A stretch of DNA of 64,000 bases from Acidobacteria bacterium RIFCSPLOWO2_02_FULL_65_29 (lineage in GTDB: Bacteria; Acidobacteriota; Vicinamibacteria; Vicinamibacterales; CAVVIG01). This document shows positions 1 through 64,000 of this stretch, piece by piece; within the stretch, counting starts at the first letter, position 1, and the number at the start of each line of letters is the position of its first letter. Below the pieces are notes generated by a model. The model worked only from the letters and a program-made list of their open reading frames with translations, had not been told where the DNA came from and searched no databases. The stretch lies in the NCBI GenBank assembly GCA_001767435.1, contig MEKT01000021.1, positions 1-64,000 of the forward strand, read 5' to 3'. A program made the translations under genes and the position numbers.

Positions 1-1152
1 GCCTTGTATTTCATCACCAAGTTCTTCTAGTGCTTTCGAAAAGCGTGGAGACAGGCCGGAACGGTCGAGCAGATCTGCCCGCAACAGTAATGCGGAAACG
101 TGAAGAACATGATCGCCAGCGGTAGTCGCAAAGGCAAGGGCAAGATCCACTTGCCGGATCGCTTCTTCAATAGCGCCTTCCCGAGAGAGAAGCTCGGCGC
201 GCGTCAATTGAGAATGGCGATTTGCGTAAAGAAGCCAATCAGCCGGAGTTGCTATGGACTCTTCAATCCTGTGTAGGCATGCAGCAGCTTCCTCCTTCCG
301 GTTTTCTCGAAGTCGAATCCGAGCCATGCTCTCCCACGTCCCGTTCGACATTTCGCCATCCTCGGGAAGGGCAGCGTACGCCAATTCGAGGTAATCCGCA
401 GCCTCCTTGAATCGCCCACTTAAGTAGCAGAGGTTGCCGAGATTCCCAAGACACGCCCTCTTGAGACCGGCGCAGCCGCTTTGCTCAACGAGTTCGAGGG
501 CGTGCCCGGCGTGTCTTATTCCTTCCCGAATATCGGACCGCATGATCGCCAGAGCGACCAGGGTTATCTCCGCCCTGGCCTCAATCCACAGATTGGACGA
601 ATCTCCCAGAAGTCTAAGGCCTCGGGTCGTATGTCGACTGGCGTTTTGCACAAGACCTCGCTTGGCCTCCATCTCCCCAAGGAACACGTGAAGAGCCGCC
701 GCCACCTGAGGATCGCCGAGTTGCACGGAAGTGGATCTGGCTTCGGCGAGCAACGGAATCGCAGCATTCGGACCTGAGCGGTCGGCAAGGGCGAGCATCA
801 GACGAAGTTGACTCCAAAAAGTCAGCTTGAGGTCTTTGGCGGCCTTCGCAAGTGATAGAGCCCTTTGAAAGTGAAGAATCCCAGCCTGTGACCTTGAGGT
901 GTCGAATTTGATAATCCCCAGAGTGAGCTCGCAGGCGCTCTTGTGGATGACCGGAAGATTCGGTGCTTTCAGAAGCCGTTCGCAAATTGCCCAGCTCTGA
1001 CCGTACCGCCCAGTTCTTTCCAATAGGTGTGCATGAAGGACGTCCACGCCGGGACGGTCGCTTGCGCGAGGTGCTAGAGCGTTGATTGCTTGTAGCCCCG
1101 CGGCAAATCGGCCGGCCCTGACATGATTCTCCACAGCCTTCAAACGATCCAT
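1..1152 (-). CDS. TPR-repeat protein, C-terminus cut by window edge
   Basis: An open frame runs from an ATG at 1152 to the window edge (384 codons) with no stop. A GGAGG four bases before the ATG fixes the start. The protein begins MDRLKAVENHVRAGRF and is almost wholly helical, with repeated paired helices such as YLSGRFKEAADYLELAYAAL that look like degenerate TPR units. No signal peptide or membrane segment is visible, so it is probably cytoplasmic. Helical TPR regions of this kind are common as scaffolds or as sensor parts of large regulators; the effector domain, if any, would lie outside the window. It is on the same strand as the HD-GYP and IFWGQ protease genes, 329 bases after the former. 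Confident as a gene, weak on function. Confidence 0.75.
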   Translation of the reverse strand, partial: MDRLKAVENHVRAGRFAAGLQAINALAPRASDRPGVDVLHAHLLERTGRYGQSWAICERLLKAPNLPVIHKSACELTLGIIKFDTSRSQAGILHFQRALSLAKAAKDLKLTFWSQLRLMLALADRSGPNAAIPLLAEARSTSVQLGDPQVAAALHVFLGEMEAKRGLVQNASRHTTRGLRLLGDSSNLWIEARAEITLVALAIMRSDIREGIRHAGHALELVEQSGCAGLKRACLGNLGNLCYLSGRFKEAADYLELAYAALPEDGEMSNGTWESMARIRLRENRKEEAAACLHRIEESIATPADWLLYANRHSQLTRAELLSREGAIEEAIRQVDLALAFATTAGDHVLHVSALLLRADLLDRSGLSPRFSKALEELGDEIQG

Positions 1153-1481
1153 AAGTCCTCCGATGACGGCGGAGCTCGACGGACGAATTGTGGCTCGATT
1201 TGATATTGTGACGAAGAGGTGAATTTGATCTTCACAATTCCCTGTGCCACCCGATCAGAAGCTGGCCGGAGAGCCCTGTTAATAGCGTCGGGAGGGGGAC
1301 TGCACGACCCCATCGCGATCGTGACGAGCTTCAGTGGACATGAGAAGAACGATCTTGTTGTTGCGAAGCAGCATGTACCTGGGCCAACTTTGGAAGCCGC
1401 CGAAACGAACCCTCACCATCCTTGACGTGAAGGCACGTTACAGCCGACCACACTTGGCAACTCGGTCAGGCCGTGTCTGCG
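1153..1481. other. Intergenic region between HD-GYP gene and TPR gene
   Basis: This 329-base gap has no convincing gene. It holds the ribosome binding site of the TPR gene (GGAGG at 1157-1161, read on the minus strand) and presumably its promoter, although no clear -35/-10 pair stands out. One minus-strand 46-codon frame (1279-1419) is listed separately with low confidence. Base composition is lower in GC than the rest of the window. Confidence 0.5.
1279..1419 (-). CDS. Possible small ORF or gene remnant, 46 aa
   Basis: A minus-strand ATG at 1419 opens a 46-codon frame ending in TAA at 1279. The peptide contains SWPRYMLLRNNKIVLLMSTE and so has a short hydrophobic stretch. An AAGG lies directly against the ATG, which is too close for a normal ribosome binding site. 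It could be a small protein, a remnant of a longer gene, or chance. I do not recognise it. Confidence 0.15.
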   Translation of the reverse strand: MVRVRFGGFQSWPRYMLLRNNKIVLLMSTEARHDRDGVVQSPSRRY

Positions 1482-3386
1482 TCACTGGAAGCTGAATTCT
1501 ATCGCGGACTTGAACGCTTGAGCAGACTGACGCGCGACTGCTTCTACTATCCGCCTGTGATCCTCAGTGAAACCTTCACTTTGACACGAATAGAGTGTCA
1601 ACACTCCTACAAGCTGTTCCTCGCCCAGAAGCACTGGGCAACTGAGACAACTCCGGAGGCGGGGACTGAAAGCCCTCGCGAGGTCGCCAAGATCTAGCGT
1701 TGGATCAGAATTCAATATCGCTTGTCGATTTGCCGCAACCCAGCCGCTAAGCCGTTGACCCAGTGGAATGCGCAAGGCGCGGGTAAGTCCAGCGAGATCT
1801 CCACTCGCATGTCTTGCTATCAATTCGTCCGTTGCATCATCGTATTGATAGAGGACGACAAACGCGAAGGGAACGAGTCTGCGAAGGTGCTTCGAAATGA
1901 CGTCCCCTGTTTCGATTAGGTTCGGCTGGTGGGCCAAGGCCCTTGCCAGTTCGTACAGCGTAATGATCGCGTCCGTACCGGCAGCGATATCCTCGATCGG
2001 CGGGAGGCTGGTCGTTTCTCGCGTCTGTATCGAGCTTGTAATCTCATCCAGTGCTCCCGTGGGAAGGTCCACGCCTACCTCTGGCGCAATAATCGTATGA
2101 ACTCGAGCAAATGTATCAACAACGAGGGGATCGTACATTTTCCCTCGCCGCTCAAATAGAATTCGTAAAGCTTCATCGTCCGCAAGTCGCGGCCTGTATG
2201 GGCGGTCTGACGTCAAGGCATCGAAGCAGTCGACCACGGACAGGATTCTGGCACCGATCGGAATATCGGTTCCCTTGATTCCCGTAGGATATCCAGTTCC
2301 GTCCCAGTTTTCATGGTGGTGTCTGACGATTGGCACCACGGGGTAGGGGAAATCGATCGCAGACAGGATGTCAGCTCCGACGCTCGCGTGAAGTTTCATT
2401 TTTTCGAACTCGAGACCGGTTAACTTGCCAGGCTTGTTCAGGATGTATTCTGGAACTGCCAACTTGCCCATGTCGTGTAAGAGCGCCGCGGCCTCGATTG
2501 CTTTGATCAACTTGTCGTCGGTTACGCCGATGTGCCGAGCCAATCCAACGGCGTATCCTTGAACGCGCCGAATGTGGCCGTGAGTGATCTGGTCCTTGGC
2601 GTCGATGGCCATTGCCAAAGTTTCGATCGTCGAGAGATATAGGCGGTTCAACTCGCTCAGGTGTTTGTTGCTGTCCTCTACTCGACCCATGGCAGTTCGA
2701 AATGTCAGATAGGACACGACCAAAAGAGGCACAATGATTAGCAAAGCGCTCGGAGCAAGCTCTCGCATGTAGGTCACTATCAGCGCGGCCACGGAGGCGC
2801 CACTGAAATAGTTGACCGACAGCCATGTGAAGCGCGTCCACCAAATGACCATCGCTGACTGTTGGGTTTCAAGCCCGACAGCGATCGCAACCAGCCAACT
2901 GTTCAATAGAAAGTAGAGACCTGTGAACGCAGTCAGCGGAAGGATCAGATCGGCAAGGGGAGTCGAATGCAGGGAATAGGGCTCAATCCCTGGAAACAGG
3001 AAGAAGACTGTTGCCGCGATCCAAAGTGCTATAGCTGGTGCCGCAAGATTGAAGACGAGTCGATGGAACGGCCGCCCGATTGGACTCATCCAAAAGATGA
3101 CGATCAGGGCCTCTAACAGCACCATGATCGTTCCGGCGGGCGTTCCGAAGAGGAGTACCGCTACAAAAACGAAAGTCTCAGATATTGAAATCCGAGCATT
3201 AATTGACGCGTCTTTGACGCTGAACGATCCAGTCAGCAGCGTCAATGCTGCGATCACGCCCCATTGGGCGCCGGGAGGATCAAGGACGAGCCTATACGTC
3301 GAATGTACAACTGCTGCCGTACCGGCCAGCACGACGGCAGACACGTAGGCTCTTGCAGGTCGCCGGAGTTGGGCGAATCTGACCAT
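1482..3386 (-). CDS. Membrane-anchored HD-GYP domain protein with C-terminal GAF
   Basis: 634 aa. Residues about 12-230 form roughly eight hydrophobic segments, resembling membrane-embedded sensor (MASE-type) domains. Residues about 245-435 are an HD-GYP domain: the metal-binding HD pair is at 304-305 (ALLHDMGKLAVPEY) and the GYP signature is at about 356-367 (HHHENWDGTGYP). Residues about 470-630 look like a GAF domain. HD-GYP enzymes usually hydrolyse cyclic di-GMP, and the metal ligands appear intact, so activity is plausible. Having a GAF after the catalytic domain, rather than before it, is less common. The ATG at 3386 has no clear ribosome binding site; a nine-codon ORF with a strong site lies just upstream in the same frame. 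The gene follows the IFWGQ protease gene by 96 bases on the same strand and is probably co-transcribed with it. Confidence 0.9.
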   Translation of the reverse strand: MVRFAQLRRPARAYVSAVVLAGTAAVVHSTYRLVLDPPGAQWGVIAALTLLTGSFSVKDASINARISISETFVFVAVLLFGTPAGTIMVLLEALIVIFWMSPIGRPFHRLVFNLAAPAIALWIAATVFFLFPGIEPYSLHSTPLADLILPLTAFTGLYFLLNSWLVAIAVGLETQQSAMVIWWTRFTWLSVNYFSGASVAALIVTYMRELAPSALLIIVPLLVVSYLTFRTAMGRVEDSNKHLSELNRLYLSTIETLAMAIDAKDQITHGHIRRVQGYAVGLARHIGVTDDKLIKAIEAAALLHDMGKLAVPEYILNKPGKLTGLEFEKMKLHASVGADILSAIDFPYPVVPIVRHHHENWDGTGYPTGIKGTDIPIGARILSVVDCFDALTSDRPYRPRLADDEALRILFERRGKMYDPLVVDTFARVHTIIAPEVGVDLPTGALDEITSSIQTRETTSLPPIEDIAAGTDAIITLYELARALAHQPNLIETGDVISKHLRRLVPFAFVVLYQYDDATDELIARHASGDLAGLTRALRIPLGQRLSGWVAANRQAILNSDPTLDLGDLARAFSPRLRSCLSCPVLLGEEQLVGVLTLYSCQSEGFTEDHRRIVEAVARQSAQAFKSAIEFSFQ

Positions 3387-3422
3387 TTCGAGGGGCTGGA
3401 CCAGCGCCTACTCGTTATCGGC

Positions 3423-3452
3423 TTAGTCTTCCCAGATGATTAGGCGGCTCAT
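3423..3452 (-). CDS. Nine-codon ORF with strong ribosome binding site before the HD-GYP gene
   Basis: On the minus strand an AAGGAG (complement of 3460-3465) sits seven bases before an ATG at 3452, which opens MSRLIIWED and stops with TAA at 3423. It is in the same frame as the HD-GYP gene, whose ATG is 66 bases further on, but two in-frame stops separate them. The HD-GYP ATG has no such site. This could be a leader peptide, a coupled translation entry point, or the old start of the HD-GYP gene now closed by stops. Confidence 0.35.
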   Translation of the reverse strand: MSRLIIWED

Positions 3453-3482
3453 CACGGTTCTCCTTCAAAGAATCTGTCGGAT

Positions 3483-5231
3483 CTAGAAATGCTCGTCGCT
3501 AGCCATCTGACCCCAGAAGATCGAGTCAGATTGCCCCCAGAAGATGGAATCAGCGTCCATCTGTCCCCAGAAGATCGAGTCGGACTGTCCCCAGAAAATC
3601 GACGCAGCTTGGCCCCAGAAAATCGAATCGGATTGCCCCCAGAAGATGGAATCTGACTGTCCCCAGAAGATCGAATCGGTTTGGCCCCAGAAGATTGAAT
3701 CAGCCTGAATGCCGAAATTCGTGTGCCTTATTCCGGAGCGCTTAGCGGATGTTTTTCCCGGCAGCGTTACGCGCAGCTGAACGGTTGCGCTGTCAGAAGG
3801 ACTCTGGAGGCTCTGGGAAGTAACCCGGCCCGTGTAGGCGAATCCCAGCGCCTCTGCAATCTCCCCGGCGATTACCGTGTCTCCAACCGCCGAGCTAGCG
3901 CCGTTTGCGACCAAGTCCACCGCCGCCAGCGCATTCAAACTCCCCGCGCCACTCACCACCAACCCCTCGCCCGGCATGAACGAGCTCGTCATTTGCAGCA
4001 CGGCCTTCGCGTCGCGCGGCGTCAACCGCTCCCGCTCCTCCAAGAGCAGCGCCACGGTCCCGCTCACCACCCCCGCCGCCATGCTCGTGCCCGACAGCTG
4101 CAGATACCCATCCGAACCCGTTCCCGCCACGTGCCGCGCCGGATACGTCCTCGACAAATACGACCCCGCCGCCTCCGCCGACACCACGCGCGTTCCGGGC
4201 GCCACCAGGTCCGGCTTCAGCACCAGGTCGTACCGCGTCGGCCCCTTCGAGCTGAACTTCGCCACCGTGTCGTCTGACCGCACCGCCGTCTCGTGCGTGT
4301 CGAGCGCCCCCACCGTGATCACGTGCGGATCGTTGCCCGGCGTCGCCACGCTCCCGTACACCTGCCGGCCCTCCGCGTCGATGCCGTAGTTGCCGGCCGC
4401 CACGATCACCAGCATGCCCGCCGCCACCGCGCGCTCCACGGCCTCGCACATCGGGTCGTCGCGATACGGCTGCGTCACCGGCGCGCCGAGCGACAGATTG
4501 ATCACCTTGATGTCGAACTGGCGGCGGTTCTCGATCGCCCAGTCGATGGCTTCGATCACGTCGCTGGCCATGCCCGCTCCGTCTTCATTGAGCACGCGCA
4601 GGTTGATGATGCGCGCGCCCGAGGCGATGCCCCGGTAGTCGCTCGTATCGGCCGTTCGGCCCGCTCGACCCGCGATGATCCCCGCGACGTGTGTGCCGTG
4701 GCCGTACCGATCCGATCCGTCGCCGCCGATGAAATCCCTGATGAACACAACTTTGCCGCTGAGCGCCGCGTGATTCGCGTCGACACCCGAATCGATCACC
4801 GCCACGCCAACGCCCGCGCCCGACAACGACGGAACGCCCTCGCCGCCGGCCCAGACCTGATCGGCGCCGATGGTCTGTGCGGTCACGTCGCCAATCGAGC
4901 GAATCGGCACGTCCGCCGATAGATGTTCCAGCGTCTCGTCCTGCTGCAGGGCGTCGAGTTGACCGGCGGTGACGCGCAGAACGGCGCCGCTCCGCAGGTA
5001 CCGCTTGACGCGCACGTTGTACCGCCGCGCGAGCGCGTCCACCTCGGCACGAGTGCCGTGGACGATGACGTCGATCGAGGCCGACCCGGCCGCCAGATGA
5101 TCGGCCAGATCCGCGCTGAGCCGCGCGCGATGGGCCTGGGCGTCGGCCGGCCCCGCCACAAGTATCGAAACGAATGTGAGCGTTGTCGCCACCGTCACGA
5201 CTCGCCGAAGCCTTGCTGGAATTCGTGCCAT
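3483..5231 (-). CDS. Secreted S8 (subtilisin-like) protease with C-terminal IFWGQ repeats
   Basis: 582 aa. Residues 1-32 are a signal peptide (cleavage near ADAQA). Residues about 35-120 resemble an I9-type propeptide that folds and inhibits the protease. The S8 catalytic domain (about 135-440) has all catalytic residues: Asp147 (AVIDSGVD), His178 (HGTHVAG), oxyanion Asn281 (AAGN) and Ser382 (GTSMAAG). After a linker, residues 510-575 carry eight copies of a unit close to SDSIFWGQ, then a short acidic tail MASDEHF. The repeat tail is not part of the usual S8 fold and I know no assigned role for it. The gene lies between a small HTH gene (31 bases upstream) and the HD-GYP gene, all on the minus strand. 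The enzyme is probably periplasmic or extracellular; the Trp-rich tail could bind a partner or surface, or be a processed product. Confidence 0.93.
   Translation of the reverse strand: MARIPARLRRVVTVATTLTFVSILVAGPADAQAHRARLSADLADHLAAGSASIDVIVHGTRAEVDALARRYNVRVKRYLRSGAVLRVTAGQLDALQQDETLEHLSADVPIRSIGDVTAQTIGADQVWAGGEGVPSLSGAGVGVAVIDSGVDANHAALSGKVVFIRDFIGGDGSDRYGHGTHVAGIIAGRAGRTADTSDYRGIASGARIINLRVLNEDGAGMASDVIEAIDWAIENRRQFDIKVINLSLGAPVTQPYRDDPMCEAVERAVAAGMLVIVAAGNYGIDAEGRQVYGSVATPGNDPHVITVGALDTHETAVRSDDTVAKFSSKGPTRYDLVLKPDLVAPGTRVVSAEAAGSYLSRTYPARHVAGTGSDGYLQLSGTSMAAGVVSGTVALLLEERERLTPRDAKAVLQMTSSFMPGEGLVVSGAGSLNALAAVDLVANGASSAVGDTVIAGEIAEALGFAYTGRVTSQSLQSPSDSATVQLRVTLPGKTSAKRSGIRHTNFGIQADSIFWGQTDSIFWGQSDSIFWGQSDSIFWGQAASIFWGQSDSIFWGQMDADSIFWGQSDSIFWGQMASDEHF
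3507..3704 (-). repeat. Tandem 24-nt coding repeats giving eight IFWGQ units
   Basis: The minus strand encodes eight copies of IFWGQ, mostly every eight residues (24 nt). One copy has AAS in place of SDS before IFWGQ, and one is preceded by two extra residues (MDADSIFWGQ). The DNA units are similar but not identical, with varied third positions, suggesting selection on the peptide as well as copy-number slippage. Confidence 0.9.
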
Positions 5232-5262
5232 TACGTGCCCCCGAAAAAGGTCGATGCAGAAA

Positions 5263-5481
5263 TTAATTCCCCGCGTCGTGCTCGAGCGGAGCGGTCAGCG
5301 AGTCGACCAGCACGCGCTGGGATCCGCCACGCGTCCGAATCGTCTGCAGCCGGCCATCGCGGATCCGGTTGTAGATGGTCCGCCGCGACACGCCCAGCAG
5401 CGCCGCGGCGTGGTCCAGCGAAACGCTCCGGCCGATACGAGATTCGACGCTGCCTTCGGGCGCCTGCGCGCTCAACGTCAT
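5263..5481 (-). CDS. Small helix-turn-helix (excisionase/MerR-like) DNA-binding protein
   Basis: 72 aa from the ATG at 5481, which has a GGAGGG six bases upstream; a TTG two codons earlier is less likely. Residues about 20-65 fit the HTH_17/excisionase family: SVSLDHAAALLGVSRRTIYN followed by a basic wing with RDGRLQTIRTRGGSQRV. Such domains bind DNA. The gene ends 31 bases before the IFWGQ protease gene on the same strand, so it is likely the first gene of that operon and may regulate it. It has no integrase or phage neighbour, arguing against a true excisionase. Confidence 0.8.
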   Translation of the reverse strand: MTLSAQAPEGSVESRIGRSVSLDHAAALLGVSRRTIYNRIRDGRLQTIRTRGGSQRVLVDSLTAPLEHDAGN

Positions 5482-5760
5482 GAGCAACCCTCCGATTCGC
5501 TCAGGTACTACCGCACGGGGGGTGCCAGCTGCAGGAGCTCATCCGTTGTTAGGGTCTCTAACTGGTTGAATTACAGCCACTTGGGGAGGTACTATGGACA
5601 GCCAGTGGCGACGGGCTCCTCGGCGGCAGCTCGGTCAGAAACTTAGCCGGACGGGGCGACAAGCTCGTGATCGGACGGCGGTTTGCACGAAACAATCAAC
5701 GCGGTGCCGTCTTTTCCGTGCAATCTTGATCGGGCAGCTTTCTGGCCGCTGGGTCGGCTT
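5482..5760. promoter_or_regulatory. Divergent upstream region between HTH gene and ABC transporter genes
   Basis: About 280 bases separate the HTH start (minus) from the preferred binding-protein start (plus). Promoters for both operons must lie here, but no clear consensus pair is visible. The HTH ribosome binding site (GGAGGG on the minus strand) is at the left end. The frame of the binding protein remains open to a TTG at 5683, so part of the region may be coding. Confidence 0.4.
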
Positions 5761-7506
5761 TTGACCAGACACACTCGCCTCCTCGAGGCCTTCGCTTTCC
5801 TCGCCCTTGCCACGGCCCTGGCCTCGGGCTGTGAGTCTTCGCCATCTCCGACTGGGGCGATCGGGGCAATTTCGAGCGCTGCCCCGGTTCGTGGCGGCCA
5901 ATTGGTCGCATCGGTTCGCACCGAGCCGCAGTCCTTCAACTGGTACACCCAACACGACGGCACGACCGACGTTCTGACGTTTCTCACGCAGGCACGGCTC
6001 GTTCGCGTCAATCGCGTCACGCAGGAGATCGAGCCGTGGCTCGCCGAACGCTGGACCCGCGCCGACGACGGCCGGAGCTATACCGTGAAGCTTCGCGCGA
6101 ACGTGACCTTCGCCGATGGTCACCCCTTCTCGGCCGACGACGTGCTGTTTTCGTTCGCGGCGGCGTACGACCCGAAAGGCGGCGGCCCGACGATTGGAGG
6201 AGACGTGATGGCTGGCGGCCAGCCGCTGCGCGTCTCGGCGCCCGACCCGCTCACCGTCGTCATCACGTTCCCCGTGCCGTTTGCGCCCGGTCTCAGATTG
6301 CTGGACAACCTGCCGATTTTGCCGAAACACAAGCTCGAGGCGGCGCTCCAGGCCGGCACGTTCGCCGACGCGTGGAGCCTGTCGACGCCGGTGTCCGAGA
6401 TCACGGGGCTCGGCCCCTTCGTGTTGACCGACTTCCGCCCGGGACAGCGGCTGGTCTTTTCGAGAAACGACCGCTACTTCCGCAAAGATTCGAGCGGGGT
6501 CCCGCTGCCGTACCTCGATCGCGTCGTCGTCGACATCGTGCCCGACCAGAACGGCCAGGTCCTGCGGCTCGAAACGGGCCAGGCCGACATGATGACGTCC
6601 GAGGCGAGGCCCGAAGACTACGCCGCGCTCAAGCGCGCGGCGGACCGAGGTCGTGTGCAGCTGGTCGACCTGGGCGGCGCGCTCGACGCCGACAGTTTCT
6701 GGATCAATCTGAAACCGGGCGCGTTCGGCGCCGATCCGCGCGCGACGTGGCTGCAGCGCGACGAGCTTCGGCAGGCGATCTCGTTCGGGGTCGATCGGAA
6801 GGCGTTTGCCGATACGGTGTTTCTCGGGGCGGGCGTACCGGTGTATGGTCCCGTCACGCCGGCCAACCGGAAGTGGTTTTCATCAGCCGTGCCGCAGACG
6901 CCCTACGACCCGGCGCGTGCCGAGGCGCTCCTGGCCGGGATTGGCCTGACCGACGGAAACGGCGACGGCATGCTGGAAGACGCGCGCGGCGTCGCCGCAC
7001 GGTTCTCGCTGACGACCCAGAAGGGGCAGACGGCGCTCGAGCGCGGCGCGCAGGTGCTTCGCGACGAGCTGAAGAAGATCGGGCTGGCTGTGGATATCGT
7101 GGCCCTCGAAGGGAACGCCGCGGTCGCGCGCTTCGTGTCGGGGCAGGGCTACGAGGCCGCGTACTTCCACATCGGGATGACCGACGTCGATCCGGCGCTG
7201 CAAACAGAATACTGGTTGAGCGCGGGAGGCTTCCATGTCTGGAACCTCGGCCAGAAAACGCCGGCCACCGCGTGGGAGCGGCAGATTGACGAGTTGATGG
7301 CCCGGCAAACGGCCGCGCTCGACGAAGGGGAGCGCAAGCGGACGTTCGACGAGGTCCAGAAGATCTTCGCCGAGCATCTGCCCGTCGTGCATTTCGCGGC
7401 GCCGAGAATCTTCATGGCGGCGTCCTCGCGCGTGATGGGGCTGACGCCGGCCGTCCAGCGGCCGCAATTCCTGTGGTCACCCGACTCGTTATGGGTGAGG
7501 CCTTGA
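5761..7506 (+). CDS. ABC transporter substrate-binding lipoprotein, peptide/opine type (SBP_bac_5)
   Basis: About 581 aa. The frame is open from a TTG at 5683, but starting at the TTG at 5761 gives a compact lipoprotein signal ending in the lipobox LASGC, with the Cys near residue 24. The body matches family 5 solute-binding proteins of the OppA/DppA type: RGGQLVASVRTEPQSFNW near the N-terminus, then YTVKLRANVTFADGHPFSADD, and a late DQARQAISFGVDRKAF-like helix (here LRQAISFGVDRKAFADTV). It would sit on the periplasmic side and deliver oligopeptides or similar ligands to the two permeases that follow. No ATPase gene is nearby. The substrate cannot be told from sequence. Confidence 0.9.
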   Translation: MTRHTRLLEAFAFLALATALASGCESSPSPTGAIGAISSAAPVRGGQLVASVRTEPQSFNWYTQHDGTTDVLTFLTQARLVRVNRVTQEIEPWLAERWTRADDGRSYTVKLRANVTFADGHPFSADDVLFSFAAAYDPKGGGPTIGGDVMAGGQPLRVSAPDPLTVVITFPVPFAPGLRLLDNLPILPKHKLEAALQAGTFADAWSLSTPVSEITGLGPFVLTDFRPGQRLVFSRNDRYFRKDSSGVPLPYLDRVVVDIVPDQNGQVLRLETGQADMMTSEARPEDYAALKRAADRGRVQLVDLGGALDADSFWINLKPGAFGADPRATWLQRDELRQAISFGVDRKAFADTVFLGAGVPVYGPVTPANRKWFSSAVPQTPYDPARAEALLAGIGLTDGNGDGMLEDARGVAARFSLTTQKGQTALERGAQVLRDELKKIGLAVDIVALEGNAAVARFVSGQGYEAAYFHIGMTDVDPALQTEYWLSAGGFHVWNLGQKTPATAWERQIDELMARQTAALDEGERKRTFDEVQKIFAEHLPVVHFAAPRIFMAASSRVMGLTPAVQRPQFLWSPDSLWVRP

Positions 7507-7513
7507 ACGGCTG

Positions 7514-8488
7514 ATGTTGTTCTTTCTTCTACGGCGGCTCGTCTTCGCGGGTTTTCTGGTGTTCGCCGTGTCGTCAGCGTCGCTGCTGCTCGCGGAGCTG
7601 GCCCCCGGCGACTACGTGACTGGCACGCTGGGCTTCAGCGCCACGCCCGAGGAGATGGCCGCGCTTCGCGCGCGCTACGGTCTCGATCGCCCGCTCGCCG
7701 AGCAGTACGTCGATTGGCTCGCGCGGGCCGCGCGGTTCGACTTCGGCCGCTCGCTCGCCAACGGGCGGCCCGTGGCCGACCTCATTTCCGAAGCCGCCGC
7801 CAACACGGCGCTGCTGGCCACGACGGCGCTCGTGCTGGCGACCTTCATCGGACTGCCGCTGGGCGTCTTCTCGGGCGCGCGTGCGGGCGGCGTCTTGCCC
7901 GGCATGGTGCGCGCCGCGTCGGTCTTCCTGCTGTCCATGCCGCCCCTCCTGACCTCGCTCTTCCTCGTATTCCTGGCCGCACGTACAGGATGGTTTCCGA
8001 TCGGCGGCATGAGCTCGATCGGTCCCGGTGGCCCCGGGGGTAATATGGAGAGCTTCGAGTACGTCGCAATCGATCTTCTACGCCACATGGTGGTGCCCGT
8101 CCTCGCCCTTGCGCTGCCGCTCTCGGCGATGTTCGAGCGGCTGCAGGCGCAGGCCACCGCCGAAGTGATCGCCCAGCCCTACGTGCTGGCGACGCTCGCG
8201 CGCGGCGTTCCGCGATCGAGAGTGGTCTGGCGCGACGCGCTCAAAGCCGCGCTCAGGCCGGTCGCGTCGATTTACGGTCTCGTCGTCGGCACGCTGCTCA
8301 GCGGATCGTTTGCGGTCGAGGTCATTACGACGTGGCCGGGTCTGGGCAGCCTGATGTTGAACGCGTTGCGCGCGCGGGATGTGTATCTGGTGGCCGGCTG
8401 CGCCGCGGCCGGATCGATCTTCCTGGCGGCGGGCACGCTCGTGTCCGACGCCGCGCTGGCGCTGGTCGACCCGAGGGCGCGAGAGTGA
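7514..8488 (+). CDS. ABC transporter permease, DppB/OppB type
   Basis: 324 aa, starting seven bases after the binding-protein stop. It has an N-terminal membrane segment (FLLRRLVFAGFLVFAVSSAS), the TM_PBP1 N-terminal region with RYGLDRPLAEQYVDWL, and five further hydrophobic segments. The cytoplasmic EAA-like loop that contacts the ATPase is ATLARGVPRSRVVWRDALKA. It forms the inner-membrane channel together with the next gene. Its last codons overlap the next start (GTGA). Confidence 0.92.
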   Translation: MLFFLLRRLVFAGFLVFAVSSASLLLAELAPGDYVTGTLGFSATPEEMAALRARYGLDRPLAEQYVDWLARAARFDFGRSLANGRPVADLISEAAANTALLATTALVLATFIGLPLGVFSGARAGGVLPGMVRAASVFLLSMPPLLTSLFLVFLAARTGWFPIGGMSSIGPGGPGGNMESFEYVAIDLLRHMVVPVLALALPLSAMFERLQAQATAEVIAQPYVLATLARGVPRSRVVWRDALKAALRPVASIYGLVVGTLLSGSFAVEVITTWPGLGSLMLNALRARDVYLVAGCAAAGSIFLAAGTLVSDAALALVDPRARE

Positions 8489-9501
8489 GCAGGAGACCCG
8501 CCCTCCATGCGTTCACGGTCCAGCGGCTGGGTGCCAGTGTCCTTATTACTACTGCCGTGGCCGCGCTGGCCGCACCCTTCGTCGCGCCCCACGAGACGGA
8601 TCGGCGGTTCCCTGGCCTCCTGAACGCACCGCCGACCGCGGTGCGCCTGCGCGACGCCGCGGGATCGTGGCGTGCTCCGTTCATTTACCCGTGGACGCGC
8701 GTCAGCCAGCTCGAGCAGCGATACGAGGAAGACCGCACATCGCCCGTGCCCCTGGCATGGCTCGCCACGGGCCGCCTCGTGGCCTCGAGCGACGACGGGC
8801 GGGCGCCCCTGCTTCTGTTGGGCGCCGACAGCTTTGGCCGCGACGTGTTCAGTCGCCTGCTCTTTGGGGCTCGACTCTCGCTCGCCCTGGCGCTTCTGGC
8901 CGCGCTCGGCGCGACGCTCATCGGCGCGCTGCTCGGCGGGGTGGCGGGTTACGTCGGCGGCGTGGTGGACGACGTCATGATGCGGGCGTCCGATTTCGTG
9001 CTGGTGCTGCCCGCCATGTACGTCGCGCTGGTCCTGCGCGCGATGATGCCGCTCACGCTCGACGCTCCCGCGGTGTTCGCCCTGCTGGCGGCCATTTTCG
9101 CCGTCGTGGGCTCGCCGTTCATCGCGCGCGGCGTGCGGGCGATCGTCAGGACTGAACGCGCGCTCGACTATGCCGCCGCCGCGGCGTCGCTCGGGGCCGG
9201 CCACGCGCGCGTGCTGTGCAGGCATCTCTTGCCGGCAGCCCGCGGCTTCCTGGTTGTGGAAATCACCCTGCTCGTGCCCGCGTTCATCGTCGCGGAAGCC
9301 ACCTTGTCGTACGTGGGCCTCGGGTTTCCCGATACGATCGCGAGTTGGGGGACCATGCTCGAGGACGCGTCGAACATCGCGGCATTCGCCGATTTTCCCT
9401 GGTTGCTGAGCCCCGCCGCCGCGATGTTTCTCGTGGTGTGGGGGCTGAACCTGACGCTGCAGAACCGGTCCGCGGGCGCGCAGTACGAGCGGCTCATGTG
9501 A
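8485..9501 (+). CDS. ABC transporter permease, DppC/OppC type
   Basis: 338 aa from the GTG at 8485, which overlaps the stop of the previous gene in GTGA. A longer in-frame extension to 8332 would lie inside the dppB-type gene and is rejected. Features are an N-terminal membrane segment near residues 15-32, the conserved GADSFGRDVFSRLLFGAR element, further membrane segments, and an EAA-like loop with AAASLGAGHARVLCRHLLPA. It pairs with the preceding permease. An insertion at residues 50-100 with YEEDRTSPVPLAW is longer than in typical DppC. Confidence 0.92.
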   Translation: MSRRPALHAFTVQRLGASVLITTAVAALAAPFVAPHETDRRFPGLLNAPPTAVRLRDAAGSWRAPFIYPWTRVSQLEQRYEEDRTSPVPLAWLATGRLVASSDDGRAPLLLLGADSFGRDVFSRLLFGARLSLALALLAALGATLIGALLGGVAGYVGGVVDDVMMRASDFVLVLPAMYVALVLRAMMPLTLDAPAVFALLAAIFAVVGSPFIARGVRAIVRTERALDYAAAAASLGAGHARVLCRHLLPAARGFLVVEITLLVPAFIVAEATLSYVGLGFPDTIASWGTMLEDASNIAAFADFPWLLSPAAAMFLVVWGLNLTLQNRSAGAQYERLM

Positions 9502-9504
9502 CGC

Positions 9505-9556
9505 AGGTCAGAGGCTAGAGTCTAGAGACTAGCTGGAGGTTGGGAGGCTGGAGGAC
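9505..9556. repeat. 7-nt-period intergenic repeat (GGCTAGAG/GGCTGGAG type)
   Basis: Directly after the permease stop, units such as AGGCTAG, AGTCTAG and AGACTAG follow with a period near seven bases, grading into GAGGTTGGGAGGCTGGAGG. It belongs to the same general class as the other boundary repeats. The 198-base gap to the aldolase gene is otherwise filled by a CTCTGCGAT-type repeat and a palindromic repeat. Confidence 0.6.
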
Positions 9557-9617
9557 GTGGACTTGGGCCTCGGGGGCTGAATAAGAATTTCTCTGCGATC
9601 TCTGCGGTCTCTGCCCT

Positions 9618-9657
9618 TCGACGGGCTCAGGGCATCCCGAGCCTGTCGGGCGATGCG
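9618..9657. repeat. REP-like palindrome, CCCTTCGACGGGCTCAGGGC type
   Basis: The sequence CCCTTCGACGGGCTCAGGGC is followed by CCCGAGCCTGTCGGG. Both halves are related to the GAGCCTGTCGAAGGGC core seen elsewhere in the window, here in a non-coding position just upstream of the aldolase gene. Its arms are partly complementary and can form a hairpin. Confidence 0.65.
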
Positions 9658-9699
9658 GTAATCGTCGTGTTCGGGATTCGGGGGCGTACAATTGGCATC

Positions 9700-10590
9700 A
9701 TGAATCTCACGGGGGTACTGGCGCCTGTTCCGACGCCGTTCGACGACGGCGATCGCGTGGACACGACGCGGCTGAAAGCGGCGTTCGCGCGCTGGGTGAA
9801 GGGTCCGCTGACCGGTTTTGTCATCCTCGGCTCGAACGGCGAAGCCGTCTTGATGGACGAAGACGAGAGCGATCGCGCCATTGCGGTCGCGCGCGAGGCG
9901 GTGCCGCTTGGCCGGACACTGCTGGCCGGCACCGGCCGCGAGTCCACGCAGGCCGCGATTCGGGCCACGAGGCGCGCGGCGGCGCTCGGCGTCGACGGCG
10001 TGCTGGTGCGCACGCCCGGATTCTTCAAGTCGCAGATGACCACGGAGGTCTTCGTCCGCCACTACGCCGCCGTTGCCGACGCCTCGCCCGTGCCGGTGCT
10101 CTTGTACAACTTCACCGCGATGACGGGCGTGAATCTGCTCCCGGCTGCCGTGTCCGAGCTCGCTCGCCACCCGAACATCATTGGGATGAAGGAATCGGGC
10201 GGCGACATCGCGCAGGTGGCCGATCTGGTGCACGGCACGCCGAACGACTTCCCGGTGCTCGCCGGGTCGAGCACCACGTTCTACGCGGCGCTCTCGGTCG
10301 GCGTCGCGGGCGGCATTCTCGCGCTGGCCAACGTCATTCCCGATGTCTGCGTGCGGCTGTACGATCTCTTCCGGCAGGGTCGCCACGACGAGGCGCGCGA
10401 TCTGCAGCGCCAGATCGTGCCGCTCGCGCGGCTCCTCGGTCCGGTGTATGGCGTCCCGGGGCTCAAAGCCGCGCTGGCACTCACGGGTTGCGATGTCGGC
10501 GTGCCGCGTCCGCCGCTCATGCCGCTCGCTGATGCCGGCGTCGCGGCGCTCAGAGACGCGCTCGCGCCGTTCGAGCAGATTGCCGTATGA
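9700..10590 (+). CDS. Dihydrodipicolinate synthase-family aldolase, HOGA1-like (4-hydroxy-2-oxoglutarate aldolase candidate)
   Basis: 296 aa from the ATG at 9700; an upstream GTG at 9667 is less likely. It is a class I aldolase TIM barrel: GSNGE at 44-48 (the DapA GTTGE position), Tyr136 in VLLYNF and Schiff-base Lys164 in GMKESGGD. The GSNGE, the LLAGTGRESTQA stretch and the C-terminal VYGVPGLKAALAL resemble eukaryotic HOGA1 more than DapA. HOGA1 splits 4-hydroxy-2-oxoglutarate into pyruvate and glyoxylate. The next gene, overlapping in ATGA, encodes an alanine-glyoxylate-type aminotransferase, which would use glyoxylate; this supports the assignment. The lysA gene is far away at 30 kb, so a DapA role is less favoured but not excluded. 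Confidence 0.85.
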   Translation: MNLTGVLAPVPTPFDDGDRVDTTRLKAAFARWVKGPLTGFVILGSNGEAVLMDEDESDRAIAVAREAVPLGRTLLAGTGRESTQAAIRATRRAAALGVDGVLVRTPGFFKSQMTTEVFVRHYAAVADASPVPVLLYNFTAMTGVNLLPAAVSELARHPNIIGMKESGGDIAQVADLVHGTPNDFPVLAGSSTTFYAALSVGVAGGILALANVIPDVCVRLYDLFRQGRHDEARDLQRQIVPLARLLGPVYGVPGLKAALALTGCDVGVPRPPLMPLADAGVAALRDALAPFEQIAV

Positions 10591-11717
10591 GCCTGCTTCC
10601 CGACATCGATCGCGTTCTGCTTGGTCCCGGCCCGAGCCCCACGTCTCCGCGCGTCATGCGCGCCATGGCGTCGCCCACCGTCAGCCCTCTCGATCCCCTG
10701 ATGCTGGCGCTCCTCGACGACGTGCGGGCGCGGCTCACGCGGATGTTTCGAGCGCCCGAGGGTTCGTTTGCGTTTGCCGTCTCGGGCACAGGCACCTCGG
10801 GCATGGAGACCGCGGTCGCCAACCTCGTGAAGGAGGGGACGCGCGCGCTCGCCGTTGTGACCGGCTACTTCGGCGATCGGCTCGCGCAGATGTGCGAGCG
10901 GTACGGCGCCACGGTTACGCGTCTCGACGTCGAGTGGGGCCGCGCGTGCGATCCCGCCGCGCTCCGCCGCGCGCTCGACAGGACGCCGGCCGACCTCGTC
11001 GCCATGGTCCACGCCGAGACGTCGACCGGTGTCCTGAACCCAGTCGACCTCATGGCGCCTATCGCGCGCGAGCGCGGAGCGCTGACGATCGTCGACGCCG
11101 TGACGTCGTTCGGCGGCCACCCGCTCGACGTCGGCGCGTGGAGCATCGACGCCTGCTACAGCTGCACGCAGAAGTGCCTTGGCGCCCCGTCGGGGCTCGC
11201 GCCCGTCGTGTTCGGTCCGCGCGCGCTCGAGAGGCGCGTGAAGTGCCGCAGTTTCTATTTCGACCTTCAGCTCCTGCAGGACTACTGGCTGAACCGGAAG
11301 TACCACCACACGATGTCGTCCACACTCGTGTACGCGCTCGATGAAGCGCTCGCCATCGTCGAAGAGGAAGGGCTCGAGGCGCGGTGGGCGCGGCACGAGC
11401 GCAACCATCGTGCGCTCATCGAGGACCTGAAGACGATCGGGCTCTCCGTGCTGCCGCCCGAGGGCGAGCGGCTGTGGACGCTGAACGCGGTGCGCGTGCC
11501 GAACACCGTCAATGACCCCGCCGTGCGAAAGCACCTTCTCGACCAGTTCAACATCGAGATCGGCGCCGGCCTCGGTCCGCTCGCCGGACAGATCTGGCGC
11601 GTGGGCCTGATGGGCGCGGGCTCCGCGCCGCGGCTGATCGTGTTGCTCATCGGCGCGCTCGAGAGCGCCTTGGCGCTTCAGGGGAACAAGGTGCCTGCCT
11701 ATGAAGCGCAGCCCTAA
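10587..11717 (+). CDS. PLP aminotransferase class V, alanine-glyoxylate/serine-pyruvate type
   Basis: 376 aa, starting at an ATG that overlaps the aldolase stop. It begins LLGPGPSPTSPRVMRAMASP, the substrate-loop signature of the AGT/SPT family. The PLP-binding Lys is Lys196 in SCTQKCLGAPSG, preceded by the VDAVTSFGG motif (Asp170 contacts the pyridine nitrogen). Family members transfer an amino group from alanine or serine to glyoxylate, giving glycine. With the HOGA1-like aldolase it would form a two-step route from hydroxyproline-derived 4-hydroxy-2-oxoglutarate to pyruvate and glycine. The 3' end overlaps the next gene by 17 bases. Confidence 0.92.
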   Translation: MSLLPDIDRVLLGPGPSPTSPRVMRAMASPTVSPLDPLMLALLDDVRARLTRMFRAPEGSFAFAVSGTGTSGMETAVANLVKEGTRALAVVTGYFGDRLAQMCERYGATVTRLDVEWGRACDPAALRRALDRTPADLVAMVHAETSTGVLNPVDLMAPIARERGALTIVDAVTSFGGHPLDVGAWSIDACYSCTQKCLGAPSGLAPVVFGPRALERRVKCRSFYFDLQLLQDYWLNRKYHHTMSSTLVYALDEALAIVEEEGLEARWARHERNHRALIEDLKTIGLSVLPPEGERLWTLNAVRVPNTVNDPAVRKHLLDQFNIEIGAGLGPLAGQIWRVGLMGAGSAPRLIVLLIGALESALALQGNKVPAYEAQP

Positions 11718-12708
11718 GACTCGGACTCAGACTTGGACGAGCCGGATCGGCACGGCGGCAGCGAGCGTCGCGGCCCTCGGCTTCGGGTGCCTGGCGTACG
11801 CGTATCTCACGCTGCCCGACGTCCGTCCGCTCGCCAAGTTGAATCCCGAGACCACGGCATTCATGGACCTGCGCGATCGGGAGGCGCGCGCGAGGGGCAA
11901 CGAGCCCAAACGGGTGCACAGGTGGGTGGCCTACAGCCGCATTTCGCCGAGCCTGAAGCGCGCGGTGCTCGTCGCCGAAGACGCCGCGTTCTGGTCGCAC
12001 GACGGCCTCGACTACGACGAGCTTCGAAAAGCCATCGAGCTCGACTGGGAGCGCGGGCAGCTCGTGCGCGGCGCCAGCACCATCACACAGCAGCTGGCCA
12101 AGAACCTGTATCTCTCGCCGTCGAGAAATCCGCTGCGCAAGCTGCGCGAGCTCATCATCGCCCGTCGCCTCGAGGCAGAGCTGGAGAAGGCGCGCATTCT
12201 CGAAATTTATTTGAACGTCATCGAGTGGGGCGACGGCGTGTACGGCGTTGAAGCGGCGGCGCGCTCCTACTTCGGCACGTCCGCGGCGGCGTTGGGCCCG
12301 ACGGAATCGGCGCTCCTGGCGGGCGCCATCGTCAACCCGCGCCTGCTGAACCCCGCGCATCCGACGCCGCGGCTACGCAACCGTCAGCGCCTGATTCTGG
12401 GACGGATGCACGTGGTGGTGCCGCCGCCCGATACGGCCCCGCCCCGCCCTGAGCCTGTCGAAGGGCCTCGCCCTGCGCCTGCCGAAGGGATCCGTGCCGA
12501 GGAGCCTGCCGAATCGCCTCACGCCGAGCCTGCCGAAGTGCCTCACGCCGAGCCTGTCGAAGGGCCTGACCCTGAGCCTGCCGAAGGGCCTCGCGTTGAG
12601 CCTGCCGAAGGGCTTCGCCCTGAGCCTGCCGAAGGGCGGGGTGAAGTCCGGCCTGAGCCCGACCAACCATTGAGGTCCGCGCCAGCCGCGGAGCCCGATC
12701 AGTTTTGA
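11701..12708 (+). CDS. mtgA: Monofunctional peptidoglycan glycosyltransferase (GT51) with repeat tail
   Basis: 335 aa. After a short basic N-terminus there is one membrane segment (about residues 13-33). Residues about 60-225 are GT51, which polymerises lipid II into glycan strands: the catalytic Glu lies in [14 protein letters not shown], followed by [17 protein letters not shown] and [13 protein letters not shown]. No transpeptidase domain follows, so it is MtgA-like. The last 90 residues or so are a low-complexity Pro/Glu tail built of 8-residue units like EPAEGPRP, encoded by a 24-bp tandem DNA repeat with the REP-like core. The tail is absent from MtgA as known and is probably a repeat expansion. 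The gene overlaps the aminotransferase by 17 bases. Confidence 0.9.
12453..12633 (+). repeat. Eight 24-bp tandem copies of the GCCTG(T/C)CGAAGGG repeat inside mtgA
   Basis: GCCTGTCGAA or GCCTGCCGAA starts at 12453, 12477, 12504, 12528, 12552, 12576, 12600 and 12624, that is every 24 bases with one 27-base step. All copies are in the same reading frame and give an eight-residue protein period. The unit is the same core as the dispersed REP-like palindromes. Confidence 0.85.
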
Positions 12709-12741
12709 GTTTCACTTCAGGCCGCGTTTTTCAGCAGCCTG

Positions 12742-13362
12742 CTATCGGACGCGCCGCACTGCCACAAAACGGCTCGACCAGTAGGCCGCGCCCAGGCGCT
12801 CCACTCGAACCACGCCTGTGGAGCTTGGGGCGTGGACGAACTCGTCGCCACCGACGGCGATGGCCACGTGTGACGCGCCGGGATCCGTCGTGGTGAAGAA
12901 CACCAGATCGCCGGCCGCCAGCTCGCCCGCCTTGACGGTTGTGCCAAGCCTGTACTGATCGCGGACCGCCCGCGGCAGGGCCACACCGTATTGCGCGAAT
13001 ACGTACTGTGTGAAGCCGCTGCAGTCGAAACCGCGTGGGCTCGCGCCGCCGTTGAGGTACGGCGTGCCCCGCAATTCGAGCGCCGTGCCCACGAGCGCGT
13101 ACGAATCGAAAATCGTCGGCCTCGACGCAGCCGACGGCGACGCGGCCGGCGGTGCGGCTGGCGCGCGTTCGGGTGGCGTGGACGGCGAGCCCCGCCTCGT
13201 ACCTATGGGGTCCGGCATCGGAAACGGCTTGGGCACCGGCACGTGGCCAGCAGTCCCGCTCGACGCGCAGCCCGCCAGAACGGTCGACAGCACTAGAGCC
13301 GAGGCGGCGCCGCCAAGGCCGGGGTGGCACCGCAGGCCGGGACGGTTTGCCGTACTGTGCAT
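12742..13362 (-). CDS. NlpC/P60 family cell-wall peptidase, lipoprotein
   Basis: 206 aa from the ATG at 13362; the frame is open to 13404 but this start gives a good lipoprotein signal with lipobox VLAGC. A Pro/Ala-rich linker spans about residues 40-85. The NlpC/P60 domain carries the catalytic Cys in FDCSGFTQYVF and the His in ASHVAIAVGGDEFVHA. Such enzymes cleave peptide stems of peptidoglycan, usually at the D-Glu to diaminopimelate bond. It converges on mtgA, leaving a 33-base gap, so the two cell-wall genes are neighbours but not an operon. Confidence 0.9.
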   Translation of the reverse strand: MHSTANRPGLRCHPGLGGAASALVLSTVLAGCASSGTAGHVPVPKPFPMPDPIGTRRGSPSTPPERAPAAPPAASPSAASRPTIFDSYALVGTALELRGTPYLNGGASPRGFDCSGFTQYVFAQYGVALPRAVRDQYRLGTTVKAGELAAGDLVFFTTTDPGASHVAIAVGGDEFVHAPSSTGVVRVERLGAAYWSSRFVAVRRVR

Positions 13363-13442
13363 TGTAGCGAAGCTTCGTCTCACACCGGCGGTTACACAGC
13401 CCATGGGCTCGAACGTCGAATCTTCGCTACTAGGCGGCCGCG

Positions 13443-13518
13443 TTGCGGCCGCACTAAGACAGCTTCTAAAGCCGCAACACTTACCTGATGCGCATGGCCA
13501 CCGGCTTTAGAAGATGTC
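13443..13518. promoter_or_regulatory. Two overlapping, mutually exclusive hairpins
   Basis: Arm A, GTTGCGGC (13443-13450), is complementary to GCCGCAAC at 13471-13478. Arm B, GACAGCTTCTAAAGCCG (13458-13474), matches the reverse complement of 13502-13518 at 16 of 17 positions. The two pairings share bases 13471-13474, so they cannot coexist. The element lies in the divergent gap between the NlpC/P60 and HNH genes. It could be an attenuator-like switch for the HNH gene, or simply palindromic repeat DNA. There is no T-run. Confidence 0.4.
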
Positions 13519-13644
13519 TAGGGGTATCGGTACGAGACCGGCGCGACGGTAGGCGCCCGCATTCGCCGCTAACCACTGCGTTCCGAGATGTTTACAGTGT
13601 CGGCGTCTTGACAGGTCGACACGTGTCGGGCACAATGCCGAAAA

Positions 13645-14178
13645 GTGGAACAGACGCTTCTCCTCAACGCGTCGTACGAGCCCCTCAAGATTGTCCATTG
13701 GCAGAAGGCGATTACGCTCCTCTGCCAAGGCAAGGTTGAGGTGATCTCTGTGTACGACCGGGAGATCCGCGCCGTTTCGATCAGCTTCAAGCTGCCATCG
13801 GTGATCCGGCTTCTGCGCTACATCAGGATCAAGCGCCGCTTCGACTACGTGCCCTTCTCGCGCGCGAACATCTATGCGCGCGATGACCATAGCTGCCAGT
13901 ACTGCGGCGACGGTTTTCCGACCAACGAGCTGACGTTCGACCATGTCTTGCCGGTCGCTCAGGGCGGCCGCAAAGACTGGGAGAACATCGTCACGTCCTG
14001 CGTCCAGTGCAACCGGCGCAAGGGTGGCCGCACGCCCACCGAGGCCGGCATGCACCTGATGCGCGTGCCGAAGCGCCCCGTATCGGCGCCCGCCATCCGC
14101 ATCACGATTGGGCTGCGAAACGCTCCCGACAGCTGGCGCGACTATCTGTACTGGAACGCGGAGCTCGACGACTCCTAG
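13645..14178 (+). CDS. HNH endonuclease-family protein
   Basis: 177 aa, starting at GTG 13645. The N-terminal third (EQTLLLNASYEPLKIVHWQK) is typical of a widely conserved bacterial HNH family. The HNH core spans about residues 70-135: zinc-binding CQYC and CVQC pairs flank FDHVLPVAQGGRKDWENIV, with the metal-binding His in FDHV and the Asn in WENIV. The usual length of this family is about 165-190 aa. The biological role is not established; homologues are usually stand-alone housekeeping-like genes, not restriction enzymes. Confidence 0.9.
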   Translation: MEQTLLLNASYEPLKIVHWQKAITLLCQGKVEVISVYDREIRAVSISFKLPSVIRLLRYIRIKRRFDYVPFSRANIYARDDHSCQYCGDGFPTNELTFDHVLPVAQGGRKDWENIVTSCVQCNRRKGGRTPTEAGMHLMRVPKRPVSAPAIRITIGLRNAPDSWRDYLYWNAELDDS

Positions 14179-14185
14179 CACAGAG

Positions 14186-14347
14186 AGTCGTCGTCAGTCG
14201 ATAGTCATTAGTCGATAGTCGTTGGTCGTTAGGCCTGCCTCGATAATCACGACAGTCGGTTCGCGAGTCTGCGGCCGCGACCGCTACACTTGTGACTCAC
14301 GTCTCTCTACACGACTAGCGACTAACGACTAACGACTAACGACTATT
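14186..14347. repeat. Inverted 7-nt-period repeat (AGTCGTT / AACGACT)
   Basis: The left arm (14186-14233) is a run of AGTCGAT, AGTCATT, AGTCGTT-like heptamers beginning just after the HNH stop. The right arm (14311-14347) is a run of the reverse complement, AACGACT, ending one base before the next start codon. About 77 bases of other sequence lie between. Transcripts could fold into an imperfect hairpin spanning the whole intergenic region. Confidence 0.8.
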
Positions 14348-14348
14348 C

Positions 14349-15344
14349 ATGTCTGTTCCTCGAGTAACGTCCGTCGAGCCGCCGCGTGCGATTGAAGGCG
14401 GGCGCGTCACGATCCTCGGCTCAGGGTTTCCCATCCACGGGCCCCGGCTGCCCGAGGTCCGTATTGGCACGGAGCCTGCGCGCGTCGTGTTCGCGTCGCC
14501 CCACCGCATCGTGGCGCTCGTGCCGCCGGTGATCGCCGAGAACGGTCCCGTGGCGGTGTCGGTCGCGGGCGCTGACGGCGACGCATGGCTGGCCATCGCG
14601 ACGCGGTTTGCCACCGGTCTTCATCAAGTCGACAACCCCGTGTTCGATCGGGACGGCAACCTGTATGTGACATACAGCGGCACGAGAGGCCTCCAGGTTC
14701 CGGTTTCGATCTTTCGCGTGCGGCCCAACGGCACGCGCGAGGCGTTCGCCTCGGGTATCGTCAATCCCACCTCGCTCGCCATCGATCCGCAGGGCCGCCT
14801 GTACGTGTCGAGCCGCTTCGAGGGCATCGTGTACCAACTGGCCGAGAACGGCGACGCCAAGCCGTTTGCGACCGATCTAGGGGTGGCGTGCGGGCTCGCG
14901 TTCGCGCCAGACGGCACTCTCTACGTGGGCGATCGCACGGGCACAATCTTCCGGGTGGATTCTCGTGGTCACACCTCCACACTGGCCTCGCTGCCGGCGA
15001 GTGTCGCCGCGTTCCATCTGGTGCTCGGGCCGGACGCCGCGCTCTATGTCACGGGTCCGACGCTGTGTCCCTACGACGCCGTGTACCGCGTGGCGCTGGA
15101 CGGTACGGTGACAATCCGAACCCAGGCGTTTGGACGCCCACAGGGATTGGCGTTCGATGCGGAGGGCACCCTGTTTGTCGCCGAGGCGCTGGCCGGTTCG
15201 AGCGGTTTGTACCGCCTGCCGCACGCCGGCGAGCCCGAACTGGTGCTGGCCGGACCCGGACTCGTTGGTCTGGCATTCGATCGACAGGGCGCGCTGGTCG
15301 TGTGCTCGAACGACCACGCGTATCGGCTGGAGGCTGGAGGCTAG
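14349..15344 (+). CDS. IPT/TIG domain plus NHL/SMP-30-like beta-propeller protein
   Basis: 331 aa. Residues about 5-80 are an IPT/TIG immunoglobulin-like domain (VTSVEPPRAIEGGRVTILGS). Residues about 95-325 are a six-bladed propeller with repeated DRDGNLYVTYSG, DPQGRLYVSSRF, APDGTLYVGDR and DAEGTLFVAEAL strands, like SMP-30 or NHL proteins. No signal peptide is visible from this ATG. Such folds either bind ligands or act as lactonases; the metal-binding residues of true SMP-30 gluconolactonases cannot be assigned with confidence. It is flanked on both sides by heptamer repeats, so it is probably a single-gene unit. Confidence 0.8.
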   Translation: MSVPRVTSVEPPRAIEGGRVTILGSGFPIHGPRLPEVRIGTEPARVVFASPHRIVALVPPVIAENGPVAVSVAGADGDAWLAIATRFATGLHQVDNPVFDRDGNLYVTYSGTRGLQVPVSIFRVRPNGTREAFASGIVNPTSLAIDPQGRLYVSSRFEGIVYQLAENGDAKPFATDLGVACGLAFAPDGTLYVGDRTGTIFRVDSRGHTSTLASLPASVAAFHLVLGPDAALYVTGPTLCPYDAVYRVALDGTVTIRTQAFGRPQGLAFDAEGTLFVAEALAGSSGLYRLPHAGEPELVLAGPGLVGLAFDRQGALVVCSNDHAYRLEAGG

Positions 15345-15423
15345 AGCTAGCCGCTAGCTGAGGACTCGGCCTGCCCGCCGTAGCTCGCCCAGCGATCAGG
15401 AGAGCGGAGGTGGGGGCTCGGGA

Positions 15424-15470
15424 CTGACGACTCACGACTAACGACTCACGACTAACAACTAACGACTCGC
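15424..15470. repeat. 7-nt-period repeat (ACTCACGACTAACG), includes the permease stop codon
   Basis: Runs of CGACTCA and CGACTAA heptamers occupy 15424-15470. The TAG stop codon of the minus-strand permease (15459-15461) lies within the repeat, so its last few residues are repeat-encoded. A related GGCTGGAG/GGCTAGAG run (15330-15358) ends the propeller gene on the other side. Confidence 0.7.
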
Positions 15471-16946
15471 GAGGCCGCTCCTTCTAAAGCCATATGCGAA
15501 ATAGACGACCAGGCCGAGCGCCAGCCAAAGCCCGAACCGAATCCACGTGATCCACGGCAGACCGAGCATCAGATAGAAGCACGAGAGCATGCCGGCCACC
15601 GGGATGAAGGGCACCCAGGGCGTCCGGAACGCGCGCGGCCGGTCCGGATCGCGCTTCCGCAGAATCAGAATGCCCAGACACACCAGGATGAACGCGAACA
15701 GCGTGCCGATGTTCGTGAGGTCCACCATCTCGTCGATGCTCGTGAACATCGCGCACACGCCCACCACCACGCCCGTGAGGATCGTCGTCACGTGCGGCGT
15801 GCGGAACCGCGGGTGCACCCTCGCGAAGCTCTGGGGGAGCAGACCGTCGCGCGCCATCGAGAAGAAGATTCTCGGCTGGCCGAGTTGGAACACGAGCAGC
15901 ACGGCCGTGTGCGCCACAACCGATCCGAGCGCGACGATCCCGACCAGCAGGTCGCCCCATCGTTCGATGCTCGCGTACTGCAGCGCCATCGTCAGCGGCT
16001 CGGCCTGTTCGGTCGCGAGCTTCTGCACCAGCACGTCGTAGGGGATGATGCCCGTGAACACAATGGCCACGACCACGTAGATGAGCGTACAGACGATGAG
16101 CGATCCGATGATGCCGATGGGCAGATCGCGTTTCGGGTTCTTCACCTCTTCCGCCACCGTCGAGACCGCGTCGAACCCGATGTAGGCGAAGAACACGATC
16201 GCGGCGCCCGCCTGAACGCCCGCCCAGCCGTTCGGCGCGAACGGCGTCCAGTTCTCGGCCCTCGTATAGCCCCAGCCGACCGCGACAAAAAGCCCCAGCA
16301 CCAGCAGCTTGATCACCACCATGCCCGTGTTCATCGTCGCGCTTTCGCGGATGCCGATGACCAGCACGATCGTGATGAGCGCGACGATGCCGATCGCGAG
16401 CACGTTGACGACGATCGGGACGCCGAACAGGTGTGGCGCGTTCTCAAACAGTCCGGGGATGCGCGCCGCGGTGCGATAGTCGGTGGAGAGCCAGTCGGGG
16501 ATGTGAACGCCGAATCCCGAGACGAACGTCTTGAAGTAGTTGCCCCAGCTGATCGCGACCGCGACGTTGCCGACCGCGTACTCGATGATCAGGTCCCAGC
16601 CGATGATCCAGGCCACGAGCTCGCCGAGCGTGGCGTAGGAATACGTGTAGGCGCTTCCAGAGATCGGCACCATCGCGGCGAACTCGGCGTAGCAGAGCGC
16701 CGCGAACCCGCACGCGACCGCGGTCAGCGCGAACGACAGGATGAGCGCCGGGCCCGCGCCCGGTCGCGCGGCATCGCCGGCCGCCGCGGTTCCCACCGTC
16801 GCGAAGATGCCCGCGCCGATGATGGCGCCGATGCCCAGCATGACGACGTCGAAGGCATCGAGCGTGCGCTTGAGCTGATGCTGCGGCGCGGCGCCGTCCG
16901 CCAGGATCGCGTCGAGGCTCTTGGTGCGAAAGAGTGCGCTGGGCAT
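15459..16946 (-). CDS. APC-family amino-acid permease (cationic amino acid transporter-like)
   Basis: 495 aa with about 12-13 membrane segments. The first segment has the APC signature VMLGIGAIIGAGIFATVGTA, and segment two continues with PGAGPALILSFALTAVACGF. The later motif FFAYIGFDAVSTVAEEVKNP, conserved in CAT/YfnA-type transporters, indicates amino-acid/proton or facilitated uptake across the inner membrane. The C-terminal repeats of membrane helices are complete. The substrate is undetermined. It is a single gene between two repeat regions. Confidence 0.92.
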   Translation of the reverse strand: MPSALFRTKSLDAILADGAAPQHQLKRTLDAFDVVMLGIGAIIGAGIFATVGTAAAGDAARPGAGPALILSFALTAVACGFAALCYAEFAAMVPISGSAYTYSYATLGELVAWIIGWDLIIEYAVGNVAVAISWGNYFKTFVSGFGVHIPDWLSTDYRTAARIPGLFENAPHLFGVPIVVNVLAIGIVALITIVLVIGIRESATMNTGMVVIKLLVLGLFVAVGWGYTRAENWTPFAPNGWAGVQAGAAIVFFAYIGFDAVSTVAEEVKNPKRDLPIGIIGSLIVCTLIYVVVAIVFTGIIPYDVLVQKLATEQAEPLTMALQYASIERWGDLLVGIVALGSVVAHTAVLLVFQLGQPRIFFSMARDGLLPQSFARVHPRFRTPHVTTILTGVVVGVCAMFTSIDEMVDLTNIGTLFAFILVCLGILILRKRDPDRPRAFRTPWVPFIPVAGMLSCFYLMLGLPWITWIRFGLWLALGLVVYFAYGFRRSGLASR

Positions 16947-17012
16947 GGGGTGTTGAGGGTGCAGGGTATGTCACGCGTCGGCCAAGAGCAAGGACGGGGG
17001 AGCCGGGGGAGA

Positions 17013-17033
17013 ACTAGGGACTAGGGACTAGGA
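17013..17033. repeat. Short 7-nt-period repeat (ACTAGGG)
   Basis: Three consecutive ACTAGGG-type heptamers lie in the 224-base divergent gap between the permease and the DUF6152-like gene. The rest of this gap shows no clear promoter, only the AAAGGAG ribosome binding site before 17171. Confidence 0.6.
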
Positions 17034-17170
17034 ACGTGGGACTCGGTGTATCCTGTTGTCACTCGAACAATCGCTTCTTGAGCCTTTCGGGCGACACGCC
17101 GCACCTGCAGCGCCCCGCCGTTCGGGCTCATCAAGAACCTCTCACGGGACGCTCGAAAGGAGCATCTTCA

Positions 17171-17563
17171 ATGAAGCCGAGCATCTGCGCCTCCGTCACA
17201 CTGGCGCTCACGCTGGTCGCAGGTTGGGCGTGGGCGCATCACAACATGTCGGCCGCCTTCGATTTCAACAATCGATTCACACGGACCGGCACGCTGAACA
17301 AGACCGAGTGGACGAATCCCCACATCGGGTTGTCCGTGGACGCGACGAGCGACCAGGGCCAGGTGGAGACCTGGTTGTTCGAGGGGCCGTCGCCGGGTTT
17401 TTTCCGAACCCGCAGCGTCGGCAAGATCGAGTTCCAGAACGCGATCGGCAAGACGGTGACAGTGGAAGCCAGCCGCGCCAGGGACGGCTCACTTTCCGGG
17501 CTCATACGGCTGATCACACTGCCGGACGGGACCGTCGTGTCGTTATGTCCGCAGAATTGTTGA
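17171..17563 (+). CDS. DUF6152-like secreted protein
   Basis: 130 aa from the ATG at 17171, preceded by AAAGGAG at good spacing; the longer frame from 17036 is not supported. Residues 1-22 are a signal peptide ending AWAHH. The mature protein has HHNMSAAFDFNNRFTRTGT and TEWTNPHIGLSVDA, the pattern of DUF6152 proteins common in soil bacteria. These have no established function; the paired His at the new N-terminus could bind metal. Only 58 bases separate it from the first TolB-like gene, so they may be co-transcribed. Confidence 0.8.
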   Translation: MKPSICASVTLALTLVAGWAWAHHNMSAAFDFNNRFTRTGTLNKTEWTNPHIGLSVDATSDQGQVETWLFEGPSPGFFRTRSVGKIEFQNAIGKTVTVEASRARDGSLSGLIRLITLPDGTVVSLCPQNC

Positions 17564-17621
17564 AATCCCAGTACTGAGTGCGACGGCTGTCGGCCCAGAA
17601 CCTGTGCGAAGGGGGTTTCAC

Positions 17622-19547
17622 GTGAAGAATTCCGGCCACGTTCACCACATTCCGATCGTCATCGCGGCGACGCTGTTTGCCGCCTTGCTGCTGGCGCCGG
17701 CGTCCGTCTTGGGCCAGGCGCCGGCCTCTGCCACAGCCGGCGACCAAGCCAGCGACAAAGGCAAAGCCGCGAAGGCGAAACGGCTCGCCCAACAGTTCGA
17801 GCTCAACGCTCGCGTGCTCACGGTGTTCGACCGCCAAGGGAAGGTCGTCGCCACGGTCGGGGATCGTGCGCTGTATAACGCGATGGTCTTCTCGGGAGAC
17901 CGGACACGGCTGGCCGTGATCAAGAACGATCTCGAGAGCGAGACCAACGACCTGTGGGTGTTGGATGTGGCCACGGGGAACAGCACACGGATCACCTCCA
18001 ACCAACCGCGGGAATTCATGCGGACGCCGGTCTGGTCCCCGGACGGCAGCCAGGTGGCGTATGTGGCGTTGCGCCGCGGATCCGAGGGTCTGTACCGAAA
18101 AGCTTCGAACGGCGAGGGAACCGAAGAGCTCGTGTACAAGAATCCCGGCTTTGGGATGATCCTCACCGACTGGTCGATGGACGGACGTTTCCTGAGCTTT
18201 TCCTCGTCCGATCTTTCAGGAGGGGCCTTGTTCGCGATACCGCTCGGTGGTGGTGGGGAGCGAAAACCCATCGAGGTCTTTCGCTCTGAATCTCAGGTGC
18301 AGGGGTCGAGCCTTTCTCCCGACGGCCGCTTCGTGTCGTATTCGTCGAACCAGTCCGAAAAATTTGAAGTGTATGTCCGGCCGTTCGGCCCATCGGCGGG
18401 CGTGGCGGCGACACCGGCCGCGGGGCCGTGGCAGGTGTCCGACCAAGGTGGCCAAGGCCAGGGCTTTTGGCGGCAGGACGGCAAGGAACTGTACTATCTG
18501 GCGGCCGATTCAGGCCTGATGGCGGTGGAGGTCAGCACCGCTCGCACGGTCACATTCGGAAAGCCGAAATTGCTGTTCCGCCTGTCGGAGGCGGTCCCCG
18601 TCTTTCCCGGGGGGATCGGTGTCAGCCGCGACGGGGAGCGAGTAGTGATCGCCGTGCCTCCGGCGCCTACGCTGCGGCAGATCACGGTGTTCGACCGTAA
18701 CGGGAAGGTTATCAAGAAGGTGGGGGAACCTGGTCTCTACGTCCAGCCGGCGCTCTCACCCGACGGAACACGGGTGGCGGTGATGAGGATCGATCCGCGG
18801 GAGGGCGACAATGACATCTGGACGTTCGACGTAGCCACGAGCAAGGGCACGCCGGTCACGGTTGATACCTTACCGGAGAATGCTCCTATCTGGTCTCCGG
18901 ACGGCCGTCAGGTGGCCTATGTGTCGACGCGCGGGAAATTCTCCAGCATCTATCGAAAAGCGTGGGACGGCACGGGCGATGAAGAGCAGCTGTTTCAGTA
19001 CACGCCGGGCGCAGGCATGGTGCTGACGGACTGGTCGGCGGACGGAAAGTTCCTGACCTTCGACTCGGGAAACCTGCACGTTGTGCCGATCGGTGGAGGT
19101 CAGAAGGCGCTCGAGCGGAAAGCGTTTGGGTGGCGGGAGGAGTACGACGTGCTCCAGGGCCGGTTTTCTCCTGATTCCCGCTTCATGGCTTACCTGTCGA
19201 ACGAGATCGAGGTTGAGATCTTTGAAGTCTTCGTACGCCCGTTTGATGCCAGCAAGCTCGAGACCGGAGCGGGAGGCGCGACACCGGTGCAGGTGTCCAC
19301 CGCGGGCGCCCGAGGCATGATCTTCTGGCGGCAGGACGGCAAGGAACTGTACTACCTGACCCCGGAGTGGGAGGTGATGGCGGTGGACGTGACCACGACT
19401 CCCACGTTTCGGGCGGGGACGCCGAGGCTTCTGTTCAAGTTGCCGGGTCCCGTGGTCGGAAATCCGTTCCAGTGGAGAAGCGTCAGCCGCGACGGTGAGC
19501 GTTTCGTGTTCACCATCAGTGTGCCGGTGAGCGCGTTCGCGCGCTGA
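17622..19547 (+). CDS. Secreted TolB-like/PD40 beta-propeller protein, paralogue 1
   Basis: 641 aa from the GTG at 17622, chosen because paralogue 2 starts at the same position with the same MKNS residues. Residues 1-32 are a signal peptide. The rest is WD40-like PD40 repeats with the motif SPDGxxxAYVS repeated through two propeller-like halves (about 40-340 and 350-640), each opening with ITVFDRxGKVxxxVGE-type strands. Proteins like this are periplasmic or secreted; PD40 domains usually bind proteins or polymers. No catalytic domain is seen. It forms a tandem pair with the next gene and shares a nearly identical stretch near 18.9-19.05 kb. Confidence 0.85.
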   Translation: MKNSGHVHHIPIVIAATLFAALLLAPASVLGQAPASATAGDQASDKGKAAKAKRLAQQFELNARVLTVFDRQGKVVATVGDRALYNAMVFSGDRTRLAVIKNDLESETNDLWVLDVATGNSTRITSNQPREFMRTPVWSPDGSQVAYVALRRGSEGLYRKASNGEGTEELVYKNPGFGMILTDWSMDGRFLSFSSSDLSGGALFAIPLGGGGERKPIEVFRSESQVQGSSLSPDGRFVSYSSNQSEKFEVYVRPFGPSAGVAATPAAGPWQVSDQGGQGQGFWRQDGKELYYLAADSGLMAVEVSTARTVTFGKPKLLFRLSEAVPVFPGGIGVSRDGERVVIAVPPAPTLRQITVFDRNGKVIKKVGEPGLYVQPALSPDGTRVAVMRIDPREGDNDIWTFDVATSKGTPVTVDTLPENAPIWSPDGRQVAYVSTRGKFSSIYRKAWDGTGDEEQLFQYTPGAGMVLTDWSADGKFLTFDSGNLHVVPIGGGQKALERKAFGWREEYDVLQGRFSPDSRFMAYLSNEIEVEIFEVFVRPFDASKLETGAGGATPVQVSTAGARGMIFWRQDGKELYYLTPEWEVMAVDVTTTPTFRAGTPRLLFKLPGPVVGNPFQWRSVSRDGERFVFTISVPVSAFAR

Positions 19548-19583
19548 GGTCCACTGCCGACGAGGCTTGGAGCACTTGCGGTC

Positions 19584-19750
19584 GCCACGAAACTCGAAAT
19601 CACGAAACAGCAAGGCTTGCTTAGTGGTTTCGTGTTTTCGTGGCTGAATCACGTTCAAGAGCGTTGCGAAATTGACCGACGAAAACCGCGGAGCACACAG
19701 AGACCGCAGATCAGCCCCAAAGCCTCCGCGGGTTCTGCGAGCTTTGCGGT
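19584..19750. repeat. Inverted CACGAAA repeat and GCGGAG/GCAGATC spacer
   Basis: GCCACGAAACTCGAAATCACGAAAC (from 19583) is followed by GGTTTCGTGTTTTCGTGGC (19625-19642), an inverted repeat of ACGAAA-type units. From 19680 to 19750 comes a CGCGGAG / CAGAGACCGCAG / CTCCGCGG tract. Together they fill most of the 278-base gap between the TolB-like paralogues; no gene is visible there. Confidence 0.65.
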
Positions 19751-19825
19751 GATCGTCGTAGTTCGTAATTCTGCAGGGTGCTCTGAAGCGTCAAGCGCAG
19801 CGCACTACTCGCGAGAGGTTTCAAG

Positions 19826-21847
19826 GTGAAGAATTCTTTCCAGGCGGCAATCCTGGTCGCGACGGCTGGCCTGTCCGCGCTTCTCCTGGTTCCCGTGCCC
19901 GTCCTGGGCCAGGCGACAGCCCAGGCCAACGCCGACGACCAAGCTGTAGCCGCGAGGGCCCGACGAATCGCCCAACAGTTTGAGGCCCAGGCTCGAGTAC
20001 TCACCGTGTTCGACCGCCAAGGGAAGGTTGTAACGACGGTCGGGGAGCGTGCGATTTACAGCTGGCCGGTCTTCTCGCCGGACCGGACGCGGCTGGCCGT
20101 GGGAGAGACAGATTTAGAGAGCGAAACCGTGAATCTCTGGGTGTTGGATGTGGCCACTGGGCACAGCACACGGATCACCTCCAGTCAAAACCGGGAGCAC
20201 GCGTGGGCGCCGGTCTGGTCTCCGGACGGCAGCCAGGTGGCGTATGTGGCGTTGCGCGGCGGGTATTTCGGTCTGTACCGAAAAGCTTCGAACGGAGGGG
20301 GAACCGAGGAACTCCTGTACCAGCATCCCGGCGCGAACATGTTCCTCTACGACTGGTCGATGGACGGACGTTTCCTGAGCTTCTCCACGACGGACCTTTC
20401 GGGAGGGACCTTGTACTTGCTACCGCTCGCTGGCGATAGGGAGCGCCCCTCGACTGCTTCGACAGGCTCGATTGGCTCGGGGCGACCTGACCCTTCGACA
20501 AGCTCAGGGTCACCCCGAGCCGAGTCGAGGGGTGAGCTTGCCGAAGGTCGCACACCCAGCCAGGTTTTTCGTACCGAGTTTCGGGTGCAGGGATCGCGCC
20601 TTTCTCCCGACGGCCGCTTCCTGTCCTACGAGTCGAATCAGTCCGGGACGAATGAAGTCTATGTCCGGCCGTTCGATCAATCGGCCGGCGCGGGGGCTGC
20701 ACCGGCCGCGGGGCCATGGCAGGTGTCGGACCAAGGTGGCCAGGGCCCGGCCTGGTGGCGGCGGGACGGCAAGGAAATGTACTACGTGGCGGCCGATCGA
20801 GGCGTGATGGCGGTGGATGTCAGCACAGCTTCCGCGTTCCAATTCGGAAAGCCGAAGTTGCTGTTCCGCCTCTCGGAGGCAGTCCCCGTCACTCTTACGC
20901 TGGCCAGTGTCAGCCGCGACGGCGAGCGGGTGGTGATCGCCGTGCCCCATGCGCCGACCCTTCGGCAGATCACGATGTTCGACGGCCAGGGGAACGTTCT
21001 GCACAAGGTTGGGGAACCCGGTCTTTACGTTCAGCCCGCGCTCTCACCGGACGGAACCAAGGTGGCGGTTATGAGGGTTGATCCACGAGAGGGCAATCAG
21101 GACATCTGGACGTTCGACGTCGCCTCGGGTAAGGGCACGCCAGTCACGAATGATACCCTACCGGAGAATGCGCCTATCTGGTCTCCGGACGGCCGTCAGG
21201 TGGCCTATGTGTCGACGCGCGGGAAATTTTCCAGCATCTATCGAAAAGCGTGGGACGGCACGGGCGATGAAGAGCAACTGTTTCAGTACACGCCGGGCGC
21301 AGGCATGGTGCTGACGGACTGGTCGGCGGACGGAAAGTTCCTGAGCTTCCACGATGGCTGCGGGGGGGTCTTGCACGTGGTGCCGCTCAGTGGAGATCAG
21401 AAGGCTCTTGAGCGAAAAGCGATTGAGTGGCTGCGCGACGAGTACAACGTGGCCCAGGCCCGGTTTTCTCCCGATTCCCGCTTCATAGCCTACGTGTCGA
21501 ACGAGATCGAGGCCGAGACATTTGAGGTCTATGTGCGCCCGTTTGATGCCAGCAAGGCCGATGTCAGCGCGGGAGGCGAGAAACCGGTGCAGGTTTCCCA
21601 CGCGGGCGCCCTGGGCATGATCTTCTGGCGGCAGGACGGCAAGGAAATGTACTACCTGACTCCGGATTGGGAGGTGATGGCGGTGGAGGTTACCACCACT
21701 CCCACGTTTCAGGCAGGCACGCCCAGGCTTCTTTTCAAGTTACCGGGTCCGGTGCTCGGAAATCCGCAACAGTGGAAAAACGTCAGCCGCGAGGGGCAGC
21801 GTTTCGTGTTCACGATCAGCGTGCCGGCGAGTGTGACCGCGCGCTGA
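19826..21847 (+). CDS. Secreted TolB-like/PD40 beta-propeller protein, paralogue 2
   Basis: 673 aa, GTG start with a nearby AAGG. It has a signal peptide (residues 1-30) and the same two-propeller PD40 layout as paralogue 1. Relative to paralogue 1 it has about 35 extra residues (around 208-243) that replace a short loop; the DNA there (20446-20555) is a REP-like palindrome kept in frame. The region around residues 445-505 is almost identical to paralogue 1 at both protein and DNA level, unlike the rest. Function is unknown; the tandem duplication suggests variants of one binding protein. Confidence 0.85.
   Translation: MKNSFQAAILVATAGLSALLLVPVPVLGQATAQANADDQAVAARARRIAQQFEAQARVLTVFDRQGKVVTTVGERAIYSWPVFSPDRTRLAVGETDLESETVNLWVLDVATGHSTRITSSQNREHAWAPVWSPDGSQVAYVALRGGYFGLYRKASNGGGTEELLYQHPGANMFLYDWSMDGRFLSFSTTDLSGGTLYLLPLAGDRERPSTASTGSIGSGRPDPSTSSGSPRAESRGELAEGRTPSQVFRTEFRVQGSRLSPDGRFLSYESNQSGTNEVYVRPFDQSAGAGAAPAAGPWQVSDQGGQGPAWWRRDGKEMYYVAADRGVMAVDVSTASAFQFGKPKLLFRLSEAVPVTLTLASVSRDGERVVIAVPHAPTLRQITMFDGQGNVLHKVGEPGLYVQPALSPDGTKVAVMRVDPREGNQDIWTFDVASGKGTPVTNDTLPENAPIWSPDGRQVAYVSTRGKFSSIYRKAWDGTGDEEQLFQYTPGAGMVLTDWSADGKFLSFHDGCGGVLHVVPLSGDQKALERKAIEWLRDEYNVAQARFSPDSRFIAYVSNEIEAETFEVYVRPFDASKADVSAGGEKPVQVSHAGALGMIFWRQDGKEMYYLTPDWEVMAVEVTTTPTFQAGTPRLLFKLPGPVLGNPQQWKNVSREGQRFVFTISVPASVTAR
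20446..20555. repeat. REP-like palindrome inserted in frame in TolB-like paralogue 2
   Basis: The insert is bounded by CCCCTCGACT (20446-20455) and its complement AGTCGAGGGG (20523-20532). An inner hairpin pairs TCGGGGCGACCTGACCCT with AGGGTCACCCCGA. It contains CTTCGACAGGCTCG and CCTTCGACAAGCTCAGGG, matching the core seen in other genes. Paralogue 1 lacks it, which gives the pre-insertion state. Confidence 0.85.
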
Positions 21848-21986
21848 GGACGATGTGGGGAAGGAATTGGTGGGCGCCTCGATGCCGACGCCGCGGCGCA
21901 GCCAGGCCGCCGACGGCGTTGTAGTACCGGATGATATCGATTTGGCGCGACGTGGCTGTCCCAGATCGCCATGCTAAGCTTCGGGT

Positions 21987-22577
21987 ATGAGCGTGCCGGT
22001 GACTCGGCGGCGTGCGACGTACGCGGAACTCTGCCAGGTTCCCGACCATAAAGTCGCCGAGATCCTGGACGGCGAGCTGATCGTCTCGCCACGACCCGCG
22101 CTTCGCCATGCCGGCGCGAGCTCGGGGCTCGGGGGGCTGCTCTGGGGCCCGTTCCAAGGCGGACGTGGCGGCCCGGGCGGCTGGTGGATTCTCGACGAAC
22201 CCGAGATCCATCTAGCCGATGACATTCTGGTTCCCGATCTCGCCGGGTGGCGTCGCGACCGCTTGCCGGCCATCCCAGACACCGCCTACCTGACACTCGC
22301 GCCCGATTGGGTGTGCGAAGTGATCTCGCCCGCGACGGAACGACTGGACCGATCGCGGAAGATGCGAATCTACGCCCGAGAGGGCGTTCAGCACCTCTGG
22401 TTGCTCGACCCGCTCGTCCGAACGCTCGAGGTGCTTCGGCTGGAAAGTGCCCGATGGGTGCTCCTGGGCACGCACGGTGATGCCGATGTCGTGCATGTCG
22501 AGCCGTTCGAGGCCGTCGAGATCGAATTGACAGCGCTGTGGCCCGATCCGCCGTCCGAGTCGCCGCCTCGCCCTTGA
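21987..22577 (+). CDS. Uma2 family (DUF820) PD-(D/E)XK-fold protein
   Basis: 196 aa. The family pattern is clear: ATYAELCQVPDHKVAEILDG with the conserved ILDGELIVSP, then the putative active site EIHLADDILVPDLAGW (Asp in VPDLAG), CEVISPATERLDRSRKMRIY (Glu-x-x-Ser-Pro with Lys) and the GVQHLWLLDP strand. These match the PD-(D/E)XK nuclease-like fold of Uma2 proteins, which are abundant in cyanobacteria and soil bacteria and have no firm cellular role. It stands alone between paralogue 2 and a convergent gene pair. The end is 15 bases from the convergent nucleotidyltransferase gene. Confidence 0.9.
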   Translation: MSVPVTRRRATYAELCQVPDHKVAEILDGELIVSPRPALRHAGASSGLGGLLWGPFQGGRGGPGGWWILDEPEIHLADDILVPDLAGWRRDRLPAIPDTAYLTLAPDWVCEVISPATERLDRSRKMRIYAREGVQHLWLLDPLVRTLEVLRLESARWVLLGTHGDADVVHVEPFEAVEIELTALWPDPPSESPPRP

Positions 22578-22592
22578 GTCGGACCGCGAAAT

Positions 22593-23084
22593 CTATTCGT
22601 CCCGCTCGCGTTCCTCGAGCAGGGCCTCCAGCTCCGCGATGACGTTCAGATCCTTGGGCCGACCGGCCGCGCGCTTCATGGCGATCAGCCGCCGCAGCGA
22701 TACGCAGCGAAACCGATGCTCCTCGAGGAGGGCGGTTTCCGCCTCCGGCAACACCATGTCGTAGGTGCCGCCGCCGGTGACCTCGCCGAGCAAATCGAGA
22801 TCGCCAAGCGTCGTTTGCAGCGTGAAGTTCAGACCGCGATGAATGGTGGCGGCATCGAATCGGAACGGCAGGCCCTCTGGTGCTCCACGGAGGTAGGGTC
22901 GAATCGGCACCAACGCGGCGGCCAGCCTCTCGACGTTCCCAGGCGTCCGACGGTACAAGAGATCGAGGTCCACGGTGATGTGAGCCGAGCCATGGATGGT
23001 TGCCGCGACGCCTCCGATAACGATGAATTCGACTCCCCCCTCGGTGAGCAGCGTAATGAGGGCGGGGAAGTCGGTGGCCGTCAC
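22593..23084 (-). CDS. Nucleotidyltransferase-fold protein, toxin-like partner of a small protein
   Basis: 163 aa, GTG start at 23084 overlapping the preceding stop in GTGA. The N-terminal half has the minimal nucleotidyltransferase pattern, GGVAATIHGSAHITVDLDLL, with the Asp-x-Asp metal pair in VDLDL about ten residues after the Gly-Ser. The C-terminal helices (RRLIAMKRAAGRPKDLNVIA) are typical of this family. Similar two-gene units act as toxin-antitoxin pairs (AbiEii/MNT types) or as stand-alone enzymes; no toxicity can be inferred from sequence alone. Confidence 0.75.
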   Translation of the reverse strand: MTATDFPALITLLTEGGVEFIVIGGVAATIHGSAHITVDLDLLYRRTPGNVERLAAALVPIRPYLRGAPEGLPFRFDAATIHRGLNFTLQTTLGDLDLLGEVTGGGTYDMVLPEAETALLEEHRFRCVSLRRLIAMKRAAGRPKDLNVIAELEALLEERERDE

Positions 23085-23263
23085 GGTCGGCTCTTCGTGT
23101 ACGCCTCGCGCAGCACTCGCACGCTGCGGACGGCGGATTGCATCTTCCGCAGCCGTTCCTCAGGCGAGAGCTTCAAGTTGGCTCGCAGCAGCGTGCGGTC
23201 GATGTCCTTCTTGAACACTTCGATGACGGGATCGGGCTCGATGACGATCCGCGGTTCGGCCAT
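23081..23263 (-). CDS. Small helical protein coupled to nucleotidyltransferase
   Basis: 60 aa: starts [20 protein letters not shown] and continues with [20 protein letters not shown]. It is a charged, helical, possibly coiled protein whose stop overlaps the next start (GTGA), implying translational coupling. The LSPEERL helix is common in small partner proteins of nucleotidyltransferases. It could be an antitoxin or a helper subunit. Confidence 0.65.
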
Positions 23264-23340
23264 AGCCGTAGTCTACTGCACGCGCGTCACAGGCCGGCAT
23301 GGTGCGTGCTAACATCGCTCTTCTGAACGTGCGAGGCTTG

Positions 23341-23381
23341 TGACTCCCTAGTCCCCAGTCCCCAGCCTCCAGTCCCCGTCC
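23341..23381. repeat. 7-nt-period repeat (AGTCCCC) before uvrA
   Basis: TAGTCCCC, CAGTCCCC and CCAGTCCCC units fill 23341-23381, ending one base before the uvrA ATG. This leaves no room for a normal Shine-Dalgarno sequence, so initiation here may depend on the repeat RNA or on a leaderless-like mode. Confidence 0.6.
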
Positions 23382-23382
23382 T

Positions 23383-26214
<2,832 letters not shown>

Positions 26215-26243
26215 ATCGGCCCGAAGTCGCGTAAAGCGTGTGG

Positions 26244-26332
26244 GTAATTGTTTACCGCCTTAACCTCCATGAGCGGCAAACAATTACTAGTAACTGTTTA
26301 CCGGAATGCTCTAGTCAACCGGTGAACAGTTA
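26244..26332. repeat. Two-hairpin GTTTACCG element, copy A (before lpxC)
   Basis: Hairpin 1 pairs GTAATTGTTTACCGC (26244-26258) with GCGGCAAACAATTAC (26273-26287), one mismatch. After TAG, hairpin 2 pairs TAACTGTTTACCGG (26291-26304) with CCGGTGAACAGTTA (26319-26332), one mismatch. A second copy with the same order and spacing is at 36001-36090. It lies in the 326-base uvrA-lpxC gap, in which no other gene is visible. It may be a mobile palindromic repeat or a regulatory structure. Confidence 0.85.
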
Positions 26333-26540
26333 CAGCGTGTGGTAAGATTGCCACGAATTTCACGCCTGTTGATGTGGTCTCGCAGCCACATTCGGTTGTG
26401 ACCCCGACAGGGTGCCAGGTCGAACAAATCATGTAACTTGTATTGAGTCAGTTGCTTAGGAAGAAAGGTCGATCGAATTGCCGACGGGCATTCCGTTTGC
26501 TGCGACACCCGTGCTCGACTCGGCTTGCCTGATAAAGCGC

Positions 26541-27449
26541 ATGGACGCACAGCGTACGCTTCGCCGCCAAATTTCTTGTGTCGGAATCGGGCTCCACTCC
26601 GGCAACAAAGTGCAGCTGTCGCTGAAGCCCGCGCCTGCCGGCTTCGGCATCCGGTTCCGGCGGACGGATTTGGGCGGCCACGAAATTCCCGCGACGGTTC
26701 AGCACCTGGCGGGGATTCAGCTCGCGACGGGGTTGGCGAGAAACGAAGTGTCGGTGGAAACCGTCGAGCACCTGCTCGCGGCGCTGGTGAGCATGAACAT
26801 CGACAACGTGCTCATCGAGCTCAATTCCCCCGAGGTGCCCATCATGGACGGCAGCGCGTCGCCGTTCATCTACCTGATCAACGAAGCGGGCGTCAAGACG
26901 CTGCAGGTGCCGCGCACGTACTTGAAGATCGTGCGGCCGATTGCCATCTCGCGCGGCGACAAGCGCATCGCGCTCTATCCGTCCGATCACTTCAAGGTCA
27001 CCTACAGCATCAGCTACGATCATCCGCTGCTTCGGCATCAATCACGCACGCTGCGCATCACCGAAGAGACTTTCGTCGAGGACATCGCGCCGGCACGGAC
27101 CTTCACGTTCCTCAAGGACGTGGAGATGCTCCGCCAGAACGGCCTGGCGCTCGGCGGCTCTCTCGAAAACGCGATTGTGCTCGGCGAGACCGGCGTGCTC
27201 AACAACGCGCTCCGGTTCGAAGACGAGTTCGTACGCCACAAGATCCTCGACGCGGTCGGCGATCTGGCGCTCGTCGGCTACCCGGTGATCGGCCACCTCG
27301 TCGCACACCGTGCGGGGCACGCGCTGCACACCGAGTTTGCGGCGAAGATCCTCGAGGAAACCCATTCGTGGCGGCTGGTCGAGGCCTCGTCGGACGCGCT
27401 GCCCGCGGCTGCCGCCTCTCGGGCCGCCGAGCCTCGGCTCGCCAATTAG
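26541..27449 (+). CDS. lpxC: UDP-3-O-acyl-N-acetylglucosamine deacetylase
   Basis: 302 aa from the ATG at 26541, which aligns with the usual LpxC start (MDAQRTLRRQISCVGIGLHS). A TTG at 26478 with AAAGG upstream would add 21 residues and cannot be excluded. LpxC catalyses the committed, zinc-dependent step of lipid A synthesis. Zinc ligands are visible: the His in VETVEHLLAAL and the His and Asp in RHKILDAVGD; MDGSASPF is also conserved. The C-terminal acid-base His is in VAHRAGHALH. The stop TAG lies inside a heptamer repeat. The gene proves an LPS-type outer membrane. Confidence 0.97.
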   Translation: MDAQRTLRRQISCVGIGLHSGNKVQLSLKPAPAGFGIRFRRTDLGGHEIPATVQHLAGIQLATGLARNEVSVETVEHLLAALVSMNIDNVLIELNSPEVPIMDGSASPFIYLINEAGVKTLQVPRTYLKIVRPIAISRGDKRIALYPSDHFKVTYSISYDHPLLRHQSRTLRITEETFVEDIAPARTFTFLKDVEMLRQNGLALGGSLENAIVLGETGVLNNALRFEDEFVRHKILDAVGDLALVGYPVIGHLVAHRAGHALHTEFAAKILEETHSWRLVEASSDALPAAAASRAAEPRLAN

Positions 27450-27512
27450 TCGATAGTCGATTAGTCGATAGTCTTCATGTTTGACTAACGACTAACGACT
27501 AACGATTAGCGA
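27446..27512. repeat. Inverted 7-nt-period repeat (TTAGTCGATAGTC / GACTAACGACTAACG)
   Basis: The left arm (27446-27476) starts within the last lpxC codons and supplies its stop; the right arm (27483-27512) is the reverse-complement type and ends ten bases before the convergent radical SAM stop. A seven-base spacer separates them, so a hairpin is likely and could act as a bidirectional terminator. Confidence 0.75.
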
Positions 27513-27521
27513 CCAGGTCGA

Positions 27522-28892
27522 CTATCTGATCCACATCTTCTTGACGGTCGTCTTGGATCCACACCGTTCGAACCAGTCCACGCCCTCGCTGACCAGATCG
27601 AATTTCACCGTATAGGCGCCAGGCCGATCGACGGCCGGGAACTGGAGCGGCACCGGCAGGGAGTCGCCCGGGCCGAGGGTGCGCGGCAAATCGGCGCGGG
27701 CGTAGTCGCGGTTGATGAGCGTGCCGTCTTCGGCCGAGAGTTGCGCGCCGAGGCGTACGAGCCGTCGCCCGTAGGAGGCGGCCGCCGGAAACGGCCGCGT
27801 GGAGAGGTTGTGCACGCGTGTTCGGACCTGCAGGGCACGGCCCGAGCGACCAATCAGGGGCAGGCCCGGCACGCCTGGCAGGATCGTCCGGACGTCGATG
27901 CGCGCCTTCGGCGTCGCGCCGGGAATCGCGTTGCCGAGGTTGTTGTGGTCCCACGTCTCGAGGCGGATGGCCTCGAGGTCTGGCGAGCCGCGCACGAAGC
28001 GCCGCGAGAACGCGTTCTCGGGATGGTCGGTGAGCTCCCAGCACAAACGGTCGACGCCAAGGCCGGCCGCGAGCGTTCGGGCCCGGTTCATCTCCTGGTC
28101 GGTGTCGTTCCACGTGAAGAGGATGTAGCGCCAGTTGAGGAAGGGCAGGTCGCGCCCGGCCCGCGACTTTTCGTCGGCCATCGCGCCGAGATTGGCCAGG
28201 GCGACGTCGAGTGTTCCTCGCTGCCGGTATTTCACGTAGGTGTCCTGCGACGCCCCATCGATCGAGAACGTCACTTCATCGATGCCCGAGTGAACGAGCC
28301 GCCGGGCCTCGGCTTCGGTGAACGCGAGGCCGTTGGTGCTCGTGTACAGGTAGATGTGTGGGTGGCGACTCTTGATGTACTCGCACATCTCGATGGCGCG
28401 CTTGTGCAGGAAGGCTTCGCCGTAGTTGAAGAAGTCGATCCGTCCGAGCGACGGGCCGGCTTCGTCGATGACGCGCTGGAACAAGGCGAAGTCGAGCATG
28501 CCCGCCTGGCGGGTCCGGGTGATGCCCGTTTCGGGCGCGCAGCAGGCGTCGGTGCACGAGATGTTGCAGGCTGCCGTGCACTCGATGAACATCCGGCCGG
28601 GAAGCGCGCCCGCGTCGAGCGGTCGGACCGGGGGAGCTTCGTCTTTTCGGAGCGGCAGCTTGAGCGGGCAGTCGCCGCAGAACGTGGACCCGCCCGCGTT
28701 CAGATCCTCGCGCAGCCGCGTGATGGTCGGTCCGGTCCAGACGTCGCGGATCGTCGACGCGCGCGCGTCGCCGAGCACGCGATGCCCGTAGGGGTCGGCG
28801 CAGCCGCACACCAGACGCCCGTCGCACAGCATGACGAGGATGTCCCACGGCCAGGAGCACCGGAAACGCGTGGCAAGGAAATTCAGCGACAC
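27522..28892 (-). CDS. Radical SAM protein with N-terminal Cys cluster and C-terminal Ig-like domain
   Basis: 456 aa. Residues 10-78 have Cys12, 23, 29, 31, 72 and 75 in a SPASM-like auxiliary-cluster pattern (LVCGCADPYGHRVLGD, TFCGDCPL), unusually placed before the radical SAM core. The core (about 100-330) has TAACNISCTDACC: Cys at 105, 109, 113, 117 and 118, that is CX3CX3C spacing instead of CX3CX2C. YLYTSTNGLAF and DEVTFSIDGASQDTYVKYRQ are typical of SPASM radical SAM enzymes. Residues about 350-450 resemble Ig-like domains appended to glycan-related enzymes (VKFDLVSEGVDWFERCGS). A role in sugar or surface-glycan modification is a guess. It is a single gene between repeats. Confidence 0.8.
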   Translation of the reverse strand: MSLNFLATRFRCSWPWDILVMLCDGRLVCGCADPYGHRVLGDARASTIRDVWTGPTITRLREDLNAGGSTFCGDCPLKLPLRKDEAPPVRPLDAGALPGRMFIECTAACNISCTDACCAPETGITRTRQAGMLDFALFQRVIDEAGPSLGRIDFFNYGEAFLHKRAIEMCEYIKSRHPHIYLYTSTNGLAFTEAEARRLVHSGIDEVTFSIDGASQDTYVKYRQRGTLDVALANLGAMADEKSRAGRDLPFLNWRYILFTWNDTDQEMNRARTLAAGLGVDRLCWELTDHPENAFSRRFVRGSPDLEAIRLETWDHNNLGNAIPGATPKARIDVRTILPGVPGLPLIGRSGRALQVRTRVHNLSTRPFPAAASYGRRLVRLGAQLSAEDGTLINRDYARADLPRTLGPGDSLPVPLQFPAVDRPGAYTVKFDLVSEGVDWFERCGSKTTVKKMWIR

Positions 28893-28907
28893 GGATAGGA
28901 GAAGTCT

Positions 28908-28974
28908 ACAGTTAACAGTTAACAGTTCACAGTTGCAACAGGCCGCACAACTGTCAACTGTCGACTGTCAACTA
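28908..28974. repeat. Inverted 7-nt-period repeat (CAGTTAA / CAACTGT)
   Basis: The left arm (28908-28936) is TACAGTTAACAGTTAACAGT and relatives; the right arm (28948-28974) is CAACTGTCAACTGTCGACTG and relatives. The loop is about 11 bases. The TAG stop of the minus-strand 88-aa gene (28972-28974) lies at its right edge. Confidence 0.75.
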
Positions 28975-29238
28975 TCTCCTAGGTAGCTTCTTCATATACG
29001 CCTCGAGCTTGTCGTTCTCGTACTTGACGGTGTTGAGAAACAGGCTTTCGGCGAGATACGCGCGGCACTCCTCGTCGGTCATCTGCGCGATCAGGTGCTG
29101 AATCTCCCTCACCATGTCTTCGAAAGACCGCTCGAGCGCTCGCTTCGCGGTCACTTCGCGGTAGAGCGCCTCCATGACGGCCAGGAGATCGCCGTCGAGC
29201 CTGATGTCCGCGCCGCTCGTCGTCTTGATGGTGCGCAT
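28972..29238 (-). CDS. Small acidic helical protein downstream of STAS gene
   Basis: 88 aa. I do not recognise it. It starts MRTIKTTSGADIRLDGDLLA, is predicted mostly helical, and ends in a charged helix with ENDKLEAYMKKLPRR. No membrane segment or signal is seen. It directly follows the STAS gene (one-base gap) in a sigma-STAS-small-protein order, so a regulatory role connected with the sigma factor is possible. Confidence 0.65.
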   Translation of the reverse strand: MRTIKTTSGADIRLDGDLLAVMEALYREVTAKRALERSFEDMVREIQHLIAQMTDEECRAYLAESLFLNTVKYENDKLEAYMKKLPRR

Positions 29239-29239
29239 A

Positions 29240-29581
29240 TCAGACCCCGAAGCTCTTGATGGCCGCCTGCTCGTCGGCGTGAATCTCGATGAAGTTCTGC
29301 GCGCCGGTCAGCGTGAGCATCGTCTCGACGCGCTTCTGGACGCCGCACAGCTTCAGGCGGCCGCCGCCGGTGGTCACCTGGCGGTAGAGATCCATCATGC
29401 AGCCGATTGTCGCGCTGTCCACGTAGGTGACCGGCGCGAGATCGATCAGAATCTCCCGCTTCCCGGACGTCAGCAGGCCCGTGACGGCCGACGAGAAATC
29501 GGTGAGCATCGGATACATCAGCCGGGTCTCGCCGACGCGCACGATCGAGACGCGGCCGGCCTGTTCGGTGTTGAGCGTCAT
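29240..29581 (-). CDS. STAS-domain anti-sigma factor antagonist
   Basis: 113 aa from the ATG at 29581, which overlaps the sigma-factor stop in TGATG; a longer frame to 30250 lies in another gene and is rejected. The STAS signature is VTYVDSATIGCMMDLYRQVT, where the Ser in DSAT is the usual phosphorylation site of SpoIIAA/RsbV-type antagonists. It normally binds an anti-sigma kinase and frees a sigma factor. No RsbW-like kinase is next to it here. Confidence 0.85.
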   Translation of the reverse strand: MTLNTEQAGRVSIVRVGETRLMYPMLTDFSSAVTGLLTSGKREILIDLAPVTYVDSATIGCMMDLYRQVTTGGGRLKLCGVQKRVETMLTLTGAQNFIEIHADEQAAIKSFGV

Positions 29582-30228
29582 CAGTAGGCTCCCGTGCGCG
29601 AGCGCGTGTCGGACTCCGTCCCGCTCGGGCTGAAGTCCGATCCACGCAGCTGTTTGATTTGGCGGGCGAGCTCGCTGCGCCCGCGGTTGATGCGCGACTT
29701 GACGGTCCCTTCGGGCAGACTGAGCGCGTCGGCGATCTCCTGGTACGACAGTTCCTGGATGTCGCGCATCACGACGGCCGTTCTGAGCGTCTCGGGCAGG
29801 GCCGCGAGCGCCTGGCGCAGGAGCACGACCCGATCGCGTTGCTCGAGCGCCGCCATCGGGCTGGGGTCGGGTGCGGCGGGCGTCAGTTCGTGCGCGTCCA
29901 CGCCCCGATCGATCGTCTCGCGTTCCTTGCGTACGCTTCGGTAGTGGTCGATGCACAGATTGCGGCTCACGCTGATCAACCACGTCTGGAAATTCGCGCG
30001 GCGGTCGAACGTCGCGAGCGACTTGAAGATTTTCAGGAAGATGTCTTGCGTGAGATCCTCGGCCTCGTCGTGCCGGCCGACGAACTTGTACGCCACGTTG
30101 AACACCTTGCGCCGGTGCTGTTGAACGATGAGCTCCCAGGCGCGCTGGTCGCCACGGAGGCAACGCTTGATGAGGGCGTCGGTATCGCCGGCGGCGTCCG
30201 GCGACGCGGCCGGCAGATCGGCAGACAT
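29581..30228 (-). CDS. Extracytoplasmic-function type RNA polymerase sigma factor
   Basis: 215 aa. Region 2: RAWELIVQQHRRKVFNVAYK, VGRHDEAEDLTQDIFLKIFK and NFQTWLISVSRNLCIDHYRS. Region 4: LPETLRTAVVMRDIQELSYQ and EGTVKSRINRGRSELARQ. This is the sigma-70 group-4 layout; no C-terminal extension. It heads an operon with a STAS protein and a small protein. Sigma factors coupled to STAS partners in this order are unusual for group 4, which usually has a zinc-finger anti-sigma factor instead. Confidence 0.9.
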   Translation of the reverse strand: MSADLPAASPDAAGDTDALIKRCLRGDQRAWELIVQQHRRKVFNVAYKFVGRHDEAEDLTQDIFLKIFKSLATFDRRANFQTWLISVSRNLCIDHYRSVRKERETIDRGVDAHELTPAAPDPSPMAALEQRDRVVLLRQALAALPETLRTAVVMRDIQELSYQEIADALSLPEGTVKSRINRGRSELARQIKQLRGSDFSPSGTESDTRSRTGAY

Positions 30229-30260
30229 GAGGCGCGGACGACGGGATCATAGCAGGTGAT

Positions 30261-30390
30261 ATAGTCGTTAGTCATTAGTCGTTAGTCGATAGTCCAGAGA
30301 TGGCGACGACCCCTCGGCTATCAGCTATCCGCGGTCGACCCGCGACTAACGACGGCGACTAACGACTAACGACTATCGACTAGCGACTAC
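30261..30390. repeat. Inverted 7-nt-period repeat (GTCGTTA / TAACGAC)
   Basis: Left arm 30261-30296 (TAGTCGTTAGTCATTAGTCG type) and right arm 30342-30390 (CGACTAACGACTATCGACTA type) flank about 45 bases of other sequence in the divergent sigma-lysA gap. The right arm ends one base before the GTG start of lysA. Confidence 0.8.
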
Positions 30391-30391
30391 C

Positions 30392-31636
30392 GTGGTCGGC
30401 TTCTACCAGCACAGTTCCGAGCTCGTCTGCGACGACGTACCGCTGTCGGCCATCGCCGCCGACGTGGGCACGCCGACCTACGTGTACAGCGCCGCGGCGG
30501 TTCGCGAGCGGTATCGAGCGATCGACGGGGCGTTTGGCGCGTATCCCCACGCGCTGCACTACGCGCTCAAGGCCAACTCGACGTTCGCCCTCGTCAAGTT
30601 GCTGCGGGAGCTCGGGAGCGCGGTCGATGCCAACTCGATCGGGGAAATCGAGGTCGCCCGGCGCGCGGGCTTTGCCCCCTCCGAGATCGTGTTCCCCGGC
30701 GTGGGGAAGTCGCCCGCCGAGCTCGAGTGCGCGGTGCCGCTCGGACTCAAAGCCATCAACGTCGAGTCGGCGGGCGAGCTCGCGCGCGTGGAGGCCATCG
30801 CCGCGAAGACCGGCCGTCCTGCCCGCGTGGCCGTCCGCGTCAACCCCGACATCGACGCGCGGACTCACCCGCACGTCTCGACCGGTTTGAAGATCAACAA
30901 GTTCGGCGTTCCAGTGGATCAGGCGCGGGAGCTGTTGACCTCCATGGCCGGCCGCCGGTGGCTGACACTCGTGGCGATTCACGTGCACGTCGGCTCGCAG
31001 ATCACCACCCTCGGCCCCCTCAGAAACGCGGCGGCGTTTGCCGCCGGCCTCGCCGGCGAGCTTCGCGGCGCGGGCGTCCGGCTCGAATACCTGGACCTCG
31101 GCGGCGGATTGGGCATCGCCTACGACGGTGGCGCTATCGTGACGCCCGAGGAATACGTCGCCGCCCTCGTGCACGAAGTGCGTGCGGACGGTCTGCCGAT
31201 CGTGATCGAGCCAGGCCGCTCGATCGTCGGGCCGGCAGGCGTGCTCGTCGCGCAAGTGGTCGATCTCAAGCCCCGGGACGCGTCCAGCCACTTCGCCGTC
31301 CTCGATGCCGGCATGACCGAGCTCCTGCGGCCGGCGCTGTACGGCGCGTTTCATCGCATCGAGCCCGTGCGCCCGCGCGCGAACGGTGCGCACGAGTACG
31401 AAGTCGTTGGACCGGTCTGTGAAAGCAGCGACGTCGTGGGCCGCGACCGGCGGCTTGCCAGGCTCGAGGTGGGCGACTTCGTGGCCATTCGCGACGTCGG
31501 GGCGTACGGCGCCGCCATGGCGTCCAACTACAACCGGCGCCCGCTGCCGGCCGAAGTCCTCGTCGACGAGGGCCGATGGCGGGTCATCCGGCGGCGTCAG
31601 ACGGTCGACGATATGCTGTCGTTGGAACATGAGTAG
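30392..31636 (+). CDS. lysA: Diaminopimelate decarboxylase
   Basis: 414 aa, GTG start. It is a fold type III PLP enzyme that converts meso-diaminopimelate to lysine. The PLP Lys lies in HYALKANSTFALVKLL; the HVHVGSQI and LDLGGGLGI strands of the barrel, EPGRSIVGPAG, and the active-site Cys region VVGPVCESSDVV are present. Length is normal. It is transcribed alone from a repeat-rich gap; no lysine-pathway neighbours are visible. Confidence 0.97.
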   Translation: MVGFYQHSSELVCDDVPLSAIAADVGTPTYVYSAAAVRERYRAIDGAFGAYPHALHYALKANSTFALVKLLRELGSAVDANSIGEIEVARRAGFAPSEIVFPGVGKSPAELECAVPLGLKAINVESAGELARVEAIAAKTGRPARVAVRVNPDIDARTHPHVSTGLKINKFGVPVDQARELLTSMAGRRWLTLVAIHVHVGSQITTLGPLRNAAAFAAGLAGELRGAGVRLEYLDLGGGLGIAYDGGAIVTPEEYVAALVHEVRADGLPIVIEPGRSIVGPAGVLVAQVVDLKPRDASSHFAVLDAGMTELLRPALYGAFHRIEPVRPRANGAHEYEVVGPVCESSDVVGRDRRLARLEVGDFVAIRDVGAYGAAMASNYNRRPLPAEVLVDEGRWRVIRRRQTVDDMLSLEHE

Positions 31637-31755
31637 TCGACAGTCAACAGTCGACAGTTAACAGTCAACAGTCGACAGTTAACAGTCAACAGTTGACAGT
31701 TGGAAGCCGCGCGGGTCGCAGCCCGACTGTGAACTGTCAACTGTGAACTGTCGAC
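31637..31755. repeat. Inverted 7-nt-period repeat (CAGTCAA/CAGTTAA / AACTGTC)
   Basis: The left arm (31637-31701) has eight or nine heptamers of the ACAGTCA, ACAGTCG and ACAGTTA type, starting directly at the lysA stop. The right arm (31724-31755) is ACTGTGAACTGTCAACTGTG type. A stable long hairpin is possible. The tmk ATG follows 12 bases later. Confidence 0.8.
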
Positions 31756-31767
31756 TTTTCCTGAGCT

Positions 31768-32361
31768 ATGCCCGGACATCTCATCGTCTTCGAAGGCCTC
31801 GACCAAAGCGGCAAGCAGACGCAGGCCGAGCTCCTGCGCGATCGGCTGAAAGCGGAAGGCCACAAGGCCCGCCTCGTCTCGTTTCCCGACTACGGCACGT
31901 CGATCGGCGAAGAGATCGCGCGGGCGCTGCAGGGCGAGCGCGACTACGGCCCCGACGTGATGCAGCTGCTGTACATCGCCAATCGGTACGAGCGCAGAGG
32001 CGACCTCGAACGGTGGCTCGAGGGCGGGCTCGTCCTCGTCTGCGACCGGTACGTCGCCTCGAGCATCGCCTACGGCGAAGCCCAGGGGCTCGATCCCGAG
32101 TGGCTCTTCACCGTACAGAAGTTTCTGCCCGTGCCCACGCTGACGATCCTGCTGGACATCGCGCCCGAGACCGCGGTCGAGCGCAAGTCGGTCGACCGGG
32201 ATCGCTACGAGCGCGACCTGGCCATGCAGGCCCGCGTGCGCCAGAGCTACGAGCGGCAGGCCGCGGCCCCCCACTGGGTGCGGCTCGACGGCGAGCGCCC
32301 GACGGAGGCGATCGCGGCCGATGTCGTCAACGCGGTCTGGTCACGACTGTCGCCGCCGTAA
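31768..32361 (+). CDS. tmk: Thymidylate kinase
   Basis: 197 aa. It phosphorylates dTMP to dTDP. The P-loop is FEGLDQSGKQTQ, a variant of the usual GxDGxGKST, with Gln in place of Gly and Gln in place of Ser/Thr after the Lys; the DRY motif is VCDRYVASSIAYGEAQGL. The fold and length fit Tmk, and the DRY/Arg residues are intact, so activity is plausible. It overlaps the convergent comF-like gene by 35 bases. Confidence 0.88.
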   Translation: MPGHLIVFEGLDQSGKQTQAELLRDRLKAEGHKARLVSFPDYGTSIGEEIARALQGERDYGPDVMQLLYIANRYERRGDLERWLEGGLVLVCDRYVASSIAYGEAQGLDPEWLFTVQKFLPVPTLTILLDIAPETAVERKSVDRDRYERDLAMQARVRQSYERQAAAPHWVRLDGERPTEAIAADVVNAVWSRLSPP

Positions 32362-33226
32362 GGGCTCGCACTTCGCGTACGCCGCTCTCTTCGAGTGCTC
32401 GCGCGCACGCGTCGAGCGTCGCGCCGGTCGTGCGCACATCGTCCACCAGCACGATGATTTTTCCGGAGAGCGCGGTGGCCGCCCGGGTCGCGGCAAACGC
32501 GCCCCGTACGTTGCCGTGCCGTCTGGCGGCGGCGAGCGACACCTGCGGGACCGTCGGCCGCACGCGCCGAAGCGCGGCCGACACCGGCACCCCAAGATAG
32601 CGGGCAAGGTCATACGCCTGGTCGAACCCGCGCTCCCGCCGCCGCGACGGGTGCAGCGGCACCGGCACGACGGCGTCGGCGCCGGAGAGGATCGCGGCGC
32701 CCTGTTCGCGCATCCGCGCCGCGAGCGGGCGGGCGAGCGACCGGCGGCCGTCGTACTTCAAGGCGTGCACGATGGCCCGCAGCGCGCCGTCGTACTCTCC
32801 GATCGCGCGGCAACGATGAATCGGCCGTTTCATCCTCCGGCACCGCGCGCAGCGGAACGCCGGCACGCTGATGGCACGCCACGACGGCAACGGATCCCCG
32901 CACACCTCGCAAAGGGGCGGCGTGATTGGCAGGATGGAAGCCCAGCAGCGTTCGCAGACGGGGCCCCGAGTGGGATGGTCGAGCGGCGCGCCGCACGCCG
33001 CGCAGGTCGGCGCCAGCAGGACCGACAGGAGGGCGTCGCAGAGCCTGATGTAGGGCGGATCCTCCGAACCCGCCGCAACGTTGATGCAGGGCGGGTCCTT
33101 CGGACCCGCCGCGGGTCCAACAGGTTGACCCGGCCTACACCCGTTCTGCTCAGCGTTCGATCCGCTCCGCGCTACCCCATAAGCGTTCGAGACCGTAGAA
33201 GAGACGCATCTCAGGTGTGAAGACAT
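32327..33226 (-). CDS. ComF-family phosphoribosyltransferase-like protein
   Basis: Frame open for 299 aa from the ATG at 33226, but that start lies inside rsfS and has no ribosome binding site. The conserved ComF body begins near residue 62 (LCDALLSVLLAPTCAACGAP): four Cys pairs (CAACG, CERCW, CEVCG, CARCRR) form zinc ribbons, then the PRTase loop IIVLVDDVRTTGAT and the upstream VVPVPLHPSRRRERGFDQA. Residues about 38-60 (GPAAGPKDPPCI and AAGSEDPPYI) are encoded by a dispersed repeat. ComF proteins take part in natural transformation; DprA is encoded at 37.7 kb. The real start could be a non-ATG codon within the repeat. Confidence 0.78.
   Translation of the reverse strand: MSSHLRCVSSTVSNAYGVARSGSNAEQNGCRPGQPVGPAAGPKDPPCINVAAGSEDPPYIRLCDALLSVLLAPTCAACGAPLDHPTRGPVCERCWASILPITPPLCEVCGDPLPSWRAISVPAFRCARCRRMKRPIHRCRAIGEYDGALRAIVHALKYDGRRSLARPLAARMREQGAAILSGADAVVPVPLHPSRRRERGFDQAYDLARYLGVPVSAALRRVRPTVPQVSLAAARRHGNVRGAFAATRAATALSGKIIVLVDDVRTTGATLDACARALEESGVREVRALTAATVVTRPR
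33045..33110. repeat. Tandem GGCGGGTCC palindrome at comF N-terminus
   Basis: Two related 30-base units: 33045-33074 and 33081-33110. The second contains the perfect palindrome GGCGGGTCCTTCGGACCCGCC (33090-33110); the first is a diverged form. They lie between rsfS and the recognisable comF body and are read into the comF frame as AAGPKDPP and AAGSEDPP. Confidence 0.8.
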
Positions 33227-33518
33227 GGACGATGAAATCGAAATAGTCGATGAGCACCCATTCCGAGCGAGCGTAGCCTTCGAGGTGAGCCGGCTTCGCG
33301 CCGGTGGCCTCGAGCGCTTCGATCACGCCGTCGGCAACCGCGCGGATCTGCCTCGTGTTGGCGCCCGAACAGATCACGAAATAATCCGTGAATCCGTCGG
33401 CTTTTCTCAGATCGAGCACGATGAGATCGAGCGCTTTCTTGTCTTCAGCAGCCGACACCGCGGCTGCAATCTGCCGGGGAAGACGCGGTGAATGCTTGCG
33501 CGTGTCAGCCTTGGCCAT
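33150..33518 (-). CDS. rsfS: Ribosomal silencing factor RsfS
   Basis: 122 aa, ATG start overlapping the end of nadD by 14 bases. Core: KALDLIVLDLRKADGFTDYF, VICSGANTRQIRAVADGVIE and EGYARSEWVLIDYFDFIVHV, the DUF143/RsfS family. It binds ribosomal protein L14 and blocks subunit joining during starvation. Placed last in the rplU-rpmA-obg-nadD-rsfS run. Confidence 0.96.
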   Translation of the reverse strand: MAKADTRKHSPRLPRQIAAAVSAAEDKKALDLIVLDLRKADGFTDYFVICSGANTRQIRAVADGVIEALEATGAKPAHLEGYARSEWVLIDYFDFIVHVFTPEMRLFYGLERLWGSAERIER

Positions 33519-34206
33519 TCAACCTGCCTGCCGCCGGACTCGGCTCCCGATCGTCCGGAGCTGCCGTGTACAATTCGTGCTGCTCGATGTGCTGCTCGAC
33601 GCTCGGGCCGACCAGGCCGGCAATCGACTGTCCCAGGGCGCGCCGCTCGCGGACAACCGTGGAGGAGACGTCTGCGGTCGGCGCGTCGATCAAGATAATG
33701 GACGGGTTCGGTGTCGTGGCCGGATCAATCGGAGGCCGGACCATGCGCCTCGCAAGCGTCGGCAGGCGCTCGGGCAGCTGCGAGACGGAGCAGCCCGGCC
33801 TCGAGACGACGGCGAAGTGGGCGTGATCGAGAATGCCCGGGTAGTTCTTCCACGCTTCGATGTCGGCGAACGCGTCGGCCCCAATCACAAAAAAAAGCTC
33901 AGTGGAAGCATACCCGCGTCCGCGAAGTTCTTCGAGCGTGGCCGACGTGTAGGACCGGCCGCCGGCCCGCAGCTCGAGGTCCGACGCACGCCAACCCGGC
34001 CGCCCCGCCACCGATAGCGCGACCATCGCGAACCGGTGGTAGCCCGAGGCGACCGGCTGCGCCCGATGCGGGGGCACGCCGCCGGGAATCACCAGCATCC
34101 GCGTCAGACCGAGCGCTCGTTCCGCCGCGCAGCCGATATCGAGGTGGCCTCGGTGGATCGGATCGAACGTGCCGCCGAAGACGCCGATGCGTCGCACGGG
34201 CGTCAT
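33505..34206 (-). CDS. nadD: Nicotinate-nucleotide adenylyltransferase
   Basis: 233 aa. Forms deamido-NAD from nicotinate mononucleotide and [21 protein letters not shown] contains the HxGH motif, and [13 protein letters not shown] is the late SSTxxR motif. The start overlaps the obg stop in ATGA; the end overlaps rsfS. The middle keeps [18 protein letters not shown]. Confidence 0.96.
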
Positions 34207-35282
34207 CGCTTCGTGCGCGCTCGAACCGCGGTCGTCGCTTCGCGCGCCATCTCGGGGTTCGTCGACGCGCCCGAGAGATCCAGGCCGCTCCAGATCGCCT
34301 CGAGCAGCGCGGGGAGCCCTTCACCGGTCACGCCCGAGATCTTGAAGAACGGCAGCCTGAGACCCCTGGCGCGCTTCGACAGCGCCTTTACCCGATTCTC
34401 GTCGTCACACGCGTCGATCTTGTTGGCGGCCACCAGCTGCGGCTTGGCCGCAAGCTCGGGCCGGAACAGCTCGAGCTCGCGCCGCACCGTATCGAGATCG
34501 TCGACCGGATCCCGGGCGCTGGCGCCCGATACGTCTACCAGGTGCACCAGCAGCCTGGTACGCTCGAGGTGGCGAAGAAACCGATGCCCGAGTCCGAGTC
34601 CCCGGTGGGCGCCCTCGATCAGTCCGGGCACGTCGGCGACGACGAAGCTTCGGTCGTTGCTCAAACCGACGACGCCAAGATTCGGCGTGAGCGTCGTAAA
34701 CGGGTAGTCGGCAATCTTGGGCCGCGCCGCCGACACGCGCGCGATGAGCGTCGACTTGCCGGCGTTCGGAAACCCGACGAGGCCGACGTCGGCGAGCAGC
34801 TTCAGCTCCAGGCGCAGGTTCTTGTCTTCGCCCGGCTCGCCCGGCTGGACTTTGCGCGGCGCGCGATTGGTCGACGTCGCGAAGCGGGCGTTGCCCATGC
34901 CGCCGCGGCCGCCCCGGGCGACCAGCACGCGCAGGCCCTGGTGGTCGAGGTCGGCCAGAAGCTCCGGCGGCGCGTCGGAATCGGCCGGCTTCTCGTACAC
35001 GAGCGTGCCGATTGGCACCGCCAGCTCGAGATCGGCGCCCCCGTGTCCGGTGCGGTTCGACCCCTGGCCATGTTCACCGCGCTCGGCGGTGAATTCGGGA
35101 TGAAAGCGGTAGCTGATCAGGGTGTTGGTGTGAGGGCTGGCGACGATATACACCGAGCCGCCGTGCCCGCCGTCGCCGCCGCTGGGCCCCCCGCGGGGCA
35201 CGCGCTTCTCGCGGCGGAACGCCAGGCATCCGCGCCCTCCGCTGCCGGCCGCGACGTGGATGTCGACTTCGTCAACGAACAT
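34203..35282 (-). CDS. obgE: GTPase Obg
   Basis: 359 aa. Residues 1-158 are the glycine-rich Obg fold ([31 protein letters not shown]), followed by the G domain: G1 [16 protein letters not shown]3 [12 protein letters not shown] and G4 ANKIDACD. No C-terminal OCT domain is present. Obg takes part in large-subunit assembly and stress signalling. It lies between rpmA and nadD as in many bacteria; a repeat-filled 122-base gap separates it from rpmA. Confidence 0.97.
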
Positions 35283-35285
35283 AGG

Positions 35286-35393
35286 GAATCGAGTAATCGG
35301 GTAATTGGGTCATCGGGTAATTGGATGGATGACTGTTTGACGGTCAATTCTCCAATCAATTACCCAATTACCAGATTACCCAATTATCCAATT
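35286..35393. repeat. Inverted 8-nt-period repeat (GGTAATTG / CAATTACC)
   Basis: Left arm 35286-35327 (AATCGGGT, AATTGGGT, CATCGGGT, AATTGGAT) and right arm 35346-35393 (CAATTACC, CAATTACC, AGATTACC, CAATTATC) form an inverted repeat between obg and rpmA. Here the period is eight rather than seven bases. It interrupts an otherwise tight operon. Confidence 0.8.
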
Positions 35394-35404
35394 CGTTTGG
35401 GTCA

Positions 35405-35662
35405 CTACTCAATTGGCTGGATGCTGATGACGCGGCCCTGCGCGCCATGGTCTTCGAACCTGACGCGCCCGGCGATCTTCGCGAAGATCGTGTCGTCTTT
35501 CCCTCGGCCCGCGTTCAGCCCTGGGCGGAACCGGCGGCCTCGCTGTCGCACGATGATCGTGCCGCCGGAGACGAGGTTGCCGTCGTGGGCCTTCACGCCG
35601 AGCCGCTGCGAATTCGAGTCGCGGCCGTTGCGGGAACTGCCTTGTCCTTTTTTATGAGCCAT
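35405..35662 (-). CDS. rpmA: Large ribosomal subunit protein bL27
   Basis: 85 aa: [20 protein letters not shown] start, [12 protein letters not shown] and [16 protein letters not shown] motifs. It starts with Met-Ala-His-Lys-Lys, the short N-terminus that reaches the peptidyl-transferase centre, without the Firmicutes-type cleaved extension. Two bases separate it from rplU. Confidence 0.98.
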
Positions 35663-35664
35663 TG

Positions 35665-35979
35665 CTAAACGACAATCTCCTTGATCCTGACGCGCGTGCC
35701 GGTCGCGCGATGCCCCTTGGTGCGGCGCATCCCCTTCCGTCGCTTCTTCTTGAACACCCGGATTTTCGGCCCGCGCGTCTCGCCCTCGATCACGGCGACG
35801 ACCCGCGCGCCGGCCACGAACGGTGAGCCGGCCAGGACCTCGCCGCCGTCTTTTTCGACGAGCAGGACCTCGCTGAGCGTCAGCTCCGCGCCGGGCTCAC
35901 CGGCCGTACCGTCGATGACGACGAACGCGCCGGGCGTGGCCTTGTGCTGACGACCGCCCGCCTGAACGATTGCGAACAT
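35665..35979 (-). CDS. rplU: Large ribosomal subunit protein bL21
   Basis: 104 aa from the ATG at 35979 ([17 protein letters not shown]), the usual L21 start; the frame is open to 36027 but the upstream part falls in repeat copy [21 protein letters not shown] is the basic bL21 loop. First gene of the bL21-bL27-Obg run; the two-hairpin element lies just upstream, in its likely leader. Confidence 0.97.
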
Positions 35980-36000
35980 ATTCCTCACCTGTGCAAACCC

Positions 36001-36090
36001 GTAATTGTTTACCGCCTTTCGGTGCATGAGCGGTAAACAATTACTAGTAACTGTTTACCGGAGTGCTCCAGTCGACTCGATAAACAGTTA
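36001..36090. repeat. Two-hairpin GTTTACCG element, copy B (before rplU)
   Basis: Hairpin 1: GTAATTGTTTACCGC (36001-36015) with GCGGTAAACAATTAC (36030-36044), perfect 15-bp arms. Hairpin 2: TAACTGTTTACCGG (36048-36061) with a right arm ending ATAAACAGTTA (36080-36090), at least 10 bp. The TAG between hairpins and the loop base AGTGCTCCAGTC match copy A at 26244-26332. The rest of the 200-base gap shows no gene. Confidence 0.85.
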
Positions 36091-36179
36091 CGCAAACCCT
36101 TAGTGTAGTGAACCGGCTGTTTCTTTGCAAAGTGGGTTCACGTGCTTCCCCGTCCGGGGAACGGGGTGAGGGTGTGGTG

Positions 36180-37040
36180 CTACCGCAGGAGGACTCGGGT
36201 GCCTCGGATTTTCTGGCTGCTGAGCGCGCTCAGGAAGTTCGGCACGAGCCGATCCATGAGCTCGAAGTACGACGACAGCGCGGGCGTGTTCTGCTGGGCG
36301 CTGTAGAGGATTTCCTCGCGGTACCCTTCCTGATGCATGGTCGCGCCGGTGCGGCCGTCGATGAAGACGAACTTCGGCCGCAGGATGAAGCCCTTGCGCT
36401 CCATGTAGGTGCGGACGGGCATGACGCGGCGCCGTCCGAACGAGTCGTACTCCTCGACGTCGCGCGTGACGTACCCGGCGCGCGAGTGCGTCGTGAAGAG
36501 CACCGTGCCCGTGACGATGAGCGGATTCTGGAATTCTTCGCCGATCCGCTTCCAGTACGCCGTGTTGGCGAACAACCGCTCGTACTGCTCGATGTCTTTC
36601 TCGTCCTTGATCTCGGCCGGAAGCGCCAGCGGCTGATCGCCGCGATCGGCCGGGGCCGGCAACGCTTGACCGGCTTCGCGCGGCTCGGCCGGATCGACAC
36701 CAATATCCTCGGCGGCGCTCTTCTGCTGGTCGCGCGCGATCTCGGCGAGCTCCATCACGTCGGCGTCGAGGACCCTCAGCTCGGATTTCGAGCGGAGCTG
36801 GCTGCGCAACAGGCGCACGGTCTCCTGGTTCGCGTCGACGTCCTCGGTCCCACCGGTGACGAACCCCGCGATGAGCACGCGCTGAAACGCCGACACGTCG
36901 AGCTTGGCCTGGATCGGCGTCTCGATCGGAATTTCGAAGTAGGCCACGCCGCAGGCGATCGAGGTCGCAGCCGCCAGCGCTGCGACGATCGCCGCCGGCA
37001 CGAGGCTACGGGGTTTCCTTGGCGGCGGCCGTTCGTTCAT
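36180..37040 (-). CDS. Predicted lipoprotein or anchored protein of unknown function
   Basis: 286 aa from the ATG at 37040; a longer frame lies inside the TPR gene. Residues 13-31 are hydrophobic and end in a possible lipobox (TSIACG). The mature part has YFEIPIETPIQAKLDVSAF, then AFQRVLIAGFVTGG and a conserved-looking ELRVLDAD segment; the second half has FVFIDGRTGATMHQEGYREE. The pattern (a small helper of outer-membrane assembly that reads cellular variables) resembles CsgG/DUF-type lipoproteins but I cannot assign it. It overlaps the upstream TPR gene by 35 bases and so is coupled to it. Confidence 0.72.
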   Translation of the reverse strand: MNERPPPRKPRSLVPAAIVAALAAATSIACGVAYFEIPIETPIQAKLDVSAFQRVLIAGFVTGGTEDVDANQETVRLLRSQLRSKSELRVLDADVMELAEIARDQQKSAAEDIGVDPAEPREAGQALPAPADRGDQPLALPAEIKDEKDIEQYERLFANTAYWKRIGEEFQNPLIVTGTVLFTTHSRAGYVTRDVEEYDSFGRRRVMPVRTYMERKGFILRPKFVFIDGRTGATMHQEGYREEILYSAQQNTPALSSYFELMDRLVPNFLSALSSQKIRGTRVLLR

Positions 37041-37365
37041 TGATTTCCTTGAAGAGCTCGTAGTTCTGCTTGATCTGCAGGTTGTTGGGCTCGATCGCCA
37101 ACGCCTTTTCGTACGCCTGCCGCGCTTTCTCCAGCTGTCCCTCGTGCTCGTACGCCACGGCCAGGTCGTTGAACGCTGCGGCGTAGGTCGGGTCGATCTC
37201 GACAGCCCGTTCCCAGCGATAGATCGCTTCACGCCACAGTCCGCGCTGCGCGACGCTGATGCCGAAGTCGACCTGTGCCCTGGCCTCGCTACGGGCATCG
37301 GCAAACGCGGGGATGGCGAACGCCATGAGCGCGAGAGCAAGAAGGGTCGCAAGGACACGGCTCAT
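37006..37365 (-). CDS. Exported TPR protein
   Basis: 119 aa from the ATG at 37365; the longer frame to 37536 is unlikely. Residues 1-22 are a signal peptide ending FADA. Two TPR units follow: LWREAIYRWERAVEIDPTYA and LEKARQAYEKALAIEPNNL. Such small periplasmic TPR proteins act as binding scaffolds. It overlaps the following lipoprotein gene. Confidence 0.82.
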   Translation of the reverse strand: MSRVLATLLALALMAFAIPAFADARSEARAQVDFGISVAQRGLWREAIYRWERAVEIDPTYAAAFNDLAVAYEHEGQLEKARQAYEKALAIEPNNLQIKQNYELFKEINERTAAAKETP

Positions 37366-37564
37366 GAGGCGATACAACCAACTATAGCGATGGCTCTTCG
37401 CCAGTTGCAAGGCATTACAGTGAAATCCTTTCAGTAGCGGAGCAAGCCATGTGCCACCTCCTTCGGTGAGAATCGCGCCAGTTTTGGCGAGTTGGCGCGC
37501 TGTGGGCTTTACGAAACACTGCACCTGTGTCCTCAAGTCGTTCGGCGCGCACGTGCAGCCTGGG

Positions 37565-37570
37565 TATAAT
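37565..37570 (+). promoter_or_regulatory. Candidate -10 box (TATAAT) upstream of dprA
   Basis: A perfect TATAAT at 37565-37570 lies 87 bases before the dprA ATG. The best -35 is TTCGGC at 37541-37546 (18-base spacer), which is weak. It is the clearest housekeeping-type -10 in the window. A terminator-like hairpin follows nine bases later. Confidence 0.5.
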
Positions 37571-37578
37571 TGAAGTCA

Positions 37579-37624
37579 GGAGGTCAGGCTCCGCATTGCG
37601 CGGCGGCCGCGGCCTCCTTTTTTT
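37579..37624 (+). terminator. Terminator-like hairpin between promoter and dprA
   Basis: GGAGGTC (37579-37585) pairs with GGCCTCC (37611-37617) around a GC-rich loop, followed directly by seven Ts (37618-37624). This is a good intrinsic terminator shape placed between a candidate promoter and the dprA start, as in an attenuator or a short RNA gene. It could also terminate another transcript reading in. Confidence 0.5.
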
Positions 37625-37657
37625 AGGAGCCGCCGGCCGGTCGCGTCGAGGTGGCGC

Positions 37658-38704
37658 ATGCCTTCGACGGCCGATTACGCGGCGCTTTCGCTCCTTCCAC
37701 CGGCTTGGCGGATTGACACCGTCGATCAACTGCGGCGCGGCCGCGATCCGTGTGACGTGCTCGAGTCGCTCCTGGGCACGCGTCGCCTCGGACCCGGCAT
37801 GACGCGGGCGTCGATCCAGTCGCTTGCCGCTCTCGCCATCGCGCGTGGCGCGTCGCGCGGGCTGACGCCCCTCGTCTGGACCGATGCCGCGTATCCGCCC
37901 ATGCTTGCCGCGATCGTCGATCCACCGCCCATGGTCTGGCTGCGGGGTTGCGTCGAGGCGCTCGAGCGCCAGGCCGTCGCCATCGTCGGATCGCGCGCGG
38001 GATCGCCGTACGCGCTGGCGGTGGCCGAGCGTCTTGCCGCGGACCTTGCCGAGCGCGGCATCGCGATCGTGAGCGGCCTTGCGCGCGGGGTCGACTCGGC
38101 GGCGCATCGCGGGGCGCTTGGCGCGGGCGGCACCACGATTGGCGTGCTGGGATCGGGCGCCGACGTGGTCTACCCGAGCGAGCACAAGACGCTGGCGCAG
38201 GAGATGACCGCGCGTGGCGCCGTGCTGAGCGAGCTCGTGCCGGGGACGCGGCCGTTGCCGATGTTCTTCCCGATGCGCAACCGAATCATCAGCGGGCTCT
38301 CGCGGGCGGTGGTCGTGGTCGAGGCGGGAGAGAAGAGCGGGTCGCTCATCACCGCACGCGCGGCGCTCGACCAGGGACGCGACGTGCTGGCCGTGCCGGG
38401 CAACGTGCTGAGCGGCCGCAACCGCGGAAGTCACGCGCTCTTGAGAGACGGTGCAACGATCGTGGAGACCGCGGAGGATATTCTCGAAGAGCTGGGCCTC
38501 TCGCCGGCTCCCTCGTCCCATCGGGTCGGGGCGTCGGCCGCGGACCCGGTTCTGGCGTGCCTGACGCCCGGAGAATCGAGCGACGTGGACACGATCGCCG
38601 AGCAATCCGGTCTGTCGATCGCGCGCCTGCTGCCGCGGCTGTTCGACCTGGAAGTGAAGGGGCTCGTCCGCCGCGCCGGGGGTGGCCGGTTCATCAGGAT
38701 TTGA
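37658..38704 (+). CDS. dprA: DNA processing protein DprA
   Basis: 348 aa. The Rossmann-like core has VAIVGSRAGSPYALAVAERL, GIAIVSGLARGVDSAAHRGA, VLGSGADVVYPSEHKTLAQ, FPMRNRIISGLS and VPGNVLSGRNRGSHALLRDG, the Smf/DprA signature. A C-terminal winged-helix (about 290-345) follows. It loads RecA on incoming single-stranded DNA during transformation. It leads the dprA-topA-trmFO-xerC run. Confidence 0.97.
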   Translation: MPSTADYAALSLLPPAWRIDTVDQLRRGRDPCDVLESLLGTRRLGPGMTRASIQSLAALAIARGASRGLTPLVWTDAAYPPMLAAIVDPPPMVWLRGCVEALERQAVAIVGSRAGSPYALAVAERLAADLAERGIAIVSGLARGVDSAAHRGALGAGGTTIGVLGSGADVVYPSEHKTLAQEMTARGAVLSELVPGTRPLPMFFPMRNRIISGLSRAVVVVEAGEKSGSLITARAALDQGRDVLAVPGNVLSGRNRGSHALLRDGATIVETAEDILEELGLSPAPSSHRVGASAADPVLACLTPGESSDVDTIAEQSGLSIARLLPRLFDLEVKGLVRRAGGGRFIRI

Positions 38705-38729
38705 CAGCTCGTGCTAGGGTGGAAAGAAA

Positions 38730-38773
38730 GGGACTAGGGGCTAGGGGCTAGAGGCTAGGGATTGGGGACTAGG
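38730..38773. repeat. 7-nt-period repeat (GGACTAGG/GGGCTAGG)
   Basis: Six to seven GGGCTAG/GGACTAG units occupy most of the 78-base dprA-topA gap and stop nine bases before the topA ATG. No reverse-complement arm is seen. Confidence 0.65.
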
Positions 38774-38782
38774 ACGAACTGA

Positions 38783-41278
38783 ATGGCAAAAGCATTGGTC
38801 GTGGTCGAGTCGCCGGCGAAGGCCAGGGCCATCAACAAGTATCTCGGGCGCGACTACAAAGTGATCGCGTCAATGGGCCACATCCGCGATCTGCCCAAGA
38901 GCAAGCTGGGTGTGGATGTCGACAACGACTTTGCCGAGCAGTACGAGTCGATCGAGTCGCGCAAGGCGATCATCAAGGAGCTGAGAGAGGCCGCCAAGGA
39001 CGCGTCCGACATCTACGTCGCGACGGACCCGGATCGGGAAGGGGAGGCCATTGGCTGGCATCTCATCGAGGAGCTCAAGGGCAAGAAACGGAAGATCCAT
39101 CGTCTGACGTTCAACGAGATCAGCAAGAAAGCCGTGCAGGACGCGCTGAAGCATCCGCGCGCCATCGACGAGAAGATGGTGGCGGCGCAACGAGCGCGGC
39201 GCGTGCTCGATCGGCTGGTCGGTTACAAGATCAGCCCGCTCCTGTGGGACAAGGTCCGCCGCGGTCTGAGCGCGGGCCGCGTGCAGTCGGTGGCGCTGAA
39301 GGTGGTGTGCGATCGCGAGGCCGAGATCGAAGCGTTCGTGCCCGCAGAGTACTGGAATATTTTTGCCCGGCTTGCCGGCCCGCAGCCGCCCGAGTTCGAG
39401 GCCAAGCTGTTCAAGAAGAGCGGCGACGCGATCACCGTTGCCAACGAAGAGCAGTCCCATCACATCGTTGCCGACCTCGAGCGGGCATCGTGGGTCGTGT
39501 CGTCGGTGGCGACCAAGGAGCGCAAGCGCAACGCCGCGCCGCCCTTCATCACGAGCAAGCTGCAGCAGACGGCTCGCTTCCCGGTCAAAAAGACGATGAT
39601 GCTGGCGCAGCAGTTGTACGAGGGCGGCATCGAGATTCCCGGGCTCACCGGCGGCTTGATCACCTACATGCGCACGGATTCTGTTCGGGTGTCGGACGAA
39701 GCGCTGACAACGGTGCGCGACTACATCAAGACCACCTTCGGCGGCGAGTATCTGCCCGAGACGCCCAACGCGTACAAGTCGAAGTCGGACGCGCAGGACG
39801 CGCACGAAGCGATCCGGCCAACCTCGCTCGAGCACGATCCCGAGACGGTGAAGGCGTACCTGACGGCGGACCAGTTCTCGCTCTACCGCCTGATCTGGAA
39901 CCGGTTTGTCGCATCGCAGATGCCGCCCGCAACGTTCGACGAAACCACGGTCGACGCCACCGCCGGCCCTTCGACCCTTCGAGAGCCCCAGGGTCGTCTC
40001 GAGCAAGGTCGAGCGACGACAGGCTCAGGGCAAAGCGAGTACGTGTTCCGCGTCAAAGGCACCGTGCCGAAGTTCCCCGGCTGGATGGCCACCTACGCGC
40101 TCGCGCCCGACGAATCCGCGGACGCCGAGCCGAAGAAAGACGCCGAGGACGACGGCGGCGTCTCCGGCGTGCTGCCGCCGCTTGCCGAGGGCGACCGGCT
40201 CGAGCTGAAGGCGCTCAGACCGGAGCAGAGGTTCACGCAGCCGCCGCCGCGCTTTTCGGAAGCGACGCTGGTGAAGGAGCTCGAAGAAAACGGCATCGGC
40301 CGCCCGAGCACCTACGCGTCGATTATCGCGGTGCTCCAGGACCGCGAGTACGTGCGCAAGATCGAAGGCCGGTTCAAGCCGTCGGCGCTCGGCCGCATGA
40401 TCTCCGACCTGCTGACCAAGAGCTTCGTCGACATCATCGACGTGGAATACACGCGGTCGCTCGAGGACGACCTCGACCTGATCGAGCAGGGCAAGACCAA
40501 CTACGTCAAGACCCTCGCCGAGTTCTACAAGAAGTTCAAGAAAGATCTGGCGCGCGCCGGCAAGGAGATGATCGATCTCAAAAAGGGCATCGAGATTGGC
40601 GAGGCCTGCGACAAGTGCGGCAAGCCGATGCTCAAACGCGTCGGCAAGTTCGGGCCGTTCATCGCCTGCAGCGGCTACCCCGATTGCACGAATACCCGTG
40701 AGGTCGACACGCAGGAGCCCGAGACGGAATCGGGCGAGGAAGAAATCGAGCCGTGCGAGAATTGCGGCAAGCCGATGGCGGTCAAGCGGGGGCGCTTCGG
40801 TCAGTTCCTCGCCTGCACCGGGTATCCCGAGTGCAAGACGACGCGCAAGCTCATCGCCACCAAACAAGGCGGCCTGAGAGCGGCCAAGCCCGACCAGATC
40901 CTGGACGAGCTCTGCCCGCGCTGCGGCGCCCAACTCGTCATCAAGCAAGGCCGTTACGGGGAATTCACCGCGTGCACGAAGTATCCCGAGTGCAAGTACG
41001 TCAAGCACAAGACGACGGGCGTCAGCTGCCCGAAAGACGGCGACAAGGGCGGAGCGGTCGTCGAGCGGAAATCCCGGCGCGGAAAGATCTTCTTCGGTTG
41101 CTCGAATTACCCGGACTGCGACTTCGTGCTCTGGAACCGGCCCGTGGCCGAGGCGTGCCCGAAGTGCGCCGCGCCGTACCTGGTGGAGAAGACCACCAAG
41201 AAGCTTGGCCGGCAGATTCTCTGCAACAATGAAGAGTGCGACTACGCGAGGTCGGAGGAGTTGCCAGAAACAGCCTAG
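38783..41278 (+). CDS. topA: DNA topoisomerase I
   Basis: 831 aa. It relaxes negative supercoils by transient single-strand breaks. Toprim: VVVESPAKARAINKYLG and VATDPDREGEAIGWH. The active Tyr is Tyr295 in LITYMRTDS. The C-terminal third has four topoisomerase C4 zinc ribbons (CDKCGKPMLKR, CENCGKPMAVK, CPRCGAQLVIK, CPKCAAPYLVE) and a fifth degenerate one. About 22 residues near 395-416 (RLEQGRATTGSGQ) are encoded by a REP-like repeat within domain II/III and have no counterpart in known TopA proteins. Confidence 0.97.
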   Translation: MAKALVVVESPAKARAINKYLGRDYKVIASMGHIRDLPKSKLGVDVDNDFAEQYESIESRKAIIKELREAAKDASDIYVATDPDREGEAIGWHLIEELKGKKRKIHRLTFNEISKKAVQDALKHPRAIDEKMVAAQRARRVLDRLVGYKISPLLWDKVRRGLSAGRVQSVALKVVCDREAEIEAFVPAEYWNIFARLAGPQPPEFEAKLFKKSGDAITVANEEQSHHIVADLERASWVVSSVATKERKRNAAPPFITSKLQQTARFPVKKTMMLAQQLYEGGIEIPGLTGGLITYMRTDSVRVSDEALTTVRDYIKTTFGGEYLPETPNAYKSKSDAQDAHEAIRPTSLEHDPETVKAYLTADQFSLYRLIWNRFVASQMPPATFDETTVDATAGPSTLREPQGRLEQGRATTGSGQSEYVFRVKGTVPKFPGWMATYALAPDESADAEPKKDAEDDGGVSGVLPPLAEGDRLELKALRPEQRFTQPPPRFSEATLVKELEENGIGRPSTYASIIAVLQDREYVRKIEGRFKPSALGRMISDLLTKSFVDIIDVEYTRSLEDDLDLIEQGKTNYVKTLAEFYKKFKKDLARAGKEMIDLKKGIEIGEACDKCGKPMLKRVGKFGPFIACSGYPDCTNTREVDTQEPETESGEEEIEPCENCGKPMAVKRGRFGQFLACTGYPECKTTRKLIATKQGGLRAAKPDQILDELCPRCGAQLVIKQGRYGEFTACTKYPECKYVKHKTTGVSCPKDGDKGGAVVERKSRRGKIFFGCSNYPDCDFVLWNRPVAEACPKCAAPYLVEKTTKKLGRQILCNNEECDYARSEELPETA
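39966..40031. repeat. REP-like palindrome in frame within topA
   Basis: GCCCTTCGACCCTTCGAGAG ... GACGACAGGCTCAGGGC, with end arms GCCCT/AGGGC and an inner GTCG/CGAC palindrome. It encodes the extra TopA residues near 395-416, in a loop before the YVFRVKGTVPKFPGW strand. Confidence 0.75.
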
Positions 41279-41293
41279 AACCCGTCTCACAAA

Positions 41294-41345
41294 CACGGAT
41301 AGCCACGAAAGCACGAAAGCACGAAGAAGAAAATACAGGCACGCA
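41294..41345. repeat. ACGAAAGC repeat between topA and trmFO
   Basis: ACGAAAGC, ACGAAAGC and ACGAAG units (8-nt period) with a CACGCAGCACGAAG variant after them, in the 89-base gap between topA and the trmFO ATG. They match the ACGAAA units near 19.6 kb. Confidence 0.65.
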
Positions 41346-41367
41346 GCACGAAGAACGTAGAACGACC

Positions 41368-42867
41368 ATGATTACAGTCGTTGGGGGAGGGCTCGCCGGC
41401 TGCGAAGCCGCGTGGCAGGCCGCGTCGGGTGGCGTGCCGGTCACCCTTCATGAAATGCGACCGGAGCGCCCGACCGCGGTGCACAAGACCGATCGGCTCG
41501 CCGAGCTCGTGTGCAGCAACTCGTTCCGCGGTGACAAGCTGGACAACGCGGTGGGTCTGCTCAAGGAAGAGATGCGGCGGCTCGGTTCGATCGTGATGCG
41601 AGCCGCGGAGGCGAGCCGCGTGCCGGCTGGCGCCGCGCTCGCGGTCGATCGCGAACAATTCGCCGCTGGCGTCACCAACGCGATGACGGAGCACCCGCTC
41701 ATCACGATCGCGCGAGGCGAAGTCACGTCGATTCCCCAATCCTCGGAGACCGCGCCGGTCATCCTGGCGACCGGGCCGCTGACCTCCGAAGCGCTGTCGA
41801 TCGAGATTGCCGCGCTCGTGGGCGGCGAGCACCTCTACTTCTACGACGCCATCAGCCCCATCGTCTCCGCCGAGACGATCGATCGGACGAAGGTGTTTCG
41901 GCAGTCGCGGTGGGACCGAAGTCTCGGTCCGGCCAGGCCACAGGCGGGCGGACCAGCGTGTGGCATGGACGAGGGTCAGGGCGATTACCTGAATTGTCCG
42001 CTGACGCGCGAGGAGTACGAGCGCTTCTACGACGCGCTCGTGCACGCCGAGTCGGCCACGGTGCACGACTTCGACAAGGAGCGCTTCTTCGAGGGCTGCT
42101 TGCCGATCGAAGTCATGGCGCACCGCGGCGTGGACACGCTGCGCTTCGGGCCAATGAAGCCGGTCGGCCTCGTCGATCCGCGGACGGGCCGCGAGCCGTA
42201 CGCCGCCGTGCAACTCAGACAGGACAATCTGGCTGGCGACCATTTCAGCCTCGTCGGCTTTCAGACGCAGATCAAGTGGGGCGAGCAGGCGAGGGTGTTA
42301 CGGCTCGTTCCGGGCCTCGAGCAGGCCGAGTTCGTCCGCTTCGGTATGGTGCATCGCAATACGTACGTCAACGGGCCGACCGTGCTCCGCGAGACGTGGC
42401 AGGTGCGATCGCGGCCGGCCTTGTTTTTCGCCGGCCAGATGTCGGGCGTCGAAGGGTACGTCGAGTCGGCGGCCTCGGGCCTGCTCGCCGGCATGAACGC
42501 CGCGGCGATGGTCGGCGGTCACTCCCTCTCGGCGCCGCCTCGGACGACGGCGATTGGCGCGCTGTCGTACTACGTGTCGCACGCCGACCCGGCGCGCTAC
42601 GAGCCGTCGAACATCACCTTCGGCATCATGGAGCCTCTGGCGAGAGCGCCGAAGAGCAAACAGTCGCGGAAGCTCGCGATGTCTGCGCGCGCGCTCGCGG
42701 ATCTCGACGCGTGGATGGCGGCTCGGCGGACATTTCTTGTGGCGCGTGGGGCCCCACCCCCACGCGCTGAAGACCTCGGCTTCGAGCGTAGACTCTCGTC
42801 CCTCGACGTCGCTCGGGACGAGCCTGAGCGAGTCGAAGGCTCGGCCTCGGGTGACCACCGTCCGTGA
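41368..42867 (+). CDS. trmFO: Methylenetetrahydrofolate-tRNA-(uracil-54 C5)-methyltransferase
   Basis: 499 aa from the ATG at 41368; the frame is open to 41236 but this start gives MITVVGGGLAGCEAA, the FAD-binding GxGxxG. Further motifs: TDRLAELVCSNSFRGDKLDN with the catalytic Cys in VCSNS, and VGFQTQIKWGEQARVLRLVP. It makes ribothymidine at tRNA position 54 using folate and FAD. The last 25 residues or so (RDEPERVEGSASGDHRP) are repeat-encoded (42817-42852) and not conserved. The stop overlaps xerC in GTGA. Confidence 0.96.
   Translation: MITVVGGGLAGCEAAWQAASGGVPVTLHEMRPERPTAVHKTDRLAELVCSNSFRGDKLDNAVGLLKEEMRRLGSIVMRAAEASRVPAGAALAVDREQFAAGVTNAMTEHPLITIARGEVTSIPQSSETAPVILATGPLTSEALSIEIAALVGGEHLYFYDAISPIVSAETIDRTKVFRQSRWDRSLGPARPQAGGPACGMDEGQGDYLNCPLTREEYERFYDALVHAESATVHDFDKERFFEGCLPIEVMAHRGVDTLRFGPMKPVGLVDPRTGREPYAAVQLRQDNLAGDHFSLVGFQTQIKWGEQARVLRLVPGLEQAEFVRFGMVHRNTYVNGPTVLRETWQVRSRPALFFAGQMSGVEGYVESAASGLLAGMNAAAMVGGHSLSAPPRTTAIGALSYYVSHADPARYEPSNITFGIMEPLARAPKSKQSRKLAMSARALADLDAWMAARRTFLVARGAPPPRAEDLGFERRLSSLDVARDEPERVEGSASGDHRP
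42817..42852. repeat. REP-like core at trmFO 3' end
   Basis: GGACGAGCCTGAGCGAGTCGAAGGCTCGG, a variant of the GAGCCTGTCGAAGGGC core, lies just before the trmFO stop and encodes its last residues. It ends 15 bases before the stop codon. Confidence 0.65.
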
Positions 42868-43826
42868 CACGGCATCTTGCAGAGTTTCTGCAGTATCTCC
42901 GTCTCAATCGCAACGTGTCGCCGCACACGGTGCGCGCGTACGAAAGCGATCTGTCACAATTCCTCGATCACGTGGCGGCGCGCGCGGGAATCAAGCGCCG
43001 CGACGTCCGGCCCGCCGCGCTCGATCGACACGCCATCCGGGGATTTCTGGGCGCCATCCACGCCGACGGACAGTCGCGCGCGACCTCGGCGCGGAAGCTG
43101 GCTGCCGTGCGGACGTTTCTCCGGTACCTGCGCCGCGAGGAGCTCATCGACGGCGATCCCGGCGCGCTCATCCCAACACCGAAGCGCGAGATACGGATGC
43201 CCGCGCACCTGTCGGAATCGGAGATGGCGGTGCTTCTGGCCGCGCCGTCGGCGGACGCTCCGCTCGGGCGCCGCGACCGTGCGATCCTCGAGCTGTTCTA
43301 CGCGTCCGGGCTGCGCTTGAGCGAGCTCGCCGGGCTGGATCTCGAGGACGTGAACCTGAGCGCGAGGATGGTCCGCGTGCTCGGCAAGGGCGGGCGGGAG
43401 CGGCTCGTCCCGTTCAACACGACGACGGCGTCGGCGATTCGCCGGTATCTGAACGATCGCGAGCGGATGATCGTCGCGGGCCGAGGGTCGGCGCCCGTGG
43501 CCAAGCGGAGCGTGCGATCCCGGCCCGGCGGCAGGATCCGCGACCCGCTCTTCGTGAACTACCGGGGCACGCCGCTCGGTACGAGGAGCATCGATCGTCT
43601 GGTCCGTCGGTACGTGGTCGCCTGTGGCACCCGGCTCGGCATCAGCCCGCATGCGCTCCGGCATTCGTTTGCCACGCACCTGCTGCAGCGCGGCGCGGAC
43701 CTGCGGGCCATTCAGGAGCTGCTCGGCCACGCCCGCCTGAGCACGACCCAGCGGTACACGCACGTCAACACCGCGCAGCTGCTCGAGGTGTACCGCAACG
43801 CCCATCCGCGCGCCAGAGGAAATTAA
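42864..43826 (+). CDS. xerC: Tyrosine recombinase XerC
   Basis: 320 aa, GTG start overlapping the trmFO stop. N-terminal SAM-like domain (1-105), then the catalytic domain with Arg151, Lys175, His263, Arg266, His289 and nucleophile Tyr298 (HALRHSFATHLL, LGHARLSTTQRYTHV). It resolves chromosome dimers with XerD. Neighbours dprA-topA-trmFO argue for XerC, and no other recombinase is visible. It ends next to a heptamer repeat. Confidence 0.93.
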   Translation: MTRHLAEFLQYLRLNRNVSPHTVRAYESDLSQFLDHVAARAGIKRRDVRPAALDRHAIRGFLGAIHADGQSRATSARKLAAVRTFLRYLRREELIDGDPGALIPTPKREIRMPAHLSESEMAVLLAAPSADAPLGRRDRAILELFYASGLRLSELAGLDLEDVNLSARMVRVLGKGGRERLVPFNTTTASAIRRYLNDRERMIVAGRGSAPVAKRSVRSRPGGRIRDPLFVNYRGTPLGTRSIDRLVRRYVVACGTRLGISPHALRHSFATHLLQRGADLRAIQELLGHARLSTTQRYTHVNTAQLLEVYRNAHPRARGN

Positions 43827-43895
43827 GAATTAAGAATGAGGAATTAAGAATGCGTGTCGCGAATTCTTAATTCTTCAATTCCCAATTCTTAATTT
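43820..43895. repeat. Inverted 7-nt-period repeat (AATTAAG / CTTAATT)
   Basis: The left arm (43820-43851) is GAATTAAGAATTAAGAATGA type; the right arm (43861-43895) is ATTCTTAATTCTTCAATTCC type. It spans the xerC stop and ends at the TAG of the convergent response-regulator gene. Both stop codons (TAA and TAG) lie in or at the repeat. Confidence 0.8.
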
Positions 43896-43896
43896 C

Positions 43897-45306
<1,410 letters not shown>

Positions 45307-45317
45307 AAGTGTTTCCC

Positions 45318-46520
45318 CTATTTGAACCAGTGCGTACCGCTCGATACAGGCAGCGTCACCCGGAACCGCGTGCCGTGTCCCGGCGCGCTCGTCACATCGA
45401 TCCGGCCGTCGTGCGCGTCGACAATCTTCCTGACAATCGGCAGCCCCAGCCCAGACCCTTGAGGCTTCGTCGTAAAAAACGGATCGAAAATCCGATCGCT
45501 CAAGTTGGCCGGCACGCCCGGCCCGTCGTCGCTCACGTCGACAATCACGGCCGGCCTTGGCGCCTGCGGGTCGCTCGCGAACGCCGGGTCCTGCTCGAGC
45601 GCTTCGGCCACCGCCCTGATCCGCACCCCGCCTCTGCCGTCGAGCGCTTCGAAGGCGTTCGTCAGCAGGTTCGTGAACACCTGACATAGCTGGTACTGAT
45701 CGCCGTCGATCAACGGCAACGCCGGATCGACATCCAGCTGCACCGCCGCGCCGGCCCGCGTCACTTTGCTCTCCGCCAGCGTGATCGCCTGATGGAACAC
45801 GTCGGACAGGTTCGTCCGCTCCACCTGCAGCCGGATCGGCCTGACGAATTCCAGCATCTCGACGACGATGGCGTTGGCCAGCTTCGCTTCGCTGATGATG
45901 TCGGCCAGCAGCGACTGGGCGTCTTTCGAGTCGGGCACCTGCCTTCTGAGCAGCCCCGCCATCACTTCGATGCCGGCCAGCGGGTTCTTGAGCTCGTGTG
46001 CGATGCCCGCGGCCATCTCGCCGAGCGACGCCAGCCGATCGCGCAGGCGCTCGCGCTCCTCGAGCTGCTCGACTTGCGTCAGGTCCTTGAAGAACAGCAC
46101 CGCGCCGATAGCCCGGCCGCCGTCGTCCTTGACCTGCGATATGGTGTGACCGATCACGCGGTCGACGTCCTTCAGCCTCAATTCCGCGCGGCTCGGCAGC
46201 GTCGTCATCTCGAACGCGCCCGAGAGCACGCGGATCACGTCGGGCCGGTCGGCAAACACTTCGCTGAAGGGACGGCCCGCATCGCTGGCCTGAGGCGTCA
46301 GCGAAAAAATCCGGTACGCCTCGTCATTCATCAACGCGAGGGTGCCGTCGCGATGGATCGCGATGACGCCGTTGCGCATGCTGTTGACGATGTGCCGGAA
46401 GAAGCGGTCTCCCGGAGCCGGCCCCCGCCGCGCGGTGGCGCGCGAGAGGGTCCGGGCCGGCGTCTGGCGGCGGTGAGGAGGACGCGCGTCTGGGCGTCTA
46501 GGCATGGGGGACCCGTCCAT
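45318..46520 (-). CDS. NtrB-like PAS/histidine kinase
   Basis: 400 aa from the ATG at 46520 with GGGGA upstream; a TTG at 46541 would add seven residues. PAS domain about 40-150 (IHRDGTLALMNDEAYRIFSL). DHp with the phosphorylated His in MAAGIAHELKNPLAGIE. ATPase: N box LCQVFTNLLTNAFEALD, G1 DDGPGVP, G2 GSGLGLPIVRKIVDAHDG. No membrane segments, so it is cytosolic. Pairs with the NtrC-type regulator that follows. Confidence 0.94.
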   Translation of the reverse strand: MDGSPMPRRPDARPPHRRQTPARTLSRATARRGPAPGDRFFRHIVNSMRNGVIAIHRDGTLALMNDEAYRIFSLTPQASDAGRPFSEVFADRPDVIRVLSGAFEMTTLPSRAELRLKDVDRVIGHTISQVKDDGGRAIGAVLFFKDLTQVEQLEERERLRDRLASLGEMAAGIAHELKNPLAGIEVMAGLLRRQVPDSKDAQSLLADIISEAKLANAIVVEMLEFVRPIRLQVERTNLSDVFHQAITLAESKVTRAGAAVQLDVDPALPLIDGDQYQLCQVFTNLLTNAFEALDGRGGVRIRAVAEALEQDPAFASDPQAPRPAVIVDVSDDGPGVPANLSDRIFDPFFTTKPQGSGLGLPIVRKIVDAHDGRIDVTSAPGHGTRFRVTLPVSSGTHWFK

Positions 46521-46657
46521 GAGCGTCCCCGACAGGGGCAAACGACGTGCCTGGGTCGTTGAGCAGGTTCATCCCTCAAACATCTAGGAAATCAAATAGT
46601 TAGGGATACTGGTCGGGGTCGGTCTTGTTACAGAATTGTACTCGAATTACGGATCTG

Positions 46658-48805
46658 TTAGGCGTCCGTATGGGTCAAATCAGAAGCCGAGTGCAGCTCC
46701 TCCCACTGGTGCATGAGGTCGCCGACCTGCCACATGAGGGCCTGGTGTCGATCGATGGTCGTTTGCGCCGCGGCCCGGTCGTCGTAGAACCCGGGGGCCG
46801 CCATGGCCTCTTCGATGTCGCGGATCGCTCGCTCGGTCTCGGCGATGCGCGTCTCGAGCTCGTCGATGCGGGCGCGGCGCGTCTCGGCGGCGCGCGCCTT
46901 CTTTCGCGCTTCCGAGTCGGCGCGCTTCTTCGCGTCGTGCGAGGCTTGGGGCGCCGTCTTCTTCGCCGGTGTTTCGCGCGTCGCGCTCTTGGTCGTTGCC
47001 GCGTGCCCTGAGCGAGCGTGAGAGAGTCGAAGGGCCTGACCCGCCCGTCCAGCCTGGCCGGTCCGCGCTGCCTGCCCGGCGTTTTTCAATGCTCGCGGGG
47101 CCCCACCCCCGCCCGACAACGCGCCGCGGCGGTCGTTCTCACCTGGCTTGGCCGCGGGCGCCGACTCGCTCTCCTCGCGCGGGCCGCGGGCGCTCCGCGC
47201 CAGTCCATCCTTGTGCCAGAGGAATTCGGTGTACGTGCCGGGATACAGAATCGCGGTGCCTGCGCCAACCTCGACGATCTTCGTTGCGAGGCGCTCGACG
47301 AAGTAGCGATCGTGCGAGACGAAGACGAGCGTACCGCCGTAGTCCACGAGCGCGTCGAGCAGCACTTCCTTCGAATCGAGATCGAGATGGTTGGTGGGCT
47401 CGTCGAGCAGAAGCGTGTTGGAGGGTCGGAGCAGCATACGCGCCACGGCCAGGCGCGTGCGCTCACCGCCCGACAGCACGCGCACGCGCTTGTCGACATC
47501 ATCGCCCGAGAAGAGGAAGCCCCCGAGGATGCTGCGGATGGCGGGCACCATGTGCATGGGCGATCCGCTCGCGAGGGTCTCGTAGACCGTCGGGCCGGGA
47601 TCGAGCCTGGCGGCCTCGTCCTGAGCGAAGTACTCCATGACGACGTTGTGGCCTTCGAGACGCTGGCCCGCGTCGGGCGCTTCTTCGCCCGACAGCAGGC
47701 GCATCAGCGTGGACTTGCCCGATCCGTTGGGACCGACGAGCGCGATGCGATCGCCGCGCTCGATGTGCAGGTCGAGCCTGTTGAACACCCTGAGGTCGCC
47801 GTAGGCCTTGCGCGCCTCCCTGAGATCGACGACCATGCGCCCGCTCTTGGCGCAGGAGGGAAAGGTGAAATGGATCCGCTTGCGCTCGGGCGGCACGTCG
47901 ATCGGGACCACTTTCTCGAGCATCTTGATCCGGCTCTGGACCTGTGACGCCTTGGTGGCCTGGTAACGGAAGCGGTCGATGAACATCTTGACGCGCGCGA
48001 CTTCTTCGTCCTGCTCGCGCTTGGCCTTGCGGAGCTGCTCGATGCGCGCCTCGTGCGCCACCAGGTAGGCGCTGTAGTTGCCCACGTAGTCGGTCAGCGT
48101 GCGCAGTGTGAGGTCGGCGATTCGCGTCACGACCGTGTCGAGAAAGAACCGATCGTGCGACACGACGATGACGGCGTGGGGATATTCGTGGAGGTAGGTC
48201 TCGAGCCAGTTGCGCGCTTCGAGATCGAGGTGGTTCGTCGGCTCGTCGAGCAACAGCAGGCTGGGCCGTCCGAGCAACAGCTTGGCGAGGGCGATCCGCA
48301 TCTGCCAGCCGCCCGAGAACGTTTCGGTCCGGCGCGTGAAGTCGCTCGGTTGGAAGCCGAGACCCTGGAGCACGGTCGCCGTCTTCAGGTCGATGCTGTA
48401 CCCGTCGCCCAGGCGGAAGCGGTCCTGCAGATCGCTGTATCGGGCCAGCATCGCGGTATGCTCGGCCTCGGCGATGGACTGGTCGCCGAGCCGCGCTTCG
48501 AGATCGTGCATCTCGGCTTTCATCGCCAGGAGCGCGGCAAACCCGCCGGAGGCTTCCTCGAACACCGTCCGGCCCTCGTGCGTCAGGCCATCCTGCGGCA
48601 AGTATCCGACCGTGAGCGCCGCAGGCTTGAGAATGGCGCCCGAGTCGGGATCCTCGAGGCCGGCCATCATGCGGAGCAGCGTGGTCTTGCCGGCGCCGTT
48701 CGGCCCGCACAGGCCAACGCGCTCGCGGGCCGTGATCTGCCAGGTGACATGGTCCAGTAGGACCCGGTCCCCATATCGCTTCGTGAGCTCGGACAGCTGG
48801 ATCAT
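46658..48805 (-). CDS. ABC-F family ATPase
   Basis: 715 aa. Two ATPase modules: Walker A CGPNGAGKTTLLRMMA (residues 34 on) and VGPNGSGKSTLMRLLS; signatures ETFSGGWQMRIALAKLLL and RVLSGGERTRLAVARMLL; DEPTNHLDLEARNW and DEPTNHLDLDSKEV; the interdomain linker is the charged helix pair typical of ABC-F proteins. No membrane domain. These proteins act on ribosomes or confer antibiotic protection. The C-terminal 150 residues include a poor repeat-derived segment (LRLSHARSGHAA) before a coiled-coil ETRRARIDELETRIAETERA that matches Uup-like tails. Confidence 0.95.
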   Translation of the reverse strand: MIQLSELTKRYGDRVLLDHVTWQITARERVGLCGPNGAGKTTLLRMMAGLEDPDSGAILKPAALTVGYLPQDGLTHEGRTVFEEASGGFAALLAMKAEMHDLEARLGDQSIAEAEHTAMLARYSDLQDRFRLGDGYSIDLKTATVLQGLGFQPSDFTRRTETFSGGWQMRIALAKLLLGRPSLLLLDEPTNHLDLEARNWLETYLHEYPHAVIVVSHDRFFLDTVVTRIADLTLRTLTDYVGNYSAYLVAHEARIEQLRKAKREQDEEVARVKMFIDRFRYQATKASQVQSRIKMLEKVVPIDVPPERKRIHFTFPSCAKSGRMVVDLREARKAYGDLRVFNRLDLHIERGDRIALVGPNGSGKSTLMRLLSGEEAPDAGQRLEGHNVVMEYFAQDEAARLDPGPTVYETLASGSPMHMVPAIRSILGGFLFSGDDVDKRVRVLSGGERTRLAVARMLLRPSNTLLLDEPTNHLDLDSKEVLLDALVDYGGTLVFVSHDRYFVERLATKIVEVGAGTAILYPGTYTEFLWHKDGLARSARGPREESESAPAAKPGENDRRGALSGGGGAPRALKNAGQAARTGQAGRAGQALRLSHARSGHAATTKSATRETPAKKTAPQASHDAKKRADSEARKKARAAETRRARIDELETRIAETERAIRDIEEAMAAPGFYDDRAAAQTTIDRHQALMWQVGDLMHQWEELHSASDLTHTDA
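47011..47042. repeat. REP-like core in the ABC-F linker
   Basis: CCCTGAGCGAGCGTGAGAGA followed by GTCGAAGGGC, a variant of the REP-like core, within the coding region for the ABC-F C-terminal linker. Confidence 0.55.
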
Positions 48806-48829
48806 GCCGGGGAAATGTACTACGGGCGG

Positions 48830-48886
48830 GGCAGAGGGCGGAGGGCAGAGGGCAGCCCTTTGCCCTTTGCTCTTTGCCCTTCTGCC
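48830..48886. repeat. Inverted 7-nt-period repeat (GGCAGAG / CTTTGCC)
   Basis: Left arm GGGCAGAGGGCGGAGGGCAG and right arm CCCTTTGCCCTTTGCTCTTT follow each other directly (48830-48855, 48856-48886) upstream of the ABC-F start and next to the stop of the HTH-receiver gene. Confidence 0.75.
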
Positions 48887-48894
48887 GTTGGGTC

Positions 48895-49491
48895 CTATTC
48901 CCCCAGCGCCTTGGCCGCCGCCGCGAGCACCTGCGGGACTCGAAACGGTTTGGTCAGATAGCCGGCCACGCCGAGGTTCACGGCCTCGATGGCGCTCGAC
49001 TCGGTCGAAAAGCCGGTGATGATGATCACCGGGAGGTCGCCCTTGTAGCGCTTGGCCTCCCGGATGACGGTCAGCCCGTCCATGCCGGGCATCTTCAGAT
49101 CCGCGATGAGCAGATCGTAGGGATACATCCGCATGCGTTCGAGCGCGGTTCGGCCGTCGGGGGCGACGTCGACGTCGTATTCGGCGAGGGCCAGCGTCTT
49201 GGCCAGCAAATCGCGGATGCTGGCCTCATCGTCGACGACCAGGACCCGCGGGCGGGAGGTGCCGGCGGCGGGGCGCGAGGCGGGCGCGGAGGGAGCCGCG
49301 GCGCGCGCCGCACCGCCGCGCGGGCGCTGGCTGTCGAGCCAGGCGTCGATGTCGCGCTTGCGGAACCGCCACTGCCGGCCGACGCGGACCGCGGGAATCT
49401 TTCCCGCCTTGATCAGGCGGTACACCGTGCGGAGGTTGACCTGCAGGTACTCCAGGACTTCCTCGGTGGTGAGAAACGTTTCGTCAATCAT
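48895..49491 (-). CDS. HTH-receiver fusion regulator (excisionase-like HTH before REC)
   Basis: 198 aa. Residues 7-53 are an excisionase/MerR-type HTH (FLTTEEVLEYLQVNLRTVYR, VGRQWRFRKRDIDAWL). After an Ala/Pro linker comes a receiver domain (80-198) with acidic pair Asp87-Asp88, phosphoryl acceptor Asp131 (LLIADLKMPGMDG) and Lys in GYLTKPF. Usual response regulators have the receiver first; here the DNA-binding part precedes it. The histidine kinase gene lies three bases upstream, so it is the cognate output. Confidence 0.93.
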   Translation of the reverse strand: MIDETFLTTEEVLEYLQVNLRTVYRLIKAGKIPAVRVGRQWRFRKRDIDAWLDSQRPRGGAARAAAPSAPASRPAAGTSRPRVLVVDDEASIRDLLAKTLALAEYDVDVAPDGRTALERMRMYPYDLLIADLKMPGMDGLTVIREAKRYKGDLPVIIITGFSTESSAIEAVNLGVAGYLTKPFRVPQVLAAAAKALGE

Positions 49492-49494
49492 TCG

Positions 49495-51618
49495 TCAGCG
49501 CCCCGGCGCCGGCGCAGCCGGCAGCTCGACGGTGAAGATCGCGCCGCCTTCCGGATGGTTGGCGGCGGTGATGAGCCCTCCGTGTTCCTGCACGATGCCG
49601 TAGACAATCGCCAGCCCCATCCCCGTGCCCTTGCCGACTTCCTTGGTCGTATAGAAGGGCTCGAAAATCCGCGTGAAGGCGTCGGGCGGAATGCCGGGTC
49701 CCGTATCGCGCACCGTCGCGACGATTCGGTCGCGTGCTGGCACGCGGGAGGTCGTAATCTCGATCCGGCCGGCACGGCCGGTCGTGCCGATCGCCTGCTC
49801 GGCGTTCATCACCACATTGAGAAAGACCTGGTGCAGGAGCAGCGGATCGCTCAGCACGCGCGGTAACGTCTCGTCATAGTGTCGCACGACTTCGATGTCG
49901 AGCGTTCGCCAGGCGGCCTGCCGCAGGGCGATCACTTTCTGCAGGACGGCGTTCAGGCTGACCGCCCGGCGTGCCAGGCGCCGTGATCCCGCGAAGACCA
50001 GCAGATTGCGCACGATTTTCGCCGCCCGGTCCGCTTCACGGTAAATCGTCTGCACCTCGCGCCGGAGCTGCTTGGGAAACGCGCCCGTCACCCGGAGCAG
50101 CTCGAGGTGGCCGAGCACGCCCTGCAGCGGGTTGTTCAACTCGTGGGCGATGCCCGCGACGAACTGCCCGAGCGCCGCGAGCTTTTCCGACTGCGCGAGT
50201 CGTTTGCGCAGCTCCTCACGCTCGGCTTCGAGCTTCGACTGGGGCGTCAGGTCGCGCGCCACGACGACGGTGCCGACACGCTCGCGCTCCTGGTTCAGCA
50301 GGTCGGTCACCGTGACCAAGAACGGCCCGTTCAGCACCGGGTCGACCATCTCGCAGAACGCCGGGCTCTGGCCGTCGGGCCTGACCGGCGACTCGTCGTG
50401 CGCGGACAGCCACGCCGACAACTCGGGGCCGATGCATTCGGCCAGCGGCTTGTCGAGCAGCTGATCGCGCGTGAGCTTCAGGCGGGTCGCGAAGGCTTCG
50501 TTTGCGTGGACGATGCGCCCGCGCCGATCCGACACGACCACGAGGTGGGCGATCGAATCGAACGTGTCTTCGAGCTCGCGCCGCGATTGGATCACCTCGT
50601 CGAGCAGCTGCATCGACTCGATGGAGCTCGCGAGCTGGCGCCCGAGCTCGTCGACGCGGTCCAGCAGGTCGATCTCGCCGCCGGCCTCGACCCGCACGCC
50701 GTCGAAGACGACCGCGCCGAGCGCCCGGCGGCAGCCACGCAGCGGTACCGTGACGGTGTGCGTCGGCTCCTCGTCGAGCGCGGGAAGAATCTCGGCGCGC
50801 GTGCGGCGCAGGGCCGCGGCGGCGGTGGCCAGCGGATCGGTCGCGCTCACGCGGACCCCGCGCGCCAGATGCTCGGGATCCGACGACGCGCGCAGCACGA
50901 GATCGCGCGCGCGCCGATCGTGGACCCACACCGACGTCCGATCGGCGCCAAAGAGGCGGTTGGCTCCGTGGCAGAAGATGTCCAGCCCCGCTGAGAGATT
51001 CAACGAGGCCGAGAGGCTGGCCGAGAATTCGTCGAGCAGCTCGCGCAGGTCGCGCTGCAGGTCGTCTTTCTGCCGCAGCCGGAACAGCTCGAGCGCGGCG
51101 AGCACGGCGTCGGCCAGTTCGACCGTCCCCTCGGGTGCCGACGGCGGCGCGGGCGCGGTCTTGAACCCGATGGCCAACAGGCCGAAACGATGGCCCTCGC
51201 CAGCCAGTGGAAGGACCAGCGCCGCGCGGGTGCCGAGCCGGTTCCACAGTTCGGGCATCTGGCGGCGCAGGTCGGGCACGGGCGTCGGCCGATTGCGGGC
51301 GAACGCGTCCTCGACCGCCTCGTGCTCGGCGTCGACCGGCGCCCAGGAGTCCGTCTGGAGCTCGTCGAGGCCGAAGCCCGAAGTGGCCTGCATCGCGCCG
51401 TTGCCGGGGTTGAATTCAAAGAGGAGTGAACAATCGCCGCCCGTGACCTCGAGCGCGTGCTGGTGGAGCTGCGGCAGGAGGTCGATGAGTCGCGATGTGC
51501 GGGCGAGCAGCGACACCAGGGGTGGCGCCGCCGCCGGCGCCCCGCCGCCCTGACGAGCGGACACAGAACCGCCAACTGCCGGGCGGGTCAGGCGCCGAGT
51601 ACGCGTGTCTCGAGGCAT
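49495..51618 (-). CDS. GAF-PAS hybrid histidine kinase
   Basis: 707 aa, ATG at 51618. No membrane helices. Two GAF-like regions (about 35-180 and 195-330), then a PAS domain (about 345-460: DSIAHLVVVSDRRGRIVHAN), DHp with His in FVAGIAHELNNPLQGVLGHL, and an ATPase domain with VFLNVVMNAEQAI, DTGPGIPPDAFTRI and GTGMGLAIVYGIVQEHGG. It senses cytoplasmic signals and phosphorylates the following HTH-receiver protein. The HELNNPL form is typical of NtrB/ZraS-like kinases. Confidence 0.93.
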   Translation of the reverse strand: MPRDTRTRRLTRPAVGGSVSARQGGGAPAAAPPLVSLLARTSRLIDLLPQLHQHALEVTGGDCSLLFEFNPGNGAMQATSGFGLDELQTDSWAPVDAEHEAVEDAFARNRPTPVPDLRRQMPELWNRLGTRAALVLPLAGEGHRFGLLAIGFKTAPAPPSAPEGTVELADAVLAALELFRLRQKDDLQRDLRELLDEFSASLSASLNLSAGLDIFCHGANRLFGADRTSVWVHDRRARDLVLRASSDPEHLARGVRVSATDPLATAAAALRRTRAEILPALDEEPTHTVTVPLRGCRRALGAVVFDGVRVEAGGEIDLLDRVDELGRQLASSIESMQLLDEVIQSRRELEDTFDSIAHLVVVSDRRGRIVHANEAFATRLKLTRDQLLDKPLAECIGPELSAWLSAHDESPVRPDGQSPAFCEMVDPVLNGPFLVTVTDLLNQERERVGTVVVARDLTPQSKLEAEREELRKRLAQSEKLAALGQFVAGIAHELNNPLQGVLGHLELLRVTGAFPKQLRREVQTIYREADRAAKIVRNLLVFAGSRRLARRAVSLNAVLQKVIALRQAAWRTLDIEVVRHYDETLPRVLSDPLLLHQVFLNVVMNAEQAIGTTGRAGRIEITTSRVPARDRIVATVRDTGPGIPPDAFTRIFEPFYTTKEVGKGTGMGLAIVYGIVQEHGGLITAANHPEGGAIFTVELPAAPAPGR

Positions 51619-51861
51619 CGGATTGGTGTTTTGGGACGACCCGGGTCGCGGGCCTGGAGCGACCGGATTGTAACGCGAACGATCAAGACCGCCAACTGGG
51701 CGACAGCAGGCACGTCCGTCGGATGATTCGATAAAGTAAAGTATAGAGGAGCCGCGTGTCAGAACGCTCGGCGGCCTTTTCGAAGGGTCCAGCCCAGGGC
51801 ACGGCCGATCCGGGGCCGGCGCCGTCTAACCATTCGAGAAAGGGAACCTTCCGCGCTCCGC
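51619..51861. promoter_or_regulatory. Divergent upstream region between kinase and sigma factor genes
   Basis: 243 bases with one AT-rich patch containing TATAGA near 51742 that could be a -10 box. No clear -35. The sigma gene start lies in a GC-rich, GGAA-containing leader (GGAACC at 51842). No gene is visible. Confidence 0.35.
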
Positions 51862-52437
51862 ATGACGTGGACCGATGAGGAGCTCGTCGCGCGGTCGATT
51901 CGCGGCGACTCCGAGAGCTTCAACGAGCTGGTCTTGCGATGGGAACGGCCCATCTACTCCCTTGCGTACCGCACCATCGGTCGCGAAGAGGACGCGCGAG
52001 ACGTGTGTCAGGAAACATTCCTGCGCGCGTTCCGCGGGCTGCCCGCGTTTCGCGGCCAGGCGAAGTTCTCGTCGTGGCTCTATCGCATCGCACTCAATCT
52101 GTGTCGCGACTGGATGCGCCGCCAGCGGCGCGCCCCGATCGTGCAGGCGCCCGAAGACGTCGACCTGGTCGAGCTGGCGGCCGCCCGAGAGCCGTCCGAA
52201 TCGATCGAGGATTTGGTGGCGCGCAACGATCTCTCGAAGGTCGTCGAACGCGCGATGGCGCGCCTGCCGGAGGAGCAGCGCACCGCGATTATTCTGAAGG
52301 AATACCAGGGGCTGACGTTCCAGGAGATTGCCGACCTGGTCGGCTGTCCGCTCAGCACGGTGAAGACGCGGCTGTATCAGGGGCTCACGGTCCTGCGCCG
52401 CGAGCTCGCCAAGGACCCAGTGACCACCTCTCGGTAG
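51862..52437 (+). CDS. RpoE-like ECF sigma factor
   Basis: 191 aa, starting MTWTDEELVARSIRGDSESF. Region 2 (NELVLRWERPIYSLAYRTIG, REEDARDVCQETFLRAFRGL, FSSWLYRIALNLCRDWMRR) and region 4 (PEEQRTAIILKEYQGLTFQE, GCPLSTVKTRLYQGL) are complete. The anti-sigma factor gene follows after six bases. Likely to control an envelope stress regulon including its own operon; no regulon could be inferred here. Confidence 0.95.
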   Translation: MTWTDEELVARSIRGDSESFNELVLRWERPIYSLAYRTIGREEDARDVCQETFLRAFRGLPAFRGQAKFSSWLYRIALNLCRDWMRRQRRAPIVQAPEDVDLVELAAAREPSESIEDLVARNDLSKVVERAMARLPEEQRTAIILKEYQGLTFQEIADLVGCPLSTVKTRLYQGLTVLRRELAKDPVTTSR

Positions 52438-52443
52438 ACGATT

Positions 52444-53229
52444 ATGAACACCACCTGCACCTATCACGGCGACCGCGACGAGATGTTGATCGCGTATCTG
52501 TACGACGATATCGAGGCGGCCGATCGCGACACGTATGAACGGCACCTGGCGGCGTGCCCGGCGTGCCGGCGCGAGCTCGGCGAACTGGGCGCCGTGCGCG
52601 ATCGGCTCTCGCGATGGTCGCCCCCCGAGCCCGCGCGCGGCGTCGACCGCCGCGCAGCATCGGCGCCCGACACCGGACGGGTCGTTGTGGGGCCGTCGCG
52701 ATGGTTGACGCCCATGACGGAAGTCCCCGTGTGGGCGCGGGCCGCGGCGGCGGCGCTCGTCTTCGGCGTAGCGGCGGGCGCGGCGAATCTCCACGTCACG
52801 TACGACACCACCGGGTTTTCCGTGCGCACGGGATGGATGGCGCCGGCCTCCGCGGGTAACGCCGCGGCAGGACGAGACGTCGCGCAGGATCAGCCGGTGC
52901 CGTGGGGCGCCGATCTGGCCGCGCTCGAAGCGCGGCTGCGCAGCGACATGCGCACGTCGGTCGCGCCGCCCGCGACCCGCGTCGCCTCGGCGCGCGATGG
53001 CGAGGCCGCCGACCTTCTCAAGCGCGTCCGCGCGCTCGTCGACGAGAGCGAGACGCGGCAAGAGCGCGAGCTCGCGCTTCGCATGGCGGAGATTGCCACC
53101 GACGTCCGCGCTCAGCGCGTGGCCGACCTTCGGACCATCGAGCGCATCCAAAGCAACACGGGCGTCGACATGATGCGGCTGTATCGGATGACGAACGACC
53201 TCGCGGTCCGCGTCGCGCAAGTGCGATAG
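52444..53229 (+). CDS. Zinc-finger anti-sigma factor, membrane anchored
   Basis: 261 aa. N-terminal zf-HC2/ZAS motif: YERHLAACPACRRELGELG (His-x3-Cys-x2-Cys). One membrane segment near residues 96-115 (VWARAAAAALVFGVAAGAAN). The C-terminal periplasmic part (about 120-261) is coiled, with DLLKRVRALVDESETRQERE and repeated basic helices. It sequesters the preceding sigma factor until a signal releases it. Confidence 0.92.
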   Translation: MNTTCTYHGDRDEMLIAYLYDDIEAADRDTYERHLAACPACRRELGELGAVRDRLSRWSPPEPARGVDRRAASAPDTGRVVVGPSRWLTPMTEVPVWARAAAAALVFGVAAGAANLHVTYDTTGFSVRTGWMAPASAGNAAAGRDVAQDQPVPWGADLAALEARLRSDMRTSVAPPATRVASARDGEAADLLKRVRALVDESETRQERELALRMAEIATDVRAQRVADLRTIERIQSNTGVDMMRLYRMTNDLAVRVAQVR

Positions 53230-53230
53230 A

Positions 53231-53268
53231 AGGGCAGAGGGCAGAGGGCAGAGGGCAGAGGGCAAAGG
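53231..53268. repeat. 7-nt-period repeat (GGCAGAG)
   Basis: Five tandem copies of AGGGCAG/AGGGCAA units fill the gap between the anti-sigma gene and the next start. Only one arm is present. It matches the left arm at 48830. Confidence 0.7.
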
Positions 53269-53286
53269 ACTGAATAGGTGATCGAG

Positions 53287-54156
53287 ATGAGCAGAAGGAT
53301 TTCGACAACGATGGTCGCGAGTATGGCACTGGCGATGACGGCGCCGCTTGGGGCGCAGGACCGCATGGCCGTGCGCGATCAACGCTATCAAATCGGCGTC
53401 ATGGAGAGCGTGCTCGCGCAGGCCGTCGAGCACGGCGCCGAGAAGACCCGCGAGAGCATGCAGGCGGTGCTGCCGCCGGCCGACATGCTGCTCGCAACGC
53501 CCGCGCGTGTGCGCGGGTTCCGGCAGGAAGGGTACGGCGTGTTCTTCGATGTGGAGGTGCCCACGCTCGACACCACGTTGCCGTTGAGCTTCCTCATGCT
53601 CGATCAAAGCGGCCTCGGTCTCGACAGCGCGCTCCAGGAGATCCGATCGGCCGCGCAGAAAAGCGGCGACGTGAACCTCGAGCAGGCCCTCAGACGCATT
53701 GAATTGCAACTGGCGCCGCTGGCGCCCCTGGCAACCCCGGGGACCCCGGAGACATTGTCTGGGTCGTCGGCGAACGCGCAGGCGGCCGCGGGCGCGAGGA
53801 CCGTCTCGGGATCGGCGGCCGTCGTGACGCCCGACCCACGCCCGGCGCCCGCATCGCCGATGGCTGGCGCCCGCGTGGATGCGTACCTCACGCAAGTGCG
53901 GGATGCCCTGCGGAAGGAAGTGACCGATGCCCTCATCGACGCGATGCTCGAGCACAGCCGGGGTCTCGAGATCGCGCCGACCGAATGGCTGCACATCGCC
54001 GCGAAACGCAGTGAAGACCGCCCGAGGCTGTCGCCGGTCGACACCGATGCGGGAACGACCCACATCCGCGTGCGGGGAGCGGACCTGACCGAGTTCCTTG
54101 GCGGGAAGATCACGCGGGAACAGGCTATTGACCGCGTGGAAGTCAAACTGAACTAG
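53287..54156 (+). CDS. Exported protein of unknown function
   Basis: 289 aa from the ATG at 53287, preceded by AGGTGA at good spacing; the GTG at 53278 is less likely. Signal peptide with MVASMALAMTAPLGAQ. The first domain (about 20-130) has YQIGVMESVLAQAVEHGAEK and YGVFFDVEVPTLDTTLPLSF; a Pro/Ala/Thr linker (about 145-190) follows, then DAYLTQVRDALRKEVTDALI and the end DRVEVKLN. I do not recognise it. It continues the sigma/anti-sigma operon and could be part of the envelope response. Confidence 0.7.
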   Translation: MSRRISTTMVASMALAMTAPLGAQDRMAVRDQRYQIGVMESVLAQAVEHGAEKTRESMQAVLPPADMLLATPARVRGFRQEGYGVFFDVEVPTLDTTLPLSFLMLDQSGLGLDSALQEIRSAAQKSGDVNLEQALRRIELQLAPLAPLATPGTPETLSGSSANAQAAAGARTVSGSAAVVTPDPRPAPASPMAGARVDAYLTQVRDALRKEVTDALIDAMLEHSRGLEIAPTEWLHIAAKRSEDRPRLSPVDTDAGTTHIRVRGADLTEFLGGKITREQAIDRVEVKLN

Positions 54157-54165
54157 AATGCGCCA

Positions 54166-54648
54166 ATGCGAGGGTGTGCTCCATGGCTCATCGCTCTGGC
54201 CCTGGCGGCCGCGGCCTGCGGAGGCCCCACCGTGGATCTCGCCACGGGTCTCAAGGTGGTCGACATCAAGACCGGCTGGCGCGACGAGGGTATCGTCGAG
54301 GGACAGAACAAGCTGGTGCCGATCGCCGAGTTCAAGCTGCAGAACCTCTCCGACCAGCCGCTGAGAGTGCTTCAGGTGAATGCCGTGTTCCGCCGATTCA
54401 ACGAGGAGCGGGAGCTCGGCGCGCATTTTCGGGCCGTGACGCAATCCGAGGGTTTGGCGCCCGGAGACACGTCGCAGACCATCGCCGTCAAATCCAACTT
54501 CGGCTACAAAGGCATCGAGCCCCGCGCCGTGATGCTGGCGAACTCGCAGTTCGTCGACGCCAAGGTCGAGATCTTCGCGAAGTACGGATCGCAGCAATGG
54601 AAGCGGATCGCGGAGTATCCGATCGACCGTCAGCTCACGGCACAATGA
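54166..54648 (+). CDS. Small lipoprotein of unknown function
   Basis: 160 aa. A short signal peptide ends in a lipobox (ALAAAACGG). The body FKLQNLSDQPLRVLQVNAVF and REVLFRAVTQSEGL-like strands suggest an Ig-like beta sandwich of a type often found in DUF-annotated lipoproteins. It lies ten bases after the preceding gene. Function unknown. Confidence 0.72.
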   Translation: MRGCAPWLIALALAAAACGGPTVDLATGLKVVDIKTGWRDEGIVEGQNKLVPIAEFKLQNLSDQPLRVLQVNAVFRRFNEERELGAHFRAVTQSEGLAPGDTSQTIAVKSNFGYKGIEPRAVMLANSQFVDAKVEIFAKYGSQQWKRIAEYPIDRQLTAQ

Positions 54649-54695
54649 GCGCCGTAGTGTCCCGAGTGCCCGCGCGCTGAAGCGCCATCCCTCCC

Positions 54696-56075
54696 ATGTC
54701 TCAGCCTGGCCTGGTCCGACAACTCGGTACTCTCAGTGCGACCGCGCTCGTCGTGTCGAACATGATCGGCGTCGGCATTTTCACGACCTCCGGTTTTCTT
54801 GCTGGAGATCTGGGGCAGCCGTCGCTCGTGATTGGCATCTGGTTCGTGGGTGCGGCGCTCGCGCTCGCTGGAGCCCTCTGCTATTCCGAGCTCGGCGTCA
54901 ATTTCCCCCGATCGGGCGGCGAATACGTGTACCTGTCCGAGGCCTGGGGGCCGGCCTGGGGCTTCATCGACGGGTGGGTGAGTTTCTTCGCCGGATTCTC
55001 GGCGCCAATCGCGGCCGCGGCCCTCGCGATCTCGGCATACCTCGCCTATTTTTTCCCTTCGTTGTCGGCCGACAGTACGGCCGGCACGGTTCTGCCGCTG
55101 GGCTTCGCCGAGATCAGGTTGAGCGGCGCGACCTTCTTGGCGTCCGCCATCGTCCTGGCGTTCACGGCCGTCAACCTGTTTGGTGTCTCGCAAGTCGCGA
55201 GACTGCAGAATGCGTTGACGGTCACCAAGCTCGTCGTGATCGGACTGCTGCTCCTGCTGGGGTTTGCGATGGGGAGCGGCGATTGGGCGCACTTTTCCCA
55301 GGCGACCGAGCGCACATCCTCGACGCCCCTGGCGACGCAGTTTGCGACGAGTCTGATTTTCGTGTTCTACGGCTACAGCGGATGGAACGCCGCCGTGTAC
55401 GTGGCGGAAGAGATTCGCGATCCCGAGCAGACGCTGCCGAAGGCGCTCGTCATGGGCACGCTGCTGGTGGCGGCGCTGTACGTGGCGCTGAATGTCCTCT
55501 ACATCTACGCGGCCCCGCTCGGGGACATGAAAGGCGTCGTGGCGGTTGGCGCGAAGGCCGCGACCTCACTCTTTGGCGATCGGGTGGGCGGGCTCTTCAG
55601 CGGCGCGATGGCGGTGGGGCTGCTCGCCACCGTCAACGCGATGTGCATGATTGGCCCCCGCGTGTACTACGCGATGGCGCGCAACGGCGCGTTCTTTCCG
55701 GCGGCCGCGCGGGTGCACCCTCGCTGGAACAGCCCGTGGGTCGCGGTCGTGGCGCAGGGCGTGTGCTGCACCATCCTGATTCTCACCGGGACGTTTCAGA
55801 GCCTGGCGAGCTACATCGGTTTCACGCTCTTCCTGTTTTCCGCGTTGTCGGTGCTCGCGCTGTTCAAGTTCCGCAGGCGTCCCGACTGGAAACGCTCGCG
55901 ATGGGTGAGCATCGGCTACCCGATCATTCCGCTGGCGTATGTGTCGATGAACGCGTGGGTGGTGTACTTCTCGTGGAATCGGGCCGCGCTGTGGAGCCTG
56001 CTCACGATTGTGGCAGGCGCCCTCATCTATCAGTTTTACAAACCTACAAAGCGAGAAGTTGAAAGTCAAAAGTGA
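54696..56075 (+). CDS. APC-family amino-acid permease
   Basis: 459 aa, 12 membrane segments. N-terminal MIGVGIFTTSGFLAGDLGQP and ALCYSELGVNFPRSGGEYVY are the APC signatures; YGYSGWNAAVYVAEEIRDPE is the conserved segment near TM6 in LAT/YbeC-like members. It likely exchanges or imports amino acids. It is the last gene in the plus-strand run of the sigma operon region and ends at a heptamer repeat, which supplies part of its C-terminus and the stop. Confidence 0.92.
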   Translation: MSQPGLVRQLGTLSATALVVSNMIGVGIFTTSGFLAGDLGQPSLVIGIWFVGAALALAGALCYSELGVNFPRSGGEYVYLSEAWGPAWGFIDGWVSFFAGFSAPIAAAALAISAYLAYFFPSLSADSTAGTVLPLGFAEIRLSGATFLASAIVLAFTAVNLFGVSQVARLQNALTVTKLVVIGLLLLLGFAMGSGDWAHFSQATERTSSTPLATQFATSLIFVFYGYSGWNAAVYVAEEIRDPEQTLPKALVMGTLLVAALYVALNVLYIYAAPLGDMKGVVAVGAKAATSLFGDRVGGLFSGAMAVGLLATVNAMCMIGPRVYYAMARNGAFFPAAARVHPRWNSPWVAVVAQGVCCTILILTGTFQSLASYIGFTLFLFSALSVLALFKFRRRPDWKRSRWVSIGYPIIPLAYVSMNAWVVYFSWNRAALWSLLTIVAGALIYQFYKPTKREVESQK

Positions 56076-56149
56076 AAAGTCAAAAGGACTACGACGGGCG
56101 GCTTGCGTAGTGTCCTTCTAACTTTTTACTTTTGACTTTTAACTTTCTC
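56055..56149. repeat. Inverted 7-nt-period repeat (AAAGTCA / TTGACTTTT)
   Basis: Left arm GTTGAAAGTCAAAAGTGAAA (56055-56089) and right arm TTTTTACTTTTGACTTTTAA (56112-56149). The stop of the permease lies in the left arm, and the repeat ends one base before the PEGA gene stop on the minus strand. The convergent position suggests a bidirectional terminator. Confidence 0.8.
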
Positions 56150-57001
56150 TTAGGGCGTCAACGGTCTAAGCTCGCCCGCGTAGGTGATCGTCCGACCGGG
56201 CAGAATTCTGATTTCGAAGCCGAGCGGCTCGTAGCCGTCGGCCCTCACCTCGATGCGGTGCGGCCCCGGCTCGATGTGCAGCCGTTGCCAGAAGCCGTCG
56301 AATTCGTCGACGATGCCCGCAAAATATCCGTCGACGAAGACCTGCGCGTCGCGCGGCGCGATCTTCAAGCGCAGCTGGCCGTCGTAGCCGTAGCTGCCCG
56401 AGTAGACGGGAGAGCCGCCGTAGTACCACGGGTCGTCATAGCCGCCGTAATACCCGCCGACGCCCACGCCGCCCCAACCCCAGGGATAGTACCCGCCGTA
56501 GTAGCCTCCCGGGACGAGGATTGTGTCGCGGCCGCCGGTTGATGGAGGCGCACCCCGGCGCGCGACCGCTTCGCCTGTCGCCCGATTGTTGCCCCGCGGC
56601 CGGCTATAGGGCGGCGTCTGCCGACTCGAATCGCGTCCGCCCGAGCGGGTTCCCGTTCGGTCGCCGCCTGAATCGCCGCCGCTCGAGCCGCCACTTGGCG
56701 TGCCGCGATCGCGCGTGACGACTGCGGGGCCTCGGCCGGAACCGCCGCCGTCCCGCGCGGGTGCACGCTGCACGGCCCCGCCCCCCGACGACTGGCCGCC
56801 GCCCTTTGACGGGCCCGCGCCCGACGACTGACCGCCGCCCGACGAGGTGCGGCCGCCGCCGCTCGTCTCGCGGCCGCCACTCGACGGCTGGCTCGAGCCA
56901 TCGCGTTGCACGGCCCGCTGCGCCGACGCTGGCACGGTCGCCACAGAGAGAGACAGCACGGCTGCCAGCACGTTGGTCGTGGTCGTCTTCAGGATAGTCA
57001 T
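56150..57001 (-). CDS. Exported PEGA-domain protein with Gly/Ser-rich region
   Basis: 283 aa from the ATG at 57001, preceded by GGGGG; a longer frame to 57736 lies in the hslV region and is rejected. Signal peptide (1-27). Residues about 30-165 are Gly/Ser/Arg low complexity, residues about 168-205 are Gly/Tyr rich (GYYGGYYPWGWGGVGVGGYY), and residues 213-283 are a PEGA domain (KIAPRDAQVFVDGYFAGIVDE, GPHRIEVRADGYEPLGFEI). PEGA domains occur in cell-surface proteins; the Gly/Tyr stretch may interact with glycans or fibres. Confidence 0.85.
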   Translation of the reverse strand: MTILKTTTTNVLAAVLSLSVATVPASAQRAVQRDGSSQPSSGGRETSGGGRTSSGGGQSSGAGPSKGGGQSSGGGAVQRAPARDGGGSGRGPAVVTRDRGTPSGGSSGGDSGGDRTGTRSGGRDSSRQTPPYSRPRGNNRATGEAVARRGAPPSTGGRDTILVPGGYYGGYYPWGWGGVGVGGYYGGYDDPWYYGGSPVYSGSYGYDGQLRLKIAPRDAQVFVDGYFAGIVDEFDGFWQRLHIEPGPHRIEVRADGYEPLGFEIRILPGRTITYAGELRPLTP

Positions 57002-57152
57002 GTGGTCCCCCACGTCGGTCACCAGTCCACGGCAGCAACCCTCTTGCCAGTCCGGGCGACGCGAAACGGGCCCAAAATGCCAGTATTCTGAGCGGGAGTC
57101 GCCGGCTGCTGTCATCATGGGAGAGCAGAGCCAGTGAGCCGCGTCCCGTTTC

Positions 57153-57193
57153 GGGGTCGGAGTGGGGTCAGACCCCACTCCGACCCCACTCCG
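57153..57193. repeat. Perfect 17-bp inverted repeat plus partial tandem copy
   Basis: GGGGTCGGAGTGGGGTC (57153-57169) and GACCCCACTCCGACCCC (57171-57187) are perfect complements with a one-base spacer; a further GACCCCACTCC follows at 57183-57193. It lies in the 244-base divergent gap between the PEGA gene and hslV. No other gene is visible in the gap. Confidence 0.85.
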
Positions 57194-57245
57194 GTCCCCG
57201 CTGGGCTTGCGCGGCGGGCTGCCGGCCGATACAGTCAGAAAATTC

Positions 57246-57772
57246 ATGATTCGCAGCACGACGATTCTTGCCGTCCGGCATCGCGACCACGCGGTACTCG
57301 CGGGAGACGGCCAGGTGACGCTCGGCCAGACCATCGTGAAACAGCACGCGCGAAAGATCCGTCGTCTGTACAACGATCGCATCCTCGCCGGCTTTGCCGG
57401 ATCTGCGGCCGATTCGTTCGCCCTGTTCAGCCGCTTTGAATCCAAGCTCGAGCAATATCGCGGCAACCTCGAACGGTCGGCCGTGGAGCTCGCGAAAGAC
57501 TGGCGAAGCGATCGCATTCTGCGCCGGCTCGAGGCGATGCTCGTCGTGCTCGACAAGACGTCCATGTTCCTGCTGTCGGGCACCGGCGATCTGATCGAAC
57601 CCGACGACGGCGTGGTGGCGATTGGATCGGGCGGGCCGTATGCGCTGGCGGCCGCGAAGGCGCTCGTGCAGAGCACCGACCTCGACGCGCGTGCCATCGC
57701 CGAAAAGGCCATGGCCATTGCCGGCGAAATCTGCATCTATACGAACACGACGATCATCGTAGAAGAGCTGTA

Positions 57773-57773
<1 letters not shown>
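57246..57773 (+). CDS. hslV: ATP-dependent protease subunit HslV
   Basis: 175 aa from the ATG at 57246; the frame is open to 57162. The catalytic N-terminal Thr is in [20 protein letters not shown], so a short Met-Ile-Arg-Ser propeptide would be removed, as in Bacillus Clp[14 protein letters not shown] and the [16 protein letters not shown] stretch are conserved. It forms a proteasome-like core with HslU. The stop overlaps the hslU GTG. Confidence 0.97.
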
Positions 57774-59152
<1,379 letters not shown>

Positions 59153-59162
59153 GACCGATTGC

Positions 59163-59263
59163 GGAAATTAGGAATTGAGACTTAAGAATCAAGAATGCGG
59201 AACATGCGGAATCAAGAATGCGCGCGCGACGAATTCTTGATTCTCAATTCTTAATTCTCAATT
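59163..59263. repeat. Inverted 7-nt-period repeat (GAATTAAG-like / CTTAATTC)
   Basis: Left arm (59163-59220: ATTAGGAATTGAGACTTAAG, AATCAAGAATGCGG type) and right arm (59231-59263: AATTCTTGATTCTCAATTCT) around GCGCGCGAC. It resembles the repeat at 43820. It fills the hslU-lipoprotein gap and contains the alternative TTG start of the next gene. Confidence 0.75.
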
Positions 59264-59273
59264 GCGCAACGCG

Positions 59274-60527
59274 ATGAGGTCCGCCGGATCCCTGACCATC
59301 GTGCTCATCGCCACCGCCGCAGGCGCCTGCGGCAAGTCCGGGCCGCCGCTACCGCCGCTCGTGCGGCAGCCCGCGCCGCCCACCGAGCTTGCGGCGGTGC
59401 GGCGCGGCGATTCGGTCGACGTCCGTTTCCTCGTGCCGTCGGCCAACACCGACGGGTCGCGGCCGGCCAATCTTCAGCGCGTCGAGGTCTACGCCTACAC
59501 CGGGCCGGCCAACCTCACCGACGATCAGATCGCGCGCCTCGGCGCCAGGGTCGGCAGCGTCGACGTGAAGGCGCCCCGCGATCCCAACGCCACCGTCGAT
59601 CCCGGCGAGCCGATTGGTGACGTGCCCCCGCCGGAAGGTCCGGGACTCGACCAGGGTGCGGTGGCGACACTGCGAGAGGCGATTGGGGCCTCCGCGATGA
59701 TCGCGGTCGAGTTGCCGCTGGGCCGTGGGCGATCCGCGCTCGAAACCGGTGTCGTCGCTCTTGCCGGGCCCCCGCCGCTGCCGCCGACGCGGTTCTATGT
59801 AGGCGTCGGGATCACGACGCGAGGGCGGCGCGGGCCGTTCTCGGCGCGCGCCGAAGTGCCGCTCGTGCCCCCGCCGGCCCCCGTGGCGGCGCCGGCCCTG
59901 TCGTACACCGAGTCGTCCATTCGCGTCACGTGGACGCCGGCGGCCGACGCGGCCCTCGGACCAGGACTCGAGGCGTCGACCGATGTCCTGCCGGCGCGGG
60001 CCATTGGCCTGTCGCAGCCGTCGCTGGCGTACAACGTGTACCAGCTGAGCGCAGGCGCGGGCCCCGGCCTGGAGCGCTCGGAGACGCGTCTCACCGACGC
60101 GCCAGTGGACGAGGCGCAGTTCAACGACTCGCGCATCGAGTGGGGCGCTGAACGTTGCTACGCGGTGCGCGTGGCGCGGACGGTCGGCGGGCTGACCGTC
60201 GAGAGCGATCTGTCCCCGCCGGCCTGCCGGACGCTGGTCGATACGTTTCCCCCGAAAGCGCCGACCGGCCTGCTGCACATCCCGTCGGAAGGATTGGTCA
60301 ATCTCATTTGGGAACCGAACGGCGAAAAAGATCTGGCGGGGTATCTCGTGCTGCGGGGCGCCGCGAGATCCGGCGTGCTCGAGCGCGTGACGCCGTCGCC
60401 CCTTCAGACCACGACCTTCGCCGATAAGGTGCCGTCGGGTGTGGGGTTCATCTACGCCGTGCAGGCGGTCGATCGCGTGGGCAACATCAGCGCGGAGTCG
60501 GAGCGGATCGAGGAGACGGCGCGCTGA
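59274..60527 (+). CDS. Fibronectin type III-containing lipoprotein
   Basis: 417 aa from the ATG at 59274; the TTG at 59262 is possible. Lipobox in IATAAGACGK. Three or four Ig/Fn3-like domains: VRFLVPSANTDGSRPANLQR, SYTESSIRVTWTPAADAALG and LVNLIWEPNGEKDLAGYLVL. The first domain also has VEVYAYTGPANLTDD. It is a cell-envelope lipoprotein with a likely ligand- or polymer-binding role. No catalytic motif is seen. Confidence 0.83.
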   Translation: MRSAGSLTIVLIATAAGACGKSGPPLPPLVRQPAPPTELAAVRRGDSVDVRFLVPSANTDGSRPANLQRVEVYAYTGPANLTDDQIARLGARVGSVDVKAPRDPNATVDPGEPIGDVPPPEGPGLDQGAVATLREAIGASAMIAVELPLGRGRSALETGVVALAGPPPLPPTRFYVGVGITTRGRRGPFSARAEVPLVPPPAPVAAPALSYTESSIRVTWTPAADAALGPGLEASTDVLPARAIGLSQPSLAYNVYQLSAGAGPGLERSETRLTDAPVDEAQFNDSRIEWGAERCYAVRVARTVGGLTVESDLSPPACRTLVDTFPPKAPTGLLHIPSEGLVNLIWEPNGEKDLAGYLVLRGAARSGVLERVTPSPLQTTTFADKVPSGVGFIYAVQAVDRVGNISAESERIEETAR

Positions 60528-60549
60528 TCGGCTTCGAGCCTTCCGCTCG

Positions 60550-60583
60550 GAACTGTCAACTGTGAACTGTTGACTGTCGACTT
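60550..60583. repeat. 7-nt-period repeat (AACTGTC)
   Basis: AACTGTCAACTGTGAACTGT and TGACTGTCGACT: the single-arm form of the CAACTGT repeats seen at 28948 and 31724, in the 80-base gap before the FAH gene. Confidence 0.65.
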
Positions 60584-60607
60584 CGGTTGTTCAGCTAGAA
60601 TGTCCCC

Positions 60608-61381
60608 ATGGATCGTCTGTATCGTCTCGCGCAGGCCGGCGAGACATTTCACGCCGTCGAACGCGACGGCCAGCTGCGCCGGGCCATCCTCGAACACGGC
60701 GACGTCTTCGGCGGCTACCGCCTCGGTGATCCGGTCGGCGGCGGGCTTGCCGCCTCGCGCGTGCTCGCGCCGGTCGTCCCTCGAAAGATCGTCTGCGTTG
60801 GATTGAACTACAAGGACCATGCGACCGAAGTGGGCAAGAAGCTGCCGCCCGAGCCGCTGTTGTTTTTCAAGCCCACGACCGCGGTCATCGGTCCCGGCGA
60901 CACGATCCGGCTGCCTCCGGGTGTCGGCCGCGTCGATTACGAAGCCGAGCTCGCGATCGTCATCGGCCGGCGGGCGCACCGCGTGCCGGCTGCGCGCGCG
61001 CTCGACCACATTTTCGGCGCCACGTGCCTGAACGACGTGACCGCGCGCGACATGCAGAACAAGGAGCCGCAGTACACGCGCTGCAAGAGCTTCGACACGT
61101 TCGCGCCGCTTGGGCCGTCGATCGTCACCGGCTTCGACCTCGCCCCGCGCGCCGTCGAAGCGTGGGTCAACGGCCAGCGGCGGCAGGCCTCGTCCACGAG
61201 CAAGTTGATTTTCCCGATCGACCACCTGGTCGAGTACATCACCTTCGTCATGACGCTCGAGCCCGGCGACGTCATCTCCACCGGCACGCCGCCCGGCATC
61301 GGCCCGCTCGAGCCGGGAGATGTGGTCACCGTGAAGGTCGAGGGCGTCGGGGAGCTCAGCAACCCCGTGGCAGACGAATGA
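60608..61381 (+). CDS. Fumarylacetoacetate hydrolase (FAH)-family protein
   Basis: 257 aa. N-terminal 60 residues are the small FAH-like domain; the catalytic domain follows with VCVGLNYKDHATEVGKKLPP, FKPTTAVIGPGDTIRLPPG, and metal ligands in VDYEAELAIVIGRRA and LNDVTARDMQ. Members hydrolyse or decarboxylate 2-oxo acids (for example fumarylpyruvate, oxaloacetate or acylpyruvate). The substrate is unknown. It lies 55 bases before the transaldolase gene. Confidence 0.93.
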   Translation: MDRLYRLAQAGETFHAVERDGQLRRAILEHGDVFGGYRLGDPVGGGLAASRVLAPVVPRKIVCVGLNYKDHATEVGKKLPPEPLLFFKPTTAVIGPGDTIRLPPGVGRVDYEAELAIVIGRRAHRVPAARALDHIFGATCLNDVTARDMQNKEPQYTRCKSFDTFAPLGPSIVTGFDLAPRAVEAWVNGQRRQASSTSKLIFPIDHLVEYITFVMTLEPGDVISTGTPPGIGPLEPGDVVTVKVEGVGELSNPVADE

Positions 61382-61393
61382 CAGCGGCAGTGA

Positions 61394-61421
61394 GGTGAAG
61401 TCTGAAGTCTGAGCTCTGAAA
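61394..61421. repeat. 7-nt-period repeat (GAAGTCT)
   Basis: GTGAAGTCTGAAGTCTGAGC and CTGAAATG follow each other between the FAH and transaldolase genes; period seven. Confidence 0.6.
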
Positions 61422-61435
61422 TGTCGGGAGTGCAC

Positions 61436-62089
61436 ATGAAGCTGTTCATCGACACTGGCAACATCAAGGACATCGAAACCCTGGCCGCCATCGGCATCAT
61501 CGACGGCGTGACGACGAACCCGTCGCTGCTCGCGAAAGAGCCTGGTGACTATCGCCAGAACCTCAAAAAGATCTGCGACATCGTCAAAGGCCCGGTCAGC
61601 GGGGAGGTGGTCGCCACCGACTTCGCGGGCATGATTCGCGAAGGGCACGACATCGCGACGATCGACCCGCACATGGTCATCAAGGTGCCGCTCACGCGCG
61701 ACGGTATCCGCGCGTGCAAGGCGCTCGCCGGTGAGGGCCACAAGGTCAATGTCACGCTGGTGTTTTCGGCGGCGCAGGCGCTCCTCGCCGCCAAGGCTGG
61801 CGCGACCTTCGTCAGTCCCTTCGTCGGGCGCCTGGACGACGTGGCGACCAACGGGATGGAGCTGATTCGCGAGATCGTGGACATCTACGACAACTACGAG
61901 TTCAAGACCGAGGTCCTCGTCGCCAGCTGCCGCCATCCGATTCACATCGTCGAGGCCGCGCGGATGGGCGCCGACGTGTGCACGTGTCCGCCATCCGTGA
62001 TCGATCAGCTGTTCAACCATCCGCTGACGAACATCGGGCTCGAGAAATTTCTGAAGGATTGGGAGAAGGCGCAGGCAGTGAAAGCGTAG
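61436..62089 (+). CDS. Transaldolase/fructose-6-phosphate aldolase-like protein
   Basis: 217 aa from the ATG at 61436 (GGGAG at good spacing; the upstream ATG at 61421 is weaker). [32 protein letters not shown], and Schiff-base Lys83 in [17 protein letters not shown] define the small transaldolase type (TalC/MipB/Fsa). [10 protein letters not shown]-like [20 protein letters not shown] is conserved. Whether it is a transaldolase or fructose-6-phosphate aldolase cannot be decided. It is a central carbon enzyme in the cytoplasm. Confidence 0.93.
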
Positions 62090-62106
62090 CGGTCAGCTCT
62101 CAGCCT

Positions 62107-62571
62107 TCATCCTTCCGGCTCGCCCATGACGCGCCACATGTACTCGGCATGCCACTGCTGCAGGTGCGTGCGGATCCAGCTCGCGAGGCTGACGACCGTT
62201 TCGACGCCGTAGGCGTACCGATTCCCTCTCACTCGGAACACGAGCGACACGTTCCCCCGCTTCCGCTCGAAGCGCACGTCCGCCGCGCGCCGGTCGATGC
62301 GGCGATGCATCGGGCGGGTCGAATCCGACAGCTGGGCGAGGAATGCCTGCAGGTCGGCGTACATATCGGCGGATACCTGCGTCAACATGTTCCGAACCGT
62401 CAGCGTCTGGCGACGCTCTGCGAACTCTATGCGGACGGGATGGTCACCGAAGAGCCGGAATCCGAACGCGATCGTCCCGTTCCTGCCCTTCGCTTCGGTG
62501 AAGTTTCTGAAGACGCCTCGATCCGCGTACACTTTGAGGCCCGCGCGGACCGTGTCGGCCGCCTTTCCCAT
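62107..62571 (-). CDS. Protein of unknown function, possibly DUF-type
   Basis: 154 aa from the ATG at 62571, preceded by GAGGG. It begins MGKAADTVRAGLKVYADRGV and has IAFGFRLFGDHPVRIEFAER, then YGVETVVSLASWIRTHLQQW. A mixed alpha/beta small protein without signal or membrane segments. I cannot name it. It follows the ThDP enzyme gene (26-base gap), so they may be co-transcribed. Confidence 0.65.
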   Translation of the reverse strand: MGKAADTVRAGLKVYADRGVFRNFTEAKGRNGTIAFGFRLFGDHPVRIEFAERRQTLTVRNMLTQVSADMYADLQAFLAQLSDSTRPMHRRIDRRAADVRFERKRGNVSLVFRVRGNRYAYGVETVVSLASWIRTHLQQWHAEYMWRVMGEPEG

Positions 62572-62597
62572 CACGCCCTCTCGAGCTCGAATCGCCT

Positions 62598-64000
62598 TCA
62601 GTAGTAGTAGGCGCCCACGCCGGGCTCGACCTTCCCCAGCTGTCCGGGCGGATAGACCCTCGGGTCCCAGAATTCCTTCTTGCCCTGGATGTTGACGACC
62701 GATGGCAGGCGCTTGTTGATCGCCACGTCGTAGCATCGCTGCAGCGCGGGGAGCACGTCTTCCGCGTTCGTCACGTACTCGCCGTGAGCGCCCAGCGCTT
62801 CGGCCATCTTGTCGTACCGCAGATTCTCCTGGAAGAGGTGCAGCTGCTCGCGGCGATTCCGCTCCCCGGGCGCGGGATGCTGATTGGCCCACGTTCCCCA
62901 CGCGTTGTTGTTGTACACCACCACAATCGCCGGCATCCGGTACTTGGCCAGCGTCTCGATCTCCATGCCGGTGATGCCGAAGCCGGCGTCGCCGGTAATC
63001 GTCAGAATCGGGCTGCCTTTGTACGCGGCCTGCGCGCCGGCGCCGAGCTCCATGGCGGCGCCAACGCCAACGGTATACGCCACGTCGGGCCCGACGACGA
63101 TCTCCCAGTACGGCCCATTGAGGATCTGGCCGGGACGGTAGGCGCGGAGGTACTGCCTCGTGTAGCGGGCAATGCCGAACCCGCCCGACACGATCGTCAT
63201 CTGATCCTTGGGGATCTTCCCCTTGTAGAGGAAGTCGCCGACGGCCTTGGCGATCGCCGCCGGGTGCACTTCGCCAGGCCGGCAGTAGGGGGCGCACTTG
63301 GCATAGATGGCGTCGCGCTCCTCGTTGTACTGCTTTTCGGCCGCCCGCACCTCGGCAATCCAGCTGTCGTGCTTCATCGCCGGCGCCTCGTTGTAGAGCG
63401 CCTCGAGCGCGGCCCGCTCGTCGCTCACAATCCCGACATCGATGGGCGTGTCGCGACCGATCTCCTCGGGCACCGGATGGATGCGGATGTACTTCGCGCT
63501 CGGCGGGAACGCCCACTGGCCGGGGGGCGGCATGTGGTAGTGCCCGACCACCAGCACAACGTCAACGCTGGCATAGCAGTTGGGCGACGCGCTGGCGCTC
63601 AGCGGGTGGTCGTCGGCGAAGCAGCCTTTCTGCGGCGCCGCTTCGGTGACCGGAATCTGCGTCTTCTCGGCGAACGCCTTCAGCACATCCCATGCGCGCT
63701 TGGCGAAGACGCCCTGGGCCGACACGATCATCGGCCGCTCGGAGCTCTTGAGCAGCGCCACGGCCGCCGTGATGGCCTTCGGCTCGGGGTACGCCTTGGC
63801 TTCGGTGCGGTACCGCGTCTTGTCGACGTAGTAGCGCACGTCCTTGGCCGACGTGAACCGGGCGTTTGGCACCTCGGTCGGAAACACCAGGTGCACCGGC
63901 TTCGGAATCCCGCTCTTCATCTGGCGGAACGCTTCCGCGGTGTGCTCCCAGATCCGCGCCGGCGTGACGATGGTCTTGCCCCACTTGGTGACGCCAGTCG
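62598..64000 (-). CDS. Thiamine-diphosphate enzyme (acetolactate synthase/oxalyl-CoA decarboxylase-like), N-terminus cut by window edge
   Basis: The frame runs to the window edge without a stop (at least 467 codons); the visible part starts in GVTKWGKTIVTPARIWEHTA. The central TPP_enzyme_M region (MIVSAQGVFAKRAWDVLKAF, VDVVLVVGHYHMPPPGQW) is followed by the ThDP-binding C-terminal domain: GDAGFGITGMEIETLAKYRM and VVVYNNNAWGTWANQHPAPG, where GDA and NNN are the Mg-ThDP ligands. The FGxxGMEIET pattern is also seen in oxalyl-CoA decarboxylase/HACL proteins. The catalytic Glu lies outside the window. The substrate is unknown. Confidence 0.85.
   Translation of the reverse strand, partial: TGVTKWGKTIVTPARIWEHTAEAFRQMKSGIPKPVHLVFPTEVPNARFTSAKDVRYYVDKTRYRTEAKAYPEPKAITAAVALLKSSERPMIVSAQGVFAKRAWDVLKAFAEKTQIPVTEAAPQKGCFADDHPLSASASPNCYASVDVVLVVGHYHMPPPGQWAFPPSAKYIRIHPVPEEIGRDTPIDVGIVSDERAALEALYNEAPAMKHDSWIAEVRAAEKQYNEERDAIYAKCAPYCRPGEVHPAAIAKAVGDFLYKGKIPKDQMTIVSGGFGIARYTRQYLRAYRPGQILNGPYWEIVVGPDVAYTVGVGAAMELGAGAQAAYKGSPILTITGDAGFGITGMEIETLAKYRMPAIVVVYNNNAWGTWANQHPAPGERNRREQLHLFQENLRYDKMAEALGAHGEYVTNAEDVLPALQRCYDVAINKRLPSVVNIQGKKEFWDPRVYPPGQLGKVEPGVGAYYY

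Follow-up and report, generated by a model that had tools for sequence, protein, structure and literature searches.

Introduction

Peptide signalling of the RRNPP/RRNPPA type (Rap-Phr, PlcR-PapR and the like) combines an Opp-type importer, a TPR-containing regulator and an extracellular protease, and some of these systems have tandem pheromone copies (PMC11343458; PMC10569065). In the NspS-MbaA system of Vibrio, the gene for a periplasmic binding protein lies close to that for a membrane-bound cyclic-dinucleotide enzyme; MbaA is a GGDEF/EAL protein. Subtilisin-like proteases such as Tk-SP (3afg) share a propeptide-catalytic fold but are not known to carry a tail of I-x-W-G repeats.

Here, we analysed a 64,000-nucleotide stretch of DNA (“the window”; contig MEKT01000021.1, positions 1 to 64,000, assembly GCA_001767435.1) of Acidobacteria bacterium RIFCSPLOWO2_02_FULL_65_29, in which a first-pass annotation had noted a row of four minus-strand genes encoding an HTH protein, a repeat-tailed S8 protease, a membrane HD-GYP protein and a TPR protein. 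In contrast to RRNPP systems, the candidate regulator here is, judged from relatives, a sigma54 AAA+ activator, the repeats are part of a subtilase, a membrane HD-GYP protein is present, the phylum is diderm, and any peptide sensing is hypothetical. Compared with NspS-MbaA, the cyclic-dinucleotide enzyme is of the HD-GYP type, its membrane part is inferred to be a hydrophobic region rather than a large periplasmic domain, and permease genes accompany the binding protein gene. Other I-x-W-G-tailed S8 proteases of Acidobacteriota, on contigs C90 and C238 of the same genome and in many of the homologous loci L104 to L183, belong to the same catalytic family and have the same tail type, but the C90 type is accompanied by HD-GYP only and the C238 type by GNAT neighbours, and the sigma54 activator block was not seen with them. 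Literature searches for the gene combination returned no description of it, as judged from the top-ranked entries and the beginnings of their abstracts, and a search for repeat strings yielded a single unrelated paper.

Results

The gene row and its promoter region

The annotated gene row is real. The first gene, an ORF at 5263-5487 (−) with an ATG at 5481, encodes a 72-aa HTH_17/excisionase-like DNA-binding protein (5263-5481, −). It is followed after 31 bases (5232-5262) by the S8 subtilase gene (3483-5231, −; 582 aa) and after a further 96 bases (3387-3482) by the HD-GYP gene (1482-3386, −), in agreement with the gaps given in the first-pass annotation, while the gap between the HD-GYP and TPR genes is 329 bases. 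Pfam searches assigned HTH_17, Peptidase_S8, HD_5 with GAF_2, and TPR_12. One correction concerns the TPR protein (1-1152, −): because the window begins at base 1 of its contig, this reading frame is open at base 1 and is only a fragment. In 9 of 10 relatives the corresponding frames comprise 891-976 aa (618 aa in locus L079), and the three of them scanned for domains continue into Sigma54_activat (AAA+) and HTH_8 (Fis HTH), so that the fragment is the N-terminal TPR part of a probable bacterial enhancer-binding protein. It is 39% identical to residues 1-350 of the L046 protein. The GAFTGA loop was read in 5 of 5 relatives' sequences inspected, whereas the window copy is cut by the contig end. 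TPR matches pass Pfam's cut-off in the window fragment and in one of the three scanned activators (L046), fall below it in L064 and are absent in L078.

The subtilase has a hydrophobic N-terminal segment (a probable signal, from which secretion is inferred), a propeptide region, a catalytic domain with intact S8 motifs (VIDSG at residue 145, GHGTH at 177, GTSMA at 381) and a tail (3507-3704, −) of eight (S/T/A)(D/A)SIFWGQ units at residues 512-575, spaced by 8, 8, 8, 8, 8, 10 and 8 residues. Its closest structural match in a Foldseek search was 3afg (model mean pLDDT 58.8). The score against the T7SS mycosin family (NCBIfam TIGR03921, 146 bits) was below the cut-off of 278.75, and that against the IetS/IteS anti-phage peptidase family (NF042956, 76.9 bits) was below the cut-off of 900. 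The HD-GYP-type protein has hydrophobic N-terminal segments, a MASE9 match just below the cut-off, a C-terminal GAF domain and the intact motifs HDMGK and HHENWDGTGYP; a motif reads KDQIT where the solved enzyme 4mcw reads KDPET, and activity on c-di-GMP or another cyclic dinucleotide is inferred from sequence alone.

A −24/−12 sigma54-type element (TGGCACCCCCCGTGCG; 5512-5527, −) lies 30 nt before the HTH ATG, and the genome contains rpoN (Sigma54_DBD, E 4.8e-66). The element TGG[CT][AG]C-N6-TGC lies just upstream of the first gene in 11 of the 18 loci with the closest S8 homologues, in 14 of 26 “A-type” loci (picked by hand, partly because they had the HTH or activator gene) and in 16 of all 36 loci scanned, against a background of 0.054 per kb and strand. 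The strict form occurs nine times in the own genome compared with 76 times for the reversed control; the other eight matches, viewed only with 100 nt and downstream frames, are not shown to be non-promoters. In relatives, two inverted repeats and a TTTTGCGTGCAAAA-like site lie further upstream. We found 15 exact dyads in 12 of 19 promoter regions, which had been chosen because a promoter candidate was seen, and TTTGC-NN-GCAAA in 9 of 19, out of 40 and 10 occurrences, respectively, in all 1.89 Mb of loci including these regions. The window's own copies are weaker, comprising a proximal, degenerate GGCCA-N6-TGGCC dyad (GGCTAAGTTTCTGACC, two mismatches; 5633-5648, −), a TTTTGCGTGCAAAA-like site (TGTTTCGTGCAAAC, three mismatches; 5681-5694, −) and a distal dyad (GGCCAGAAAGCTGCCC, one mismatch; 5732-5747, −). 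The combined pattern of dyad, gap and promoter matched four times in 148 genomes, against six times for the reversed control, although three of the four matches are at these loci (the fourth is in genome G043).

A divergent Opp-type transporter

Back to back with the gene row lies an Opp-type ABC transporter block (5683-9501, +), which the first-pass annotation had missed together with the sigma54-activator half of gene 4, the sigma54-type promoter and the upstream dyads. It comprises an SBP_bac_5 (Opp/Dpp/Nik-type) binding protein (5683-7506, +; true start inferred to be near 5760), permease 1 (7514-8488, +) and permease 2 (8332-9501, +), whose listed start overlaps permease 1 and whose true start is probably later. 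No ATPase gene was seen in the window's Opp block. The binding protein has only one other match in the genome, a weak one with 28% identity. Opp genes are present in 15 of 17 of the closest loci with upstream sequence and in 22 of 24 A-type loci. Of 117 loci outside the A type, 16 also show Opp-type genes, and all 16 have an HD-GYP match. In many loci the Opp genes are followed by genes of the DHDPS family (DapA-like) and for class V aminotransferases, which are also syntenic, so part of the neighbourhood may reflect vertical synteny or catabolism.

Conservation of the gene set

Of 71 close subtilase matches in 149 genomes of the class, 35 have the HD-GYP gene directly downstream, all 35 on the same strand and in the same order; because of the strict E-values used, unpaired does not mean absent. 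The gene set is thus conserved beyond chance, and the absence of enrichment, which had been named beforehand as the outcome that would refute the interpretation, was not observed. Conversely, 25 of 60 close HD-GYP matches had no close S8 match within 3 kb. In a looser survey of 40 genomes, 32 of 113 S8 matches (3 of them second fragments of one gene) have an HD-GYP match within 6 kb, 27 downstream on the same strand but five upstream, one of these on the other strand. The HTH gene lies upstream in 15 of the 18 closest S8 homologues, and gene 4 follows in all 10 other loci of these 18 with enough sequence (nine to the C-terminus; L054 is cut by its contig end). A 5-mismatch scan that entered this comparison is permissive.

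Exceptions are present as well. The second pair in the same genome (C90) and relatives like it have S8 and HD-GYP without HTH or activator downstream, and no Opp. Loci L077 and L078 (family f4 in our grouping) and L073 lack HD-GYP; L046 and L050 (genus g8) lack Opp and the upstream HTH but keep the rest; and L055 lacks the HTH and shows no dyad.

In relatives from another class of the phylum, Terriglobia, protease, HD-GYP and Opp genes are again neighbours. In L115, HD-GYP, two permeases, the binding protein, an ABC ATPase and a tailed S8 follow each other on one strand. HD-GYP and binding protein genes co-occur among 80 named loci (12 both, 18 HD-GYP only, 1 binding protein only, 49 neither). 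These loci are 80 of at least 583 confirmed relatives and have unequal flanks, but the association holds in the 39 loci of 17 kb or more (8 both, 8 HD-GYP only, 0 binding protein only, 23 neither).

The repeat tail

The window's tail units are under strong purifying selection (pN 0.026, pS 0.68), although the motif used to pick the units fixes part of the unit and thereby lowers pN at these positions. The eight units show seven distinct DNA forms of the 6-codon core, which together with the pS value rules out very recent slippage as the sole cause of the repeats; some other tails, such as those of L093 and L055, do look recent (pS 0.07-0.30). The unit sequence is largely uniform within many proteins but differs between orthologues, and IFWGQ is encoded nowhere else in the genome sequence searched. 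Similar tails occur on S8 proteases with GNAT neighbours or without HD-GYP, HTH or TPR neighbours (for example L008), and the tail is therefore not specific to this gene set.

The modal spacing of the I-x-W-G units is 6 in 19 of 43 tails, but it varies widely and is 8 in the window. One of two Blastocatellia-type tails tested matches the hexapeptide beta-helix family (Hexapep) above the Pfam gathering score of 27; L176 scored 31.3 and L163 23.9. No Hexapep match was obtained for L061, L078, L070 and L055 at E 10, or for the window S8 at E 0.001. The best of five models of the L061 tail shows regular 4-residue strands, but model confidence is low (mean pLDDT 48 for L061, 28-33 for the other four models and about 25 for the window tail), and the two structure predictions did not settle the nature of the tail.

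Discussion

The first-pass annotation was right about the gene row itself. Its interpretation, that an extracellular protease or its repeat peptide is linked to second-messenger signalling through the HD-GYP protein, is only partly supported: the set is conserved and the functional link fits, but it remains unproven. We consider it about as likely as not (probability roughly 0.5) that this is one sigma54-controlled, autoregulated locus coupling extracellular proteolysis to peptide uptake and cyclic-dinucleotide turnover. The sequences themselves show a −24/−12 element with upstream dyads in front of a gene row (HTH, tailed subtilase, membrane HD-GYP, TPR-sigma54 activator) that carries its own candidate activator and lies back to back with an Opp-type transporter, as well as the recurrence of the protease/HD-GYP/Opp neighbourhood in another class of the phylum. 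The remainder is inference, without expression, binding or enzyme data behind it: that the row is one co-transcribed, rpoN-dependent operon, that the protease is exported and releases peptides, that the Opp binding protein and permeases take them up, that peptide supply is read by the TPR domain of the activator, which would switch the operon on, and/or by the membrane part of the HD-GYP protein, and that HD-GYP activity then lowers c-di-GMP or a related dinucleotide. In this view, the repeat tail is more likely a multivalent or surface-holding part of the enzyme than a signal.

A tentative reading of the tail, compatible with the above, is that the I-x-W-G units form a short beta-solenoid or a multivalent binding tail that holds the protease at the cell surface or on a substrate, the link to the system being through the protease. 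The modal spacing of 6, the L176 Hexapep match, the regular strands of the L061 model and the occurrence of tails in many contexts agree with this, whereas the low model confidence, the other Hexapep results and the variable spacing do not.

It is less likely that the locus serves nutrient scavenging only, with protease, Opp, DapA-like and aminotransferase genes digesting and using external protein, sigma54 control reflecting nitrogen or peptide supply, HD-GYP merely sharing the lifestyle switch, and no dedicated peptide signal. S8 peptidases are described as widely distributed in acidobacterial genomes and linked to N acquisition (PMC5900883), and the genes following Opp fit this view. However, one specific S8 clade, with its own activator and mostly an HD-GYP, is tied to the Opp genes while the S8 genes on C90 and C238 of the same genome are not, and selection on the tail units is not explained.

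That the tail is a multi-copy pheromone precursor, cut by the protease (or another) into SIFWGQ-type peptides that Opp imports and the TPR domain of the activator (or the HD-GYP membrane part) senses, so that the operon self-induces in a sigma54 analogue of RRNPP signalling, appears unlikely. This possibility is suggested by the largely uniform units within many proteins and their difference between orthologues, the low pN, the absence of IFWGQ elsewhere in the genome, the presence of an Opp-type transporter, TPR activator and protease in one locus, and the tandem pheromone propeptides cut by extracellular proteases in Bacillota (PMC11343458). Against it stand the tails on proteases in other contexts, the structural reading offered by the Hexapep match and the TPR domain that is not clear in all activators; moreover, no pheromone that is the tail of a protease has been described to our knowledge. 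Its fullest form, a self-contained circuit in a diderm phylum in which the co-expressed HD-GYP protein would turn the result into a cyclic-dinucleotide response and the lineage-specific repeat would set the dialect, is slightly less likely still, though it is not excluded.

A chance neighbourhood is rejected by the uniform strand and order of the 35 pairs, and a known defence system by PADLOC, whose models (given without cut-offs) matched only the subtilase core, the AAA+ domain and, weakly, the HD (Cas3-type) and the HTH (mad1). RTX-like repeats, suggested by the DNIVWGTDGDD appearance of some tails, gave no Pfam RTX match, but neither search included a DNIVWGT-tailed protein, so that this rejection is only partial.

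Acidobacteriota are among the commonest soil bacteria, yet how they sense neighbours, peptides or surfaces is little known. A wider version of the locus is carried by Occallatibacter savannae AB23, which has S8 with HD-GYP, permease and binding protein genes on the facing strand (L153). A conserved, apparently self-regulated block that physically links a tailed protease, a peptide-type transporter, a candidate sigma54 activator and an HD-GYP-type enzyme hints at an undescribed way for these bacteria to sense or manage peptides outside the cell, and gives a directly testable entry to it. It would join extracellular proteolysis to second-messenger control, and it offers a candidate for peptide-based signalling outside Bacillota.

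Gene content and conservation of the locus

The first-pass annotation had described a row of four minus-strand genes encoding an HTH protein, a repeat-tailed S8 subtilase, an HD-GYP protein and a TPR protein, and this observation held. However, the window starts at base 1 of its contig and the TPR gene is therefore cut. In relatives, the frame is longer (open frames of 891-976 aa in nine of the 10 read, and 618 aa in locus L079) and, in three of three proteins scanned, carries a Sigma54_activat AAA+ domain and a Fis-type HTH. TPR matches pass Pfam's cut-off in locus L046, stay below it in L064 and are absent in L078. The part present in the window matches residues 1-350 of the L046 protein at 39%. 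Accordingly, the fourth gene is most likely a TPR-bearing sigma54 activator and not a plain TPR protein.

To assess conservation, we first paired 113 S8 matches (E <= 1e-20) and 91 HD-GYP matches (E <= 1e-60) from 40 close genomes by coordinates. Of the S8 matches, 32 (three of them second fragments of one gene) have an HD-GYP match within 6 kb, 27 with it downstream on the same strand and five with it upstream, one of these on the other strand. In an even sample of 149 genomes of the class, 71 S8 matches (E <= 1e-85) and 60 HD-GYP matches (E <= 1e-140) gave 35 pairs within 3 kb, all 35 on the same strand with the HD-GYP downstream and with gaps of 44-616 nt. Of the 36 unpaired S8 matches, 13 on the minus strand lie within 1 kb of the contig start and three on the plus strand end at the contig end, so that a whole partner could not be seen; one of these (genome G017) shows a partial HD-GYP. 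Conversely, 25 of the 60 HD-GYP matches had no such S8 match within 3 kb.

Of the 18 closest S8 homologues (E <= 4.8e-125), 15 have the HTH directly upstream (missing in L046, L050 and L055). The HD-GYP gene follows in 12 of the 13 loci that have downstream sequence, counting two cut by the contig end (L047, L049) and a short one (L076), while L073 lacks it. The activator follows in all 10 other loci of the 18 with enough sequence (L046, L048, L050-L055, L073 and L076; L054 is cut by its contig end), besides the fragment in the window. In L046, L048, L050, L052, L053, L073 and L079, a second small HTH gene similar to the first gene of the row lies on the opposite strand just past the end of the activator gene; the window's contig ends before this place.

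A second S8 and HD-GYP pair in the same genome (contig C90) and similar loci lack the HTH, a downstream activator and Opp genes. One locus with a C90-type pair, L058 (genome G010), has an activator match (58%) and an opposite-strand HTH a few kb upstream of the pair, perhaps the remains of a block like that in the window. Family f4 (L077 and L078, from the single-contig genomes G039 and G027 of 6.5 and 7.5 Mb) keeps an S8 protease with a DTLVWG tail and the activator but not the HD-GYP. In the HD-GYP protein of the window (1482-3386), the motif reads KDQIT where the solved 4mcw enzyme reads KDPET; none of the relatives whose motif was read has Glu there, which may affect metal centre or substrate.

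A sigma54-type element and upstream dyads

A TGGCAC-N5-[G/C]TGC element lies upstream of the first gene; in the window it is TGGCACCCCCCGTGCG at 5527-5512(-), 30 nt before the HTH ATG. With the pattern TGG[CT][AG]C-N6-TGC it is found there in 11 of the 18 closest loci and in 14 of 26 "A-type" loci, a set picked by hand, partly because they had HTH or activator. Of all 36 loci scanned, L091 and L106 also have a match just before the S8 gene. Looser forms (up to five mismatches, a permissive scan) occur there in the other A-type loci with an HTH, except L073. The background of the pattern is 0.054 per kb and strand, and in the genome of the window the strict form occurs nine times against 76 for the reversed-pattern control. 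The rpoN gene is present.

Upstream of the element, GGCCA-N6-TGGCC dyads sit near -214 and -116 relative to it and a TTTTGCGTGCAAAA-like site near -162. We found 15 exact dyads in 12 of 19 promoter regions and TTTGC-NN-GCAAA in nine of 19, out of 40 and 10, respectively, in 1.89 Mb of all loci, these included, whereas one plain base shuffle gave at most one locus for any such pair. The window's dyads are degenerate (one and two mismatches) and 99 nt apart, compared with 94-100 nt in the others that show both; its central site has three mismatches, and L055 shows no dyad. A combined dyad and promoter pattern matched four times in 148 genomes, three of them at these operons, against six matches of the reversed control. 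The pattern as a whole is thus not enriched, but its placement is.

A divergent Opp-type transporter

Directly upstream and facing away lie an SBP_bac_5 binding-protein gene and two permease genes. Of the 18 closest loci, 17 have upstream sequence and 15 of these show at least one of the three genes; L046 and L050, which belong to one genus, lack them and also lack the upstream HTH. Over the 26 A-type loci the count is 22 of 26, two of the misses having under 0.5 kb of upstream sequence. Sixteen of 117 other loci also show such a gene, and all 16 have an HD-GYP match. No Opp-type substrate model reaches its cut-off, so the substrate is unassigned, and in the genome of the window the binding protein has one other match, at 28% identity. 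In many relatives the Opp genes are followed by DHDPS-family and class V aminotransferase-like genes (9667-11717 in the window), possibly reflecting amino-acid catabolism, for which a hydroxyproline-type pathway is conceivable. Further along, an ORF that appears transglycosylase-like by eye (11701-12708) ends in Pro/Glu-rich degenerate repeats (EPAEGP; about 12360-12708).

We also examined 80 named loci, the best 80 of at least 583 confirmed relatives, a selection that says nothing on other phyla. They are labelled as Acidobacteriota taxa except one Cyanobacteria MAG; L106 carries its S8 and HD-GYP pair on a 213-kb contig labelled Cyanobacteria, which suggests a mislabelled MAG or a transfer. 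Of the 80 loci, 30 have the HD-GYP, 13 the binding protein and 12 both (Fisher p 1.4e-5; 2.1e-4 in the 39 loci of full length). In L115 (labelled Terriglobia), HD-GYP-GAF-GGDEF, two permeases, SBP, an ABC ATPase and the tailed S8 follow each other on one strand, and L111, L124, L134 and L157 show the same order of matches. The link between protease, HD-GYP and Opp therefore reaches across classes.

The repeat tail of the protease

The tail units are largely uniform within many proteins and differ between orthologues (SIFWGQ, QILWSD, RIIWSD, NIIWTD, TIIWGD and others), although some tails (L049, L050, L062) are mixed. In the window, synonymous differences between units are many while amino acids are kept (eight units, seven distinct DNA forms, pS 0.68, pN 0.026). 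Over 43 proteins the medians are pS 0.39 and pN 0.15, with pN below pS in 41. Because the unit-finding motif fixes some positions, pN is somewhat underestimated. Low pS in some tails points to recent expansion. IFWGQ is coded nowhere else in the genome sequence examined. The modal spacing is six in 19 of 43 tails but the distribution is broad, and it is eight in the window.

L176, L163, L151, L127 and similar Pyrinomonadaceae/Blastocatellia or unclassified Acidobacteria loci have tails almost without Trp (GVLVGD, GIMVSD, GVLLSD). Of two tails of this VLVGDG type tested, one is above the Hexapep cut-off, so that the W-type and hexapeptide-type tails may be one family. Structure predictions are not confident for the tail, whereas the catalytic part is a subtilisin with propeptide, nearest to Tk-SP. 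Tailed proteases are also found in other surroundings: locus L008 (contig C238 of the same genome) contains two tandem S8 proteases with DNIVWGT tails (6297-8663 and 9948-13088), each followed by an overlapping GNAT-like frame (Pfam-confirmed for the first), and the S8-GNAT pairing recurs in other loci (e.g. L108, L160, L168 and L181).

Interpretation

The sequence data show the conserved gene set, the promoter element, the dyads, the divergent Opp-type genes, the intact catalytic motifs and the selection on the tail units. In contrast, a single transcript, export of the protease, peptide release, uptake, sensing by the TPR domain or by the membrane HD-GYP protein, autoinduction and dinucleotide degradation are all inferred. 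The interpretation of the first-pass annotation is partly supported: the gene set is conserved beyond chance, and the inference that an extracellular protease or its repeat peptide is linked to second-messenger signalling through the membrane HD-GYP protein fits but is unproven. A reading of the tail as a pheromone is possible but not favoured, because similar tails occur on proteases without this context. Searches of open-access literature for the repeat strings and for the gene combinations gave no description of this gene set among the top-ranked entries, which, as most papers of subscription journals were outside their reach, is not proof of absence. Most likely overall, the locus is a self-regulated proteolysis, peptide-uptake and second-messenger locus.

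Follow-up and report, generated by a model that had tools for sequence, protein, structure and literature searches.

The window, i.e., the whole stretch of 64,000 nucleotides that was analysed, contains two adjacent paralogous genes for PD40/TolB-like proteins, with 76% identity between them (Table 1). A third paralogue is found on a separate contig (G000:C237:2252-4108). Paralogue 2 has 35 extra residues (208-242), placed between ER and TP/KP. A sequence-only reading of this DNA had assigned the corresponding insert to 20446-20555: the location was right, while the claimed range is a few bases too wide, the exact ends being 20447-20551.

Table 1. Genes, repeats and parts of the insert, with positions in the window
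Feature	Position	Strand	Remark
Simple 42-nt doublet within host repeat	9615..9656	+	Filled state
Paralogue 1, PD40/TolB-like beta-propeller protein	17604..19547	+	Without insert: the "before" state
Host repeat without doublet, just upstream of paralogue 2	19720..19776	+	Empty state
Paralogue 2, PD40/TolB-like protein with insert	19826..21847	+	Open frame of 673 aa
Left copy of target duplication A	20444..20446	+	CGC
Insertion	20447..20551	+	105 nt = 35 aa, right-hand target copy counted; from paralogue comparison
Outer doublet (42 nt in total), piece 1 of 3	20447..20453		Start of U1
Extra 18-nt piece within U1 of outer doublet	20454..20471		CTGCTTCGACAGGCTCGA
Outer doublet, piece 2 of 3	20472..20490		End of U1, centre A' = GCG (20482-20484), start of U2
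Nested doublet	20491..20535		45 nt
Nested doublet, U1	20491-20509
Nested doublet, A'	20510-20512		TCA
Nested doublet, U2	20513-20532
Nested doublet, left target copy	20488-20490		TGA
Nested doublet, right target copy	20533-20535		TGA
Outer doublet, piece 3 of 3	20536..20551		End of U2 and right target copy CGC (20549-20551)
Doublet near 3' end of trmFO-like ORF 41368-42867	42801..42838		C-terminal residues SLDVARDEPERVEGSASG

The insert in paralogue 2

The insert was compared with the paralogues and with more distant homologues. The segment is missing from all five of these, namely paralogue 1, paralogue 3, and the three homologues L104-L106 from other MAGs; hence, the 35 residues were gained in paralogue 2. 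This agrees with what had been proposed from the letters alone: the repeat entered the gene in frame, adding 105 nt, a multiple of three, that are open throughout, and the residues do not belong to an old loop. At the position of the CGC target, paralogues 1 and 3 have the arginine codons CGA and CGG, respectively.

The same reading described the segment as one complete palindromic repeat bounded by CCCCTCGACT and AGTCGAGGGG. A palindromic repeat is indeed present, but instead of a single simple palindrome there are two nested doublets: the left 10-mer (20446-20455) is part of the outer one, and the right 10-mer (20523-20532) is part of the nested one. The outer doublet reads CGC at the left, GCG at the centre, and CGC at the right. 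The nested doublet lies in its second unit, and excising it restores the unit GCGACCTGAGCTTGCCGAAGGTCGC. The lengths add up as 42 + 45 + 18 = 105, and every part is a multiple of three. In order of events, the outer doublet would have come first, at CGC, and the nested one would later have entered it at TGA. The 18-nt piece is at odds with the general scheme of these doublets, A-U1-A'-U2-A, in which U1 and U2 are the two units, A the flanks, and A' the centre.

Is the added peptide placed where it can be tolerated? In a structure model of paralogue 2 (mean pLDDT 75.6), residues 203-237 score below pLDDT 50 and are predicted to be disordered, and this stretch sits between the propeller strands 193-200 and 245-250. 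A disordered loop joining two strands is as expected for a tolerated surface loop.

A dispersed family of inverted doublets

The palindromic units belong to a family that is dispersed in the genome. The core CTTCGACnnGCTCAGG has 106 copies at ≤1 mismatch in the 5.5 Mb genome, compared with 11 for the reversed control, and 69 compared with 0 when no mismatch is allowed; within the window, 13 matches at ≤3 mismatches contrast with 0.69 expected. Rfam gave no match within the window. The stretches around most core copies were inspected, and both this genome and most of its relatives are draft assemblies.

The unit is a short hairpin, CCYTCGAC-nn-GCTCRGG, in which the outer stem bases vary from unit to unit yet stay complementary, using several pair types. 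At positions 1-4 outside the core, pairing is seen in 90/89/84/68% of 141 distinct units; with shuffled flanks, the values are 42/49/44/29%. The units mainly form inverted doublets with a spacing of 3-5 nt, and most of these have the form A-U1-A'-U2-A, in which the short centre is complementary to each of the two flanks. In this genome, the centre matches both flanks by ≥2 nt in 64% of the doublets, while 1000 shuffles averaged 4% and never exceeded 12%; an order-wide sample of 23 loci, one per genome, gave 65% versus 5% (maximum 26%) after shuffling. The sequences found as A are TGC, CGA(C), CGC, TGA, CA, CGG, and CGAG. About one third of the doublets have no shared centre of ≥2 nt, which may reflect decay or another route.

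A 24-nt head-to-tail array of the doublet unit (12427..12640) occupies the 3' end of an MtgA-like ORF (11701-12708), where it is translated in frame as 8-aa repeats of the EPAEGPRP type at the C-terminus; here, the repeat unit is expanding in tandem and not inserting as doublets. The window also harbours other repeats. Intergenic arrays of degenerate 7-nt units (AGTCGTT, ACAGTTA, and GGGCAGA types) are common to distant places (14182-14241, 28897-28981, 30261-30398, 31625-31762, 48829-48855, 53232-53272, 60529-60592); a MITE-like, AT-rich inverted-repeat element of 76 nt, GTAATTGTTTACCG...GGTAAACAATTAC, has two copies that are 88% identical (26244-26319 and 36001-36076); and a 24-nt tandem repeat, CCCCAGAAGATCGAATCGGACTGT, has seven copies (3508-3725) at the edge of the ORF 3483-5198.

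As for the spread of the family, the doublet pattern occurs in 76 of the 162 genomes of the order, and its reversed control in 0/162. In a sample of 199 genomes from the phylum, the core is patchy, with the present genome far ahead in copy number. Among 2.9 million viral contigs, the doublet was found in 15 stretches; there was no match among 72,556 plasmids, and a plasmid vector was rejected on these grounds. The core itself reaches further, with about ten to fifty copies in G226 (an Anaerolineales MAG, L151-L170), G062, and G203. In these genomes it sits in other composite repeats, e.g., GCCCAACCC-core-CCAGGCGCGTTGGGC, and the doublet form was absent from the stretches inspected. This suggests that the core belongs to a wider superfamily across phyla.

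Target sites and copies within genes

What does an insertion leave behind? One answer comes from a dispersed host repeat, CTCTGCGNNCTCTGCGG...GGTGATCGTCGTG, which has 47 places in the genome and is a frequent landing site. It occurs in the empty state, reading ...TCTCTGC-GGTGATCG... (e.g., L141, L138, and the window copy upstream of paralogue 2), with one doublet (the window copy at 9616, L032, L068), and with a doublet inside a doublet (L049, L055, L067).

A second answer comes from G183, which belongs to the same order but to a different family and carries the same doublets. Four of its insertions have empty orthologous sites in 2 to 8 of eight congeners each: L219, in an acyl-CoA dehydrogenase gene (8 sites), L220, in a histidine kinase gene (7), L231 (7, one of them with a possible remnant), and L227, in another histidine kinase gene (2). 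At the empty sites, the target or a close variant of it is present once where G183 has it twice. The lengths differ by 45 or 42 nt, and the L219 alignment shows another 3-nt difference, which lies upstream of the target. At all four sites, the centre is the reverse complement of the target. Thus, the two flanks A are copies of a duplicated target of 3-4 nt, which the centre mirrors. The solved acyl-CoA dehydrogenase 2z1q likewise runs uninterrupted, FAKV-DG-EHFTAF, where G183 has a 15-aa insert. At the site in G233 that is orthologous to L231 (L260), which is otherwise empty, the sequence reads ATCGACCCTTCGGCAGAC, and this looks like the remnant of a deleted copy.

Many copies lie within genes, which were called with a simple home-made codon score. 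Besides paralogue 2, at least ten other genes of this genome have in-frame copies; the hosts include an MtgA-like transglycosylase, an FG-GAP/ASPIC protein, a PQQ-propeller protein, an M28 peptidase, an esterase, an ImuB-like Y-family polymerase, DnaE2, a SagB-type dehydrogenase, an ATP-grasp ligase, and two Ser/Thr kinases. In G183, where names were taken from the translations (that of the dehydrogenase from the comparison with 2z1q), about nine genes have them, including the acyl-CoA dehydrogenase, two histidine kinases, and an S1-domain protein. The likeness to Rickettsia palindromic elements (RPEs), which had been pointed out at the outset, is therefore borne out as far as entry into unrelated genes in frame is concerned. 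With regard to the ImuB-like (L061:2577-4160) and DnaE2 (L077:1-1905) genes, both have in-frame repeat inserts; L061 and L077 may abut within dnaE2, so that one SOS-mutagenesis operon would hold both.

Five of the six reading frames are used, giving peptides of the PSTSSG, LRQAQG, FDKLR, PELVEG, and LSLSKG types, and no coding copy was seen to use the sixth, which holds a TGA. The expectation that every coding copy has a length divisible by three holds for 14 of 15 copies and fails for one. Outside genes, the proportion with such lengths (42 or 45 nt) is 49/64 (Fisher p = 0.28), and selection was rejected as the sole cause of the in-frame copies. Because the 42/45-nt length prevails outside genes too, the keeping of the frame is largely intrinsic to the element, and selection is a further filter on the coding copies.

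Known systems, possible mechanisms, and significance

In-frame palindromes within genes are already known. RPEs are palindromic repeats present in frame in many unrelated genes, where they add a peptide and leave the frame intact (PMC10969869). The doublets enter unrelated genes in the same manner, but RPEs are ∼150 bp long, form ten families, and occur in a different host group, whereas an inverted doublet of 42/45 nt is seen here, whose centre varies and mirrors the duplicated target of 3-4 nt; instead of one conserved encoded peptide, five frames are used. Intragenic REPs of the GTAG/CGTC type are mostly dimers or groups that encode 20-30 aa, and DnaE2 is among their targets (PMC3733652), as it is for the doublets. 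Both are high-copy short stem-loops that often form head-to-head dimers, both have compensatory stem variants, and some of both lie within ORFs. However, the doublets have no conserved terminal GTAG or CGTC tag, since the 4-5 outer stem bases vary freely and covary, and they come with a demonstrated target duplication and no linked RAYT. REPINs are REP doublets moved by RAYTs, with the doublet as the mobile unit (PMC3116915). They share with the present family the inverted doublet as replicative unit, its ability to fold as one hairpin, and compensatory changes; what differs here is the genome without a RAYT, the target-complementary spacer of only 3-7 nt, and the many genic copies. Like MITEs, the doublets are small and non-coding, with terminal inverted repeats (CCYTCGAC) and a target duplication, but they are much shorter than is usual, their internal centre is complementary to the target duplication, and the search, which covered PF01797, identified no parent transposon. 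Lastly, the GC clusters (GC42) of yeast mitochondrial DNA are 42-nt palindromic mobile units with short direct-repeat flanks that merge and shuffle (PMC4478555), all of which recalls the doublets; their fixed AG or ACT flanks and mitochondrial location are their own, and the passages cited here describe no complementary centre.

The segment in paralogue 2 is probably a derived state, produced by insertion of a REP-like mobile palindrome that is built as an inverted doublet of 42/45 nt with the form A-U1-A'-U2-A. It is scarcely credible that it is an old lineage-specific loop that happens to resemble the repeat, or a tandem repeat that expanded locally: the unit does form head-to-tail arrays (12427-12640), but the loop-free homologues and the exact empty sites in congeners refute this idea, and the same doublets are scattered in unrelated genes and intergenic sites. 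Which enzyme, then, moves the doublets? High-copy inverted doublets of short palindromes, and the precedent of intragenic REPs (PMC3733652; PMC3116915), bring to mind a classical REP/REPIN spread by a RAYT, a Y1 HUH transposase. A Y1 match occurs somewhere in 9 of the 11 genomes with ≥3 exact cores, compared with 124/199 overall, a difference that does not discriminate. However, the present genome, 97% complete and first in copy number among the 199, has no match to PF01797, and no Y1_Tnp match was found within 17 kb of a core in seven other genomes that have copies; on this basis a RAYT was rejected as the mobiliser. With the fixed tag missing and a target duplication present, spread of a classical REP/REPIN by a RAYT is quite unlikely. 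The best reading is that the doublets are a REP/MITE-like variant mobilised in trans by a putative enzyme.

As for the reaction itself, the doublet would carry no enzyme and be moved in trans, which we infer because no enzyme was found. In the preferred scheme, the target would be cut with a 3-4 nt stagger, after which hairpin units would be joined to both 3' ends. Once folded back, each unit would copy the overhang into A'. The two ends, being complementary, would pair, and fill-in would give A-U1-A'-U2-A with no further assumptions. Insertions within genes would survive through a length that is usually a multiple of three and open in five of six frames, and through a Ser/Thr/Gly/Pro-rich loop that may be tolerated at the surface. 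Fold-back copying predicts the same final sequence as target choice guided by base pairing, in which A' would belong to the donor as a fixed guide, never rewritten, and copies would land only at complementary triplets. IS200/IS605 elements choose their targets through internal guide sequences, a precedent for such guiding; their insertion is not known to yield a target duplication, so that the one observed here goes against it, as does the genome without Y1_Tnp. The precedent has also been discussed for REPINs (PMC3116915). The clustering of the centres in G183 (GTCG, TCG, TCA, CCG) speaks for guiding too, with targets that resemble a limited YGR-type set. Conversely, copies in G183 with identical U1 and U2 have different centres (GTCG, TCG, CCG), each fitting its own target, and these sequences would lean towards copying; guiding by a fixed centre appears somewhat doubtful. 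Still less probable is that the complementarity arose only later, when an imperfect palindrome was corrected during replication with its hairpin as the template. Such correction of quasi-palindromes is a known source of mutations, and an internal stem pair that does not derive from the target also covaries, but this leaves the 3-4 nt target duplication unexplained, and the complementarity is already full in copies whose units are almost unmutated.

How REP-like palindromes move and how some of them enter genes without harm is a long-standing question, and RPEs have been a curiosity since 2000. The literature search, made with the core sequence, the encoded peptides, and similar elements and leaving most subscription journals outside its range, returned no description of the doublet family; relative to the earlier descriptions found, what is new is that the family lacks both a fixed tag and a linked RAYT, duplicates its target, and has a centre complementary to that target. 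The matched empty and filled sites define the exact product of insertion, including the centre that mirrors the target, and the reaction is thereby constrained and testable. It is possible, and proposed here tentatively, that a mobile double hairpin copies the target whenever it inserts and so renews its own centre, unlike known bacterial transposition, through a candidate enzyme or host repair, and that its nearly stop-free inserts of 42/45 nt add flexible peptides to proteins order-wide.

These doublets are a clear example of selfish DNA that adds loops of peptide to conserved proteins throughout a bacterial order, among them an acyl-CoA dehydrogenase, an S1-domain ribosomal-type protein, histidine kinases, and DnaE2. 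Such insertions would account for the odd PSTSSG, LRQAQG, FDKLR, and PELVEG stretches that appear in predicted proteins.
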